DNA of 59,409 nt from Acidobacteriota bacterium. Its GTDB lineage: Bacteria > Acidobacteriota > JAAYUB01. The notes beneath the pieces are model-generated. The model was not told where the DNA came from and made no database searches. It saw only the letters and a list, made by a program, of their open reading frames with translations. Made by a program: the position numbers and the translations under genes. Below, in pieces: positions 1 through 59,409 of the stretch (its first letter is position 1; each line of letters opens with the position of its first letter). Where the stretch lies: NCBI GenBank assembly GCA_016935015.1, contig JAFGRT010000005.1, positions 1 through 59,409 of the forward strand, written 5' to 3'.

Positions 1-273
1 GCGGCGCTCCGCGCCGCACTCCACAGGCGCGCAACCATCAGCCGTTCGTTCGCCCGTTCGCCCCGCGCCCGGCCGGCGCGGGCGACGGTACGCCGCCTTC
101 GCCGAAGGCGGCCGACGCACACTGGGAGACAGGCGAGCCGCCATCCATAAACCATCTGATCGTGCATGGCTGTTTCCCCGGGTTTGGCAAACCCGGAGTA
201 CTCCCCCGAGCGGGCGCACTCCACAGCCGCGGCTGGCGGGCGGGCGCACTCCGAAAATGGGAGGCGAGGGAGG
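1..273. repeat. Hairpin-rich non-coding segment, composite repeat copy 1
   Basis: No convincing gene lies between the window edge and the parC stop. The stretch is a string of short modules. GCACTCCACA occurs at 16-25 and again at 216-225. A CGTTCGCCCGTT block lies at 47-58. The partly palindromic 17-mer GCCCGGCCGGCGCGGGC lies at 67-83. A hairpin GCCGCCTTC-gcc-GAAGGCGGC lies at 91-111. A second hairpin, CCGGGTTT-ggc-AAACCCGG, is followed directly by AGTACT at about 178-202. The same module types recur at 6446-6656, where the 17-mer is identical. I read this as a dispersed extragenic palindromic repeat family. It lies downstream of the minus-strand parC gene and could also help end that transcript. 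Confidence 0.6.
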
Positions 274-3003
274 TCAGTCGTCCAATTCGAAGAGCATGCG
301 TTGACGGGATGATCCATCACCGGCGGGAACGCCGCCGTTCCCCTTGCCCGCTCCGTCCGCTATCGCCGCTCCCCTCTGCCCCGGGGTCGTCGACCCCGGG
401 GTACTACGCCCCGTCCCACCGGCTGGGGCTTTCTTCTCCGCGTCGCCGGCCCCGTCATCGGCGGCCGCCGCCTCGATTGACGCCTCCGCCGCTGCCTCGT
501 CGGGCGGCAGCAGGCGGACCTCCTCCACCCGCAGGTGCCATAACCGGTTGCCCAGGGCCTTCCAGCCCCGCACGTCCACCTGGTCGGCCAGAGGCAGCGT
601 CTGCGTCAGCCGCTCCCGGGCGCGTCCCTTCAGGTAGACCACCTCGGCCACCGGATCGGGCCGGGTGGTGACCGCCACCAACCGGGAGCCGGCATCCTCG
701 CCGATGAAACGGAAGGGTTTGTTGACGGACAGGGTCTCGATTTGAAAGCGTTTAACGAAGTAGTTTTCCTTCTCGGCGTCGTAGTGGACGGCCGTCACCA
801 CCGTCGCCGGATCATACTTTTCAATGACCAGCAACTTGTCCGGATCGTAATGATTGGTCAGTTCGTACGTAGTGAGCTCGTAATGGCCGTCCCGGTTCAG
901 GGTCAGGATCAGGTCTTCCCCTTCGAACGTGCCCAGCAGCCTGCCGCGGCTGTCGGTGTTGAGGCGGCCGATGGCGTCGTCGTACCAGATCTCCCGCCCG
1001 CCCAGGGTGGACGTCCCCAGCGACTTCCGGTCGATGCGCTGCACCGGGTATTTGGTCAGGCGATTCCCCTTGGACGAGCGCCCCTTGATGGCCAGCTCAG
1101 CGAAGTCATAGTCGAAGACTTTGCAGTGGGCGCGGCATTTGGAGCTTAGGGTCACCGTCACCACTTCCGCTTCGCTGTTGGGATTGGCCGAAAAATAGAG
1201 CACCCGGCTCTTCTGGGTGCCCTGGGTCAGGTCGTAGTGGCGGTCGCGGGTGATGGACGTCACGGCGAAGCGCTTCACATAACTGGGTCCACTGCTCCCG
1301 TCCCGGTAAACGAGGTGGTAAATCATCCGCCGGTTGTTCTTGTTCCAGACATGAACATAAATGATATCCTTGCCCACGAAAGCTTTTTCCGATACACGGG
1401 TGACCATGAACCGGCCATCTTCTAGAAAAACGATGATATCGTCCAAGTCGGAGCAGTCGCAGACGTATTCGTCCTTCTTCAGGCCGTAGCCGACAAAACC
1501 GTCGGCCCGGTTGACGTAAAGTTTTTCGTTGGCCACGGCCACCTGGGTGACCTCGATATTTTCGAAAGAGCGGATTTCGGTGCGGCGCTCGCGTCCCTTG
1601 CCGTATTTTTCCCTCAGGGCCCGGAAGTAGTCCACGGCATACGGAACCAGGTGGGCCAGGTGATGTTCTACTTCAGCCATCTCCTGTTCCAACTCACGGA
1701 TGGCCTCGTCGGCCTTGAAGGAGTCGTAGCGGGAGATGCGCTTGATCTTGATCTCGGTCAGCCGGATGATGTCTTCGCGGGTCACTTCGCGACGGAGTTT
1801 CGGTTTGTGGGGCGCCAGTCCCCGGTCGATGGCCGCCAGCACCGCCTCCCAGGTCTCGCACTCCTCGATGTCGCGGTAAATCCGCTCTTCGATGAAAAGC
1901 TTCTCCAGGGAGGAAAAATGCCATTTCTCCGCCAGCTCGTGCCGCCGGATCTCCAGCTCCCAGCGCAACAGGGCCAGCGTGTTGTGGGTGGAGTAACGCA
2001 GCTTGTCGCTGACGCTCATAAACACCGGCTGGTCGTTGTGAATGACGCAGCTGTTGGGCGAGATGGACACCTCGCAGTCGGTGAAGGCGTACAGGGCGTC
2101 CAGGGTTACCTCGGGCGAGACACCACCCGGCAGCTCGATGATGACCTCGATCTTTTGAGCCGTATTGTCAACGACCCGCTTGATCTTGATTTTACCGTTG
2201 TCATTGGCCTTGACTATGGATTCCATCAGGCTGGTGGTGGTGGTGCTGTAGGGGATTTCGCGGATCACCAGCGTGCGCTTGTCCTCAATATCGATACGGG
2301 CGCGCACCCGGAGACGCCCCCCCTTGAGGCCATCATTGTAATTGCCGGCATCCATCAGCCCGCCAGTGGGGAAATCGGGCACGATATGAACATTCTTTCC
2401 CTCCAGGATGGCGATGGAAGCATCGATGAGTTCGAGGAAGTTGTGGGGCATGATCTTGGTGGCCAGCCCCACGGCAATCCCCTCCACGCCCTGGGCCAGC
2501 ACCAGCGGAAACTTCACCGGCAGGTGGACCGGCTCGTTCTTGCGGCCGTCGTAGGACCGCTGCCACGTGGTGGTCTGCGGATTGAAGACTACCTCCAGGG
2601 CGAACTTCGACAGCTTGGCCTCGATGTAGCGCGGAGCCGCCGCGCCGTCGCCGGTGCGGATATCGCCCCAGTTCCCCTGGGTATCCACGAGCAGCTCCTT
2701 CTGGCCGAGGTTGATGAGGGCCTCGCCGATGGCGGCATCGCCGTGGGGATGATACTGCATGGTCTGGCCGATGATGTTGGCCGCCTTGTGGAAGCGGCCG
2801 TCATCCATGGTCTTCATGGCGTGCAGCAAGCGGCGCTGCACCGGTTTCAGGCCGTCCAGCAGCGCCGGCACGGCCCGCTCCAGGATGACGTAGGAAGCGT
2901 AGTCCAGGAACCAGCCGCCGAACAGCTCCTCGATACGCTGGGTGGACTTGATCTCGCCGTTGCTTCCCTCGGATTCGAATCCATTTTCCGCGTCAAATTC
3001 CAT
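274..3003 (-). CDS. parC: DNA topoisomerase IV subunit A (ParC-type)
   Basis: This 909-residue protein is the DNA breakage-reunion subunit of a type IIA topoisomerase, which decatenates or relaxes DNA with its ATPase partner. The catalytic tyrosine is Tyr126 in [11 protein letters not shown], preceded by the QRRLLHAM segment and YHPHGD. A coiled-coil region and a degenerate beta-pinwheel C-terminal domain follow. I see no canonical GyrA box (QRRGGKG), which argues for topoisomerase IV, of the Bacteroidetes-like type, over gyrase A. The last 70 or so residues are low complexity (Ala, Gly, Thr, Pro) and include a hairpin repeat at the DNA level. The ATG at 3003 overlaps the end of the upstream B-subunit gene by 11 bases, so the two are probably translationally coupled. 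Confidence 0.92.
379..404. repeat. Hairpin plus GTACT module inside parC
   Basis: A near-perfect inverted repeat CCCCGGGGTC-g-TCGACCCCGGGG, with overlapping centres, is followed by TACT. It lies within the 3' coding part of parC. It matches the layout of the hairpin-plus-AGTACT modules at 178-202 and 6631-6656, although the stem sequence differs. Confidence 0.5.
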
Positions 3004-4849
3004 CTTCAGCCACCATGTCCTTCTCCACGCGCAGATTCTCCACGATATACTGCTGCCGCTCGGCGGTGTTCTTGCCCATGTAGAAGGTCAGAATGTCGCG
3101 GATACCCTTCTTGTCCTTGAGAACCAACGGCTCGAGGCGCATGTTTTCACCGATGAACTGGCCGAACTCATCAGGCGAGATTTCACCCAGTCCCTTGAAA
3201 CGGGTGATTTCTGCGTTGCGGCCCAGTTCCGCCAGGGCCGCCTCCTTTTCTTGCTCGCTGTAACAGTACAGGGTCTTCGCCTTGTTTCGCACCCGGAACA
3301 AGGGCGTTTCCAGGATGTAAACATGCCCGTTCTTGACCAGGTCGGGGAAAAACTGGAGGAAAAAAGTCATGAGCAGAAGGCGGATATGCATGCCGTCCAC
3401 GTCGGCGTCGGTGGCGATGATGATGTTGTTGTAGCGCAGCTCGTCGTAATCCTCCTCGATGTTGAGGGCGTGCTGCAGCAGGTTGAACTCCTCGTTCTCA
3501 TACACCACCTTCTTGGTAAGACCAAAGCTGTTCAGCGGCTTGCCGCGCAGGCTGAACACTGCCTGGGTTTCCACGTCGCGGGCCTTGGTCAGGCTACCGC
3601 TGGCCGAATCGCCTTCGGTGATGAAGATGGTGCTGGCGAAGCGCCGTTCGTCCTTGACGTCATTGTAATGGATGCGGCAATCGCGGAGTTTCTTGTTGTG
3701 CAGCTTGGCTTTGCGGGCCCGCTGATTGGCCAGTTTCTTGATGCCGGCCATGTCGCGCCGCTCCCGCTCCGACTGGAGAATTCGCTTGAGCAGGGCGTCG
3801 GCCGTGGCCGGGTGTTTGTGCAGGTAGTCGTCCAGTTCCTTCTTGACGAAGTCGTTGACGAAGCCCCGCACCGTGGGGCCCTCGGGACCGGTCTTCAGCG
3901 AGCCGAGCTTGGTCTTGGTCTGGGACTCGAAGACCGGCTCCTGGATGCGCACGCTGACGGCGCCCACGATGGAGGTGCGCACGTCGCTGGCGTCGAAATC
4001 CTTCTTGTAGAACTCGCGCAGCGTCTTGACCACCGCCTCGCGGAAGGCCGTTAGGTGGGTGCCGCCCTGGGTAGTGTGCTGGCCGTTGACGAAGGAGTAA
4101 TATTCCTCGCCATAGTGGGTGCCGTGGCTGAAGGCCACCTCGATGTCCGGCCCCTTGAAATGGATGATGGGATAGCAGAGGGCCTCGGTGTCGGTGCGGT
4201 GGGCGAGGAGGTCCAGCAGGCCGTTCTTGGAGAAGAATTTTTGGCCGTTGAAGATGATGGTCAGCCCCGTGTTCAGGTAGACGTAGTTGAGGACCAGCTC
4301 CTCGAGGTAGTCACTGAGAAAGTGGAAATTTTTGAAAATGCCTTCATCCGGTTCGAAGGTCACCCGCGTACCGTTGCGGACAGTGGTGGCCTTGACGGGC
4401 GGATCATCCACCAGCTCGCCCTGATCGAATTCCAGAACCTTGGTCTGCCCCTCGCGCACGGACTGGACCCGGAACAGTCGCGACAGAGCGTTGACGGCCT
4501 TGGCGCCGACGCCGTTAAGGCCAACGGATTTCTGGAAGGCCTCCGTGTCGTATTTGCCGCCGGTGTTGATGCGGGCGACGCAGTCGAAGACCTTGCCCAG
4601 GGGGATGCCGCGGCCGTAATCCCGCACATCCACGCGATGCTCGGTGACCCGGACCTCGATGGTCTTGCCGAAGCCCATGATGTGCTCGTCGATGGCGTTG
4701 TCCATCACTTCCTTGAAAAGGAGGTAGATGCCGTCATCCTGGGAGGAGCCGTCGCCCAGTTTGCCGATATACATGCCGGGCCGGGTGCGGATGTGCTCCC
4801 GCCAATCCAGGGACTTGATATGTTCTTCGGTGTACATTGCCGTTCCCAT
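2993..4849 (-). CDS. parE: DNA topoisomerase IV subunit B (ParE-type)
   Basis: This is the ATPase and TOPRIM subunit that drives strand passage with the downstream A subunit. The GHKL ATPase part shows [18 protein letters not shown] and [14 protein letters not shown]. The TOPRIM part shows ITEGDSASG and the metal-binding ATDADVDG. From the chosen start it is 618 residues, close to the usual ParE length. The frame stays open to an ATG at 4918. I prefer the ATG at 4849 because GAGAGA lies about 8 bases upstream of it, and because family homology begins at [12 protein letters not shown], just inside this start. The gene is first in a two-gene operon with parC, which it overlaps by 11 bases. Confidence 0.92.
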
Positions 4850-5065
4850 AGGCGTTCTCTCAATCTGGTTTTTCATACAACAAACGGGCTCATTTAAATA
4901 TAAATGATTTCTAATCAATACGTTATTATGAACCGCTCAACCCCTTCCCCGATCCCGGTCACAACGGCCGGTGCCGCTCCCCGGCGGGAATCAGCCGGCA
5001 TCCAGTCGTCATTGTAGCATACGCTATCCATCTGTTCCAGCTATATAGTACACGATTCTTCCTCA

Positions 5066-5087
5066 ACATACAAGATGTTGTGTATGT
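5066..5087. other. Small inverted repeat downstream of the 5115 gene
   Basis: ACATACA and TGTATGT form a 7-base-pair stem around an 8-base loop, beyond the stop of the minus-strand membrane gene that ends at 5115. There is no clear T-run, so a terminator role is only possible. The surrounding gap (4850-5114) also holds the parE leader and an AT-rich block at 4890-4930, but no gene that I can support. Confidence 0.35.
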
Positions 5088-5114
5088 AGGCTGTTCAGAA
5101 ATCTGAGGAATCGG

Positions 5115-5441
5115 TCAGCGGCCTGAAAGGTGCGCCAGACTCCGGGGAATCAGGAAAACACCCACCGCGACCCCCACATAACCGATGCCGGCGAGGACTC
5201 CGGAGACGATCCAGAAAATGGCCCAGGGCGTTCCATGAAAGGAGAAGCCGTCCATCAGGGTGCGGCTGAGGAGGCTGTGGGCGATCAACCGCACCGCCAG
5301 CAGGAGGAACGAACCGCCCAGGCACCAGCCGGCGGCAGTGACACGAAACCGGAAGAAGGACACGGCGGCCAGCCCCAGAAACACCAGAGGCCACACTACG
5401 GAAAGGACGAGGCTGAACCAGGCGGAGGGATTATCCATCAT
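5115..5441 (-). CDS. Small predicted membrane protein, unknown function
   Basis: This 108-residue protein has three hydrophobic segments, at about residues 8-28, 35-58 and 70-97, joined by short polar turns, so it is a small inner-membrane protein. I do not recognise a family. It starts one base before the stop codon of the upstream membrane gene ends (shared base 5441), so the two are coupled. Together with the zinc-ribbon gene at 5850-6284 they form a three-gene minus-strand unit with no recognisable catalytic member. Confidence 0.6.
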   Translation of the reverse strand: MMDNPSAWFSLVLSVVWPLVFLGLAAVSFFRFRVTAAGWCLGGSFLLLAVRLIAHSLLSRTLMDGFSFHGTPWAIFWIVSGVLAGIGYVGVAVGVFLIPRSLAHLSGR

Positions 5442-5791
5442 CAGGCACCTCCTTCAACCGACGCACGATCAGGTCGGAAGAGAAAAAGAATCACCCCGGC
5501 CAGGATAAAAAGGGCCAGCAAAATCGCCGTCAGGCCGGCGCTGAACCAGAGGTAGACATCGAAGGGGATATCCCATTCGACAATGAAGTGGTTCATGCCC
5601 ACCTGCAGGCCGGTCTGCACCATGTCCAGCAGGAAAATCACCAGAAAAACGGTGAACAGCAGCCAGCCGTTGCGGCGGTTGGCGGACGTCAGTCGCCGGT
5701 CGAGGGCCGGTTTGAGCGCGGCACCGCAGATGAGCAGCAACGCCGCCAGGGCCGGCAGGCGCTGCAAGGCAAATAAAATTTCATGTGGCAT
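5441..5791 (-). CDS. Small predicted membrane protein, unknown function
   Basis: This 116-residue protein has hydrophobic helices at about residues 10-30, 43-65 and 80-106. A short acidic loop (VEWDIPFDVY) sits before the last helix, and the C-terminus is charged and cytosolic-like. It has no catalytic motif that I recognise. Its ATG is preceded by GGAGGT (on the minus strand, just 5' of 5791), a strong ribosome binding site. It is translated directly ahead of the second small membrane protein, and the two might form a heteromeric membrane complex. That is inference from size and coupling only. Confidence 0.65.
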   Translation of the reverse strand: MPHEILFALQRLPALAALLLICGAALKPALDRRLTSANRRNGWLLFTVFLVIFLLDMVQTGLQVGMNHFIVEWDIPFDVYLWFSAGLTAILLALFILAGVILFLFRPDRASVEGGA

Positions 5792-5849
5792 GGGAGGACC
5801 TCCGGTAAGAGCTTCTCACCAACATCCCCCCGGCACACGGCCACCCGGC

Positions 5850-6284
5850 TCAGGCGTGGAGGGACATGCCGGCATGACGGAGCGACGAGTTGTTACAACC
5901 CACCACGTTGCAGATCATGATGGCTTCTTCGGGTGACGGTTCGGACGTCAGATAGATAAGGCACAGATCACCGGTGGCGGGGTGCTCGCCAGAGCGGCGG
6001 TTGCACATTCCGCGCTTGGCCAGGGGTGAACCGCAGACCGGGCAGTGGAGCTCCAGTTTTTCCCCGTTCACCATTTCCCCCGCCAGCACCAACTTGTCGA
6101 AGCAACCCAGGGTAGGGCTGAGCACCACTTCACCCGCCTGTCCGCCGGGCCGGACGAACTTCAGACGGATCCCGGCCAGGCCGTGGATGGGGTGGCGGAT
6201 GTCCAGCAGGTTGTGGCCGTTGGGGCAGTAGCAGCGGGTGACGGTGCGGGAGGCGGTCACCGGGCTGGAATAGGACAGGGGCAT
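5850..6284 (-). CDS. Cysteine-rich zinc-ribbon-like protein, unknown function
   Basis: This 144-residue soluble protein has CYCPNGHNL near its N-terminus and CPVCGSPLAKRGMC in its middle. These two knuckles resemble a zinc ribbon. A cysteine pair near the C-terminus (MICNVVGCNNSS) may add ligands. The reading frame extends to 6350, but the ATG at 6284 has GGAGGT five bases upstream and is the clear start. No enzyme motif is visible. It leads the unit that continues with two small membrane proteins, so a redox, metal or sensory role at the membrane is conceivable but not shown. Confidence 0.6.
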   Translation of the reverse strand: MPLSYSSPVTASRTVTRCYCPNGHNLLDIRHPIHGLAGIRLKFVRPGGQAGEVVLSPTLGCFDKLVLAGEMVNGEKLELHCPVCGSPLAKRGMCNRRSGEHPATGDLCLIYLTSEPSPEEAIMICNVVGCNNSSLRHAGMSLHA

Positions 6285-6677
6285 AGGACCTCCGGTGGAT
6301 ATGGGTTTAGACGGATCGTTTTCAAGTATAGCAGATTTCTCCGCCGTCATTCTAATCCAAATATCCGCATTGGAATTATTTCAGCACGGACCACACCAGG
6401 CCTGGGAGCTGGCCGCGCGGCCCTGTCGCCCTCGCGCCCATTCGACCGTTCGCCCGTTGCCATTCCATTGAAAACAAGGTGGCGCACATCCTCCGCTCCA
6501 CCGATGACAGAGCTGCGGAGGTCATGCCAGCTGCCGCACTTCACAATATGCCCGGCCGGCGCGGGCACCCTTCGTGTGCGCCTTCTGCCGGAAGGCGCAT
6601 CTTATGTAGAACGTCAGGACGGTGAAGCGTTCCGGCTTCAGCGAAGCCGAAGTACTGTTCCTCGGCACGGTCGGTCC
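6285..6677. repeat. Repeat-rich intergenic gap, composite repeat copy 2
   Basis: I see no gene in this gap. It carries the same module types as positions 1-273: CGTTCGCCCGTT at about 6447-6458, GCACTTCACA at 6536-6545, the identical 17-mer GCCCGGCCGGCGCGGGC at 6550-6566, a hairpin GCGCCTTC-tgcc-GGAAGGCGC at about 6578-6598, and a hairpin CGGCTTC-agc-GAAGCCG followed by AAGTACT at 6633-6656. The modules run in nearly the same order as in copy 1. The gap lies between two minus-strand genes, so the repeat may end transcription of the transporter gene and precede the promoter of the zinc-ribbon gene. Confidence 0.6.
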
Positions 6678-8204
6678 CTACCGCACCCAGGCCGGCAGAA
6701 CGGCCGGATCCAGGCCGAACACGAACGTTCCCCAGAACCAGACCAGCAGGGTGATGAATACGGCACCGACGATGTTCAGTACCAGTCCGGTGCGGGCCAT
6801 GTGGACCATACGCAGCCGGTCGGTGCCGAACACGATGGCGTTGGGCGGCGTGGCCACGGGCAGCATGAAGGCCATGGAGGCCGAGATGGTGGCCGGAATC
6901 ATGAAAAGCAACGGATTCACCTGCACGGCCACGGCCAGGCTGCCGAAGACCGGCAGCAGAATCTGGGCGGTGGCCGTGTTGGAGGTCAGCTCCGTCAGGA
7001 ACGTCATGAGCAGGCAGATCACCAGAATGATCAGGACGGGATGCAGGGCATCCACCCATTGCAGTTGTTGACCGAACCACAGGGAAAGGCCCGATTCCTT
7101 GAAACCGGCGGCCAGGGCGAAACCGCCGCCGAAAAGCAGCACGATGCTCCAGGGCAGTTTCACGGCGGTGGCCCAGTCCATGATCCGGCCACTGCGCTCG
7201 GCGCGGGCCGGGATCAGGAAGAGGGGCAGGCCGAGGGCCACAGCCACCGTGCCGTCGTTGATGAATTCGGGCGCCGGCAGGAGCCGTCCCCAACCGGGGA
7301 TGACGAACTCGCCCACGGTAATGTCGGCCCGCGTCAGCCACAGCACGGCCAGGAGCAGGAAATCCGCCAGCACCACCTTTTCCTCGAAGGCCATCGGCCC
7401 CAGCTGACGGTATTGCTCGCGGAACACACCGACCTCCATGGCCGGCCAATGGCCCACCGTCGGTCGATAGAGGCGATACAGGAACAGCCAGACGAACACG
7501 AAAAAGATGGCACTCAGAGGTACCCCAAACGCGAACCACTGGGCGAAGGTCACCTCGGGCGCTGCGGGGAAGGTGATGCCCAATACACGGACGAAGACCA
7601 GGTTGGGCGGCGTCCCCACCAGGGTGGCGATGCCGCCGATGGAGGCCGAGTAGGCGATGCCCAACAGCAGGCCGATGGCGTAGCGGCGGGTTTCCGCCCG
7701 GCCCAGGATAGTCTCCAGCCGCAGGATCACGGACAGGGCGATGGGCAGCATCATCATGGCCGTGGCCGTGTTGGAGATCCACATGGACAAAAGAGCGGTG
7801 GCCAGCATGAAGCCCAGGAGAATGCGGGCGGGGCTCACTCCGAAAAAAATCAATACTTTCAGGGCGATCCGCTGGTGTAGGCTCCAGCGCTCCATGGCCA
7901 GGGCGACGATGAAACCGCCGATGAACAGGAAGATCACATGGTTGAAATATTCCATGGAAACAGCCCGGCCGTCCAAGATGCCCAGGACCGGAAACAGAAC
8001 CACCGGCAGGAGAGAGGTCACGGCCAGGGGCACCACCTCCGTCACCCACCAGATGGCCATGAGCAGGGCCACGGCCAGGGTGCGGGTCACCGCCGGCTGA
8101 CCCGGAGCCAGATCGGCGAACAGGATCAGCCCCAGGGCCAGCACCGGACCGGTCACCAGGCCGGCCAGGGCCGGTATTGAATAGCTGCGGGGTTCGCGTC
8201 GCAT
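6678..8204 (-). CDS. DASS/SLC13-family sodium-anion symporter
   Basis: This 508-residue inner-membrane protein belongs to the divalent-anion:sodium symporter family, which imports dicarboxylates, sulfate or phosphate with sodium. About twelve hydrophobic helices are visible. Family signposts are the early WWVTEVVPLAVTSLLP block and two SNT motifs, MWISNTATAMMMLP in the first half and TELTSNTATAQILLP in the second; in this family these bind sodium and the carboxylate. The substrate cannot be assigned from sequence. The frame is open to 8267, but the ATG at 8204 has AGGAT at a suitable distance and begins the conserved part. It stands alone between the repeat gap and the divergent xerC. Confidence 0.88.
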   Translation of the reverse strand: MRREPRSYSIPALAGLVTGPVLALGLILFADLAPGQPAVTRTLAVALLMAIWWVTEVVPLAVTSLLPVVLFPVLGILDGRAVSMEYFNHVIFLFIGGFIVALAMERWSLHQRIALKVLIFFGVSPARILLGFMLATALLSMWISNTATAMMMLPIALSVILRLETILGRAETRRYAIGLLLGIAYSASIGGIATLVGTPPNLVFVRVLGITFPAAPEVTFAQWFAFGVPLSAIFFVFVWLFLYRLYRPTVGHWPAMEVGVFREQYRQLGPMAFEEKVVLADFLLLAVLWLTRADITVGEFVIPGWGRLLPAPEFINDGTVAVALGLPLFLIPARAERSGRIMDWATAVKLPWSIVLLFGGGFALAAGFKESGLSLWFGQQLQWVDALHPVLIILVICLLMTFLTELTSNTATAQILLPVFGSLAVAVQVNPLLFMIPATISASMAFMLPVATPPNAIVFGTDRLRMVHMARTGLVLNIVGAVFITLLVWFWGTFVFGLDPAVLPAWVR

Positions 8205-8301
8205 ATCATCCTGATTGTAAGGTGATCCATGGTGGAATGCAAGCGGCGGCGCGGCGCGGGCGCGCATTCGTCGTGATCGGGCCGCCTTCGCCGGTCCGCG
8301 G

Positions 8302-8330
8302 CTGCAATCCAGGCCCAGATCGGGTATAAT
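8302..8330 (+). promoter_or_regulatory. Candidate promoter of xerC
   Basis: A perfect TATAAT at 8325-8330 follows a weak CTGCAA at 8302-8307 with 17 bases between. It would place the transcript start near 8337, which excludes a start codon at 8329 and supports the ATG at 8350. Confidence 0.55.
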
Positions 8331-8349
8331 GAATGCGGAAGGTCACTTC

Positions 8350-9354
8350 ATGAAACGTAACCTGAACGAACTCATCGCCCGTTATATCGAGCACCTGCGG
8401 TTCGAGAAAAACGCATCCCCCCACACGGTCAAGAATTATCATTCGGATTTACGCCAGTTCCTGGCCTATGTGGAGAAGGTCGGCGGGACGAACGCCGCCG
8501 CCGACCTCACCGTGGACGATCTGGATCACCTCAGCATCCGCGAATACATGGGCCACCTGTACCAGCGGCGGTTGGCCCGCACCTCCATCGCCCGTAAGAT
8601 ATCCACCCTGCGCGCGTTCTTCCGCTTTCTCCGCCATGAGGAGCTCACCGAGACCAATCCCACGCGCCTGGTATCCACCCCGCGACTACCCCGCAAGATC
8701 CCGGCCCATCTGGAAAAGGACCAGGTGGCGGCGTTGCTGGAGGCACCCGACGCCGATACGGACCTCGGCCGGCGCGACCGGGCCGTCCTGGAGCTGCTGT
8801 ACGCCACCGGCATGCGGGTGGGTGAGATGGTAGGACTGAACCTGGAGGACATCAACCTGGGCGAGGGCATCGCCCGCATCCGCGGCAAGGGGCGCAAGGA
8901 ACGGCTGGTCCCCTTCGGCCGCACCGCCCGGGAAATGCTGGAACGTTACTATCCGGTACGGCAGCGGCTGCTGTTCAAGGCGCGGGACGACCGCCGCGAC
9001 AGCCAGGCAGTCTTCCTCAACCTGCAGGGCGGTCGGCTGTCGGCGCGATCCGTCGGCCGGATCATCGAGCGTTATATCGCCCGGGTTTCCGTCCGGCTGA
9101 AGATCTCGCCCCACAGCCTGCGCCATTCCTTCGCCACCCACCTGATGAACGCCGGCGCCGATCTGCGGGTCATCCAGGAACTGTTGGGCCACGCCAGCCT
9201 GTCCACCACCCAGAAGTACACCCACGTCTCGGTGGAACAGCTGATGAAGGTGTACCGGGCGGCGCATCCCCTGGCCCGACGCCAGCCGCCGGCTCCCACA
9301 GATCAGGATCGGCCCCCAACTCCTGTGCGGGAGCGGGACAAAACCCGCCGATGA
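8350..9354 (+). CDS. xerC: Tyrosine recombinase XerC/XerD type
   Basis: This 334-residue site-specific recombinase resolves chromosome dimers at dif sites. It has an N-terminal SAM-like core-binding domain (about residues 5-95) and a catalytic domain. The latter shows the arginine in ATGMRVGEMVGL, the beta-hairpin lysine in GKGRKERLVPFG, HSLRHSFATHLM, and LGHASLSTTQKYTH with the nucleophilic tyrosine near residue 290. Length and motifs fit XerC or XerD, and the single copy here could serve either role. A short Pro/Arg-rich tail of about 30 residues follows the catalytic tyrosine. GGAAGG lies seven bases before the ATG at 8350, so I prefer it over an in-frame start at 8329. Confidence 0.88.
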   Translation: MKRNLNELIARYIEHLRFEKNASPHTVKNYHSDLRQFLAYVEKVGGTNAAADLTVDDLDHLSIREYMGHLYQRRLARTSIARKISTLRAFFRFLRHEELTETNPTRLVSTPRLPRKIPAHLEKDQVAALLEAPDADTDLGRRDRAVLELLYATGMRVGEMVGLNLEDINLGEGIARIRGKGRKERLVPFGRTAREMLERYYPVRQRLLFKARDDRRDSQAVFLNLQGGRLSARSVGRIIERYIARVSVRLKISPHSLRHSFATHLMNAGADLRVIQELLGHASLSTTQKYTHVSVEQLMKVYRAAHPLARRQPPAPTDQDRPPTPVRERDKTRR

Positions 9355-9395
9355 TACCGCTGGATTCTGATGTCGGCCTTCGATCTGTTTTTTCA

Positions 9396-9424
9396 TTGAC
9401 AAGCCCCATGGGGCGGGATATAAT
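9396..9424 (+). promoter_or_regulatory. Consensus sigma-70 promoter of the rplU operon
   Basis: TTGACA at 9396-9401 and TATAAT at 9419-9424 are separated by exactly 17 bases, a perfect consensus. The spacer holds the palindrome CCCCATGGGG at 9404-9413. The expected start near 9431 gives a leader of about 27 bases before rplU. Confidence 0.85.
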
Positions 9425-9457
9425 CACCCGCTCTAAAAATGAGGGAGGTACTGTGCC

Positions 9458-9769
9458 TTGTTTGCGGTAATAAAATCAGGTAGTAAACAGTTCAAGATCG
9501 AGGAAGGTCAGACGATCCGGGTGGAAGCGCTGCCGGCGGCGGAAGGTGATTCCCTCGAAATCAAGGATGTCCTGTTGGTGGACACGGGCGAAGAGGTGAA
9601 AATCGGCACCCCGACCGTGGAAAACGCTGTGGTGACAGCCCGCGTCTTGGAGAACGGCCTGGATGACAAGGTCATCGTTTTCAAGAAAAAACGGCGCAAA
9701 CAGTACAAGCGCCTGCGCGGCCACCGCCAGCAGTACACGGCGCTCAAAATCGATAAAATTCAGCTCTAG
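9458..9769 (+). CDS. rplU: 50S ribosomal protein L21
   Basis: This 103-residue ribosomal protein binds 23S rRNA in the large subunit. The sequence follows the family from [12 protein letters not shown] at the start through [17 protein letters not shown] near the end. The start codon is TTG at 9458, preceded by GAGGGAGGT with an eight-base gap. No ATG or GTG in frame would give the conserved N-terminus. It is the first gene of the rplU-rpmA unit, directly behind a consensus promoter. Confidence 0.97.
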
Positions 9770-9783
9770 ACGGAGAATGGATC

Positions 9784-10044
9784 ATGGCTCATAAAAAAGG
9801 TGTAGGCAGCTCCCGGAACGGCCGCGACAGCCACTCCAAGCGTTTGGGGATAAAGCGCTTCAGTGGCCAGCAGGTCACCGGCGGCACCATTCTGGTACGC
9901 CAGCGGGGAACACCGTACAAGCCCGGTGACAACGTCGGACGCGGCGGCGACGATACCCTGTTTGCGCTGACGGACGGGGTGGTGCAGTTCCGCGACCGCG
10001 GCGCCCTGGGGAAATTCGTCAATATCGTGCCGGCGGACAACTGA
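9784..10044 (+). CDS. rpmA: 50S ribosomal protein L27
   Basis: This 86-residue protein sits near the peptidyl transferase centre. It begins [20 protein letters not shown] and contains the conserved [22 protein letters not shown] region. It has no cleavable N-terminal extension of the Firmicutes type. It lies 14 bases after rplU and is followed by a terminator-like hairpin. Confidence 0.97.
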
Positions 10045-10076
10045 TTCGCAGCGGATTCCGATCATTCTGAAACCAT

Positions 10077-11816
<1,740 letters not shown>

Positions 11817-11820
<4 letters not shown>

Positions 11821-12164
11821 AAGACACGCTGAAAACAGTTTTTGACATTCTGGACAACAAAAAGGCCATGGACATCCGGATCCTGGATGTGTCCAAGGTC
11901 TGCTCGTTCACCGATTACTTCGTTATTTGCTCCGGAGCCAACGAAAAGCATATCCAAACCCTGGCCGAGGAGCTGGAAGAAAAGCTGAAAAAGCAGGCCG
12001 GGCTGAGACCTTCTCATGTGGAAGGCGCCGGCAACGCCGAATGGGTCCTCATGGACTATTTCGATCTGGTGGTTCATATCATGTCTTTGGAAGCCCGCGA
12101 ATTCTATGAACTGGATCGACTCTGGGCCGACGGTGTTGCACTGGAGATACCCAATCCGAAATAG
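11817..12164 (+). CDS. rsfS: Ribosomal silencing factor RsfS
   Basis: This 115-residue protein of the RsfS/Iojap family binds L14 and blocks subunit joining when nutrients fall. Family landmarks are SFTDYFVICSGANEKHIQ and HVEGAGNAEWVLMDYFDLVVHI, near residues 27-46 and 66-88 (quoted here in parts of the same segments). The start overlaps nadD by four bases. Length and position are typical. Confidence 0.94.
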
Positions 12165-12199
12165 CCGGAATCATCACGCCGGGTAAGCTGACCGGCGTC

Positions 12200-13165
12200 A
12201 TGGACGGGGAAACGATGGAACCGACGAGCTACCCCGCCACGGCGGGACATCTGGATGGTGCGATCTGTTTTGAAGGGCCGGCGGAATCCATTTATCGGGT
12301 TCTGCGGAAAGTATCCATCGCCGATGCCGGCCTCATCATCTGGGGGGAGAGCGGCACCGGCAAGAATCTCTATGCCTGGCTTTCCCATCAGCTGAGTCCC
12401 CGCAACGGCGGCCCCTATCTGGAGATCAGCTGCGCGTCGCTGCCGGAAAGCCTCGTGGAGACAGAGCTGTTCGGCCATACCCGCGGCGCCTTCACCGGTG
12501 CCGCCCAGAGCCATCCTGGTCGCCTTTCGGCCGCCGACGGCGGCACCCTTATCCTGGACGAATTGGAAAATCTGTCACCGTCATCCCAGGCCAAGCTCCT
12601 GCGGGTCGTCGAGAGCGGCCGCTTCACGCCCATCGGTGGTGAGCGCGAACGCAATGTCGACATCCGCTTCATCGGATTGACCCAGGAGAATCCGGAACTC
12701 CTGGTCCAACGGGGAATCCTGCGCAAGGACTTGTATTACCGGTTGGCCCTTTTCTCCCTGGCCCTCCCGAACTTGCGGGACCATGCCATCGAATTGCCGG
12801 CCATGATCGCCTTCGTCGTCCGCCAGGAGGCGGCCCGCCTGAAGAAAGAGCCGGTGCGTCTGGAACCGGTGGTCACGGAGACCTTGTGCCGGTATACGTT
12901 CCCCGGCAATTTCCGTGAATTGCAGAATATCGTCCGGCGCTGGAGCCTGCTTCAATCAGGCGGAAAGATCACCTTGAGCGACGTACCGGAGAGGATCCGT
13001 CGCGAGACGGAACCCGGCCACTGGCCATCCCTGGAAGAGCTGGAGCGGGATTACATCATCCGGATCCTCCGCCACACCCGCGGCAAGAAGTCCGAGGCGG
13101 CCCGACTGCTGGGAATCCATCGGAAAACCCTGCTGGAAAAACGTAAACTCTACGATCTGGAATGA
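12200..13165 (+). CDS. Sigma-54-dependent activator, AAA+ and Fis-type HTH only
   Basis: This 321-residue protein looks like a bacterial enhancer-binding protein without a sensory domain, as in PspF. After about 20 leading residues comes the AAA+ domain: Walker A GESGTGKN (usually GKE), the sigma-54 contact loop GAFTGA, Walker B GGTLILDELENL (usually FLDEI), and the sensor region LYYRLALFSLALPNLR. The C-terminal Fis-type HTH is KKSEAARLLGIHRKTLLEK. ATPase and sigma-54 contact parts look intact, so it should be an active activator. It would have to be controlled by another protein or by its level. An ATG at 12215 is an alternative start, with GGGGA upstream. It lies between rsfS and rlmH, an unusual place. 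Its target promoters are unknown. Confidence 0.85.
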   Translation: MDGETMEPTSYPATAGHLDGAICFEGPAESIYRVLRKVSIADAGLIIWGESGTGKNLYAWLSHQLSPRNGGPYLEISCASLPESLVETELFGHTRGAFTGAAQSHPGRLSAADGGTLILDELENLSPSSQAKLLRVVESGRFTPIGGERERNVDIRFIGLTQENPELLVQRGILRKDLYYRLALFSLALPNLRDHAIELPAMIAFVVRQEAARLKKEPVRLEPVVTETLCRYTFPGNFRELQNIVRRWSLLQSGGKITLSDVPERIRRETEPGHWPSLEELERDYIIRILRHTRGKKSEAARLLGIHRKTLLEKRKLYDLE

Positions 13166-13211
13166 AGCCCCTGCCGCCCCACCCCTTGTATCCTATTTTT
13201 GTAAAATTCCA

Positions 13212-13240
13212 TTGACAGGACCTGGATAAACCTTTATATT
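13212..13240 (+). promoter_or_regulatory. Candidate promoter of rlmH
   Basis: TTGACA at 13212-13217 and TATATT at 13235-13240 are spaced by 17 bases. The start would lie about 20 bases before the rlmH ATG at 13268, so rlmH and the genes after it need not depend on the upstream cluster. Confidence 0.75.
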
Positions 13241-13267
13241 GCTCTTTCTTTTTTGCCGGGATATCCA

Positions 13268-13741
13268 ATGACTGTCAGTATTTACATGATCGGCAAAATA
13301 AAGAATCGCCATTTGCGCGCCCTGACCGAAGACTACTGTCACCGGATTGAGCGAACTGTGCCGTGCGCCGTTCACTCGCTGCGTGAGTCACGGTATCGCG
13401 ATGAGGATCGGGACGCGGCCCTGATCATGGCGGAAGAGGCCGAGGAGTTCCACCGGAAGGTACCGGCCGGAGCGATGACCATCGCCCTGGATAAGGAAGG
13501 GCGACGAATGGACTCTATTCGGTTCAGTGAGTTCATGAACGAACACTTGTTTCAGCTGCAGCGAAACGTATGCTTTCTGGTGGGCGGCTTTCGCGGTTTG
13601 GCGCCGGCCGTCATGTCGGAGGCGGACGTCGCGCTGTCGCTGTCCGACTTCACCTTTCCCCATGAGCTGAGTGTGGCTCTGATTCTGGAACAGGTGTATC
13701 GTTCCATCACGATGATCAAGCATATTCCTTACCATAAATAA
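13268..13741 (+). CDS. rlmH: 23S rRNA pseudouridine1915 N3-methyltransferase
   Basis: This 157-residue SPOUT-class methyltransferase modifies pseudouridine 1915 in helix 69 of 23S rRNA on assembled ribosomes. The knot region shows FLVGGFRGL, and the protein ends with the family signature HELSVALILEQVYRS...PYHK. The ATG at 13268 begins MTVSIYMIGKIK, where homology starts. A TTG at 13253 in frame is less likely, given the promoter just upstream. Confidence 0.93.
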   Translation: MTVSIYMIGKIKNRHLRALTEDYCHRIERTVPCAVHSLRESRYRDEDRDAALIMAEEAEEFHRKVPAGAMTIALDKEGRRMDSIRFSEFMNEHLFQLQRNVCFLVGGFRGLAPAVMSEADVALSLSDFTFPHELSVALILEQVYRSITMIKHIPYHK

Positions 13742-13757
13742 AGGAGATCTGCCGGGG

Positions 13758-14114
13758 ATGAAAAAACAAGAAATGGAGAAATTCAAGAATATCCTGCTGG
13801 AAAAACGTCAGGAAATCCTTGACAAGGTCCAGCGATTTCAGGCCTCGGGACGGGAAGTCAGCGAAGACCCCTCCGATCTGGCCGATGCCGCTTCCAGCTC
13901 ATATGACAAGGAATTCTATTTCAACCGCAGCAATTCAGAGCGCAATACGCTCATGATGATCGATGACGCTCTCAACCGCATCGAACGGGGCCGCTATGGG
14001 CGCTGCAGCGGTTGTGGCGTGAACATTGAAACCAAGCGTCTGGAGGTCGTGCCCTGGGCAAGATACTGCGTCGGCTGCCAGGAAAAACGGGAAAAAGGAC
14101 ATCTCAAGGACTAA
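13758..14114 (+). CDS. DksA/TraR-family C4 zinc finger protein
   Basis: This 118-residue protein has an N-terminal coiled coil (about residues 1-75) and a C-terminal C4 zinc finger, CSGCGVNIETKRLEVVPWAR followed by YCVGC. DksA-family proteins enter the RNA polymerase secondary channel and work with ppGpp. In this shorter protein the coiled-coil tip is hard to judge (residues 29-45, with EVSEDPSDLADAAS), although an acidic D-x-x-D/A pattern is present. It follows rlmH by 16 bases and probably shares its transcript. Confidence 0.88.
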   Translation: MKKQEMEKFKNILLEKRQEILDKVQRFQASGREVSEDPSDLADAASSSYDKEFYFNRSNSERNTLMMIDDALNRIERGRYGRCSGCGVNIETKRLEVVPWARYCVGCQEKREKGHLKD

Positions 14115-14173
14115 ACCCGTCCGCCGCGGCGGACCCGGCTCCGTCTCGCTCTTTTCAGGATCGTTTCGGCCAC

Positions 14174-14896
14174 TTGCGCCGCAGCATCACCGCCGTCATC
14201 TGGCCGGACCAGTGCCTGCTCTGTGGGGTCTGGCTGCACGAGGACGCCGAGCGGGGCGTCTGCACCGCCTGCCTGGCGCAGATACGCCCCCTTCGTCCGG
14301 AGCACCTGTGCCGCGTGTGCGGCCAAACCGGCCTGGCGGCAACCGAGGCGGTTGACCGCCTCTGCCCCGCCTGCCGCGAAGCACCCCCCGCCTTCGACGC
14401 CGCTCGTGCGTACGCCGTTTACGATGCGTCGCTGCGCCACCTGATCCTTCATTACAAGTTCAAACACCAGTCTCGGTTGCATATTCCCCTGGGCAACCAC
14501 ATGGGGCTGGCGCTAGACACACATTTCGCTGATGAGGAGATTTCACTCGTGACCCACGTACCGCTGCATTGGCGCCGCCGGATGCAGCGCGGTTTCGACC
14601 AGACGGAGCTGCTGGCCCGATTTCTGGCCCGTCGGAGCGGCCGGCGTCACATGGCCCTGCTGAAGCGGACGCGCCATACCCCGCCCCAGTCCACCCTGGA
14701 TCCAACCCGGCGAACCGCCAATATCCGCGGCACATTCACCTGCCGGGCACCGCAAAAATGCCGCGACCACACGGTGCTGCTGGTGGATGACATTCTGACC
14801 ACCGGGGCCACCGTCGACGAATGCGCCCGGATTTTGAAGGAAGCCGGCGTCGCCCGGGTGCTGGTCCTGACCCTGGCCCGGGTCGAACTGGATTGA
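14174..14896 (+). CDS. comF: ComF-family phosphoribosyltransferase-like protein
   Basis: This 240-residue protein of the ComF/GntX family is linked to DNA uptake in competent bacteria. Two CxxC pairs near the N-terminus (CLLCG/CTACL and CRVCG/CPACR) form the zinc-binding part. The C-terminal phosphoribosyltransferase fold carries the PRPP loop LLVDDILTTGATVDEC near residue 205. The apparent start is TTG at 14174; no in-frame ATG or GTG lies nearby, so the true start is uncertain by a few codons. The type IV pilus genes at 51850-56706 make a natural-transformation role plausible but unproven. Confidence 0.87.
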   Translation: MRRSITAVIWPDQCLLCGVWLHEDAERGVCTACLAQIRPLRPEHLCRVCGQTGLAATEAVDRLCPACREAPPAFDAARAYAVYDASLRHLILHYKFKHQSRLHIPLGNHMGLALDTHFADEEISLVTHVPLHWRRRMQRGFDQTELLARFLARRSGRRHMALLKRTRHTPPQSTLDPTRRTANIRGTFTCRAPQKCRDHTVLLVDDILTTGATVDECARILKEAGVARVLVLTLARVELD

Positions 14897-15024
14897 TCGC
14901 CCGGTTACGGGACCTCTCCGCCGGTCACCGGGAAAGGCGACAAGAATGCATCGGTCCACCCCCGCAGCGGATCAGCGGCCGGGCTATCCGCGGGGCCGGC
15001 CGCAGAGAGGGGGTCTCTTTGAAT

Positions 15025-15053
15025 TTGACAGCACTGGGGAAAGGTGATACAGT
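15025..15053 (+). promoter_or_regulatory. Candidate promoter of secA
   Basis: TTGACA at 15025-15030 and TACAGT at 15048-15053 have a 17-base spacer. A TGA just before the -10 element gives an extended -10 (TGnTACAGT). It lies about 35 bases ahead of the secA start. Confidence 0.7.
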
Positions 15054-15088
15054 TTTTTGTTAATCATTGAAGGGTGGGCATTAATCGC

Positions 15089-19271
<4,183 letters not shown>

Positions 19272-19283
19272 GAGGTAGCCGGT

Positions 19284-19790
19284 TTGACCCAGGATTTCAC
19301 CCATTGGGACGACAACGGTCGCAGCCGGATGGTGGACATCACCGCCAAGGAACCGACAGTCCGCCGGGCCTGGGCGGCGGCCTTCCTGCGCATGGCCCCG
19401 GACGTCATCCGGCACCTCCAAACCCGCACACTGCCCAAGGGAGAACCGCTGGAAGTGGCCCGGGTCGCCGGCATCATGGCCGCCAAGCGGACGGCGGAGC
19501 TGATCCCGCTGTGTCATCCCCTGGCATTGACGTTTGCCGACGTCCAGCTGGAGGTCACTCCAGCGGGCATTGAGATCCGCTCGGAAGTCGCCTGCCGCGA
19601 AGGGACGGGCGTGGAGATGGAAGCCCTCACCGCCGCAACCGTCGCCGGCCTGACCCTGTACGACATGGCCAAGGCCATGGACAAGTCCATGACTCTGGAG
19701 AATATCAGACTCCTGGAGAAAGAAGGCGGCCGCAGCGGCCATTACCGGCGGGAAGACAAAGATTCCGTCGATCGGGCACCCGGCACATAA
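19284..19790 (+). CDS. moaC: Cyclic pyranopterin monophosphate synthase
   Basis: This 168-residue enzyme makes cyclic pyranopterin monophosphate in molybdenum cofactor synthesis. Signature segments are the [10 protein letters not shown] block near residue 75 and the [20 protein letters not shown] block near residue 113, followed by AMDKSM and a GGRSGHY-type C-terminus. The start is TTG at 19284 with GAGAGGT upstream; the residues after it, [14 protein letters not shown]-like, match the family start. No other moa gene is in the window, so it appears as an isolated member carried behind guaB. Confidence 0.93.
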
Positions 19791-19800
19791 TCCGACCTTG

Positions 19801-20030
19801 AAATAGCTATCGATATTGGGATCACAATCGCTATCGGGTCCGGGATCCCAGGCCCTGTCACTTTTTCGTTGTCGTAGTCGAGAAACGACCGTCAACGATC
19901 GTTTTGTACCTGTTGCTGCTTCCAATTCGATGTCGTAGTCGTTATCGATTTCTATGCCCTTCCAGACAATGGATCATTCACCCGACTACGATTACGACAA
20001 CGATAGCGATTCCGATACCGATAGCGATCG
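19801..20030. repeat. Degenerate CGATNN/GTCGTA repeats, imperfect inverted arrangement
   Basis: The gap between moaC and the PerR-like gene (19791-20171) holds no gene that I can support. At 20001-20030 a CGAT core recurs every six bases with two variable bases (CGATAG, CGATTC, CGATAC, CGATAG, CGATCG), preceded by GACTACGATTACGACAA. The left half holds the reverse-complement style: CAATCGCTATCGGG near 19826, GTTGTCGTAGTCG near 19869, and GATGTCGTAGTCGTTATCG near 19929. The two halves could fold imperfectly on each other. Confidence 0.6.
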
Positions 20031-20109
20031 AGGGGAAGATCAAAAGATCCCTCCAGCGGGGCGGGATGAAGGGATAGATGAAAATATAATCACTATCCAC
20101 AAAAAATGA

Positions 20110-20138
20110 TTGCACATTAATAACAATAGTGTCAGAAT
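20110..20138 (+). promoter_or_regulatory. Candidate promoter and Fur-type box of the PerR-like gene
   Basis: TTGCAC at 20110-20115 and CAGAAT at 20133-20138 are 17 bases apart. An AT-rich ATTG(n11)CAAT dyad at 20109-20127 overlaps the promoter, where a PerR/Fur box for self-control could lie. The match to known boxes is loose. Confidence 0.4.
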
Positions 20139-20171
20139 GTTCATCAAAAGTCAGGTTTTGGGAGCTCTATC

Positions 20172-20603
20172 ATGGTTGACACCCTCGAAACGCTCGCCGG
20201 AGTGTTGAAAGAAAAAGGATTCAATGTCACCCATCAGCGGTTGATTATCTACCGGGCACTGATGGAGTCCAAGGATCACCCCAGTGCGGAAGACATCTAC
20301 AACCAGGTGCGGCAGACCGACCCCATCATCTCTCTGGGCACCGTGTACAAAAGCCTGGAAATGTTTGAAAATCTGGGACTCATCCAGCGGGTGAACACCT
20401 TGTATCATACCGCTCGTTATGATGCCGACATGTCCCCTCACGGCCACATCGTCTGTCGCAAATGTGAACGAATCATGGACGTTTTCTGGAAGGAACCGCC
20501 GGAATTTCCCCTGAACAAATCGCAAAAACATGGGTACCGCATCGACGGCATGAGTATTCACTACGTGGGCATGTGCCCGGAATGCCAGAAAAAGAAGCCT
20601 TAA
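20172..20603 (+). CDS. perR: Fur-family regulator, PerR-like
   Basis: This 143-residue metal-dependent repressor has an N-terminal winged helix (NVTHQRLIIYRALM) and a C-terminal dimer and metal domain. Structural zinc sites are CRKC and CPEC. The regulatory ligands of PerR all appear in place: a histidine in HPSAEDIY, the aspartate of RYD, the HGH pair and the aspartate of RIMDV. An aspartate at the last position is typical of PerR, where Fur has glutamate, so peroxide sensing through iron-catalysed histidine oxidation is the likely role. No catalase or peroxidase gene is adjacent, so its targets lie elsewhere. Confidence 0.85.
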   Translation: MVDTLETLAGVLKEKGFNVTHQRLIIYRALMESKDHPSAEDIYNQVRQTDPIISLGTVYKSLEMFENLGLIQRVNTLYHTARYDADMSPHGHIVCRKCERIMDVFWKEPPEFPLNKSQKHGYRIDGMSIHYVGMCPECQKKKP

Positions 20604-20751
20604 CTCCCTGCCGCGTCACCACGGAACGTTTTACCGATCCGGGCACCCGGCGGTGCGGTGGCGTCCGTCTGTGGCGTGACCCGGCGCGAATTCTCGCCCC
20701 TCTCAAATAAAGCAATGATCTGACCTTCAAGGAGTAAAAGACCGTTCCGGA

Positions 20752-20777
20752 CCGCCGGTGCCCCCCCCCCCCGGCGG
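20752..20777. repeat. Poly-C tract inside an inverted repeat
   Basis: CCGCCGG at 20752-20758 and CCGGCGG at 20771-20777 flank a C-run that reaches from 20761 to 20772 (12 C). The run forms the loop and part of the stem of a hairpin. It ends only 14 bases before the -35 element of the transketolase promoter. Confidence 0.7.
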
Positions 20778-20785
20778 CAATGGCA

Positions 20786-20812
20786 TTGACATCGTTCCGA
20801 AAAAGGTATACT
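20786..20812 (+). promoter_or_regulatory. Candidate promoter of the transketolase gene
   Basis: TTGACA at 20786-20791 and TATACT at 20807-20812 have a 15-base spacer, two shorter than optimal. The leader to the ATG at 20847 is about 28 bases and includes GGGAGA. Confidence 0.6.
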
Positions 20813-20846
20813 TTGCTTAATATTTTTTTAATCTGGGAGACCCGGA

Positions 20847-22856
20847 ATGCTTCAAATTTCCGCCGCCAACCACAATTTTCATTCCTCTGATCTCACCTTC
20901 GCGGACGAAAACTCCTTGCAGAAAATGGCCCGCAAGTGCCGGGGGGATATTTTGCGTATGACCACCCTAGCCGGGTGCGGTCATCCGGGGGGCGCCATGT
21001 CATCCGTGGACCTGCTGATTACCCTCTATGCCTGCGCCCGCGTAAATTCCACCCAGCCCGCTGATATGGAACGGGATCGCATCATCGTCAGTCACGGCCA
21101 TACTTCAGCCGGGGTTTATTCCGTCCTTGGAAATTTCGGCTTTTTCCCCATTGATGAAGCCATTGCCCATTTCCGACAGGCCGGCAGCCCCTATGAAGGA
21201 CACGTCGAGCATGGCCTGCCGGGCGTGGAATGGTCATCGGGCAATCTGGGCCAGGGTCTGTCGGCCGGTTGCGGCATGGCCGTGGCCAGTCTGGTTCATG
21301 ATCTCCGCAATCATGTATTCGTGCTCATGGGCGACGGCGAGCAGCAGAAGGGCCAGATTTCCGAAGCTCGCCGCTTCGCCGTCAAATACGGCCTCACCCA
21401 TCTGACCTGTGTTGTGGATCTGAACCAGCTGCAGATCAGCGGCAGTATCCGCCACGTCATGCCGCAGAATATCCGGGCGAATTTCGAGAGTGACGGCTGG
21501 CGGGTTCTGGAAATCGATGGCCACAATTTTCAGGAGATCTACCGTGCGTTTCACGAGGCGGTTCATGACCGGGATCACTGTGTGGCCATCATTTCCCGCA
21601 CCGTGATGGGCAAGGACGTCTCCTTCATGGAAAACGTCTGCAAATGGCACGGCCAGGCCCTGCCGGCCGATCTGTTCGCGCAGGCCATTGCTGAACTGGA
21701 GCAGGTCAACGATCTGGATCGCTACCGGCAACTGCGCCATCTGGGTACGGAGCATCTCACCATCCGACCACGGCCGCCATTCCAGCCGGATATCGCCACC
21801 GGCGGCAGTTTTCTCTACACCCCGGACAAACTGACCGACAACCGCAGCGCCTGGGGCAAGGCCCTGGCGGAGATCACCCGGCAGAATCTGGAGAGGGAAA
21901 GCGCCACCCCCATCGCCGTCTTCGACTGCGACCTGACCGGCAGCGTCAAGACCGACGGTTTCGCCGAAATAAACCCGCGCAATTTCTTTCAATCCGGCGT
22001 CATGGAGCATCATACCGCCGTGGCCGCCGGTGCCCTCTCCACCCAGGATGTTCTGGTTTTTTGGGCCGATTTCGGGGTTTTCGGCGTGGATGAAGTGTAT
22101 AATCAATTACGAATCAATGATATCAACGAAACGAATCTGAAACTGGTCTGCACGCATCTGGGAGTCGACGTCGGCGAAGACGGCAAAACGCATCATTGCA
22201 TCGATTACCTGGGGCTCCTCCACAACCTGTACCACTTCAAGACCATCATCCCCGCCGATCCCAATCAGACCGATCGGGCGGTCCGCTGGCTCATGCGGCA
22301 ACCGGGCAATATCTTTCTGGGCATGGGCCGCTCCAAATGTACGGTCATCACCAAACCGGACGGTTCCCCGTTCTTCGACGAACACTACACCTTTCACTAC
22401 GGCAAAGCCGATATCCTCCGCGAAGGGGCCGACATTTCGGTCATCACCATGGGCGCCATGGCGCATCATGCCGTGAACGTGGCCGACACGCTCGCGGCGG
22501 AGGGAATCGGCGCAGGCGTATATAATTTCAGTTGCGCCAAGCAAATGGATCTCGATACCCTGTCCCGTGCCTGTCAGACCGGACTGGTCATCACCTATGA
22601 GGACCATAACGTCCATACCGGCCTCGGCACGATGGTGGCCGACCTTCTCTGCCGGCACGGCCTGGCGGTGAAACTGCACAAGATGGGCATCCAGGACTAT
22701 GTCACGTCCGGCGAACCCAAGGACCTGCTGACCGCCGTCGGCCTGGATGAAAAAACCTTGAATCTAACCATTCGCCGGATGATCGAACAGTATGCGAAAT
22801 CGGTGAAGGAGACCTCGGATCTGGAAAAGACCGTCAAGCTCGCCAAAAATATCTAA
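20847..22856 (+). CDS. Transketolase family enzyme, full length
   Basis: This 669-residue thiamine-diphosphate enzyme carries both transketolase halves in one chain. The N-terminal half has the cofactor motif MGDGEQQKGQ followed by DLNQLQ. The second half has SGVMEHHTAVAAGAL with the catalytic glutamate, followed by LGVDVGEDGKTHH. Transketolases move two-carbon ketol units between sugar phosphates in the pentose phosphate pathway. Several conserved blocks deviate from textbook TktA (for example DLTGSVKT and GVMEHH), so it belongs to a divergent branch, and its exact donor is not certain. It is followed after 14 bases by the secreted cohesin-like gene. Confidence 0.85.
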   Translation: MLQISAANHNFHSSDLTFADENSLQKMARKCRGDILRMTTLAGCGHPGGAMSSVDLLITLYACARVNSTQPADMERDRIIVSHGHTSAGVYSVLGNFGFFPIDEAIAHFRQAGSPYEGHVEHGLPGVEWSSGNLGQGLSAGCGMAVASLVHDLRNHVFVLMGDGEQQKGQISEARRFAVKYGLTHLTCVVDLNQLQISGSIRHVMPQNIRANFESDGWRVLEIDGHNFQEIYRAFHEAVHDRDHCVAIISRTVMGKDVSFMENVCKWHGQALPADLFAQAIAELEQVNDLDRYRQLRHLGTEHLTIRPRPPFQPDIATGGSFLYTPDKLTDNRSAWGKALAEITRQNLERESATPIAVFDCDLTGSVKTDGFAEINPRNFFQSGVMEHHTAVAAGALSTQDVLVFWADFGVFGVDEVYNQLRINDINETNLKLVCTHLGVDVGEDGKTHHCIDYLGLLHNLYHFKTIIPADPNQTDRAVRWLMRQPGNIFLGMGRSKCTVITKPDGSPFFDEHYTFHYGKADILREGADISVITMGAMAHHAVNVADTLAAEGIGAGVYNFSCAKQMDLDTLSRACQTGLVITYEDHNVHTGLGTMVADLLCRHGLAVKLHKMGIQDYVTSGEPKDLLTAVGLDEKTLNLTIRRMIEQYAKSVKETSDLEKTVKLAKNI

Positions 22857-22870
22857 AGGAATGTTTCATC

Positions 22871-23635
22871 ATGAATAGACGTGTACTCGTAGACTGCCTG
22901 CTGCTCACCCTGTTGGTGGGACCGGGCGGCATTCTGACCATGGCCGCTCCGTCCGCCGCGGCGGGGAATACGGCCCTGATCATCAGTACCGGACCGGAAG
23001 CGGCCGCCGGCCAGGCTCAGGAACAGCAGGAGAAATCGGAGGAAAAAACCCCGCCGCCCAAACCGGAGCCGATCAAACCGACCAAACAGCAGAGTATCCG
23101 GGAACAGCTGGAGTCACGCCAGCTACCGGCCCGTCTGGAGGGCCAGGCCAGGCTCATCATGGACAAACCGTCGCCCAAGGAAGGCAATATCTACGAATTC
23201 CCCATCACCGTCGACCTGAAAAACGTGAAATTCATCGTGCAAGACACCCAGGTCATTCCCGGGGTGTTGGGTGCATACACTCTCGGCGTCAAATTCGATC
23301 CGCAAAAGGTGAAAGTGCTGGATATGGGGGGTGGTTCAACCAAGGAATTCGCCAAGCGACCCATTTTCACCAATCTTGAAAAAGCCAACGCTAGCGGCCT
23401 GATCCGATTTTCGGCCGTGCACACCAACTCCCGCACGCCCGCCGGCCGGATTTCCGTCGCCACCATCAAACTAGAGATCTCGGACCCGCAAGCCGTGGAC
23501 AGCGTGGAATTGTACGGCGATTCCCTATCGACCTCCATCCTGTTTTTCCCCGAAGGAAAAATTGTCGGCCCCTTCTCCATTCCGTTCGAGGGCAAACAGC
23601 TACCCCGGCGCACGGTACCCCAGCCGAAAAAATAG
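22871..23635 (+). CDS. Secreted cohesin-like domain protein
   Basis: This 254-residue protein has an N-terminal hydrophobic signal segment (about residues 5-30, ending near SAAAG). A Pro/Lys/Glu-rich linker (about 47-85) and a C-terminal beta-rich domain (about 95-240) follow. The domain resembles cohesin: EFPITVDLKNV, then GVLGAYTLGVKFDPQKVKVLD, then ASGLIRFSAV and GRISVATIKLEI match the usual order of strands (the second segment is quoted at 20-residue scale). Cohesins bind dockerins, and a dockerin-tailed protein is encoded at 31351-33642. No dockerin or catalytic part is seen here. It may share a transcript with the transketolase gene, and it ends at a strong terminator. The family call is moderate. 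Confidence 0.6.
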   Translation: MNRRVLVDCLLLTLLVGPGGILTMAAPSAAAGNTALIISTGPEAAAGQAQEQQEKSEEKTPPPKPEPIKPTKQQSIREQLESRQLPARLEGQARLIMDKPSPKEGNIYEFPITVDLKNVKFIVQDTQVIPGVLGAYTLGVKFDPQKVKVLDMGGGSTKEFAKRPIFTNLEKANASGLIRFSAVHTNSRTPAGRISVATIKLEISDPQAVDSVELYGDSLSTSILFFPEGKIVGPFSIPFEGKQLPRRTVPQPKK

Positions 23636-23663
23636 GCATTCTTCAGGCGATCGTGCGCATGAA

Positions 23664-23695
23664 AAAAAGGCGCTCTGCACAGAGCGCCTTTTTGT
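23664..23695. terminator. Bidirectional intrinsic terminator
   Basis: AAAAAGGCGCTCTG and CAGAGCGCCTTTTT form a 14-base-pair stem (23664-23677 with 23680-23693), with A-runs on the left and T-runs on the right. It serves both the cohesin-like gene on the plus strand and the CsgG-like gene on the minus strand, which converge here. Confidence 0.92.
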
Positions 23696-23715
23696 TCGAA
23701 AAAAGCAACAGCAGA

Positions 23716-24705
23716 TTACTGGATTTTGACTGTATCGCCTTCCTTGGGCATGTCGCCGTTGAGCATTTTCGCCTTGGACCGATCCGACTGAACTTCGAAC
23801 ACCATCATGGTGCCGGCTTCCATTTCTTCGGTATAGACGACCTGTCCTTCCGCGTTGGTAATGTCCTTGTTCTTGATAAGCACCAGCCGATCGCCTTCGC
23901 GCAAACCATTGGAGCTGCCCAGGCTGATGATGACCATATCACGGGAAACGACCGCCAGCACCTGTCCGGGTACCTTGCGCAAGGCTTCCAGGGCTTCTTC
24001 CTGGGCGGTGGCTTCCTGATCGGCCAATTGTTCGGCTCGGGAAGCGTGTTTTTCCAGGAAAGAGTGATCCATCTTTTCGATGATGTTGTTCATGGCCATG
24101 ATGGTCGCCTGGCCTACCATGCTTTCCCGGAATTCATTGGAAGAGATGTCCAGGGCGCCGGCGCCGGTACCCCATTTGCCGCCGCCAAAACTGATGCCTT
24201 TCTTGGAGTACTTGGCCTCGCCGTAATCGGCGTCGATGGTCTCACCGCTGGTGGCGTCGACGATCCGGTAATCGATACGAACATGGGCTTCCTTTTCCTT
24301 GTAATTGGTTCCGCCGAATACACCCTTGACGAAACCACCCGCCCCGACTTTTTTGTCACTGGCGCCAAAGTTGGTCACCTTGGCCAGAAAATAGTACTGA
24401 ACACCTTTGATGTGACCTTTTCTGACGGCCGACTGTTGCTCCACGTAGCCGGACTTGCCGAAATCCACTTCATCCAGCAGAGTGCCCACCTGAGCCCGTT
24501 CGATGATGTTGTAATGCCTGGTTTTGACCAGTTCGGTGATGAACATGTCCGTCAACCCGGTGCCCACGGTGGAATTGTAATAATTGGGCGGATTTTCGAA
24601 TGTCTTCACGGCCATGACCGGTTTCCCCGATTGTGCCTGCAGAACGCCAATCGCCGGGATCATCAAGGTCGCCAGAATCAGCATAGTTTGAATTGATCGT
24701 CGCAT
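23716..24705 (-). CDS. CsgG/HfaB-family secreted protein
   Basis: This 329-residue protein has a signal segment (about residues 1-24, ending LQAQ). A CsgG/HfaB domain follows, with GKPVMAVKTFENPP, GTGLTDMFITELVKT, YNIIERAQVGTLLDEVDFGK and GVQYYFLAKVTNFG. A C-terminal part (about 245-329; VLAVVSRDMVIISLG, LREGDRLVL, EGDTVKIQ) resembles the FlgT C-terminal fold. CsgG itself is a lipoprotein pore for curli export, but I see no lipobox here. This is more likely a periplasmic or outer-membrane-associated relative. The ATG at 24705 has AAGGAGG six bases upstream; the open frame reaching 24882 is not used. No curli subunit gene is near. Confidence 0.82.
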   Translation of the reverse strand: MRRSIQTMLILATLMIPAIGVLQAQSGKPVMAVKTFENPPNYYNSTVGTGLTDMFITELVKTRHYNIIERAQVGTLLDEVDFGKSGYVEQQSAVRKGHIKGVQYYFLAKVTNFGASDKKVGAGGFVKGVFGGTNYKEKEAHVRIDYRIVDATSGETIDADYGEAKYSKKGISFGGGKWGTGAGALDISSNEFRESMVGQATIMAMNNIIEKMDHSFLEKHASRAEQLADQEATAQEEALEALRKVPGQVLAVVSRDMVIISLGSSNGLREGDRLVLIKNKDITNAEGQVVYTEEMEAGTMMVFEVQSDRSKAKMLNGDMPKEGDTVKIQ

Positions 24706-24884
24706 GGATCGCCTCCTTGAATATGTAGGAAAGTATCTTCCTTGAAACGCTCTTCCCGATAACTTATCGAACATGCCGGCCGAAGGTTGTCTATTTTGTC
24801 TGCGTCCCCGGCACACATCGTTCGCTCGTCTCGGAAAGCCTGCCTCCCCCCGTTTGATCTGCTCAGAGGGGATACGGCACACCT

Positions 24885-24914
24885 ATTTTAATCACATCCC
24901 CCCTTCGGAATCAA
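24885..24914 (-). promoter_or_regulatory. Candidate promoter of the CsgG-like gene, within a non-coding gap
   Basis: On the minus strand TTGATT (24909-24914) and TAAAAT (24885-24890) are 18 bases apart, leaving a leader of about 175 bases. The 325-base gap 24706-25030 also holds a small hairpin, CATCCG-gttga-CGGATG, near 24918-24934. I found no gene in it. Confidence 0.4.
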
Positions 24915-25030
24915 GTACCATCCGGTTGACGGATGCGATTCGGGGAGAGCAACTGAGCAGCCATCGCCGACGCCCATGCGGGCCTGACTTTCTTTCAACG
25001 ACCCGATGGGAGGGAGATGCGGCAGGAGCA

Positions 25031-26530
25031 TCAGTCATTGTCGTGAGGACGCCGCCAGAATGGGAGCATGGGCTGCAGATCCGGCCGGTCACCCACCCGG
25101 CGCGGCGGGACCCTTCGCCAGCGGGGCGTGCCCCGTGACGCGATTTCGCCGCGGGTGAAGGTCGGATTCAACAGCTCCCGCAAGAACTGTTTGTCGACCG
25201 TGGGAATATCGGGCAACCGTTCATGACGCCACGTATCGGGTAACCATTCAAAAACGGCTTCCATTACCCCCGTCTCCGCGTGCCGGCGGGTACGGGCCAC
25301 CAGCAGGCTGTCGTCCGGCACCTGATTCACCACCAGAGGCGAGTGCGTGGTGATGAGGATCTGGTGCAGGGCGTTATCAGGGCCGACGGCATGGAACACG
25401 TCCGTGGCCATGCCGTGCAGAAAGCGGACCAAACCGCCCAGGCGCCGGGCATCCTGTCCGGACTCTGGATTCTCGATACAGACCAGGCCGCCCGGGCCCG
25501 CGGGCAGGGCCGCGGTCATCATCCCCAGAAAGAGGAGGGTCCCTCCTCCAGTCTGGCCGGCGCCGCGCGCCATACCACCGGTATCCACCACCTCCACATC
25601 CAGCCGATGGCGGATCGAATCGCAGCGCAGGCGAACCGCCGTCACGTTCTCCAGCAACTCCCCCGCCAGCCGCGACAACTCGCCCGCGTCGCGGGTCATG
25701 ACCTCGGCGGAAGCAGGCAGCGGTTCATTCGAAGACCGGCGCAGCAGGGTGGCCGGCAAATGACAACCCGTCATGGTCAGCCGTGGTCGGATGGTCAGTT
25801 CGTCCGGTTGTTGGAGCGCGGCGGGCTGCAAGCGGAAAACCTGCCACGAGCCGATCTCCTGGCGGACCAGCATGGCGGTGGGATTTTCCTCGCCATTGAC
25901 GGTGGAAAGGGCCGTCCGCGTCGCGCCCGCCAGCGGAATGACCCGCGGTCGGCCACCGCTGCCGTCCTGATTCAGCCGAATGATGGTTCGGGAGCCTTCC
26001 GTTTCGGTGGTAATGAAGGGGGTCGCCCGACGCCCGTGCATGACGGAGCGACGCCAGGAATTGGCTCGGTGTGGAAACCAGAGGTGCAGGTGGGCATCAC
26101 CGATATTGATATGATCCAGGTGCTCGGAGCGGAGCTCCAGTCGGCGGCAGGGCCGATGGGGATCTTCTTCCGCCCGCCCAATCACCAGCGAGTAGCGCAC
26201 CAGGGTGATGCCGGCCTCAACCCGCCAGCCATAAGGGTCTTCGCCTTCGTGAGGAATGATCATCTCGGCGGCGATGGCGACTTCCGGCATGGCATACTCC
26301 CCCCGGCGGGCGAAGAGCCGTCGCAGATCCGTCGCCTCACCGTCGTCGGGCAACATCCGCCGGGCGGCTCCCGCCAGGGTGTCCTCGGTCAGGGCCTGCA
26401 TAAAGCGGAGGGCATCCAGCAGATTGGATTTACCCGTATCCCCGCTGCCGGTGATACAGGTAAACGGCCCAAAGCGAACATCCACATCCACCAGGTTTTT
26501 GAAACCGGATATCTGCAACCGGGTCAGCAT
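25031..26530 (-). CDS. RecF/OLD-like AAA ATPase, stand-alone
   Basis: This 499-residue protein starts MLTRLQISGFKNLVDVDVRF and has a Walker A, GSGDTGKSNLLDALRF, the typical N-terminus of RecF/SMC/OLD-type ATPases. Near the C-terminus GLVCIENPESG serves as Walker B, and ITTHSPLVVN as the switch histidine region. The middle (about residues 80-330) is poorly conserved. No TOPRIM or other nuclease domain is visible, and no partner gene is adjacent, so it is not a recognisable OLD or Gabija system. The ATG at 26530 has GGAGA at good spacing; a TTG at 26542 is the alternative. The function is unknown. Confidence 0.75.
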   Translation of the reverse strand: MLTRLQISGFKNLVDVDVRFGPFTCITGSGDTGKSNLLDALRFMQALTEDTLAGAARRMLPDDGEATDLRRLFARRGEYAMPEVAIAAEMIIPHEGEDPYGWRVEAGITLVRYSLVIGRAEEDPHRPCRRLELRSEHLDHINIGDAHLHLWFPHRANSWRRSVMHGRRATPFITTETEGSRTIIRLNQDGSGGRPRVIPLAGATRTALSTVNGEENPTAMLVRQEIGSWQVFRLQPAALQQPDELTIRPRLTMTGCHLPATLLRRSSNEPLPASAEVMTRDAGELSRLAGELLENVTAVRLRCDSIRHRLDVEVVDTGGMARGAGQTGGGTLLFLGMMTAALPAGPGGLVCIENPESGQDARRLGGLVRFLHGMATDVFHAVGPDNALHQILITTHSPLVVNQVPDDSLLVARTRRHAETGVMEAVFEWLPDTWRHERLPDIPTVDKQFLRELLNPTFTRGEIASRGTPRWRRVPPRRVGDRPDLQPMLPFWRRPHDND

Positions 26531-26694
26531 AAATATCTCCAATGCTGAGTTGGATTTGTTCTCATTGTACCCCGATGTTGCGCGGATTGCAACGCCCGGT
26601 CCGCCGGCCGTCGGAATGATTCTTCGCCTGAATCCGGACCGAGGTGTGATTCATAGTATAATGTATTGGAAATCGCATATAACGGGAGGCACCC

Positions 26695-27933
26695 ATGAAG
26701 CACATCGGAATCATCCTGCTGGCGTGGACGTTCCTGGCCATGTCGGCGACACTGGCGCAGGCGGATTTGGACACCCTGCCCCTCGGCACCTCGCCCCTCC
26801 GGATGTCCCTGGCCACAGTGGCCGAGGGGAAGATGGTACGGACAGTTGATTTGCAGGAGGTCGGTGTCGACGACATCGTCAGCCAGAACCCGGACACCGA
26901 CGTCTTCATCATCGGCGAATTTCACGACAACTATGCCTGTCATGCATTCCAGCGTGATTTCATCGAGGCTCTGTATCGCCGGCATCCCAAGCTCATCGTC
27001 GGTTTTGAATTTTTCACCCGCGACCAGAACGAGTACCTGGCCGCCTGGCGGAGCGGCACCATCTCCGAAGCGGAGCTACTGGAACGCACCGAATGGTATG
27101 AACGTACCGGTCAGAATTTCGGTTTCACTCGTCTGATCATGGACTTCATCCGCGAGAACGGCATCCAGACCATCGGTCTCAACGTCCCGCGGGACATGGT
27201 CCGCATCGTGTCTACCCAGGGCTTCGACAAACTGCCCCCCGAGCATCAGCGGCTGTTCCCCACCCTCGATATGCCCAATCCTGACCATGAATATTACATC
27301 AAGACCATCTTCGGCGAAACAGCCGTCAAGATGGACGCCTGGTTCACCAACATGTACGCTGCCCAGAAGTGCTGGGACGTCATCATGGCCGAATCCATGC
27401 GCGAACTCCTGGCCCGGGACGAATACAACGGCTACAAAGGTGTGATTATCGCCGGCCGGGCCCATGTGGCCTACGGCCTGGGCATCCCTTTCCGTTATCG
27501 CCAGGCGGCGCCGGACGTCAACCTCAGCTTGCTCATCCCGGTATTCGCGCCGGAAACCCCAGAGGACGGCGAAGAGGACGAGAGCGCGCACCCCATGATG
27601 AAAGCCATGGCCGGGATGACCAGACCGGCGACAGTTTTCTCCCTTGGCATCGGGGATTACGTCTTCAGCGTCCCCCGTGAGACGGGCCATTATCCGACCC
27701 TTGGCGTCATGCTCAAGTTTGAGGCGGGAGCACTGCGGGTCACCCATGTAAATGACGACAGCCTGGCGGCGGAAGCCGGACTCGAGGAAGGGGATCTCAT
27801 CATGACCATCAACGGCCAAAGCATCCAGAGCCTGGGCCATTTTCGGCAGGAATTCGCCGGGCTGGTGTGGGATGAGGTTTTGGAGCTGGATGTCCGTAAA
27901 AAAATCAAGCTGCGCCGGGAACAGGAACCCTGA
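26695..27933 (+). CDS. ChaN-like domain fused to PDZ domain, exported
   Basis: This 412-residue protein has a signal peptide (residues 1-23, ending AQA). A ChaN/Tiki-superfamily domain (about 45-290) shows the IIGEFHDN motif early and GRAHVAYGLG late, the paired histidine motifs of the fold. A PDZ domain (about 340-408) has LGVMLKFEAG, AAEAGLEEGDLIMTINGQSI. ChaN is a haem-binding periplasmic lipoprotein and Tiki proteins are proteases; which activity applies here is open. GGGAGG lies five bases before the ATG. A TATAAT at 26657-26662 lies 33 bases upstream, without a clear -35 element. It is divergent from the ATPase gene. Confidence 0.8.
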   Translation: MKHIGIILLAWTFLAMSATLAQADLDTLPLGTSPLRMSLATVAEGKMVRTVDLQEVGVDDIVSQNPDTDVFIIGEFHDNYACHAFQRDFIEALYRRHPKLIVGFEFFTRDQNEYLAAWRSGTISEAELLERTEWYERTGQNFGFTRLIMDFIRENGIQTIGLNVPRDMVRIVSTQGFDKLPPEHQRLFPTLDMPNPDHEYYIKTIFGETAVKMDAWFTNMYAAQKCWDVIMAESMRELLARDEYNGYKGVIIAGRAHVAYGLGIPFRYRQAAPDVNLSLLIPVFAPETPEDGEEDESAHPMMKAMAGMTRPATVFSLGIGDYVFSVPRETGHYPTLGVMLKFEAGALRVTHVNDDSLAAEAGLEEGDLIMTINGQSIQSLGHFRQEFAGLVWDEVLELDVRKKIKLRREQEP

Positions 27934-27954
27934 CATTCACCGTTTCGTTATATC

Positions 27955-27983
27955 TTGCTTTCCTCCTTGATTCATATTATGAT
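27955..27983 (+). promoter_or_regulatory. Candidate promoter of the GNAT gene
   Basis: TTGCTT at 27955-27960 and TATGAT at 27978-27983 are 17 bases apart. It gives a leader of about 140 bases before the GNAT start. Confidence 0.55.
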
Positions 27984-28132
27984 AACGGAAAAGTTGCAGG
28001 GTTATTTATGGACCCATCATCACCATCAGACATATGCCTCAAAGCGTTCATCATCTGCCGCGCCGGCTGCCGGCGTCGGGGCGCTCGTGGCGGTTTCTGT
28101 TCGCCAAATTTTCATCACCGGGAGGAATATCC

Positions 28133-28573
28133 ATGATTGCACCGGCCTCAGAAGCGGAACTACCGCTACTGATGGAAATCGAGCGAAAAACCTTCTTGAC
28201 CGATCAATTTTCCGAAGCATTGTATCTGAGTTTCATTGTCCAGCCTGACATAGAGGTTTATCTGTACCGGGCCGGCGGCAACGCCCAGGGATCACTGGTG
28301 CTGAAATTCGCTGAGGACGACACACTCTGCCAGGTGATTTCCATCGCGGTGCCCCCCGCATATCAGGGCCAAGGCCTGGGCAAGGAACTGATGTTGTTTA
28401 CCGAAGAGCGGGCGCGGGAGAAAAAACGGGATCAGATCCAGCTGGAAGTACGCTCCAACAACATGCGGGCCATGGAGCTCTACGAATCGCTGCAGTATAT
28501 GGAACACAAGATTTTGCGTGATTTCTACGGACCCGGAATCGACGGGATCCGTTATATCAAGTGCCTGACCTGA
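28133..28573 (+). CDS. GNAT-family N-acetyltransferase (RimI-like)
   Basis: This 146-residue acetyl-CoA-dependent acetyltransferase has the acetyl-CoA loop VPPAYQGQGLGKELM (motif A, Q/R-x-x-G-x-G/A) and the C-terminal NNMRAMELYESLQY (motif B), as in RimI-type enzymes. The substrate is not predictable. GGAGGAAT precedes the ATG at 28133, so the longer frame from 28034 is not used. A hairpin without a T-run follows at 28581-28606. Confidence 0.82.
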   Translation: MIAPASEAELPLLMEIERKTFLTDQFSEALYLSFIVQPDIEVYLYRAGGNAQGSLVLKFAEDDTLCQVISIAVPPAYQGQGLGKELMLFTEERAREKKRDQIQLEVRSNNMRAMELYESLQYMEHKILRDFYGPGIDGIRYIKCLT

Positions 28574-28580
28574 GGGGCCT

Positions 28581-28606
28581 GCCTGGCGGGCTCGTCCCCA
28601 CCAGGC
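28581..28606 (+). terminator. Possible terminator hairpin after the GNAT gene
   Basis: GCCTGGCGGG and CCCACCAGGC pair with one mismatch around about six bases. It lacks a T-tract, so it may only be an mRNA-end stabiliser. Confidence 0.35.
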
Positions 28607-28736
28607 AACGTCCATCCCCCTCAACGCAATGGAAGTTGCGCTGTTTTTAATCGGCATTCCCCATCCGGCGGGTTGGCCCCATCGTCTCCCGCGGCACCCC
28701 CCCGCTATCCTTCCTCCCCGGTTTTCATCTCCGCCG

Positions 28737-28764
28737 TTGCCTTTTCAAGAATCTTTAGTAAAAT
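28737..28764 (+). promoter_or_regulatory. Candidate promoter of the lytic transglycosylase
   Basis: TTGCCT at 28737-28742 and TAAAAT at 28759-28764 are spaced by 16 bases. Its position argues against any start codon before about 28771 and supports the ATG at 28805. Confidence 0.5.
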
Positions 28765-28804
28765 GGTTGATTTAGACCTGATAGACAGGGTGGTCGGTGC
28801 ATCG

Positions 28805-31273
28805 ATGAAGCCAAGCCAAACACTTTTCTCTTTCGTTCCGCTCCTCCCCCGGAAGACCCGGCGGCGGCTGTTGCTCGTCCTGGCGGGGCTGGCCGTTGCC
28901 GCCTCAGCGGTCCGGGGAGGGGGTGAACCGTTCGATCCGGCCGTTCTGCCCACCCTGGAAACGTGTGTACAAACCCTGGCCGAACAACCGGCTGAGTACC
29001 GGGCCCAGCATCTCTATCTGCGGCATGCCCACCTGCTGGTGCGGGCGGGGCGTGCGGCCGAGGCCATCCCCATCTACGATTCATGGGCCAAAGAGGATCC
29101 GCTGTTTGCCGATTTTCTGCTGATGAAGAAAGCCGAGCTGCTGCTGGCTGCCGGTGACGGCGTCGCCGCCCGCAAAAACTTTTACGCCATCGTCAACCGT
29201 CATCGTCACTCCCCCTATCGGGACGAGGCCTATTTCCAGCTGGCCCGCAGCTATCAGGCTGACGGGAAGCTGGATCTGGCTGCCCGCACTTACAACGGCT
29301 ACCTCAAGGCCGACATGGCGCGGCGCCTGGAAGCTTCCCTGGAACTGGCTCGGGTCCGCATCGCCCAGCAAGACTGGCCCAGGGCCTGCATCAATCTGGA
29401 ACGTATCCTCACCGCCCGCCGAAATCCGCGTCAGCGGCTCGCCGCGGCGCTGCTTATCATCCGGTATGACCCTTTGCGAACCTACTTCGCCGGGCGGGAA
29501 TCCCTGTACGCCCGGCTGGTGGGCACGCTGCACGCCAATCGCCAGGTGGATCATCTGCTGCCGCTGCTCACGGATCTGCTGAAACGCTATCCCCGATCAC
29601 GGGATGTGGCGCAGCATACATACTGGTTAGGCCGTTACTACTTCTTTATCAACGACTACAAGATGGCCCTGCTGTATTACCGCCAGGCCGCCTCCTACCA
29701 TGACCGGGACATCACCGTGCAGAGCCACTTGTCCATGGCACGCATCCTTTCCCTGACCGACCAGGACGCCGAAGCACGAAAACTCCTGATCCGACTGGTG
29801 GAGAGCGAGGACCACGCCAAACAGTCCGGCCCCCTGTGGCAAACCCTGCACAATCTGGCGCGCCGGGTGGGCGAAACGGAAGCAGCCATCGCCTTCCTGC
29901 AACAGGGGATCCGTCACGTCAGCGGTGAATGGGACCACCGACTGCGCTACCGGCTGGCCCATTTCCTCCTGAGTCAGGAAAAATATGCCGAGGCCGCCGA
30001 TGAGCTCCGGCCGCTGATCCATGATCTGCCGGCCGGACCGGGCGGCACCCTGCCGGGAAAATCGGAGGGACGGTTTTTCCTGGGACTGTGTTTGGCCCGG
30101 CTGGGAGACACTGAAGAAGCATTGCGCATTTGGTCCAACGCCGCCTACGTGCGGGACGATGCCTACAGCTTCATGGCCATGCGCCAGGCCGGCGAGCTCC
30201 TTCGCGAGCAACCGGCGCTGCGGGACAAGGTGGCCCGGACGCACTGGAACGAATTTACCCGTCAGGCGGGACGGCACAATGACTATGCCGCCCTGGTGGA
30301 ACTCGCCCGATACTATTTCCTGACGGCGGACCGGACAAACTGGGAAAAAGGGCTGGCCCTCCTGCGGCGTTATGAGGAAAGTTTCGGGGAACTGCTCTCC
30401 ATCCGCGTGCTGGACAGTTCACCACTACCCCTGAAAAAATCACCGGCGCCCGGCAGTCATGAATCCACCCTCTACCGGGCCCGGACGTTTCATCGTCTCG
30501 GCTTGGCCGAAGCCGCCGGCGAGGAGTACCCCCGCCTGAACCTCGGGTATCTGGCTGATCAGACGGATATCAGCCGGGATCAGGCCGCCCTGGATCGGGC
30601 CTACACCCTGACACTCCTCTACCGGAAGGCGGGTCTCAACGCGCCGGCGCACCGCTGGGCCTATCAGCTCATCGCCCGCTACCCCCGCCATGTACCCTTT
30701 CCCATGATCAACCCGGAAATATCGGCCCTGTACTACCCGGACCTTTTCCGCGAAACCATCCTCAGGTACTGCCAGGCCTACCAGGTGGATCCAACCTATG
30801 TTTACGGGCTGATCTTTCAGGAAAGCCGTTTTGATCCCCTCGCCCACTCCGCTGTTTCAGCGCGGGGACTGATGCAGCTCATGGCGACGACGGCCGAGCA
30901 GGTGGCCCGGCAGCACAAATTGCCGGCGGTGGGTGATCCCAACCGGCTGTATGATCCCGAACTGAATCTGCAACTGGGTATTCTGCACCTCAAGGATCTG
31001 CTCCAGACTCTGGAACATCCGGCGGCCGTGGCTGCCGCCTACAATGCCGGGGAATCCCAGGCCCGCCTGTGGAAGAGTCTGTCCCGGCGTCCCCTCGATC
31101 TGTACTACGTTCCGGAGATCACCTTTTCCCAAACACGCCAGTATGCCGTCCTGGTGCTGGCCAACGTGGAAATGTACCGCTGGCTGTATCCCGAATTCGC
31201 CCAGGTGCTGCAGGCTGCCCGGGAAGAGCCTTCGGGACGGCCGGCGAGTCGTCCGTCCGGACCGGACCATTGA
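28805..31273 (+). CDS. Soluble lytic murein transglycosylase (Slt-like)
   Basis: This 822-residue exported enzyme should cleave peptidoglycan glycan strands with formation of 1,6-anhydro ends. An N-terminal hydrophobic segment (about residues 22-38) is followed by a long alpha-helical, TPR-like superhelix (about 45-620), as in Slt70. The catalytic SLT domain is near the C-terminus: IFQESRFDPLAHS with the catalytic glutamate, ARGLMQLMATTA, and VAAAYNAGES. At 822 residues it is longer than E. coli Slt70 (about 620 residues), mainly in the helical part. The Shine-Dalgarno sequence is weak. Confidence 0.87.
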   Translation: MKPSQTLFSFVPLLPRKTRRRLLLVLAGLAVAASAVRGGGEPFDPAVLPTLETCVQTLAEQPAEYRAQHLYLRHAHLLVRAGRAAEAIPIYDSWAKEDPLFADFLLMKKAELLLAAGDGVAARKNFYAIVNRHRHSPYRDEAYFQLARSYQADGKLDLAARTYNGYLKADMARRLEASLELARVRIAQQDWPRACINLERILTARRNPRQRLAAALLIIRYDPLRTYFAGRESLYARLVGTLHANRQVDHLLPLLTDLLKRYPRSRDVAQHTYWLGRYYFFINDYKMALLYYRQAASYHDRDITVQSHLSMARILSLTDQDAEARKLLIRLVESEDHAKQSGPLWQTLHNLARRVGETEAAIAFLQQGIRHVSGEWDHRLRYRLAHFLLSQEKYAEAADELRPLIHDLPAGPGGTLPGKSEGRFFLGLCLARLGDTEEALRIWSNAAYVRDDAYSFMAMRQAGELLREQPALRDKVARTHWNEFTRQAGRHNDYAALVELARYYFLTADRTNWEKGLALLRRYEESFGELLSIRVLDSSPLPLKKSPAPGSHESTLYRARTFHRLGLAEAAGEEYPRLNLGYLADQTDISRDQAALDRAYTLTLLYRKAGLNAPAHRWAYQLIARYPRHVPFPMINPEISALYYPDLFRETILRYCQAYQVDPTYVYGLIFQESRFDPLAHSAVSARGLMQLMATTAEQVARQHKLPAVGDPNRLYDPELNLQLGILHLKDLLQTLEHPAAVAAAYNAGESQARLWKSLSRRPLDLYYVPEITFSQTRQYAVLVLANVEMYRWLYPEFAQVLQAAREEPSGRPASRPSGPDH

Positions 31274-31350
31274 GTCGCCGGGCCACTGCAGAATCCATCC
31301 TTCCCCACCCCTCTCCAGACCCTCCGTGAACTTCGTCCACCTCCGGCAAA

Positions 31351-33642
31351 TCACTGCAATATGTTTTCTGAAAGTACGTTGGACATGAGCACCAGGTCCA
31401 GGGCCGTCACGACCCCATCTGCGTTCACGTCTGCGGCCATGAGTGACTCGGTGAACGGCTCTGCGCCATGGATGATATTCCCGGCCAGGTAGTGATGAAG
31501 AATGACTGCATCAGCCGCTGACAACTGGCCGCTGCCACTGAGATCTCCCGGAATATAGGTGGCCGTATTCGGATCTTCGGTCGTGAAACAAATGCTGACA
31601 GCGGTGTATTTGGCCTGCGAGTATGACCAGTAATCGTGCACCTGTTTGAAATAGCCGTGGTGATAATACAGGGTGGCCTCATATTCGTGGCTATGGATCA
31701 GAGGACTGAATCCCCAGGTGGAAACACTCGCATTTTCCAACAGGATGTCATCCGACACCCGGCCCATGGTTTCGTCCATGATGAGAAGCTGCTGGGCGTT
31801 GACCGATCCATCCGTCACCGGTGACCATTGAAACGTCACATCGGTTTGTACATCGGTCTGGCTGTTGATGGGATGGATGAAAGCCGGCACCTGCGACGGC
31901 TGAGGAAGGGGCGCAGCCGTACCGGGTATGCCAAAGAGAAATTCGGTTTGTGCCAGAAATCCTTCGAGATCCATCTCCAGCAGGTATACGCCGTCGCCAT
32001 AAATGTCCAGATCACCGGCCAGGGGACTGTCGTGGGTATAGCTCCAGATTCCCGGTGGACCAATGGACAGGTCATACCAGTTGCCACCAGGGACTTGAAC
32101 ATGAGCCATGCCGACAGTGATGCCGTTATCCACCAGGAACTTGGCGTCGACGGTCATCGAAAACCGCCAGGTGTCCGCTGAACCGCCGGGATGGCAAATG
32201 AGACCCTTCATGATGGTGAAGCCCAAGGACGTACCGGAAAAGGAAAATGTCCCCAGAATACCTTCCTCGGCGCAATGAGCGGCCATATCGCAGACCTGAT
32301 CACCATTCAGGCTGACGTTGTAATCGCCGATGTCGTTCTCATCCCAAACACCGTCCGGGGCCGGGATTTCATAGATGACATCCCAGAACCAGTGGTTCGG
32401 GGCCAAGAAGGCGACCGCCTCGACATGGACGAACTCGGCCCCTTCACTATAGTCATTCGGTCCAGTGACATGGATATCGGCTCCGTCGAGTGTCGATTCA
32501 TTCAGGATCCCTTCATCGGTATATCGAATCTGCAATTGAAAACTCTCGGTGCCGAAAGCCGGCTGATCCTCCACGAGTTCCGCTTCAGGCGGTGCTTCGT
32601 CTACCCGGGGAATGAGAACACACGGCCTGTAATTAGCTTCTTTCCCATAGCCGGCCCAACCACAGATCCATCCGTGATCATTGATACCGTTGGCCCGGGC
32701 GATGCGCCAGCCGAAGGGTCGAGAAACAATACTGAGATCGATCAGCTTCCGATCGAAACCTGTCCACAACACCGCCCGGTTGTCCAGGGTTCCAACAACA
32801 TCACCACGGCTGTTGATGTCATAGGCAATGGAATTCATGGTTTCCAAGGGCGTCTCCAGCACAAGCGGCGGATAACCTGCCTCCCACAGAGTGGCATGCC
32901 AGATGACGGGAGCCGCCGAGAATTCAGTCCACCCCACGACGGTACCGTCATTGTTGATGGCCAGCGCCTTGCCTCGATCGCGGTATCCCGGAGGAACCGG
33001 AAGAATTTCCAGACCTCCGGCAGAACCCTTGACCGGCCTGCAATAGTCGATGGTGCCACAGATCTGGTCCAGATCGTTGATGAAGTAAAACTCACCATGA
33101 TGGTTCACTTCACCGATCCTCGTACCGGAGGTGCCGCCGGTCCACAAAGTGATGTAGATTCCTTCATCATAGGTCACTCCGACCACATGGTTCTGGGAGT
33201 TGATGCCGAAGGCCGCCCCACCCTGCGCGTCACCCAGGTCGCCCCAGGTTCGACCCACTCCATCGTAGCGGTAAGGCCGGCTGCTTGTGGTACTGTTGTG
33301 GTGAAACTGTCCCACCACATATCCCTCATCGTTGATATCCCAGGCAGATGACGGATACGGATAGGGGTCGCCATGGAAGGATTCGGTGATGCTGTGCGTT
33401 TCCCCGTCACCGATCACGTCATTCAGATCCCAAAAAACGTAATGCGAAACACCGTCGACACTCACCATGCCGACAATTTGTCCCAAATTGTTGATCTGGT
33501 AGGCGTGACCGGCCTCATTACCATACAATTCCAAGAAATGGATGTCATACACGGTGCCCGAATCCGCCAGCGCAACGGCCGGAAACAGGCAGAAAAACAG
33601 GGAGACGAGGGCTCCCGGGAGCGACCACATGGAATGAATCAT
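31351..33642 (-). CDS. Secreted HAF-repeat protein with C-terminal dockerin
   Basis: This 763-residue protein has a signal peptide (residues 1-26, ending ALA). About seven HAF-type repeats (40-350) follow, with the recurring pattern of a short AxxIN(N/D)xGxVVG stretch: AYQINNLGQIVG, AWDINDEGYVVG, AFGINSQNHVVG, AYDINSRGDVVG. The middle (about 355-660) has Ig-like or beta-sandwich features. The last 65 residues are a type-I dockerin with two EF-hand-like repeats, GDLSGSGQLSAADAVILHHY and ADVNADGVVTALDLVLMSN. Dockerins bind cohesins, and a cohesin-like protein is encoded at 22871-23635. GGAG lies nine bases before the ATG. It is divergent from the propeller gene at 34033. Confidence 0.82.
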   Translation of the reverse strand: MIHSMWSLPGALVSLFFCLFPAVALADSGTVYDIHFLELYGNEAGHAYQINNLGQIVGMVSVDGVSHYVFWDLNDVIGDGETHSITESFHGDPYPYPSSAWDINDEGYVVGQFHHNSTTSSRPYRYDGVGRTWGDLGDAQGGAAFGINSQNHVVGVTYDEGIYITLWTGGTSGTRIGEVNHHGEFYFINDLDQICGTIDYCRPVKGSAGGLEILPVPPGYRDRGKALAINNDGTVVGWTEFSAAPVIWHATLWEAGYPPLVLETPLETMNSIAYDINSRGDVVGTLDNRAVLWTGFDRKLIDLSIVSRPFGWRIARANGINDHGWICGWAGYGKEANYRPCVLIPRVDEAPPEAELVEDQPAFGTESFQLQIRYTDEGILNESTLDGADIHVTGPNDYSEGAEFVHVEAVAFLAPNHWFWDVIYEIPAPDGVWDENDIGDYNVSLNGDQVCDMAAHCAEEGILGTFSFSGTSLGFTIMKGLICHPGGSADTWRFSMTVDAKFLVDNGITVGMAHVQVPGGNWYDLSIGPPGIWSYTHDSPLAGDLDIYGDGVYLLEMDLEGFLAQTEFLFGIPGTAAPLPQPSQVPAFIHPINSQTDVQTDVTFQWSPVTDGSVNAQQLLIMDETMGRVSDDILLENASVSTWGFSPLIHSHEYEATLYYHHGYFKQVHDYWSYSQAKYTAVSICFTTEDPNTATYIPGDLSGSGQLSAADAVILHHYLAGNIIHGAEPFTESLMAADVNADGVVTALDLVLMSNVLSENILQ

Positions 33643-34032
33643 AGCGCCATCTCCGAATCAGCAATAAAGAAGTGAGTAAATACGGGCGGCCGCGTGGCAC
33701 AATCCGGCATCTTCCTTTGCACACCTCCGGGATCATGCCGCGAAGTACGGTCACGCGGGATCTGCGGCTGCACTCAAATCAATCGCACCGACATCATGGC
33801 ATTCGCAGCAAGTGTTTTATGAAATCGAAATCCTATTATATTCCATCATCGTTTCATAACTCAAATGCCGTTTCGCTATTTTCTGCTCGAGTAATGAGCG
33901 TTTTCGCTCAGTCAGTAGTTGTTTTTTCTATGTTTTTCCGCTATGATTTCAAAGACTTAGATTCGTCCGCCACGTCACGGCCCTCCATCGGGACCGGCGC
34001 CGCCGCCGGGGCGGGCATACACGAGGCCCATC
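33643..34032. other. Divergent promoter region, 390 bases, no gene
   Basis: The region between the HAF/dockerin gene and the propeller gene is more AT-rich in its centre (33800-33950) than its surroundings. The reading frames in it have no protein-like composition and no ribosome binding site. One good promoter faces the plus strand; the minus-strand promoter is not clear. Confidence 0.5.
33919..33947 (+). promoter_or_regulatory. Candidate promoter of the propeller protein gene
   Basis: TTGTTT at 33919-33924 and TATGAT at 33942-33947 have a 17-base spacer in a T-rich context, about 85 bases before the ATG at 34033. Confidence 0.6.
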
Positions 34033-36663
34033 ATGACATGGAAATACCACCTTGTAGCCATCGGCATCCTGGTTCTGCTGTCCGCTCTGCCCACCGCCGC
34101 GCAGATCACCACTCCCATGGGCGAGGTCATGGCCGGCGATGAAGATTACGGCTACTGGAACAACGTGGCTTTTACACCGGATGGTACCCGCGGCCTGGTG
34201 ACCGATCCACAAAATGACCGCGTCATTATTTTCGATCCCCGTCGTCTCTTTGACAACATCGAGGCTGTTTTTTATCTGGGCACCACCGGCGCCGAACCGG
34301 CCGCTTTGGCCATCGATCCTACCGGCCAGCATGCCTGCATTCTGAATATCAACAACGACACGGTTACCATCATCCGACTGGCCGATTACCAGTCCGTAAC
34401 CTACATCCCACCGATCAACACGGATTTCGCCGTCTGGAACAACATCGCCTTCACCCCCAGCGGCCAGTACGGCTTCGTGTGTGATGCCCGGCCGACGGCC
34501 AACCGGCTGCATATTTTCCGCGTCACCACCACCACGACGAACCTGCATCATCAAACCCTCCTCACCGGCACCGGACCGGCCCGGACCTACGTGTCGCCGA
34601 CGGGCGACAAGGCCTTCATCGTCTGCAACGGCCTTACCGTCAACGATCAGATCACTGTTGTCAACCTGCTGAACGAACCGGGCTTTTCCACCCTGAACAC
34701 GTTCTCCGTCGTCGACGCCGATCTGGACCGGGTAGTAGACAGCCGGGTCATGTACAACAACCTGGTTTTCGCGCCCAACGGCAGCATGGGGTACATCTGT
34801 GACCCGCTTTACAACGATGTGGTGGCCTTCGGCATCCCCGACTACGCCAACCAGCCCTATCTCGACCTGCCCTTCGAGGGAAACGGCCCTACCGATGCGA
34901 GTCTCAGCCGGATTGCCGTGACCCCCGACGGCCAGACCCTGCTGGTATGCTCAACCTGGCAGGACCAGGTGCACTTCGTGGATCGCAACACCCTCTCCTA
35001 TCTGGGACGGATCCAGGATCCCCTGGTGGATTTCGACGCTTACAACTCCTTCGCCTTCTCCGCCGGCGGACAGCGCGCTTTCATCGGCTCGGTCGGCAGT
35101 GCCGAAGTATTGGAACTGGACCTGGCTACGGGCGCCGTGTTGCGCTATCTGGCCACCGGTGCCGGACCGGAAACGCTGGCCGTCACTACCGACGGCCGTT
35201 TCCTGAGCAGCATCAACGTGTTCGACGATAATATCTCCCTCTTTTGCCTGAATCCGCACATCATCAACATTCCCTTCTTCCGCACCAGCGCCGAGGAGTA
35301 CACCGGTTACGGTATCAGCAACGCCTCGGCCGAACCCCTCTCGTTCATCGCCACCGCCCTGGACACCGCCGGACAGCCGATGAACGGCACGAGCAACCCG
35401 GTGGAAGCCGTCCTCGACCCCCTGACCCAGCTGCCTTTCATCGGCGGACAGTTCTTCGGACTGCCGGAAAATCCGCCCGAGGGCTGGATCCAGATCATCA
35501 GCAACAGCCCCGAGGCGCGGGCCTTCTTTCTGAACACCAACATGACGGGCGACTACATGGACGGCACGGTGACGGACGCCGATTTGTATCTGGATTTCAT
35601 CGTCACCCACGTCCGCGAAAACTACCAGCTGGGGACGTCCACGGAACAGACGGAACTCTACCTGGTCAATCCGTATAACTACCCTGTAGATCTGCGCCTG
35701 GCCCTCCACAACAGCGACGGCAGCGAGCGGGCGTTCCTCCAAACCACCCTCGTCGGCGGCGAGGTGTTCAGCGGCACCATGCGGGAACTGTTCCTGCGGG
35801 ATGAGACCTTTTTCGATCTTGCTCCCGCCTATGTGACCGGCACGGTGACCAACGACGGCGCAGGCGTCGCCGGTTTCGCCCGGGTCATCCACCGGGAACC
35901 CGTCAAGGCCGACGCCATCCGGACCATGCACAGCCTCCCCCTGCAGCGCGTGTTGCCCGTCGATACCCTCTACTGCCCCCACCTGGCCAGCGGCGGCACA
36001 GAAGAGCAATTCGCCATCCCCTACGAGACGGTCTTTCACATCCTGAATCTCTCCGGAGCCGAGGCGGAGATCACGTTCACCCTGTATGACGATCATTCCG
36101 ATGACACGTTCCAGGCCGTCCGTACCCTGGCCGACGGCGAGCAGTTCAGCCGCCCGGCCTGGCAATTGTTCGGGCTGCCGGATCCCGCTGGACGTCCGCC
36201 GTACATCACGGGCGACGTCATCATCCGCAGCGACCGGCCGGGGATCATCGGCGACGTGATCTTCGGCGATGGTCTGAACTCCACACCTTGGGTGGAATCG
36301 TGTCTCGCCTTGTACCAGCAGACCTTTCAGCGGGCCGTGTTCAGTCATGTCGCCCATGGTCCGGCCGATGAGAGCGGCGATGTGCTCTACATCAACGGCA
36401 TCAGCCTGTCCAATCCGGGCGACAGCCAGATCCAGATTCAGGTCCGGGTGTACCGGGAGACGGGGGTTCTCACCGGCAGCAATGTGGTCACCCTGCCTCC
36501 TCACAGCCGACTGCTGCGCCTGCTGGATGCCCCCGAGCTGGTGCCGGCCGCCTGGGGCCAGCTGGGCGGGTACGTGGTGGCGGAGAGCACCGGGCAATTT
36601 GTGGCTTTCGAGTTGTTTATCGACAACCAGAACCGGTTCATGTCGGCGGTGCCCCGCAACTGA
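34033..36663 (+). CDS. Secreted beta-propeller (YVTN-like) protein
   Basis: This 876-residue protein has a signal peptide (residues 1-23, ending TAAQ). The first half (about 30-410) is a propeller of YVTN-like repeats, with recurrent segments such as NNVAFTPDGTRGLVTD, NNIAFTPSGQYGFVCD, SRIAVTPDGQTLLVCS and LAVTTDGRFL. The second half (about 415-876) is beta-rich without a known name; it contains repeated patterns such as ELYLVNPYNYPVDLRLALH and VLYINGISLSNPGDSQIQIQ. No catalytic motif or anchor is seen. It probably acts outside the cell as a binding or surface-layer-type protein. Two small exported genes follow in the same direction. Confidence 0.75.
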   Translation: MTWKYHLVAIGILVLLSALPTAAQITTPMGEVMAGDEDYGYWNNVAFTPDGTRGLVTDPQNDRVIIFDPRRLFDNIEAVFYLGTTGAEPAALAIDPTGQHACILNINNDTVTIIRLADYQSVTYIPPINTDFAVWNNIAFTPSGQYGFVCDARPTANRLHIFRVTTTTTNLHHQTLLTGTGPARTYVSPTGDKAFIVCNGLTVNDQITVVNLLNEPGFSTLNTFSVVDADLDRVVDSRVMYNNLVFAPNGSMGYICDPLYNDVVAFGIPDYANQPYLDLPFEGNGPTDASLSRIAVTPDGQTLLVCSTWQDQVHFVDRNTLSYLGRIQDPLVDFDAYNSFAFSAGGQRAFIGSVGSAEVLELDLATGAVLRYLATGAGPETLAVTTDGRFLSSINVFDDNISLFCLNPHIINIPFFRTSAEEYTGYGISNASAEPLSFIATALDTAGQPMNGTSNPVEAVLDPLTQLPFIGGQFFGLPENPPEGWIQIISNSPEARAFFLNTNMTGDYMDGTVTDADLYLDFIVTHVRENYQLGTSTEQTELYLVNPYNYPVDLRLALHNSDGSERAFLQTTLVGGEVFSGTMRELFLRDETFFDLAPAYVTGTVTNDGAGVAGFARVIHREPVKADAIRTMHSLPLQRVLPVDTLYCPHLASGGTEEQFAIPYETVFHILNLSGAEAEITFTLYDDHSDDTFQAVRTLADGEQFSRPAWQLFGLPDPAGRPPYITGDVIIRSDRPGIIGDVIFGDGLNSTPWVESCLALYQQTFQRAVFSHVAHGPADESGDVLYINGISLSNPGDSQIQIQVRVYRETGVLTGSNVVTLPPHSRLLRLLDAPELVPAAWGQLGGYVVAESTGQFVAFELFIDNQNRFMSAVPRN

Positions 36664-36741
36664 GCACGCCGTCTTCCTTCAGAGACCCTCGTGTCGGAGT
36701 GGCCCTGTCCGGACCACCCCCCGGCCGAAAGTGAGGATACC

Positions 36742-37311
36742 ATGATGCACAGCCGTATCGCCCGACAGTGGCTCCGGTCGGCCGGCCTGGTCTTGCTGGC
36801 CGTTGTGCCGCCCGTCATGGGCGCGGATCCATCCGGCCCCGTCACAGGCTTTCTGGCCCGGTTTCAAAAGGAGTATCACGTCTCCAGTGTCACGTCGACG
36901 GCGGATCATCTGGAACAGGATTCTCTGCGCCTCGACGCCGCGGGCCTGCAGCAGGCTACCATCCATCGCCTGAAATCCCGCCGGCCGGTGCGGCCGGAGT
37001 CGAACACCCATCTGCGCCTGGCCTTGAGCGTGTATGTGTACGAGGATGCCACGGCCGCTGCGGCCGCCTTTGCCGAATTTCGTGACACCGAGGTGAAAAC
37101 CGAGGAGATGCTCCGCTCCAAGGCACCGTTGCTGGCCTTGCGGCGAGCCGCTGAAATCTATCTGTTGGACGGCAGCTGCATGTTTTCAACCAAACGGATG
37201 AACGCCATCCAGCAGGAGCTGATCCGGTTCCTGTTTCCGGCGGAACCGCCCCCGGCGAGCCAGCAGCTGCATCGCCGCTGCGGCGGTATTATCGTCGCCC
37301 CGCCGGACTAA
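36742..37311 (+). CDS. Exported protein of unknown function
   Basis: This 189-residue protein has a signal peptide (about residues 1-28, ending VMGA). The mature part is a compact alpha/beta domain with ALSVYVYEDATAAAAAFAEF and a late AEIYLLDGSCMF. I do not recognise a family. GAGGAT lies five bases before the first ATG of MMHSRIAR, so the longer frame from 36691 is not used. It lies between the propeller gene and a lipoprotein gene and could be co-transcribed with both. Confidence 0.6.
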   Translation: MMHSRIARQWLRSAGLVLLAVVPPVMGADPSGPVTGFLARFQKEYHVSSVTSTADHLEQDSLRLDAAGLQQATIHRLKSRRPVRPESNTHLRLALSVYVYEDATAAAAAFAEFRDTEVKTEEMLRSKAPLLALRRAAEIYLLDGSCMFSTKRMNAIQQELIRFLFPAEPPPASQQLHRRCGGIIVAPPD

Positions 37312-37340
37312 ATCCTTCGGACCGTGTTACAGGAGGGATC

Positions 37341-37838
37341 ATGAAAATGAATGATATGCGTCCAGGGATCACCGGCGGATTCCTGCTGCTGATGGCACTG
37401 CTGCTGACCCTGGTTTCATGCAGCGGTGACGCCGATCCGGCGAATTCCGCCGCGACCGGGCCCGACACCGCGGCTACGGATGCCGCGTCCGCGCCGCCGA
37501 CGGCCGCGCTGGAGTCCGTCGGCCGGGCGGATGTCCGCCGGCAACAGCAACAGATGCTGGAGGCGTATATCGAGGGTCTGAACAGTGCCGCTGACGCCGA
37601 AGATGTCGCCCAGACCATCCGCGAATACACCCGCCGTCTGCAGGAACTAGCCCCACTGCTGAAGCCCGGCGCGGCGCAATCGGCCGCGTCCGGTGAAACC
37701 GACGTCCTGCCGGACAATTTCGACCTGCTGACCGAACGGCTGCTGAATGCCACCCTGAAAGCCGAGCGTTTTGCCGACGATCCGGAGGTTCAGGCCGCCC
37801 AGGCTGAGCTGCGCCGCGTCCAGATGGAACTGGAATAG
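37341..37838 (+). CDS. Predicted lipoprotein, unknown function
   Basis: This 165-residue protein has a classic lipoprotein signal: basic start, hydrophobic stretch LLLMALLLTL, then lipobox LVSC with the lipidated cysteine near residue 27. The next 35 residues are Ala/Thr/Asp-rich linker. The remainder is helical and rich in Gln, Glu and Ala (for example RRQQQQMLEAYIEGLNSAAD). AGGAGGG precedes the ATG. No family is recognised. Confidence 0.65.
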   Translation: MKMNDMRPGITGGFLLLMALLLTLVSCSGDADPANSAATGPDTAATDAASAPPTAALESVGRADVRRQQQQMLEAYIEGLNSAADAEDVAQTIREYTRRLQELAPLLKPGAAQSAASGETDVLPDNFDLLTERLLNATLKAERFADDPEVQAAQAELRRVQMELE

Positions 37839-37943
37839 CGGTCTATTTCCCACAACGGTCGCTACCTGAGATGGCGGGTGGAAGCCGGCAAGACCGGAAG
37901 GCGTGATCCGCAAAATTCTGACAAACAACTCAATCACAATGAC

Positions 37944-38990
37944 TTATACAGTGAGGTGCTCCGCCGGATTCGCCAGCGGTCGCCAAGCCAGACCCTCCTC
38001 CAGCTGCATTCCTGGAGGAATCTCGGCCGGCCGGCGGGACACGATGACCGCCCGGTGGAATGCCCGGCCGGCCGGAATCCGGACGCCCGGCCCCACCAGG
38101 CACTCGTTCAGCCGAACCCCAGCACCGATCTCCGTGCGGGCCAGGACAACGGAACGGTGAACCTGGGCGTTCCGGCCGACAGCCGCGTCAGGGCCGATCA
38201 CGGCCAAACGGAGATCGGCCGTGTCGTGTACGGCGGTGTTCTGGCCCAGGAGCCGGTCCAGCGCCTGTTCCTGCAACAGATGCAGATTATGATCGAGGTA
38301 GCGTTCCAGGGTGGAGAATTCCCGCCACTCCCCATCGGCCAGGAAGGCGCGGACCCGTTCCCCCCGCTGCAGCAAGGCCGGGTAGAGATGGCGCACCGTA
38401 TCGTACGGCCGGCCGACGGGAATGTCTTCGAGCACTACCGGCTCCAGGAGGTGGATACCCGTAAAAACCTGTAATTGTTTGACTTGCTTCGCCCGGGTGA
38501 AGGGGATGAATTCGAGAATGCGTCCGGCGGTATCCGTCTCCACATGGGCGAAAGACGCCCGCTGCCGGTTGGGGAGCAGGATCAGCGTGGCCAGGTTTCC
38601 TTGCTGCCGGTGAAAGCGCAGGGCCGGTTCGAGATCGATGTGGGTGATGATTTTACCGTTCACCAGCGCGAACGTGCCGGCGCCGGCCAGGAAATCGCGA
38701 TGATCCGCCAGGGGGGCGGCGGTCAGCAGGATCTCATCATTTTCCAGCGAGAACCGGATCTCCGGAGAATCCGCCGGGTAGTCCAGAAACGTGCGTCGTA
38801 CGATATCGGGCAGGTGATGCAGATTGACGGCCACACCGGTGGTCCCATGTCGGCGCAGCCAGTCCAGGAGGTAATGCGCCAGCGGGCGATTCAGCACGGG
38901 GAGTGCCGCCTTGGGCACTTCCCGGCTGAGCGGATACAGACGGGTGGCCAATCCGGCCGCCAGAATCATGGCCCTAGGCAGGAGAGACAT
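37944..38990 (-). CDS. NDP-sugar nucleotidyltransferase (mannose-1-phosphate guanylyltransferase-like)
   Basis: This 348-residue enzyme joins a sugar 1-phosphate to an NTP. The N-terminus shows AMILAAGLATRLYPLSREVPK, quoted here as the signature G-x-x-T/R-L-x-P and the downstream lysine (first 20 residues of the fold). A left-handed beta-helix of hexapeptide repeats lies near the C-terminus (about 255-325: VIGPDAAVGRNAQVHRSVVL, EIGAGVRLNECLVGPGVRI). The substrate cannot be named. It starts 17 bases inside the end of the RND pump gene (ATG at 38990; an ATG at 38969 is possible), so it is the last gene of the efflux operon, an unusual partner. Confidence 0.8.
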   Translation of the reverse strand: MSLLPRAMILAAGLATRLYPLSREVPKAALPVLNRPLAHYLLDWLRRHGTTGVAVNLHHLPDIVRRTFLDYPADSPEIRFSLENDEILLTAAPLADHRDFLAGAGTFALVNGKIITHIDLEPALRFHRQQGNLATLILLPNRQRASFAHVETDTAGRILEFIPFTRAKQVKQLQVFTGIHLLEPVVLEDIPVGRPYDTVRHLYPALLQRGERVRAFLADGEWREFSTLERYLDHNLHLLQEQALDRLLGQNTAVHDTADLRLAVIGPDAAVGRNAQVHRSVVLARTEIGAGVRLNECLVGPGVRIPAGRAFHRAVIVSRRPAEIPPGMQLEEGLAWRPLANPAEHLTV

Positions 38991-41900
38991 CGTTCTGTTC
39001 ACCGCGCATGGTGTTCTTGACCAGCAGGGTCTCCTCCACCGGTTCACCGTTTTCGGCTCCAGCCCCTTCCGGGACCTCCTTCTTACCGGATGTCCCCCCG
39101 GATCCGCCCGTCAGTCGGGCAGTGAGACTGTCAAACAGCGAATACACCACCGGGATCACGATCAGGGTCAGGAAAGTGGAAGTCATCAGGCCGCCGATCA
39201 CGGCCACCGCCATGGGCGAACGGCTTTCGGCGCCTTCACCCAGGCCCAGGGCGATGGGCAGCATGCCGAAAATGGTACTGGCGGCCGTCATGAGGATGGG
39301 ACGCAACCGCAGTCGCCCGGCCTGGATCAGAGCCTCCCGGGTGGGCAGCCCCTGCTCGCGCCGGGCCTGGTTGGCGAAATCCACCAGCAGGATAGCGTTC
39401 TTGGTGACCAGCCCCATCAGCATGATGATTCCGATCATGCTGAAAATGCTGAGGGTCTGATTGGCGAGGAGCAGGCCGGCCATGACGCCGACGATGGACA
39501 GAGGCAGACTCAGCATGATGGTGAAGGGATGTATGAAGCTCTCGAACTGGGACGCCAGGATCATGTAGATGAGCACCACGGCCAGGAACAGGGCGAACAT
39601 CAGGTAGCCGAAAGATTCGGCGAAAATGTCACCCATGCCGGTGAAGGCGGTGGAATACTCGGGACCCAGATCCAGCTTGGACTCCAGCTGCTGGATCTCT
39701 TCCAGTGCCGTCCCCAGGGCGTAGCCTGGCGCCAGGTTGGCCAAAACGGTGACCTGCCGCTGGCGGGATTCACGTTCGATTTCCGTGGGGCCGAATTCCC
39801 GGTAGATCCGGATCAGGTCGGCCAACCGGATGAGCTGGCCGTACCGGTTCCGCACCGTCAGGTTGAGAACCTGCTCGGGCCGGATCCGGTCCTCTTCCAG
39901 CAGCCGAATGCGCACATCGTATTCCTCGCCCCCCTCCTTGTAGGTGGTGACGTCGTCACCGCCCACCAGGTACTTGACGGCCATGGCCACGGTAGTGACG
40001 TCCACGCCCTGATCGGCCATGATGTCGCGATCCAGCTCGATGTTCAGTTCCGGCTTGCCGTGCTTGTAGGTGGTATCCAGATCCACCAGGCCGGCCACCC
40101 CCTTCATCAGTTTCAGCATCTCCTGCGCCTTCTGGTCCAGGACATCGAGGTCCGGTCCGCGCAGATTGTACTGGATGGTGAAGTTGCGGAAACCGCCGCC
40201 ACCCATGCGCGGGACGCGAGCCACGGAGATGTTGGTCCCGTTGTCGCCGTAACCATCCAGTTTGTCGCGGGCCATGGCCATGAGCGCTTCCTGGCCGATT
40301 TCACGGTCTCCCTTGTCCGCCAGAAAAACCTGGATGGAGGCCTCATTCACTTTCTCCTTTTGACCACCGCCCACCTGGATAAGCGTATCGGTCACATGGG
40401 ACAGATCCCGCATGTCCTCTTCCACCTGGCGGGTCAGGGCCAGGGTTTGCTGAAGGGTATAGCCGTCGGGTGTGAGGATGCTCACCTGAAAACGCGATTC
40501 ATCTTCAGGGGGCAGGAATTCCTTGTCCACGACACCGGCCATAAAAAGAGAGACGATGAAGACGCCAACGGCGATCAGGATGGTGAGCACCCGGAAGTTG
40601 AGGGCCAATCCGATGAATTTGCCGTATACATTTTCCAATCCACGGTAAGCCTTCTCGAACTGGTTGAACAGTTTCCCGTGCTTCTCCTCTTTCTCCGCCT
40701 TGAGCATTCGTGAGGACATCATGGGAGTCAGAGTGAAAGAGATGAACAAGGAGATGAGCACGGCGACGGCGACAGTGATACCGAACTCGAAGAAGAACCG
40801 GCCGATGATGCCTTTCATGAACGCCACGGGAATGAACACGGCGCAGATGGTCAGGGTGGCCGCCAACACCGCCAGCCCGATCTCGCTGGTGGCCCGACCT
40901 ACGCCGGCCGGACCCGTATGGCCCATCTCCACGTGCCGATAAATATTCTCGATAACGACGATGGCGTCGTCGATGACGATGCCAACGCAGATGGACATGG
41001 CCAGCATGGTGAGGTTGTTGGTGGTGAAACCCATGGCGTACATGAAGGTAAATGTGGAAATCAGCGACGTTGGGATCACCACGGCGGTGATGAGTGTGGA
41101 GCGAATATTGCGCAGGAAAATAAAAATGACGATGATGGCCAGGATGGCCCCCACCACCAGGTCCTCCTGGACGGAACGAATGGCCAGAATGATGTATTCG
41201 GAATTGTCCAGGGTTACGCTGAGTTTCATGCCTTCAGGAACGGCGTTTTGCAGTTTGGCCAGTTCCGCATGTAACTTGCCGGCGACTTCCGCCGTGTTGG
41301 CGTCGGATTGCCGCTGGACTTCGATGGTGACATTGCGCTGGCCGTTATAGGCGGCATAGGAGCGTTCATCCTCCTTGCCGTCCTCGACGACGGCCACTTC
41401 CCGCAGGCGGATGGGCACGCCGTTGCGGTACTGGACGATGAGATTGCCGAAGGCCTCCGGTTCCGCCAGCTCACCCCGGGTTTTCACCACCATTTCCTCG
41501 GTGGGCATTTCCAGACGCCCCCCGGGGATATCCACGTTCTGGGTGCGCAGGGTGGTGATGACGTCGGACACCGCCAGATGAAAGGCTTCCAAACGGTCCT
41601 TGTCGAGCCAGATCTTGATCTCACGTTCCCGGCCGCCGATGAGTCTTACCCGGCCGACGCCGCTGACTTTTTCCAGCGCCGGTTTTACGTGGTTCTTGGC
41701 GAAATCGGTGATTTCCCGGATATCCACTTCGCCGGAGAGAGAAACCAGCATGACCGGCATGCCGCTGAAATTGAACTTCTCGATGATGGGTTCCTCAATA
41801 TCATCGGGCAAATCCGACCGGATGCCGGCCACCTTGTCCCGGACATCCTGGGACACAATATCCACATCCTCTTCCAATTCAAACTCGATCATGACCAGCG

Positions 41901-42168
41901 ACATGTTCTCCAGGCTGGTGGACCGCAGCGACTTGATGCCGGCGACGGTGTTCACCGCCTCCTCGATCTTTTCGGAAACTTCCGTTTCTACCGTTTCCGA
42001 GTCCGCCCCGGGGTATATGGTGGTGACCGTCACGAAAGGAAACTCGATTTCCGGAAACAGATCCACACCGATATCGCGCAGCGAGATGAATCCGAACACG
42101 ATCAGGGCCAGGGTCACCATGATGGTGAAGACCGGCCGTCGAATGGCTACTTCCGCTAAAATCATCAT
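38974..42168 (-). CDS. RND-family efflux transporter, inner-membrane pump
   Basis: This 1064-residue HAE1/AcrB-type pump exports hydrophobic or toxic compounds with proton uptake. It has the two-fold RND layout: helix 1 (VFTIMVTLALIVFGF), large periplasmic loops, six-helix bundles at about 335-560 and 860-1030, and the proton-relay pair in GIVIDDAIVVIENIYRHVE. The end carries a Gly/Glu-rich cytosolic tail. Substrate class is not predictable. AAGGAG lies just upstream; the second ATG (42165) has the better spacing. It follows the adaptor gene by six bases. Confidence 0.95.
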   Translation of the reverse strand: MMILAEVAIRRPVFTIMVTLALIVFGFISLRDIGVDLFPEIEFPFVTVTTIYPGADSETVETEVSEKIEEAVNTVAGIKSLRSTSLENMSLVMIEFELEEDVDIVSQDVRDKVAGIRSDLPDDIEEPIIEKFNFSGMPVMLVSLSGEVDIREITDFAKNHVKPALEKVSGVGRVRLIGGREREIKIWLDKDRLEAFHLAVSDVITTLRTQNVDIPGGRLEMPTEEMVVKTRGELAEPEAFGNLIVQYRNGVPIRLREVAVVEDGKEDERSYAAYNGQRNVTIEVQRQSDANTAEVAGKLHAELAKLQNAVPEGMKLSVTLDNSEYIILAIRSVQEDLVVGAILAIIVIFIFLRNIRSTLITAVVIPTSLISTFTFMYAMGFTTNNLTMLAMSICVGIVIDDAIVVIENIYRHVEMGHTGPAGVGRATSEIGLAVLAATLTICAVFIPVAFMKGIIGRFFFEFGITVAVAVLISLFISFTLTPMMSSRMLKAEKEEKHGKLFNQFEKAYRGLENVYGKFIGLALNFRVLTILIAVGVFIVSLFMAGVVDKEFLPPEDESRFQVSILTPDGYTLQQTLALTRQVEEDMRDLSHVTDTLIQVGGGQKEKVNEASIQVFLADKGDREIGQEALMAMARDKLDGYGDNGTNISVARVPRMGGGGFRNFTIQYNLRGPDLDVLDQKAQEMLKLMKGVAGLVDLDTTYKHGKPELNIELDRDIMADQGVDVTTVAMAVKYLVGGDDVTTYKEGGEEYDVRIRLLEEDRIRPEQVLNLTVRNRYGQLIRLADLIRIYREFGPTEIERESRQRQVTVLANLAPGYALGTALEEIQQLESKLDLGPEYSTAFTGMGDIFAESFGYLMFALFLAVVLIYMILASQFESFIHPFTIMLSLPLSIVGVMAGLLLANQTLSIFSMIGIIMLMGLVTKNAILLVDFANQARREQGLPTREALIQAGRLRLRPILMTAASTIFGMLPIALGLGEGAESRSPMAVAVIGGLMTSTFLTLIVIPVVYSLFDSLTARLTGGSGGTSGKKEVPEGAGAENGEPVEETLLVKNTMRGEQNDVSPA

Positions 42169-42174
42169 ATCTCC

Positions 42175-43083
42175 TTATTTGGCGCCGGGTGTGATCTCGA
42201 TATCGGCCTTCACGAAATAGCCGGGCCGAAGCCGCTGCTCCCGATTGTTTACCTGGACCTCCACCTGGATGGTCCTTGTCTCCATATCGATGGAAGGTGC
42301 GATGCGGGAGACCTTGCCCCTGAACACCTCGTCGGCAAACCCTTCCACCTGGAAATGTACCTCCAGGCCCTGCCGGATACCCGACGTATACCGTGAGGGG
42401 ATGCTCCCTTTGAGTCGCAGAGTGTCCGTGTCGAGGATCCGCAGGACCCGTTTTCCCTTGGCCAGATACTCGCCCATATCCACAAATCGCTCCTGGACAT
42501 AACCATTGATGGGCGACACAATGGTCGTGTCCTCCAGATCCTTGGCGAACAACTGGATACCTGACTTAAGCTGACTGATAATGGCCTTGTACCCTCGTAT
42601 TTCATCCACCGCCGCCTGGAGACCGGCCCGGGCCTTCTCAAAGGCGGTCTGGGATTTTTCCAGAGCCTCCCGCGATACGGCGCCCCGTTCGAACAGCAGT
42701 TTGTCCCGCTCCAGGTCTCGCCGTTTCTCTTCGAAGTCCTGTTGGGCCTTGATCACCTGGGGAATGCTATAGATATCGAAGGTTTCAGCGTTGTCTACCG
42801 TCACGCCCAGCTTGGCCAGGATCTCGTTAAGCTGCCCGAGGCGGATCTGCAGCTGCAACTGTTCCCGCTCGTCATCCAGCTTCAGGATGGTCTGCCCGCG
42901 CCGCACCCGGTCCCCCACGTCGACCAGAATGTCTTTCACCCGCCCATCGATCTCGATGCTGACATCCACATCCTTGTCCGGGTAAAGTGTACCGACGAAT
43001 GAAACCGTCTCGGCTTTCGGCCAGCCTGCCAGACAGCTACACATCCATGGAATGACAAAAAGCATAAACTTCATTTTCATCAT
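42175..43083 (-). CDS. RND efflux periplasmic adaptor (MFP)
   Basis: This 302-residue adaptor links the pump to the outer-membrane channel. After a signal (about residues 1-22, with a possible lipidated cysteine in MCSC) come the biotinyl-lipoyl half motifs (DGRVKDILVDVGDRVRRGQ and later SPINGYVQERFVDMGEYL), an alpha-helical hairpin (about 75-165) and a C-terminal beta-barrel. AAGGAGAATC precedes the ATG, which overlaps the tolC-like stop as ATGA. Confidence 0.92.
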   Translation of the reverse strand: MMKMKFMLFVIPWMCSCLAGWPKAETVSFVGTLYPDKDVDVSIEIDGRVKDILVDVGDRVRRGQTILKLDDEREQLQLQIRLGQLNEILAKLGVTVDNAETFDIYSIPQVIKAQQDFEEKRRDLERDKLLFERGAVSREALEKSQTAFEKARAGLQAAVDEIRGYKAIISQLKSGIQLFAKDLEDTTIVSPINGYVQERFVDMGEYLAKGKRVLRILDTDTLRLKGSIPSRYTSGIRQGLEVHFQVEGFADEVFRGKVSRIAPSIDMETRTIQVEVQVNNREQRLRPGYFVKADIEITPGAK

Positions 43084-44798
43084 GATTCTCCTTTCAGGGC
43101 AGACTCCGTCCGGATGTTCAATTTTTCAAGCAGCATACCGGCCGCTTTGTAGTAGGCCAACAGATCCTTGCGGTAATAAATCCGGGCCAGATTCTCCAGG
43201 GAGACCGCCTGGGACAGGTCGCGCTGTGCCTCCAGCAGGTCGCGAATGACCACCATACCGGCGTCATATCTAGCCTGCTCGCCGTCGAGATTCTTTTCCG
43301 CCTCGATGCGGGCCTGCGTGGCCGACTCCATGACGGCCCGGTCCCGCGCCAGCAGATTGTACACCGTGCGCAATTCCTGGGTGATCTGCTGTCGGACATC
43401 GTCCAGGGCCAGCCGGCTCTTTTCCAACTGAATGGCCGCCCGCTGGGCCTGGGCCCGGGCATCCCGGTTGCCGATGGGGATGCTCAGATCCAGCTGGAGA
43501 AAAAAGCCGTTGTATTGCCCGCTGAATGAATTGCTCAAGGAGGCCCAGATGCCGCCGGCAAAGGCGTCTTCCAGCAATTCCCGGGTACCCGGTGGGATCT
43601 CGAAGGGCAGATCGCCGAGTTCGGAAACAACGCCCTTCAGGCCGTACTGGCTGTATCCGGCCGTTACCGACAGGGACGGCAGCAGACTGTTCCGGGCCAC
43701 GCGCACATCAATTTCGCGAATGGCGATTCCGGAACGGCTGGCGGCGATTTCCGGCCGGACCTCCAGCGCGGTACGGAGTGACTCCTCCCAGTCCAGCGGT
43801 TTCTCGCGGGTACGGGGATCCAACTCTTCCAGCTGCAGGGAAAAATCCGGCTCACGCGCCACGCCTGCCTCGGGAGACAGATAGGTGAGCAACCGCTGTT
43901 TGGCGTTCTTGAGATCGGTTTCCGCCTGAATATACAAGGACAGACGATTGGCCACGTCGGCCCGGGCCTTGAACAGGTTCAATTCCGGCTGGGTGCCGAC
44001 GTCCACGTGATGGGCAATATCATCTCTGGTTTTTTTCGCCAGTTCCAGAAACTCTTCCCTGACCTTCAGATCGAGCTCCAGGTACAGGATGTCCCAGTAC
44101 AGCTGGGTGGCTTCCAGCAGGATCTGCTCCAGTTTCAGCCGGAATTCCGCTTCGGACAGCCGCAGGTTGTTACGGGCAACGAGCAGCGGCGCCCGGTTCA
44201 CATCCCGGCCGAAGCCCTTGAGGAGATTCTGGGTCAGGCTAAGGGTCCAGGAGGTCTCCAGCGAGGGATTGACCAGGTAAAACTGGTTGTTGGTCTCGAA
44301 CCGCCGCAAGGAGATGTCGGCCTGAAGACTCGTCCCTGTCGAAAAATACTTGCTGATCTGGGTGCTGTAGGAAATATCCTTGCTGACGGTACTCCCGACA
44401 CCGGTGAAAATGCTGGGTGACGGACGCGTATCGCGGCCCCCGCTGACGTGCTGCGACCACATCGGCTCAAAGATGGATTCGGCCTGGAAAAAGCTCTGCC
44501 GGCTGTCCAGGACGGAGTACCGTTCCAGATGAATACCCAGATGATTGCGGACGGCCAGTTGCACGACATCCTCGATGGTGAGCCGGATCTTGCCAGCGGT
44601 GGCTTTTTCCGCCAGCGCACCGACATCCGGCCGGGGCAGCAGCGGTGATTCAGGTGTGATGAATTGATGATAGAATAAATCCGGAACATACGGTGCCCGG
44701 AGGCCGGCCGGCTCCTCCGGTTCCTGGGTCAGGGCCAGTCCGCCCAGACAGATGCAGATGATGATGCATGTCGATAGCATGCGCGTCTTCAGGCCCAT
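43080..44798 (-). CDS. TolC-family outer-membrane efflux channel
   Basis: This 572-residue channel protein has a signal sequence (about residues 8-26). Two TolC-type repeats follow, rich in long amphipathic helices (for example about 195-300 and 430-540), with the family pattern of an LxxAExxL- and Q-rich helix in each half. The 25-150 region (IRLTIEDVVQLAVRNHLGI) is the typical TolC start of the mature chain. AAAGGAG lies upstream of the ATG at 44798. The tetR stop ends four bases before it, and the stop overlaps the adaptor gene. Confidence 0.9.
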   Translation of the reverse strand: MGLKTRMLSTCIIICICLGGLALTQEPEEPAGLRAPYVPDLFYHQFITPESPLLPRPDVGALAEKATAGKIRLTIEDVVQLAVRNHLGIHLERYSVLDSRQSFFQAESIFEPMWSQHVSGGRDTRPSPSIFTGVGSTVSKDISYSTQISKYFSTGTSLQADISLRRFETNNQFYLVNPSLETSWTLSLTQNLLKGFGRDVNRAPLLVARNNLRLSEAEFRLKLEQILLEATQLYWDILYLELDLKVREEFLELAKKTRDDIAHHVDVGTQPELNLFKARADVANRLSLYIQAETDLKNAKQRLLTYLSPEAGVAREPDFSLQLEELDPRTREKPLDWEESLRTALEVRPEIAASRSGIAIREIDVRVARNSLLPSLSVTAGYSQYGLKGVVSELGDLPFEIPPGTRELLEDAFAGGIWASLSNSFSGQYNGFFLQLDLSIPIGNRDARAQAQRAAIQLEKSRLALDDVRQQITQELRTVYNLLARDRAVMESATQARIEAEKNLDGEQARYDAGMVVIRDLLEAQRDLSQAVSLENLARIYYRKDLLAYYKAAGMLLEKLNIRTESALKGES

Positions 44799-44802
44799 TC
44801 GT

Positions 44803-45408
44803 TCACTCCTTTGCAAGAATTCCGTCCAGCAGCAGCGACCCAAGCCACGTGGCGGTCTGCTCCAGTTCCTTTTCCGGCGGAACCGGCATGTTGAAAAGGT
44901 TTCGCATATCGTTGAGTAATGCCACCGGTCCGTAGAAAACCATCGAAATCAGCTCCAGGGGGATGGAGGCTTTGATGATCCCGTTTTTCTTCAGCAGGTT
45001 GAAATAACGCAATACCTCTTCCTCCCATTTGCGTATGAAGTTCTGCACATAGAGATCCCACAAATCGGGATTTTCCAGGGCCGCGAACATCAGGAACCGG
45101 CTGAGGCCGTCGTCGCGGTACATCTCCCGCAGAATCCGCTTCAGCAGATTGGTGATGAATTGCCGGGGGGGCTCGCTTTCCGCCTCGTCCCAGTAAATGA
45201 GCCGGTGGGAAATCTCGCACAGGCGATCATCGAGAATGGCCTGGAAAAGATCCTTCTTCGTCGGAAAATACTTGTACAGTGTCGCCTCGGAGACGCCGGC
45301 CTGCTCGGCGATCATCCGGGTGGTTGTCCCACGAAAGCCTTCACTGGCAAACAGGTCAAATGCCACGCCGATGAGCTGTTTACGCCGCTTGGATCCATTG
45401 AGTTTCAT
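44803..45408 (-). CDS. TetR-family regulator of the efflux operon
   Basis: This 201-residue repressor has an N-terminal HTH with the family signature GVSEATLYKYFPTKKDLFQA (about residues 32-51) and an alpha-helical ligand-binding C-terminal domain. As the first gene of its operon, before the efflux genes, it most likely represses its own transcript until a pump substrate binds. The ATG at 45408 has GGAGA upstream; an ATG at 45432 is less supported. A palindrome at 45496-45521 is a fitting operator. Confidence 0.9.
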   Translation of the reverse strand: MKLNGSKRRKQLIGVAFDLFASEGFRGTTTRMIAEQAGVSEATLYKYFPTKKDLFQAILDDRLCEISHRLIYWDEAESEPPRQFITNLLKRILREMYRDDGLSRFLMFAALENPDLWDLYVQNFIRKWEEEVLRYFNLLKKNGIIKASIPLELISMVFYGPVALLNDMRNLFNMPVPPEKELEQTATWLGSLLLDGILAKE

Positions 45409-45495
45409 TGTTCTGTCTCCGGGTTGAAACATGCGTCAACCCCGTCCGTTGTGATAATTTTATATATTTTTTTCAACAGGTTAACCTCATGAACA

Positions 45496-45521
45496 AAAAA
45501 GTAAGTAAGTGCTCACTTTTT
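45496..45521. promoter_or_regulatory. Candidate TetR operator of the efflux operon
   Basis: AAAAAGTaagtaagtgctcACTTTTT is an inverted repeat upstream of tetR, with a core AGTAAGTGCTCACT in which 10 of 14 positions are symmetrical. It lies about 90 bases before the tetR start in an AT-rich stretch. Confidence 0.6.
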
Positions 45522-45668
45522 AACGGTCGAGGATACCACGCGTAAAGAGGATGTCAAGAGGAAAAGTGGGCCACACCCCAAACAAACATTGCCCGGTGCC
45601 GAGTCGTCCCGGCATTCACCGAAAAACCGGAGACTACTATCGGCGTCGGCAACCGGTACCGGAGCCCA

Positions 45669-47123
45669 TTACTGAATATTGTAGCGTTTCATGCGATCCA
45701 GCAGGGACTGGCGGGTGATGTTGAGAAGGCGGGCGGCGTGGGTCCGGTTGTCGCCGGTGCGCCGCAACGCCTGGCGGATCAGCCGGGTTTCCAGTGCCAC
45801 CAGGTTGTCCTTCATGTCCAGATCCTCCCGCTCGAACTGTTGCGGGGACGAAGCATCATCGCCGCTTTCGGGCATGGACGGTCCTGCCGCCGCGATGATC
45901 CCCGAGATGCTGTCGCGGCGCACGGTCTGCCCCTGTTCGGTGAGCAGCACCAGCCGTTCCACCTCGTTCTCCAGCTGGCGCACATTGCCGGGCCAGTCGT
46001 AGCGGCGCAACACATCCAGCACCGGCGGTTCGATGCCAAGCAGTTTCCGGTTCAGCTTGGTCTGAAACCGTTCAAAGAAAAATTCCACCAGCGGTCGGAT
46101 ATCCTCCCTCCGCTCACGCAGCGGCGGAACCCGGATACTGAACACATTCAGCCGGAAAAAAAGGTCTTCGCGGAACCGGCTGCGGTCCACTTCGGCATTT
46201 AGATCACGATTGGTCGAGGCGATGATCCGCACATTCACCCGGAGCGGGCTTTCGGAACCCACCGGCCAGATCTCCTGATTCTGCAGGACGCGCAGCATCT
46301 TCACCTGCAAATCCGGTGGGGCTTCACCGATTTCGTCCAGGAACAGCGTCCCGCCGTCGGCCACCTGGAAGTAGCCCTTCTTGTGAGCGGATGCCCCGGT
46401 AAAGGCGCCTTTGCGAAAGCCGAAAAACTCACTTTCCGCCAGGTCGCGGGGAATGGCGCCGCAATTGACGGCCACGAAAATGCCGTCGTTCCGCAGGCTG
46501 TGCTTATGAATGTATCGGGCGATGAGTTCCTTGCCTGTGCCGGTTTCACCGGTGATCAGCACGGTGCTGTCGGCCCGGGCCACCCGGTTGGCGGCCGCCA
46601 GGATCTCCTTCATGGCCCGGCTTTCGTAGATAATACGGTCATCATCCAGATAGCGCCGCACTTCGTTGCGCAGAGCCAGGTTTTCCACCTGCAGCCGCTC
46701 GTTGACTTTCTGCAACTCGATGGTTAGTCGCCGGTTTTCCCTCTCCAACTCAAGGGTTTCCAGGGCCTGGCGCACCGTAATCCGCATTTCCTTGGGATCC
46801 CAAGGCTTGGTGATATAGCGGTACACATGACCCTCGTTGATGGCGTCGATGAGATCCTCCACCTCCGTATACCCCGTGAGGATGATCCGCATCACGTCCG
46901 GCTTGATTTTCATGATGCGCTTGAGCAGTTCGATGCCCGTCATGCGCGGCATCTTCTGATCGGTGATCACCAGATCGATGGGTTCGCGCTGCGCGACGGC
47001 GAAGGCCTTCTCTCCGGAGTTCGCCTCGTAGACGATATAGCGATCGATGAAGGTCCGCTTGAGTTTTTGCAGGTTGGCATTCTCATCATCCACCACGAGG
47101 ATGGCATGTTTCGTCTCACTCAT
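45669..47123 (-). CDS. NtrC-type sigma-54 response regulator
   Basis: This 484-residue response regulator has a receiver domain (about 5-120) with the phospho-acceptor Asp55 in LVITDQKMPRMTG. A coiled-coil linker (about 125-175) and a sigma-54 AAA+ domain (about 185-420) follow, with Walker A TGETGTGKE, GAFTGA and Walker B GGTLFLDEIGEA. A Fis-type HTH is at the C-terminus (RTHAARLLNITRQSLLDRMK). All key residues appear intact. The ATG at 47123 has GAGAGG upstream. It overlaps the end of the kinase gene by eight bases. Confidence 0.93.
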   Translation of the reverse strand: MSETKHAILVVDDENANLQKLKRTFIDRYIVYEANSGEKAFAVAQREPIDLVITDQKMPRMTGIELLKRIMKIKPDVMRIILTGYTEVEDLIDAINEGHVYRYITKPWDPKEMRITVRQALETLELERENRRLTIELQKVNERLQVENLALRNEVRRYLDDDRIIYESRAMKEILAAANRVARADSTVLITGETGTGKELIARYIHKHSLRNDGIFVAVNCGAIPRDLAESEFFGFRKGAFTGASAHKKGYFQVADGGTLFLDEIGEAPPDLQVKMLRVLQNQEIWPVGSESPLRVNVRIIASTNRDLNAEVDRSRFREDLFFRLNVFSIRVPPLRERREDIRPLVEFFFERFQTKLNRKLLGIEPPVLDVLRRYDWPGNVRQLENEVERLVLLTEQGQTVRRDSISGIIAAAGPSMPESGDDASSPQQFEREDLDMKDNLVALETRLIRQALRRTGDNRTHAARLLNITRQSLLDRMKRYNIQ

Positions 47124-49257
47124 GGTCCTCTCCCGCAGAAAGCTCGCTGACCTGGGGCAGCTCGACCCGGAACACGGCACCGCCGCCCGTCCGGTTCCAG
47201 GCACTCATGCTGCCGCCATGTTGCTGGACGATCGTATAACTGATGCTCAGTCCCAGGCCGGTCCCTTCGCCCACATCCTTGGTGGTGAAGAATGGCTCGA
47301 AAATACGGGATACCAGTTTCGGCGGAATCCCGTCGCCCGAATCCTCGATCTCCACCCACAGCCGGCCGCCGTTTTCATCCACCCGGATCCAGATGTCCCC
47401 GTCTTCGGGAATGGCCTGGATGGCATTGGTCAGCAGGTTTAGAAAGACCTGCTCCATCTTGCCGATGTAAACGTTGATTTTGTCGACCTCGGCGTATTCG
47501 CGATGGATGCGGATCCGGTTCTTGTACTGGTTGCGCAGCAAATTCAGGCACATGTCCAGGATCTTGCGGATATCCGCTGCGGTGGGTGAACCCGAGGACG
47601 CACGGGAGAACGAGCGCAGATCGTTGACGATGGAACGGATCCGGTCGGCGCCGTCGTGGATGTTGGCGGCCAGATTTTTCAAGTCTTCCATGACGAAGTC
47701 GAGGTTGTGCTCGCGCTGGTAATCACGAATCCGCACCAGGCCGTCGGCACCATGGCGGATCTCCTGCTCGGCGAAATTCACATAGTTGCGGATTTTCTGG
47801 ACATACTCCGCCAGGAATTCCGTATTGCCATAGATGAAATTGAGCGGGTTCTTGATCTCATGGGCGATGCCGGCAATGAGCTGACCGAGGGAGGCCATTT
47901 TCTCTGACTGGATGAGCTGGTTCTGAGTATTCTGCAAATTCTCGATGGCCTCGCGGAGTTCGCGGTTGCTCTGCTCCAGGGCGCGGGTCCGGTCCCAGAC
48001 CATTTTTTCGAGGTCTCGGTTGATTTGCTCGAGCGCCTGCTGGCGCTCCTCCACCGTGTCCGCCATCTGATTGAATGCGGCAGCCAGCACTCCCAGTTCA
48101 TCGGACCCGCCGATCTTCACCCGCTGGGCGTAATTGCCGTGAGCGATGTCCAGGGCCGAGTCCTTGAGACTGAGGATGGGCCGGATAAGCTGGCGGCTGA
48201 GAAACCAGATCCCCAGTGTAATCAGCAGGACAACGCCCAGGATAATGCTGATGAAGATGTATTTGAGGCGTTGCACCGGTTTGAAGGTATCGTCTTCGCT
48301 CAGGGAAACCACCACAATCCAGCCGAATTCGCTCATGCCGATGCGGGTGACGCCGCCGTAGCGGATCGTTTCCATGGGATAGCGGATGGTGCTGCCGCCC
48401 TGACGCAAGGCGTCGTAGAGGGGCCGCAGTTCCTGGTTGACCGCTGGATTGACCTCGATGTCGTTTTTGGTCGTACCCGGCAAACGGTTTTTTCGGTTGG
48501 GCGAGGCCAGGATACAGGTAGCGTCGCGGTTCAGGAGCAGGGCATAGCCGGAATCCAGTCCGTAGCGGCGGAAGTCGAACTCCACCAAATCGAGGATGGC
48601 CTGCACAAACTCCCAGTTCATGACATTCAACCAGACACCGACCACCTGCCCCGTCTCCCGGCTGATGACCGGCTGTCCGAACAGCAGATGATGGCAGCGG
48701 CTCATGTCGTCATCCTCGAAGTAGTAGAGGGAATTGGCCAACTCCGAGCGAAACCATTCATGGACCACCGCCACGCCTTCGAGGGCCTTGCGCCAGGCTT
48801 TTTCCTCTTCCGGAAAGGCGGATATTTTCATCCCCTTGATGTCGCTGAGGATCCGTCCATCGAACCAGTCACCGAAGCGGTTCAGGGTGTTGACCGCGCG
48901 GATTTCTCCCCGGGTGTCCACCAACACCATCACATCGTACACCTCATGTATTTTCACCAGGGCGTTGAGGATACGGGTGACTTCGCTCAAACCTTCCGCT
49001 TGCTCGTGGCCAAGGAACCGTTCGACGGTTTCGGTGGACGCCATGGCGACCAGCTCCTCCTGGCGCTCCATGAGAAAAAGGTCGATCTTGTCGGCATTCT
49101 GCTGGGAAAGGTGCTTCAAATAGATCTCCACCCGGTCGGCGACAATGATGTTACGGGCCGTCTCATAGAACAAGCCCGACGTCACCACCAGCGGCAGCAG
49201 GCCGACCAGCAGCAACAACACCAGGAACTTGAACTGAATGCCCGTAAAAAATCTCAC
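47116..49257 (-). CDS. Sensor histidine kinase with periplasmic dCache-like domain
   Basis: This 713-residue membrane kinase has helix 1 (about 8-28) and a large periplasmic sensing region (about 30-325) of dCache type, with a late GWIVVVSLSEDDTF strand. Helix 2 (about 335-358), HAMP (about 358-410), a coiled coil, and the HisKA H-box IAGIAHEIKNPLNF follow. The HATPase part shows EQVFLNLLTNAIQA (N box), DSGDGIPP (G1) and EGTGLGLSIS (G2). It is the first gene of the pair with the NtrC-type regulator, so signal and output are linked. The ligand is unknown. Confidence 0.92.
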   Translation of the reverse strand: MRFFTGIQFKFLVLLLLVGLLPLVVTSGLFYETARNIIVADRVEIYLKHLSQQNADKIDLFLMERQEELVAMASTETVERFLGHEQAEGLSEVTRILNALVKIHEVYDVMVLVDTRGEIRAVNTLNRFGDWFDGRILSDIKGMKISAFPEEEKAWRKALEGVAVVHEWFRSELANSLYYFEDDDMSRCHHLLFGQPVISRETGQVVGVWLNVMNWEFVQAILDLVEFDFRRYGLDSGYALLLNRDATCILASPNRKNRLPGTTKNDIEVNPAVNQELRPLYDALRQGGSTIRYPMETIRYGGVTRIGMSEFGWIVVVSLSEDDTFKPVQRLKYIFISIILGVVLLITLGIWFLSRQLIRPILSLKDSALDIAHGNYAQRVKIGGSDELGVLAAAFNQMADTVEERQQALEQINRDLEKMVWDRTRALEQSNRELREAIENLQNTQNQLIQSEKMASLGQLIAGIAHEIKNPLNFIYGNTEFLAEYVQKIRNYVNFAEQEIRHGADGLVRIRDYQREHNLDFVMEDLKNLAANIHDGADRIRSIVNDLRSFSRASSGSPTAADIRKILDMCLNLLRNQYKNRIRIHREYAEVDKINVYIGKMEQVFLNLLTNAIQAIPEDGDIWIRVDENGGRLWVEIEDSGDGIPPKLVSRIFEPFFTTKDVGEGTGLGLSISYTIVQQHGGSMSAWNRTGGGAVFRVELPQVSELSAGEDHE

Positions 49258-49403
49258 CGATGGGCCCTCCCGCCCGCTTCATGATCCGCCGCCGTTCGTC
49301 GATGTCGGTAGCCGCCGGCTGACAAACCGCGTCTGGACTCCCGGCGCCAATAACCCGGAAAGTAAAGCCGGCAATATGTTTACAGCTACGCGACCATAAA
49401 AGT

Positions 49404-49432
49404 AAGATACTGGATCGACGGCCAAAGTTCAA
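49404..49432 (-). promoter_or_regulatory. Candidate promoter of the kinase-regulator operon
   Basis: On the minus strand TTGAAC (49427-49432) and TATCTT (49404-49409) are 17 bases apart. It leaves a leader of about 140 bases to the kinase start at 49257. Confidence 0.5.
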
Positions 49433-49443
49433 CAATAAACAAT

Positions 49444-49471
49444 TTGAAAACCGTGCCTTTGGTGATAGAAT
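49444..49471 (+). promoter_or_regulatory. Candidate promoter of the NSS transporter
   Basis: TTGAAA at 49444-49449 and TAGAAT at 49466-49471 are spaced by 16 bases. It is back to back with the kinase promoter, so both units share one regulatory region. Confidence 0.5.
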
Positions 49472-49502
49472 CGGACGACATTTTTACTGGAGTATGCCGC
49501 GT

Positions 49503-50870
49503 ATGAGTGCCATTCAGAAGCCACGCGGGCAATGGAGTTCCAAGATCGCCTTCATCTTCGCCGCTGCCGGTTCGGCCGTAGGACTGGGGAACATCTGGCG
49601 CTTTCCGTATGTCACCGGTGAAAACGGTGGTGGTGCTTTCGTCTTCCTCTACCTGCTGGTGATCGTACTGCTCGGCTTTCCCGTCATGCTGCTCGAGCTG
49701 AGCATGGGGCGGGCGTCGGAGAAGAATCCGGTGGGTGCCTTCCGGGTCCTGCGCCCCGGCTCGCCCTGGGTGTTCGTCGGCTTCATGGGCGTGCTGACCG
49801 GCATCGCCATCTTGTCCTATTACACGGTGATTGCCGGCTGGACCATCGCCTATCTCATCAAATCCATCAACATGGATCTGGATCCCAAGGCATTTGGCAA
49901 CTTTATTGCCGACATCCCTCAACAGATCACGTATTTCCTGCTATTTTTGTTGGCATCCGTCGGCGTGGTGGCCGGCGGAGTTAAGGACGGCATCGAACGC
50001 ATCACCCGGGTGCTCATGCCCGTACTGATCGGTCTGATGGTCCTGCTGATTATCCGCTCCGTCACGCTGGAGGGGGCACTCAGCGGCCTGGAATTCTACC
50101 TGGTACCCGATTTTTCCAAGGTGTCGGCCAGAACCTTCATCTATGCCATCGGCCAGGGCTTCTTCTCCCTGAGTCTGGGCATGGGGGCGATGATTACCTA
50201 CGGCAGCTACATTTCCAAGGACGACAACCTGGTCAGCTCGGGCGCCTACGTCTGCCTGTTCGACACGGTTATCGCCCTGATGGCCGGCCTGATCATTTTC
50301 CCGGCCCTGGCCTCGGCCGGCCAGGCACCCGAGGCGGGATTCACCCTGGTATTCGACGTGCTGATCTCCCTCTTTAACCAGATGCCCCTTGGCTCGTTTG
50401 TGGCCATCATTTTTTTCTTTTTGCTGTCCATCGCCGCCCTGACCTCCACCATCTCCCTGGTAGAAGTGGCCACAGCCTACCTCGTGGATGAGCGAAACCT
50501 CCCGCGCGGGTCAGCGGTGCTCATTGTGGCCGGTGTAACGGCGGTGCTGGGTATACCCTGCGCCTTGTCCCTCGGCGGATCGGATTTCTTCACCCATCTG
50601 CTGCCGCTGGGGAACGGCCAGTATAAAAGCTTCCTGGGAATCATGGACTTCGTCTTCGGGAACATGGCCCTGTCGCTGGGCGCCCTGCTGCTTTGCATCT
50701 TCGTGGTTTATTCCTGGAAGGTATCCAGCGCCGTAAAGGAAATCTCGTCGGGGAATCCCGGCTTTCAGCGCTGGGCCATCTACTGGTTGGTGGCGCTCAA
50801 ATATGTCGCCCCGCTGGCCATCGCCGCCATCCTGATCTACATGGTGGTCACCGGTCAGACGCTGTCCTGA
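49503..50870 (+). CDS. NSS-family sodium-dependent symporter
   Basis: This 455-residue symporter of the neurotransmitter:sodium symporter family (LeuT-like) imports amino acids or related amines with sodium. The unwound helix-1 signature SAVGLGNIWRFPYVTGENGG is present, and about eleven to twelve hydrophobic helices follow. Substrate is not predictable. GGAG is one base from an ATG at 49494 and ten bases from the ATG at 49503, so I prefer the latter. It is divergent from the kinase gene. Confidence 0.9.
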   Translation: MSAIQKPRGQWSSKIAFIFAAAGSAVGLGNIWRFPYVTGENGGGAFVFLYLLVIVLLGFPVMLLELSMGRASEKNPVGAFRVLRPGSPWVFVGFMGVLTGIAILSYYTVIAGWTIAYLIKSINMDLDPKAFGNFIADIPQQITYFLLFLLASVGVVAGGVKDGIERITRVLMPVLIGLMVLLIIRSVTLEGALSGLEFYLVPDFSKVSARTFIYAIGQGFFSLSLGMGAMITYGSYISKDDNLVSSGAYVCLFDTVIALMAGLIIFPALASAGQAPEAGFTLVFDVLISLFNQMPLGSFVAIIFFFLLSIAALTSTISLVEVATAYLVDERNLPRGSAVLIVAGVTAVLGIPCALSLGGSDFFTHLLPLGNGQYKSFLGIMDFVFGNMALSLGALLLCIFVVYSWKVSSAVKEISSGNPGFQRWAIYWLVALKYVAPLAIAAILIYMVVTGQTLS

Positions 50871-50980
50871 GGTCACCCATCCACCGGCACCGCCCTGGCC
50901 GGTTGAATCAGCGCTTTCTCGCATTGACAGCCCTCATCCGCCGCGGACCCGTTCCGCCCGGACTCGAACAGGAGGTCACC

Positions 50981-51382
50981 ATGCAACGCATTACCGTCCA
51001 AAGCACCATTCGAAAAGAATTTGTCGATATTACCGAGCAACTGCGGCAGGAAGTCCGGGACGCCGGCTGGCAGAACGGTGTGCTCCTGCTGTTCAATCCC
51101 CACACCACCGCCGGCCTCACCATCAATGAAGGGGCCGATCCCGACGTCCGTCGGGATATCCTGGCTGCCCTGACGCGTCTGGTTCCGGACGACGGCGATT
51201 ACCATCATGCCGAGGGGAATTCCGACGCCCACATCAAGGCGTCCCTGACAGGTTCCAGTGTGCTGGTGCCGATCCAGGCCGGCCGGCTGGCGCTGGGGCG
51301 ATGGCAATCCGTCTTCTTCTGCGAATATGACGGCCCCCGCACCCGCCACGTATGGCTGCAGTTCATCGCCGATACGCAATAA
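50981..51382 (+). CDS. YjbQ/UPF0047 family protein
   Basis: This 133-residue protein matches the YjbQ family (secondary thiamine-phosphate synthase in some annotations). It has LLLFNPHTTAGLTINEGADP, GDYHHAEGNSDAHIKASLTG, and the late GRLALGRWQSVFFCEYDGPR, all typical. The histidines in HTT, HHAEGNSDAH are the metal or active-site candidates. AGGAGGT lies four bases before the ATG at 50981. It follows the transporter gene by 110 bases. Confidence 0.92.
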   Translation: MQRITVQSTIRKEFVDITEQLRQEVRDAGWQNGVLLLFNPHTTAGLTINEGADPDVRRDILAALTRLVPDDGDYHHAEGNSDAHIKASLTGSSVLVPIQAGRLALGRWQSVFFCEYDGPRTRHVWLQFIADTQ

Positions 51383-51400
51383 TCCGCTCTCACCCCCAAC

Positions 51401-51428
51401 AAAAAAGGGGAACCCGGTCGGATTCCCC
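51401..51428 (-). terminator. Intrinsic terminator of the pilus operon
   Basis: On the minus strand GGGGAA and TTCCCC form a six-base-pair stem (51423-51428 with 51407-51412), with a T-run at 51401-51406, beyond the stop of the Roadblock gene. The plus strand lacks a T-run. Confidence 0.75.
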
Positions 51429-51457
51429 ATGATTCAGGCCCACTGTTAATGACAGAT

Positions 51458-51835
51458 TTAAACCACGAACTCCTTTTTGAGGATCAGTTTGGCTTTTTTC
51501 AGTTCGTACCGCGCCCGGCCGAAATTACCGTCAGCGGAGAGGATGCACATGATGAAGTACTCCTCCGTGATCATCTTGATCAGGAAGTGATACTGTTCCG
51601 TAAACACCGTCAGCTCCTGCAAGAGCCCGATTTCAACATCCTCGGCCGTTCGCACGGCAGTCTTGAGCAGAGAGGTATATTCCGCGGCTACCAGCTCGTA
51701 GCTGATCTTGTCCGGATCGACCGCTTCCGTACTGGCCCGGTCGATGACAATGCCGTCCACGCCCACGATCAGAACACTACGGGCGCCTTCCACTTTGGCA
51801 ATGATGGATTCGATGACGTCACGGAATATATTCAT
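51458..51835 (-). CDS. Roadblock/LC7-domain protein (MglB-like)
   Basis: This 125-residue single-domain Roadblock/LC7 protein begins with a helix (MNIFRDVIESIIAKVEGA) and then the strand pair SVLIVGVDGIVIDR. Bacterial Roadblock proteins such as MglB act on small Ras-like GTPases such as MglA that set cell polarity and pilus-driven motility. No MglA-like gene is in the window. It follows pilQ by 14 bases in the same operon, which ties it to the pilus, and it is the last gene before the terminator. Confidence 0.82.
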   Translation of the reverse strand: MNIFRDVIESIIAKVEGARSVLIVGVDGIVIDRASTEAVDPDKISYELVAAEYTSLLKTAVRTAEDVEIGLLQELTVFTEQYHFLIKMITEEYFIMCILSADGNFGRARYELKKAKLILKKEFVV

Positions 51836-51849
51836 CCGACCGACTCTTT

Positions 51850-53922
51850 CTAACGCATGATCCGGGGGGTCAGGAAAAACAGGATTTCCTGTGAACTCTT
51901 CTGGCGAGTGTTCCGCTTGAACAGATTGCCCAGCAGCGGAATATCGCCCAGCAGCGGCACTTTGTCGACGTTTTCCTGATCATTGTCGATGAGGATGCCG
52001 CCGATGACGGTGGTGCCGCCGTCGGCCACCAGCACTTCCGTTGCCGACATGCTGGTCACGATGGACGGAATACCGTTCACCGTGTTCACGAAGTCGGCCC
52101 GATTGTTTTCCACCGTAATCTTCAGCAGTACCGTGCCCTCCTCGGTGATCTGCGGCAGCACGTCCAGCTTCAGCGAGGCGGAGAAGAAACGCACCGATAC
52201 GGTATTGTTTTCCACCACCTGGACCGGGAACTGCAAGCCCTGCTCGATGGTGGCGGGCCGGTTGTTCTGCGCCTGGACCTTGGGCTGGCTGATGATCCGC
52301 ACATTGCCGTGGCTTTCCGCGGCGGTAAGGGAGGCATCCAGTAGGAACGTGTCCAGAATGTTGCCCACGGAAATACCGATACCGCTGGTCGCCCCCTGCG
52401 CCGGGAGGGACAAGTTGTAATTGCCCAGACGGTTGTTGCCCTCGGTACCTACCGAGACGGCGGCGCCTTGGGTGGCGGTAGTCTGCGAAGCACCGCGGCC
52501 CGTCGAAGGATCTCCGGCGATATAGGCGCTGCTCGGTGTCTGGGATGGGCGCGTTCCGCCGATGGTGCCGAACGTATTGGGGCCGCCCACCGTGACCCGA
52601 TCGAGGTTGCCGGCCACAAAACCGAACTGCACACCAATGCTGCGGGCGAAATCACGACTGGCCGCCACAATGCGCGCCTCGATTTCCACCTGGTGCTCGG
52701 CCGAATCCAGGGCTTTGGCCAGAGTGCGAACATCGTTGATACGCTCGGGAATGTCACGGATCACCAGGGCGTTGGTGCGCTGGTCGATCTTGATTTCCCC
52801 GTAATCGGACAGCAGCGGCGTCAACATGTCGATCATCTCGAGGGCCCGGGCATAATTCACCTTGATGATCTCGGTGGTGATCTCCTTGACCTGCTTGAGC
52901 TCTTCCATGGCCTTTTCTTCCTGTTTGAAGGCCTCGAGTGTACCGATACGCACCACGTTTCCCTCGATGATCTTGTCCAGCCGATTGTTCTTCAGGGCCA
53001 GGTCGAACACCTGATCCCACGGCACATTCTCCACCTTGATGGAGATGGAGCCGCTCACGCTGGGATCCACCACAATGTTGAGGCCCTTGATGTCGCTGAT
53101 CAGGCGGAAGAAATCCACGATATCGGCGTCCTTGATATCCAGAGTGATGGGCTCGCCCGTATACTGCATGCCCTCCTCGTCATCCTGAACATAGGTCACC
53201 GGATCCGGTCCCAGCCGGGCCATCATGATCGGCGCCGGAACACTTTCCGGCTCAGGCTCCGCGGGTGGCTCCGGCAGCGGTTTGGGGGTGATCTCCGGTT
53301 CGGGAATCCGCACGATATTGCCGTCGGTGAACTCGGGCTCATCATCCGCCGGCGGTGGGGATGGCTTTGCCGCCGGGGCGGTCGTCACCTCGGACGTCGG
53401 CGGGGCCGGCGTGGCCACGATTTCCACCGGGATCTCCTTCACCTTCGGCGGTGCCTGGGACGCCGTCTCCACTACGTTGCGTCCCAGAAAAATCCGGAAA
53501 CCGTTGTCCACTTTCTGGACATCCATTTCCCGCAGGTCCTTGTTCAGATCAAAGACAATGCGCACCACCCCATCGCCCTCCGTGCTGAACTGGGCCACTC
53601 GGATCCGCTGCAACACCTCGTCGTTGATCACCATGGCGTTGCGGCTGTATTGACAATGGGTGTTTTTGAGATCGAGCACCAGCCGGAAGGGGTCGGAAAG
53701 CCGGAATTGCCGGTAGTCCGCCAGCTTGGTACCAGTGAGCATGACCGCAATACCGTCCTCCGCGACCTCATAGTCAACATTTTTCAGGATGCCCGGCTGC
53801 GGGTGTTCGGCAGTAAGCGGATGGTCCGTATCATCTTCTGGGGTCCGCGCGTACAGGAAAGGCATGCTCGCCACCAGGGCACTAAGGATGACCATATAAA
53901 GGAGCAACTTAGTGGGCCTCAT
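51850..53922 (-). CDS. pilQ: Type IV pilus secretin PilQ
   Basis: This 690-residue outer-membrane secretin lets the pilus fibre pass. After the signal (residues 1-25) comes an AMIN domain (about 45-155; EDGIAVMLTGTKL, FRLVLDLKN). A Pro/Glu-rich linker (about 165-235), an STN domain (about 250-320; FFRLISDIKGLNIVVDPSVS), an N1 domain (about 340-420) and the secretin C-terminus (VPLLGDIPLLGNLFKRN, EILFFLTPRIM) follow. It has one AMIN domain where some PilQ have two or more. AAAGGAGG precedes the ATG. Gene order pilM-N-O-P-Q is complete. Confidence 0.95.
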   Translation of the reverse strand: MRPTKLLLYMVILSALVASMPFLYARTPEDDTDHPLTAEHPQPGILKNVDYEVAEDGIAVMLTGTKLADYRQFRLSDPFRLVLDLKNTHCQYSRNAMVINDEVLQRIRVAQFSTEGDGVVRIVFDLNKDLREMDVQKVDNGFRIFLGRNVVETASQAPPKVKEIPVEIVATPAPPTSEVTTAPAAKPSPPPADDEPEFTDGNIVRIPEPEITPKPLPEPPAEPEPESVPAPIMMARLGPDPVTYVQDDEEGMQYTGEPITLDIKDADIVDFFRLISDIKGLNIVVDPSVSGSISIKVENVPWDQVFDLALKNNRLDKIIEGNVVRIGTLEAFKQEEKAMEELKQVKEITTEIIKVNYARALEMIDMLTPLLSDYGEIKIDQRTNALVIRDIPERINDVRTLAKALDSAEHQVEIEARIVAASRDFARSIGVQFGFVAGNLDRVTVGGPNTFGTIGGTRPSQTPSSAYIAGDPSTGRGASQTTATQGAAVSVGTEGNNRLGNYNLSLPAQGATSGIGISVGNILDTFLLDASLTAAESHGNVRIISQPKVQAQNNRPATIEQGLQFPVQVVENNTVSVRFFSASLKLDVLPQITEEGTVLLKITVENNRADFVNTVNGIPSIVTSMSATEVLVADGGTTVIGGILIDNDQENVDKVPLLGDIPLLGNLFKRNTRQKSSQEILFFLTPRIMR

Positions 53923-53954
53923 TCAATGCCTCCTTTCGATATGACAAGTTTTTT

Positions 53955-54464
53955 TTATTCAGACAAAGTGACCGAGATCGTAGTCGTCTCGACTCGTTTA
54001 TCGACATAACGTTTATAATGTTCAAACACGACCGACTCGATGGTGATCCGGCGTACCTTGGCATTGTACAGATCGTCGCCTTCCCGCAGGAAATGCGCCT
54101 TGCCGTCAATGCCTTGAAACATGGCAACCAGATCGGACGGCCCCTGGACAATTCCCTTCAAGGTGAGCTCCCGAATCAGCATGCCCCGCACGCCCGGGAA
54201 TTTCTGCTGACGTTCATCGAAAGGCGGAATGGGTTCCAGTTCGGCTTCCTCCACCTTCTCCTTTTCTTTCCGCTGGACTTCGAGATCGATGAAGGGATCC
54301 TGCCGGCTCAGGTTTTCATACCGGATCCGGGTGCGGATAATGAGCAGATCGTCCGATTCCGAAGATTTCTGGGTGCCGGCCGCCTGCTGCTCCTGGGCCA
54401 GCGCTGTGCCGACAACCAGGAAGAGGACGGCGGCAACGAGGAGCCATTTATGCTTGTTCATCAT
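53955..54464 (-). CDS. pilP: Type IV pilus lipoprotein-like PilP
   Basis: This 169-residue protein links the inner-membrane PilNO complex to PilQ. It has an N-terminal hydrophobic signal (about residues 6-22, ending ALAQ) without a lipobox cysteine. A charged linker and the PilP-type beta domain (about 95-165; LTLKGIVQGPSDLVAMFQG and HFLREGDDLYNAKVRRI) follow. The lack of a lipidated cysteine is a deviation from many PilP proteins. It lies 32 bases before pilQ. Confidence 0.85.
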   Translation of the reverse strand: MMNKHKWLLVAAVLFLVVGTALAQEQQAAGTQKSSESDDLLIIRTRIRYENLSRQDPFIDLEVQRKEKEKVEEAELEPIPPFDERQQKFPGVRGMLIRELTLKGIVQGPSDLVAMFQGIDGKAHFLREGDDLYNAKVRRITIESVVFEHYKRYVDKRVETTTISVTLSE

Positions 54465-54473
54465 GATTCCCCT

Positions 54474-55052
54474 CTACTTGATTTTCTCGGTCTCATCGCC
54501 GGTATACACAAACGTGCTGGCCGTGAAGCTGGCGGTGACCGTGGGCTGGACCTCGGTCCCTGACTTCAGCGATTCCAGAGTCAGGTTGTACACGTTGAAG
54601 ATCCGTTCGAAGTTGGCGATTTCTTCGAAGAAGAGACCCAGTGAGTTGTAACCGGCCTTGCAGGAGATGGAGATGGGCCATTCGTAGTAAAAACCATGAT
54701 CGATAATGCTCTGGGGACGAAACACCTCGATCTTGATGGCGTTGGAATCCTTGGCCAGTTTTTCCAGCCGCCGCACCAGCGCGTCGGTTTCCTTCTCCTT
54801 GGGCAGGATCTTTTTCTGGGTTTCCAGGTCACTCATCAACTTCTTGTATTCTTCCTCGTACTTGGGCTTCTCCTGTTCGAAGGCTTCGGCCTGCTTCACC
54901 TTCATGTCGAGGTCGGCGATTTCCCGATCCAGCCTGGTGATCTGATCCTCATAATCGTCGATGACATATATTTTCATAATCAGAAAGAGTCCCAACATGA
55001 TCAAGACAACCAGGAGGATTGGCACAAAAATGGATTTCGTCAGGCTAGCCAT
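54474..55052 (-). CDS. pilO: Type IV pilus inner-membrane protein PilO
   Basis: This 192-residue protein has one N-terminal membrane helix (about residues 7-27; FVPILLVVLIMLGLFLIM), a coiled coil (about 35-85) and a ferredoxin-like periplasmic domain (about 95-190), as in PilO. It pairs with PilN. GGAG is eight bases from the ATG at 55052, so the longer frame reaching 55094 is not used. It begins five bases after the pilN stop. Confidence 0.87.
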   Translation of the reverse strand: MASLTKSIFVPILLVVLIMLGLFLIMKIYVIDDYEDQITRLDREIADLDMKVKQAEAFEQEKPKYEEEYKKLMSDLETQKKILPKEKETDALVRRLEKLAKDSNAIKIEVFRPQSIIDHGFYYEWPISISCKAGYNSLGLFFEEIANFERIFNVYNLTLESLKSGTEVQPTVTASFTASTFVYTGDETEKIK

Positions 55053-55057
55053 AAGCG

Positions 55058-55654
55058 TCACTCCTCTGTTTGGGGCAAAATTTTGGTCGAACACACAATT
55101 TCAAACTTCAACGGAATGTTGGTTTTTTCGTAGTACTTGAGCTCCACATCCGCGAACACTCCTTTGGACTTGTATTCCATCAGGTTTCCAAAAAAATCCA
55201 TGACGGCATAGATATCAAAGGCGCGCCCCTCGATGGTGATGCTGTCACCCTCCGGTCCCTTGGAATGCGTCAGTCTGTCGAACCAGACCTGGGGTTCCTC
55301 TTGGGGCATACTCTGGACCAGGGCGTTCATCACCACCACCGGACCCGACTGGTCCCGTTTGAGCTGCTCGATGACCTGGGTGCGGTTACGCAGAATTTCG
55401 TTGACCCGCTTGTACTCCTCGACTTCCTGTCGGATTTTCTCCAGCCGATTGAACTGATCCTCAAGCTTGCGTTTCTGCACCTGCTTTTCTTGCAATTCGG
55501 TGTAAGTCGAGTACCAGTACCAGATTCCGAAGGCCAGGCTGGCGATGACCAGCACGGAAATGATCAAAATCGCCTGAATCGGCCGGGGCTCGGTGGGTAC
55601 CCGGACCACCGGGGCTTCAACAGTTCGTTCACGGAGTAAATTTATCTTGATCAT
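55058..55654 (-). CDS. pilN: Type IV pilus inner-membrane protein PilN
   Basis: This 198-residue protein starts with the short cytosolic MIKINLLRE motif that docks on PilM. One membrane helix (about 28-48), a coiled coil (about 50-100) and a periplasmic domain (about 110-198) follow. Its ATG overlaps the pilM stop by four bases. The N-terminal motif fits the family well. Confidence 0.9.
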   Translation of the reverse strand: MIKINLLRERTVEAPVVRVPTEPRPIQAILIISVLVIASLAFGIWYWYSTYTELQEKQVQKRKLEDQFNRLEKIRQEVEEYKRVNEILRNRTQVIEQLKRDQSGPVVVMNALVQSMPQEEPQVWFDRLTHSKGPEGDSITIEGRAFDIYAVMDFFGNLMEYKSKGVFADVELKYYEKTNIPLKFEIVCSTKILPQTEE

Positions 55655-56706
55655 TTGTCCTCCATATTTCTCATCGCCAGGCCTACGGCGATGGCCACTC
55701 GTGGAGATATTTCATTGATAAAGGATGAATCGAACTTCTGCGGATTGTAAGAAATCCGCTTGAATGAATTGAAGACTTCCACGGGCACTTCAAACTTCTG
55801 GGACAGATGCTCCATCAACCCCTTGGCCCGCGCGGCTCCGCCGCTGAGGATCATCTTGTCGATGCGATCGGTGGTCGTTGTAGCCTTGAAGAAGTCAAGG
55901 GTCTTCTGGATCTCCAGTTCGATGATCTCCGAGACGGAATCAATGATGCGGTTCACTTCCGCCTCGTCGACGCCACCGCTCGTGTCCCCGCGCTTGATCT
56001 TTTCCGCTTCCTCATAGCTGAGGCCCAGACCCTTTTGCAGGAAATCGGTGTACTGGTTGCCGCCGACGGAGATGTCCCGGGTGAAGAGCAGTTCGGAGCC
56101 CTTGGCGATGCAAAGGTTGGCGATACTGGCGCCGATATTCAGGAGGGCGGTAACGGTATGGCCGGTGGGCTGGTAGTTGTGGACATAGCTATTGAGCAGG
56201 TCGAAGGCGTCCACATCCACGATGGAGGGTGATTTGCCGGCCAGATTGATGACGCTGACGTGATCGGCGATTTTTTCCTTCTTGACGGCGACCAGGAGGA
56301 CTTCGATGGTGCCGGTGCCCGGGATGGTCTTCAGGATCTCGTAATCCAGGTTCACATCCGAGATATCGAAGGGGATATACTGCTCCGCCTCCCACATGAT
56401 GGATTCGGCCAGCTCCTCGGGACTCTGCGCCGGCAGATTGATCTTCTTGACGATCACCGAATGGCCCGAAATGGATGTGGCAACATGGTTATTTTTGATT
56501 CCCTGAGAATTAAAAATGCGGTTGATGGCTTCGGCGACGGGCAGCTTGTCCATGATGGCACCGTCGACGATGGTGTCGGGGGACAGGTTCTCCAGCCCGA
56601 GGTATTGCAACTCGTATTCGTCTTTTTTTGTTGACTTTAGGCCAACAACTTTGACGGAGGTCGAACCTATATCCAGACCCACTACTTGTTTTGATTTAAA
56701 AAACAT
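55651..56706 (-). CDS. pilM: Type IV pilus actin-like ATPase PilM
   Basis: This 351-residue cytosolic protein has the actin/FtsA fold: QVVGLDIGSTSVKVVGLK (phosphate 1), NIGASIANLCIAKGSELLFT (phosphate 2) and ILSGGAARAKGLMEHLSQ (adenosine). It binds ATP and the PilN tail to organise the pilus inner-membrane platform. GAGGG precedes the ATG. It is the first gene of the pilus operon. Confidence 0.95.
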   Translation of the reverse strand: MFFKSKQVVGLDIGSTSVKVVGLKSTKKDEYELQYLGLENLSPDTIVDGAIMDKLPVAEAINRIFNSQGIKNNHVATSISGHSVIVKKINLPAQSPEELAESIMWEAEQYIPFDISDVNLDYEILKTIPGTGTIEVLLVAVKKEKIADHVSVINLAGKSPSIVDVDAFDLLNSYVHNYQPTGHTVTALLNIGASIANLCIAKGSELLFTRDISVGGNQYTDFLQKGLGLSYEEAEKIKRGDTSGGVDEAEVNRIIDSVSEIIELEIQKTLDFFKATTTTDRIDKMILSGGAARAKGLMEHLSQKFEVPVEVFNSFKRISYNPQKFDSSFINEISPRVAIAVGLAMRNMEDK

Positions 56707-56773
56707 AGTGCCCTCTACCCTTTATGATTTTAATTTCACCACGGTCTCAGTTAAATTCCTTTGTTATAAAATA

Positions 56774-56802
56774 ATTAAACAGAAGAGCCGCAATTTTGTC
56801 AA
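56774..56802 (-). promoter_or_regulatory. Candidate promoter of the pil operon
   Basis: On the minus strand TTGACA (56797-56802) and TTTAAT (56774-56779) have a 17-base spacer, about 68 bases ahead of the pilM start. The gap 56707-57062 is AT-rich and holds only promoters that I can see. Confidence 0.7.
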
Positions 56803-56934
56803 GACAATTATTCAGTAAATATCGTTTTTTTATCTCATTTTTTTTCTCTATTACTTGAAGTCAGCCGGACGGTTTAGACCTGGTTTCGGAGATGTTTGGA
56901 TGGCTACCCCTGCCTATTGACTTGCGGCACAACT

Positions 56935-56962
56935 TTGGTTAGCTTGTAATGTACGATATTAT
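56935..56962 (+). promoter_or_regulatory. Candidate promoter of truA-ruvAB
   Basis: TTGGTT at 56935-56940 and TATTAT at 56957-56962 are spaced by 16 bases. The leader is about 95 bases to truA. Other AT-rich candidates lie nearby, so this is tentative. Confidence 0.4.
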
Positions 56963-57062
56963 ATTTATTTTTTACCTGTAGTCAACATACGATACGGATT
57001 ATGTAAATGAGTAACAATTATGTTGTTCCGGGGATGTCCCGGCCGACCGGAAAGAAGGTTTC

Positions 57063-57845
57063 ATGACGGGCACCAGCCGCAATCACCGCCTGGATATCGC
57101 CTACAACGGCGTGAACTACCACGGCTGGCAGGTCCAGCCGCGGCTGGCGACGGTGCAGGGACGACTCGAGGAAATACTGGCGGCCTTGTACGGCCGGCCG
57201 GTGGCCCTTCATGGTTCGGGCCGGACGGATGCCGGCGTCCATGCCTACGGGCAGGTGGCCAGTTTTTTCGCCGCCCCCCTCATCCCGGCGACGCAGCTGC
57301 CGCGGGTGCTCAACGACCGGCTTCCGCTGGATATCCGGATTCGGGCCGCCGCTGTCGTTCCCGATGACTTTCATGCGCGCCGTTCGGCGACGTCCAAGAT
57401 CTACCGCTACCACCTGTGGCTGGGGCCGTGCGACGATCCTTTCGTGGCACCGTTCGTGTTCCCCGTGCCCTTCCGCCCGGACATCCCGGCCATGCAGGCC
57501 GGTGCCCGACGGCTGTGCGGCACCCATGACTTCCGCTCCTTCTGCGCCCGGGCCGAAGCCGACGCCAACCATATCCGGACCATTCACCGCTTTGATGTGT
57601 CCCGGCGCGGCCGCCTGGTCTTCTTCCGCGTAGAGGCGAACGGCTTCCTGCAGCAGATGGTCCGAAACATGGTGGGCACACTCCTGGAGATCGGCCGGGG
57701 CCGGATCCCCGTCGCCGACCTGGACTCCATCCTGGCCGCCCGTGACCGGCGGCGGGCCGGCCCCACCATCGCCGCCCGCGGCCTGTTTCTGCTACGGGTG
57801 CGCTATCCGCGTCGCCCAGCACCGGCGGTCCGGGAAAGAGATTGA
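57063..57845 (+). CDS. truA: tRNA pseudouridine(38-40) synthase
   Basis: This 260-residue enzyme makes pseudouridine at positions 38-40 of tRNA anticodon stems. The catalytic aspartate is in HGSGRTDAGVHAYGQ, and the FLQQMVRNMVGTLLEIGRG block near residue 198 is typical of TruA. AAGAAGG precedes the ATG. It opens the truA-ruvA-ruvB unit. Confidence 0.95.
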   Translation: MTGTSRNHRLDIAYNGVNYHGWQVQPRLATVQGRLEEILAALYGRPVALHGSGRTDAGVHAYGQVASFFAAPLIPATQLPRVLNDRLPLDIRIRAAAVVPDDFHARRSATSKIYRYHLWLGPCDDPFVAPFVFPVPFRPDIPAMQAGARRLCGTHDFRSFCARAEADANHIRTIHRFDVSRRGRLVFFRVEANGFLQQMVRNMVGTLLEIGRGRIPVADLDSILAARDRRRAGPTIAARGLFLLRVRYPRRPAPAVRERD

Positions 57846-57912
57846 ATTTTCCACCGAAGCACTATAGAATCGCTTGGGGCGACGACCTGTCACCGGAAAG
57901 GAATCTCCAGCC

Positions 57913-58524
57913 GTGATCGCTTTTTTGCGCGGCATCATCACCGAAAAGAAGCCGGACCATGCCATCCTGGACGTCAGCGGTGTCGGCTACATGGTGCATA
58001 TCCCGGTCTCCACCTTCTACCAGCTGGCCGGAGAGGGGGAATCCCAGGAACTGTACATTCATACGCACGTCCGCGAGGATCAGCTGGCCCTGTACGGTTT
58101 TGCCAGCCAGCAGGAACTGGACATGTTTCGGGCTCTCTGCTCCGTGCGCGGCTTCGGCCCCCGCCTGGCCGTCACGGTCCTGTCGGGCATGGAGCCCGAG
58201 ATGCTGATCCAGTGCCTGGTGAACGGGGATGCCGTCCGGCTGAGCACGATCCCCGGGCTGGGGCGCAAGACCGCCGAACGGCTGATTTATGAGCTGAAGG
58301 ACAAGCTGCCCCGTTACGTCGAGGCGATGACGGGCACCGCCGGCGAGGGGCCGGCCGCCATCCCCGCTGCCGGTTTCAGCGAAGACCTCGTATCGGCCCT
58401 GGTCAATCTCGGCTATGCCCGGAACGTGGCGGAAAAGGCGGTGGCCATGGCCGTGCGCGAGACGCCCGACGCCGGCTTCGAGAGCCTGCTGAAACGTTCC
58501 CTGAAAATCATGATCACAAAATAA
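57913..58524 (+). CDS. ruvA: Holliday junction DNA helicase subunit RuvA
   Basis: This 203-residue protein binds Holliday junctions and loads RuvB. Domain I begins with a GTG start and [19 protein letters not shown] and holds [12 protein letters not shown]. Helix-hairpin-helix regions are [19 protein letters not shown] and [20 protein letters not shown]. Domain III (about 155-203) is the RuvB-binding part. The GTG at 57913 gives the family N-terminus; a TTG at 57874 in frame is unlikely. Confidence 0.94.
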
Positions 58525-58525
58525 A

Positions 58526-59409
58526 ATGGAATCATCGGACCGTATTCTTACCCCCTATGTCACCATCGATGACGGTATCGAGCGGCAGCTGCGACCCCGC
58601 GTCATGGCTGAATATATCGGCCAGAAAAAAGTGGTGACCAACATTACGATCGGCATCGAGGCAGCTCGCGTCCGCCACGAGGCCCTCGACCACGTCCTCT
58701 TTTACGGGCCGCCCGGTCTGGGGAAAACCACCCTGGCCATGGTCATCGCCAGCGAAATGGGCGTGAACATCCGCACGACGTCCGGCCCCACCATCGAGAA
58801 GCGGGGCGATCTGGCCGCCCTGCTGACCAATCTCGAACCCCAGGATGTGCTCTTCATCGATGAGATCCACCGGCTGCATCCAAGCATCGAGGAGATTCTG
58901 TATCCAGCCATGGAGGATTTCACCCTTGACCTGATCATCGGTGAAGGGCCATCGGCCCGGTCGGTACGCATCGATCTGCCCCATTTCACCCTGGTGGGAG
59001 CCACCACCCGGCTGGGCCTGCTGACGGCTCCCCTGCGCGCCCGTTTCGGCATCGTGCACCGCCTTGATTTCTATCAGGTGGACGAGATCCGATCCATTGT
59101 GCGTCAGTCTGCCCGGCTGCTGGGAATCGAAGCCACGGATGAAGGTATCGAGCACATCGCCCGCCGGTCGCGCGGCACACCCCGCATCGCCAACCGACTG
59201 CTCAAGCGGGTTCGTGATTTTGTGCAGGTGCGGGCGGCGGGCACGATCGACGGCCCCGGTGCCACGGCGGCCTTCGAGCTGCTGGAAGTGGATGAAAACG
59301 GCATGGACGACGTCACCCGGCACCTGCTGTACGTCATTGTCGAAAAATTCGACGGCGGACCGGTGGGGATCAACACCCTGTCCGCCGCCACCGGCGAAGA
59401 GAAGGATAC
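58526..59409 (+). CDS. ruvB: Holliday junction DNA helicase RuvB, cut by the window end
   Basis: The frame is open from the ATG at 58526 to the window edge (294 codons plus two bases), so the 3' end is missing. Translation gives the start [17 protein letters not shown], Walker [10 protein letters not shown], Walker [29 protein letters not shown] (sensor and arginine-finger region) and [20 protein letters not shown]. This AAA+ motor drives branch migration with RuvA. It begins one base after the ruvA stop codon. The final part of the winged-helix domain lies outside the window. Confidence 0.96.

Follow-up and report, generated by a model that had tools for sequence, protein, structure and literature searches.

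Many environmental genomes encode dockerins that have no known partner. The main survey cited for non-cellulosomal cohesins and dockerins is reportedly that of Peer et al. 2009. Parts of PMC9012536 describe such cohesins and dockerins as established in archaea and bacteria, and their archaeal versions are said there to form specific, strong bonds; the same parts report ANME archaea with many dockerin proteins in the absence of cellulose degradation. In Ca. Stygibacter (Cloacimonadota), passages of PMC8542988 describe a cellulosome-like complex of secreted enzymes with C-terminal dockerins, including a gingipain-like C25 peptidase and S8/S53 peptidases, together with a large tandem-cohesin scaffoldin of 3,755 aa. 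Lachnoclostridium sp. MSJ-17 combines single-cohesin proteins with many dockerin proteins and few cellulases (passages of PMC11557425), and single cohesins outside cellulosomes are also found in Archaeoglobus fulgidus.

We analyzed a stretch of 59,409 nucleotides (hereafter, the window) from a member of an uncultured Acidobacteriota order, which encodes a cohesin-like protein and a dockerin protein. With the type I and II cohesins and dockerins of clostridial cellulosomes, these proteins share the cohesin fold, here on a predicted model, and the dockerin sequence family; unlike in clostridia, profile searches of the source genome found no multi-cohesin scaffoldin, and 60 dockerin-bearing open reading frames (ORFs) gave one GH44 match. 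The A. fulgidus cohesin structure 2xdh matches our model (Foldseek E 1.9e-4, VIA Z 11.2), whereas that system is archaeal, more than 50 dockerins are present here, and binding here is putative. As in Ca. Stygibacter, C-terminal dockerins are carried by secreted-type enzymes, C25 peptidases among them, but the cohesin-like domains found here are single. The likeness to ANME archaea lies in the many dockerin proteins; those archaea differ in having proteins with up to five cohesins and cargo that includes ABC-transporter binding proteins (parts of PMC9012536), and the likeness to MSJ-17 lies in the single-cohesin proteins. The present case differs from known systems in that no scaffoldin was detected, the cohesin family is mostly missed by Pfam, and the genes form pairs in related genomes. 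The string 'acidobacteri' is absent from the main text of the PMC11557425 survey, dockerin appears once in an Acidobacteria genome survey, in a supplementary figure legend on carbohydrate-active gene counts (PMC5900883), and no literature on such a system in Acidobacteriota was found among titles and the first lines of abstracts. On balance, the evidence leans towards a non-cellulosomal cohesin-dockerin system that extends over the whole genome in this order and includes both genes, with binding that is putative.

Domains of the two window proteins

Table 1. Features of the window discussed in the text
Feature	Position	Strand	Basis
Transketolase-like gene, ends 14 bases before the cohesin-like gene; context, outside the system	20847..22856	+	
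Secreted-type single-domain cohesin-like protein, 254 aa	22871..23635	+	ORF; orthologue in 4 of 5 order-mates
Cohesin-fold domain (predicted), residues 84-254	23120..23632	+	AlphaFold model; Foldseek and VIA cohesin matches
Lytic transglycosylase (SLT)	28673-31273		
Secreted-type protein, 763 aa, HAF-type N-terminal region, C-terminal dockerin	31351..33642	-	ORF, Pfam, NCBIfam
Type I dockerin, two EF-hand-like repeats, 6 aa from the C-terminus	31372..31551	-	PF00404
DUF3466/HAF-type repeat region, residues 45-118	33289..33510	-	Family scans
Neighbor transcribed divergently to the dockerin gene; shares a module with the C71 protein in its C-terminal half (about 35272-36654)	34033..36663	+	30% identity

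The cohesin-like protein begins with what by eye resembles a signal peptide, followed by a linker rich in Lys, Pro, and Glu; no anchor and no domain besides the cohesin-like one were seen. Its orthologues in the order-mates are 47-52% identical. Pfam and NCBIfam scans assigned it to no family, a comparison with PDB sequences gave a single weak match (ScaC cohesin 4uyp, E 0.13), and no cohesin was returned when PDB sequences were searched with profiles built from the family. A connection to known cohesins is suggested through relatives: the protein matches L040 from genome G004 at E 1.1e-7, L040 itself scores 28.1 bits against Pfam Cohesin (cut-off 24.1), and a family member from G152 scores 32.2 bits. 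An AlphaFold2 model of residues 84-254, built from four sequences, reached a mean pLDDT of 83.5 and a pTM of 0.78. Searched against the PDB with Foldseek, this model returned cohesins as all of its best 20 matches (from E 1.7e-5), with the chitin-binding domain 2czn at rank 21. VIA-align superposed it on the 1ohz cohesin with Z 11.5 and rmsd 2.7 over 126 residues; cohesin entries occupy the VIA list down to row 46, and other folds (4hss, 4hsq, 5fx8, and 7l0o) score Z 7.9-8.3. Sequence identity to known cohesins is low (6-23%). On the predicted model, the protein has a cohesin fold, whereas dockerin binding is only putative.

In the second protein, Pfam Dockerin (PF00404) covers residues 698-757 with E 8.4e-10 and 39.1 bits (cut-off 22.9), and the best PDB match of this region is the ScaB dockerin 4uyq_B (E 5.7e-5). 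By eye, the Asp/Asn/Asp/Asp ligands are retained in the second loop, and two of them are replaced by Ser in the first; a single-sequence model was poor (pLDDT 50.2) and too weak for use. A further HAF repeat lies at residues 226-243, and about 450 residues of other sequence separate the HAF part from the dockerin. By sequence, the C-terminal domain is a type I dockerin, with calcium and cohesin binding putative.

These results agree with three statements of the first-pass annotation, namely that the former protein has a cohesin-like beta domain, that the latter ends in two EF-hand-type dockerin repeats, and that HAF repeats precede them; both ORFs also have precisely the coordinates given there. 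The structure prediction proposed there was carried out for the cohesin-like domain, and since the AlphaFold model shows a cohesin fold, the assignment holds at the level of that model.

Dockerins and cohesin-like domains in the source genome and its relatives

The source genome (G000; 4.75 Mb, 237 contigs, 96.8% complete) contains 69 dockerin matches at E<=1, with 56 of them above the Pfam cut-off, which answers the earlier suggestion to count other dockerin proteins. For the analyses below, 63 of the 69 rows were used, located in 60 distinct ORFs that include sub-threshold rows; six weak rows (E 0.011 to 0.9) were left out. In the ORFs behind the first 51 rows, the dockerin lies within 15 aa of the C-terminus in 44 of 51 cases. 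Among the 25 of 78 Pfam families listed for the 60 ORFs, peptidase C25 occurs in six ORFs, papain-like C1 in three, and M14, M28, S15, and penicillin amidase in one each, accompanied by fn3, beta-helix, FG-GAP, and beta-propeller domains. A scan at E<=1e-8 in three batches of 20 ORFs, with all families shown, identified GH44 (one ORF) as the sole glycoside hydrolase catalytic family, together with a glucodextranase B domain and CBM96. One dockerin is carried by an ECF anti-sigma factor (C134). About 50 proteins of secreted type, including many predicted peptidases, carry a dockerin at their C-terminal end, presumably as a tag. Their recognition positions vary, with Ala at position 10 in 36 of the 60 and 14 different residues at position 11, and therefore do not point to one tight specificity.

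Cohesin-like domains are few in the same genome. The family profile identified two, that of the window (C59) and one on C71, with a third match at chance level (E 0.35), and Pfam Cohesin (PF00963) gave one sub-threshold match, in a 1,481-aa frame that also carries a dockerin and a VWA domain. Proteins of about 500-680 aa that begin with this second, related domain are encoded in G000 (the C71 protein) and in the four order-mates with orthologues; L040 from G004 is one of them. In the C71 protein, the cohesin-like domain is followed by a module, about 450 aa long, with 26 occurrences in G000. One of these is the C-terminal half of the protein encoded next to the window dockerin gene (34033-36663), which aligns with the C71 protein over 530 aa at 30% identity (E 1e-33). 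It may hold proteins at the cell surface.

A classical cellulosome was rejected as an interpretation of these data: PF00963 and the family profile found no multi-cohesin scaffoldin in G000, where one could be missed at the given completeness and number of contigs, and the 60 dockerin ORFs contain no set of dockerin-bearing cellulases.

Among 33 genomes hand-picked from 59 relatives, the order-mates G001-G005 each have 12-20 dockerin matches at E<=1e-3, compared to 0-4 in the 28 others. At the same threshold, all 13 genomes with the cohesin-like family carry at least one dockerin, versus 12 of the 29 genomes that lack the family (Fisher P 0.0004, relatedness ignored). G005, of the same order and 82% complete, encodes 12 dockerins but gave no match to the family; it does carry a sub-threshold Pfam cohesin match in a 623-aa frame. 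Pfam cohesins above the cut-off are also encoded in genomes outside this family, e.g., G010 and G023, and therefore other cohesins exist in the phylum.

Association of cohesin-like and dockerin genes in the phylum

The extended profile A5, searched over 396 genomes of the phylum, gave 31 matches in 13 genomes. We scanned 30 loci with a hidden Markov model of the G000 dockerins; G371:C13, which has no locus, was left out, and G175:C80 lies at a contig end with a neighbor visible on one side only. At six of the 30 loci, a dockerin gene is the immediate same-strand neighbor of the cohesin-like gene: in G202, G112, G318, at G004:C197, and in two separate copies in G175. With gene limits set at the first possible start codon and the stop codon, the two genes are separated by 74 (G202), 9 and 40 (G175), and 13 bases (G004), or overlap by 8 (G112) and 4 bases (G318). 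In G112, the gene order is sigma factor, dockerin membrane protein, cohesin-like protein, and VWA protein, and in G318 a Pfam cohesin (50.7 bits) with a lipoprotein-like start, as judged by eye, also comes after a dockerin gene. At two further loci, both in G152, the cohesin-like domain and a dockerin are located in one frame, and one of these fusions (L113) exceeds both Pfam cut-offs.

By chance, about 0.24 adjacent loci would be expected, a rough figure because the underlying dockerin counts combine different E-value limits and gene density was set at about one per 1,050 bases. As whole proteins, the six adjacent partners score 30.2, 23.5, 21.3, 18.1, 17.0, and 14.7 bits against Pfam Dockerin (cut-off 22.9), and the 21.3-bit partner rises to 24.3 bits when its neighbors in frame are included. 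Restricting the comparison to the three partners that reach the cut-off, this one among them, gives P ~0.002 by hand against the same expectation. Adjacency or fusion spans six genomes (G004, G112, G152, G175, G202, and G318) from five families of the phylum; within the order of the source genome, one of 12 loci adjoins a dockerin gene, and the other 11, including that of the window, do not. Adjacency or fusion at eight of 30 loci, set against the 0.24 adjacent loci expected, supports a functional link between the putative cohesins and the dockerins, and this divergent family, located beside dockerins in several genomes, offers concrete candidates for their partners.

Competing readings and a proposed docking system

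The first-pass annotation had interpreted the two window genes as a small non-cellulosomal module, that is, as a dedicated local pair. The genes are indeed 7.7 kb apart, but five other genes intervene, and because the genome has 56 above-threshold dockerin matches, a dockerin would lie this near to a given gene by chance in about 15-16% of cases (calculated for 51-55 dockerin genes). At the related loci L044 and L045, the cohesin-like gene is located between a transketolase gene and an opposite-strand CsgG gene, the same as in the window, and no relatives of the window dockerin gene are present within about 10 kb on either side; L046 has only the cohesin-like gene in common with the window. 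The two genes therefore do not form a conserved pair, gene nearness was rejected as evidence for pairing, and we regard a dedicated local pair as very improbable. Consequently, the module of two genes is not supported, given the pairing absent in relatives, P ~0.15, and more than 50 dockerins genome-wide. A non-cellulosomal nature is supported, in view of the fold, the dockerin, and a cargo of peptidase, beta-propeller, and beta-helix proteins instead of cellulases in the set examined; the related remark that no glycosidase is nearby was likewise borne out, as Pfam detected no glycoside hydrolase in the 30 window ORFs scanned. A tblastn search against plasmids gave no match. Possibly, the window dockerin binds the window cohesin, but then only as one among many tag-socket pairings.

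Two other readings question the partnership itself. Dockerins may act without any cohesin, as calcium-stabilized tails, dimerization pieces, or an export or retention signal, and the cohesin-like family would then be separate, having lost dockerin binding or never had it. The excess of more than 50 dockerins over two cohesin-like proteins of this family in G000, the absence of a Pfam cohesin above the cut-off in that genome, the 12 dockerins of the incomplete G005 with its sub-threshold cohesin match, and the unlinked window pair fit this account, whereas the recurrent adjacency and fusion in six genomes of five families speak against it; we consider it rather unlikely. Even less probable is that the beta domain is related to cohesins and has a ligand other than dockerins, either a glycan or some other protein, like further domains of the same broad sandwich fold. 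Such a role would agree with the low identity to known cohesins, with 2czn in the Foldseek list, and with conserved neighbors in the domain's own family that are transketolase and CsgG genes instead of dockerin genes; against it stand the 46 leading VIA rows occupied entirely by cohesins, with other folds starting at Z 8.3, and the association of the family with dockerins in other genomes.

In the genome-wide system that we favor, dockerins would serve as C-terminal docking tags and cohesin-like proteins would receive them, with calcium-dependent docking of the tagged peptidases and other secreted proteins. The window protein would be a soluble receptor with a single socket, and the C71 protein a larger receptor, perhaps held at the surface; secreted peptidases and binding proteins might thereby be retained at or near the cell. 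If this is true, the cohesin-dockerin interaction would be a tag-and-socket device of general use for secreted proteins, perhaps also for signaling, and not mainly a tool for cellulose. A more specific version, which we regard as doubtful, is that in this Gram-negative order about 50 secreted proteins, in particular peptidases, are addressed by dockerins to dedicated cohesin receptors, one soluble and one on the shared surface module, and that dockerins on ECF anti-sigma factors report outside docking to transcription.

As a separate observation, half-dockerin-like tails were noticed by eye in G197 and G371; the one scanned with Pfam (L148) matched no family.

Putative dockerins beside sigma factor-like genes

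In the genome containing the window, a membrane anti-sigma-like gene immediately follows an ECF-type sigma factor gene (both identified by eye), and the C-terminal part of its product carries a sub-threshold Pfam dockerin match (19.9 bits). A gene row in G112, a genome of the same phylum, runs from a sigma factor-like protein through a membrane protein and a cohesin-like protein to a VWA-like protein, all assigned by eye except the cohesin-like member. The dockerin of the membrane protein is degenerate (by eye), and its gene and the cohesin-like gene overlap by 8 bases. This row may signal from docking to transcription.

Cohesin-rich genomes and multidomain proteins

G318 (Acidobacteriota) gave 14 Pfam cohesin matches at E<=0.1, several within one frame, and 41 dockerin matches at E<=1, possibly representing a true scaffoldin system. 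About 10 small secreted-type cohesin-like proteins occur across G371 and G197; in those read, the C-terminus is a conserved tail resembling half a dockerin, with the pattern YDL..P.G.ID..DL.KL..C as judged by eye. In G000, the window's own genome, large proteins with differing N-terminal parts have in common a C-terminal module, possibly a second surface tag, and a single chain combines a beta-propeller, VWA, a dockerin and a sub-threshold cohesin match. One protein encoded in the window has a PDZ domain fused C-terminally to a ChaN-like haem-binding domain.

Locations of the features discussed
Feature	Genome	Location
Sigma/anti-sigma-like pair	G000	L089:4409-5755 (C134)
Sigma factor-like, degenerate-dockerin membrane protein, cohesin-like, VWA-like row	G112	L112:310-3222
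Cohesins and dockerins	G318	C115, C126, C238, C318
Small cohesin-like proteins	G371	L148, L158, L162, L165, L166, L167
Small cohesin-like proteins	G197	L111, L159, L164
C-terminal module (~450 aa)	G000	window 34033-36663 and 25 other places
Multidomain protein (1,478 aa)	G000	L049:1044-5477 (C119)
PDZ/ChaN-like protein	G000	window 26695-27933
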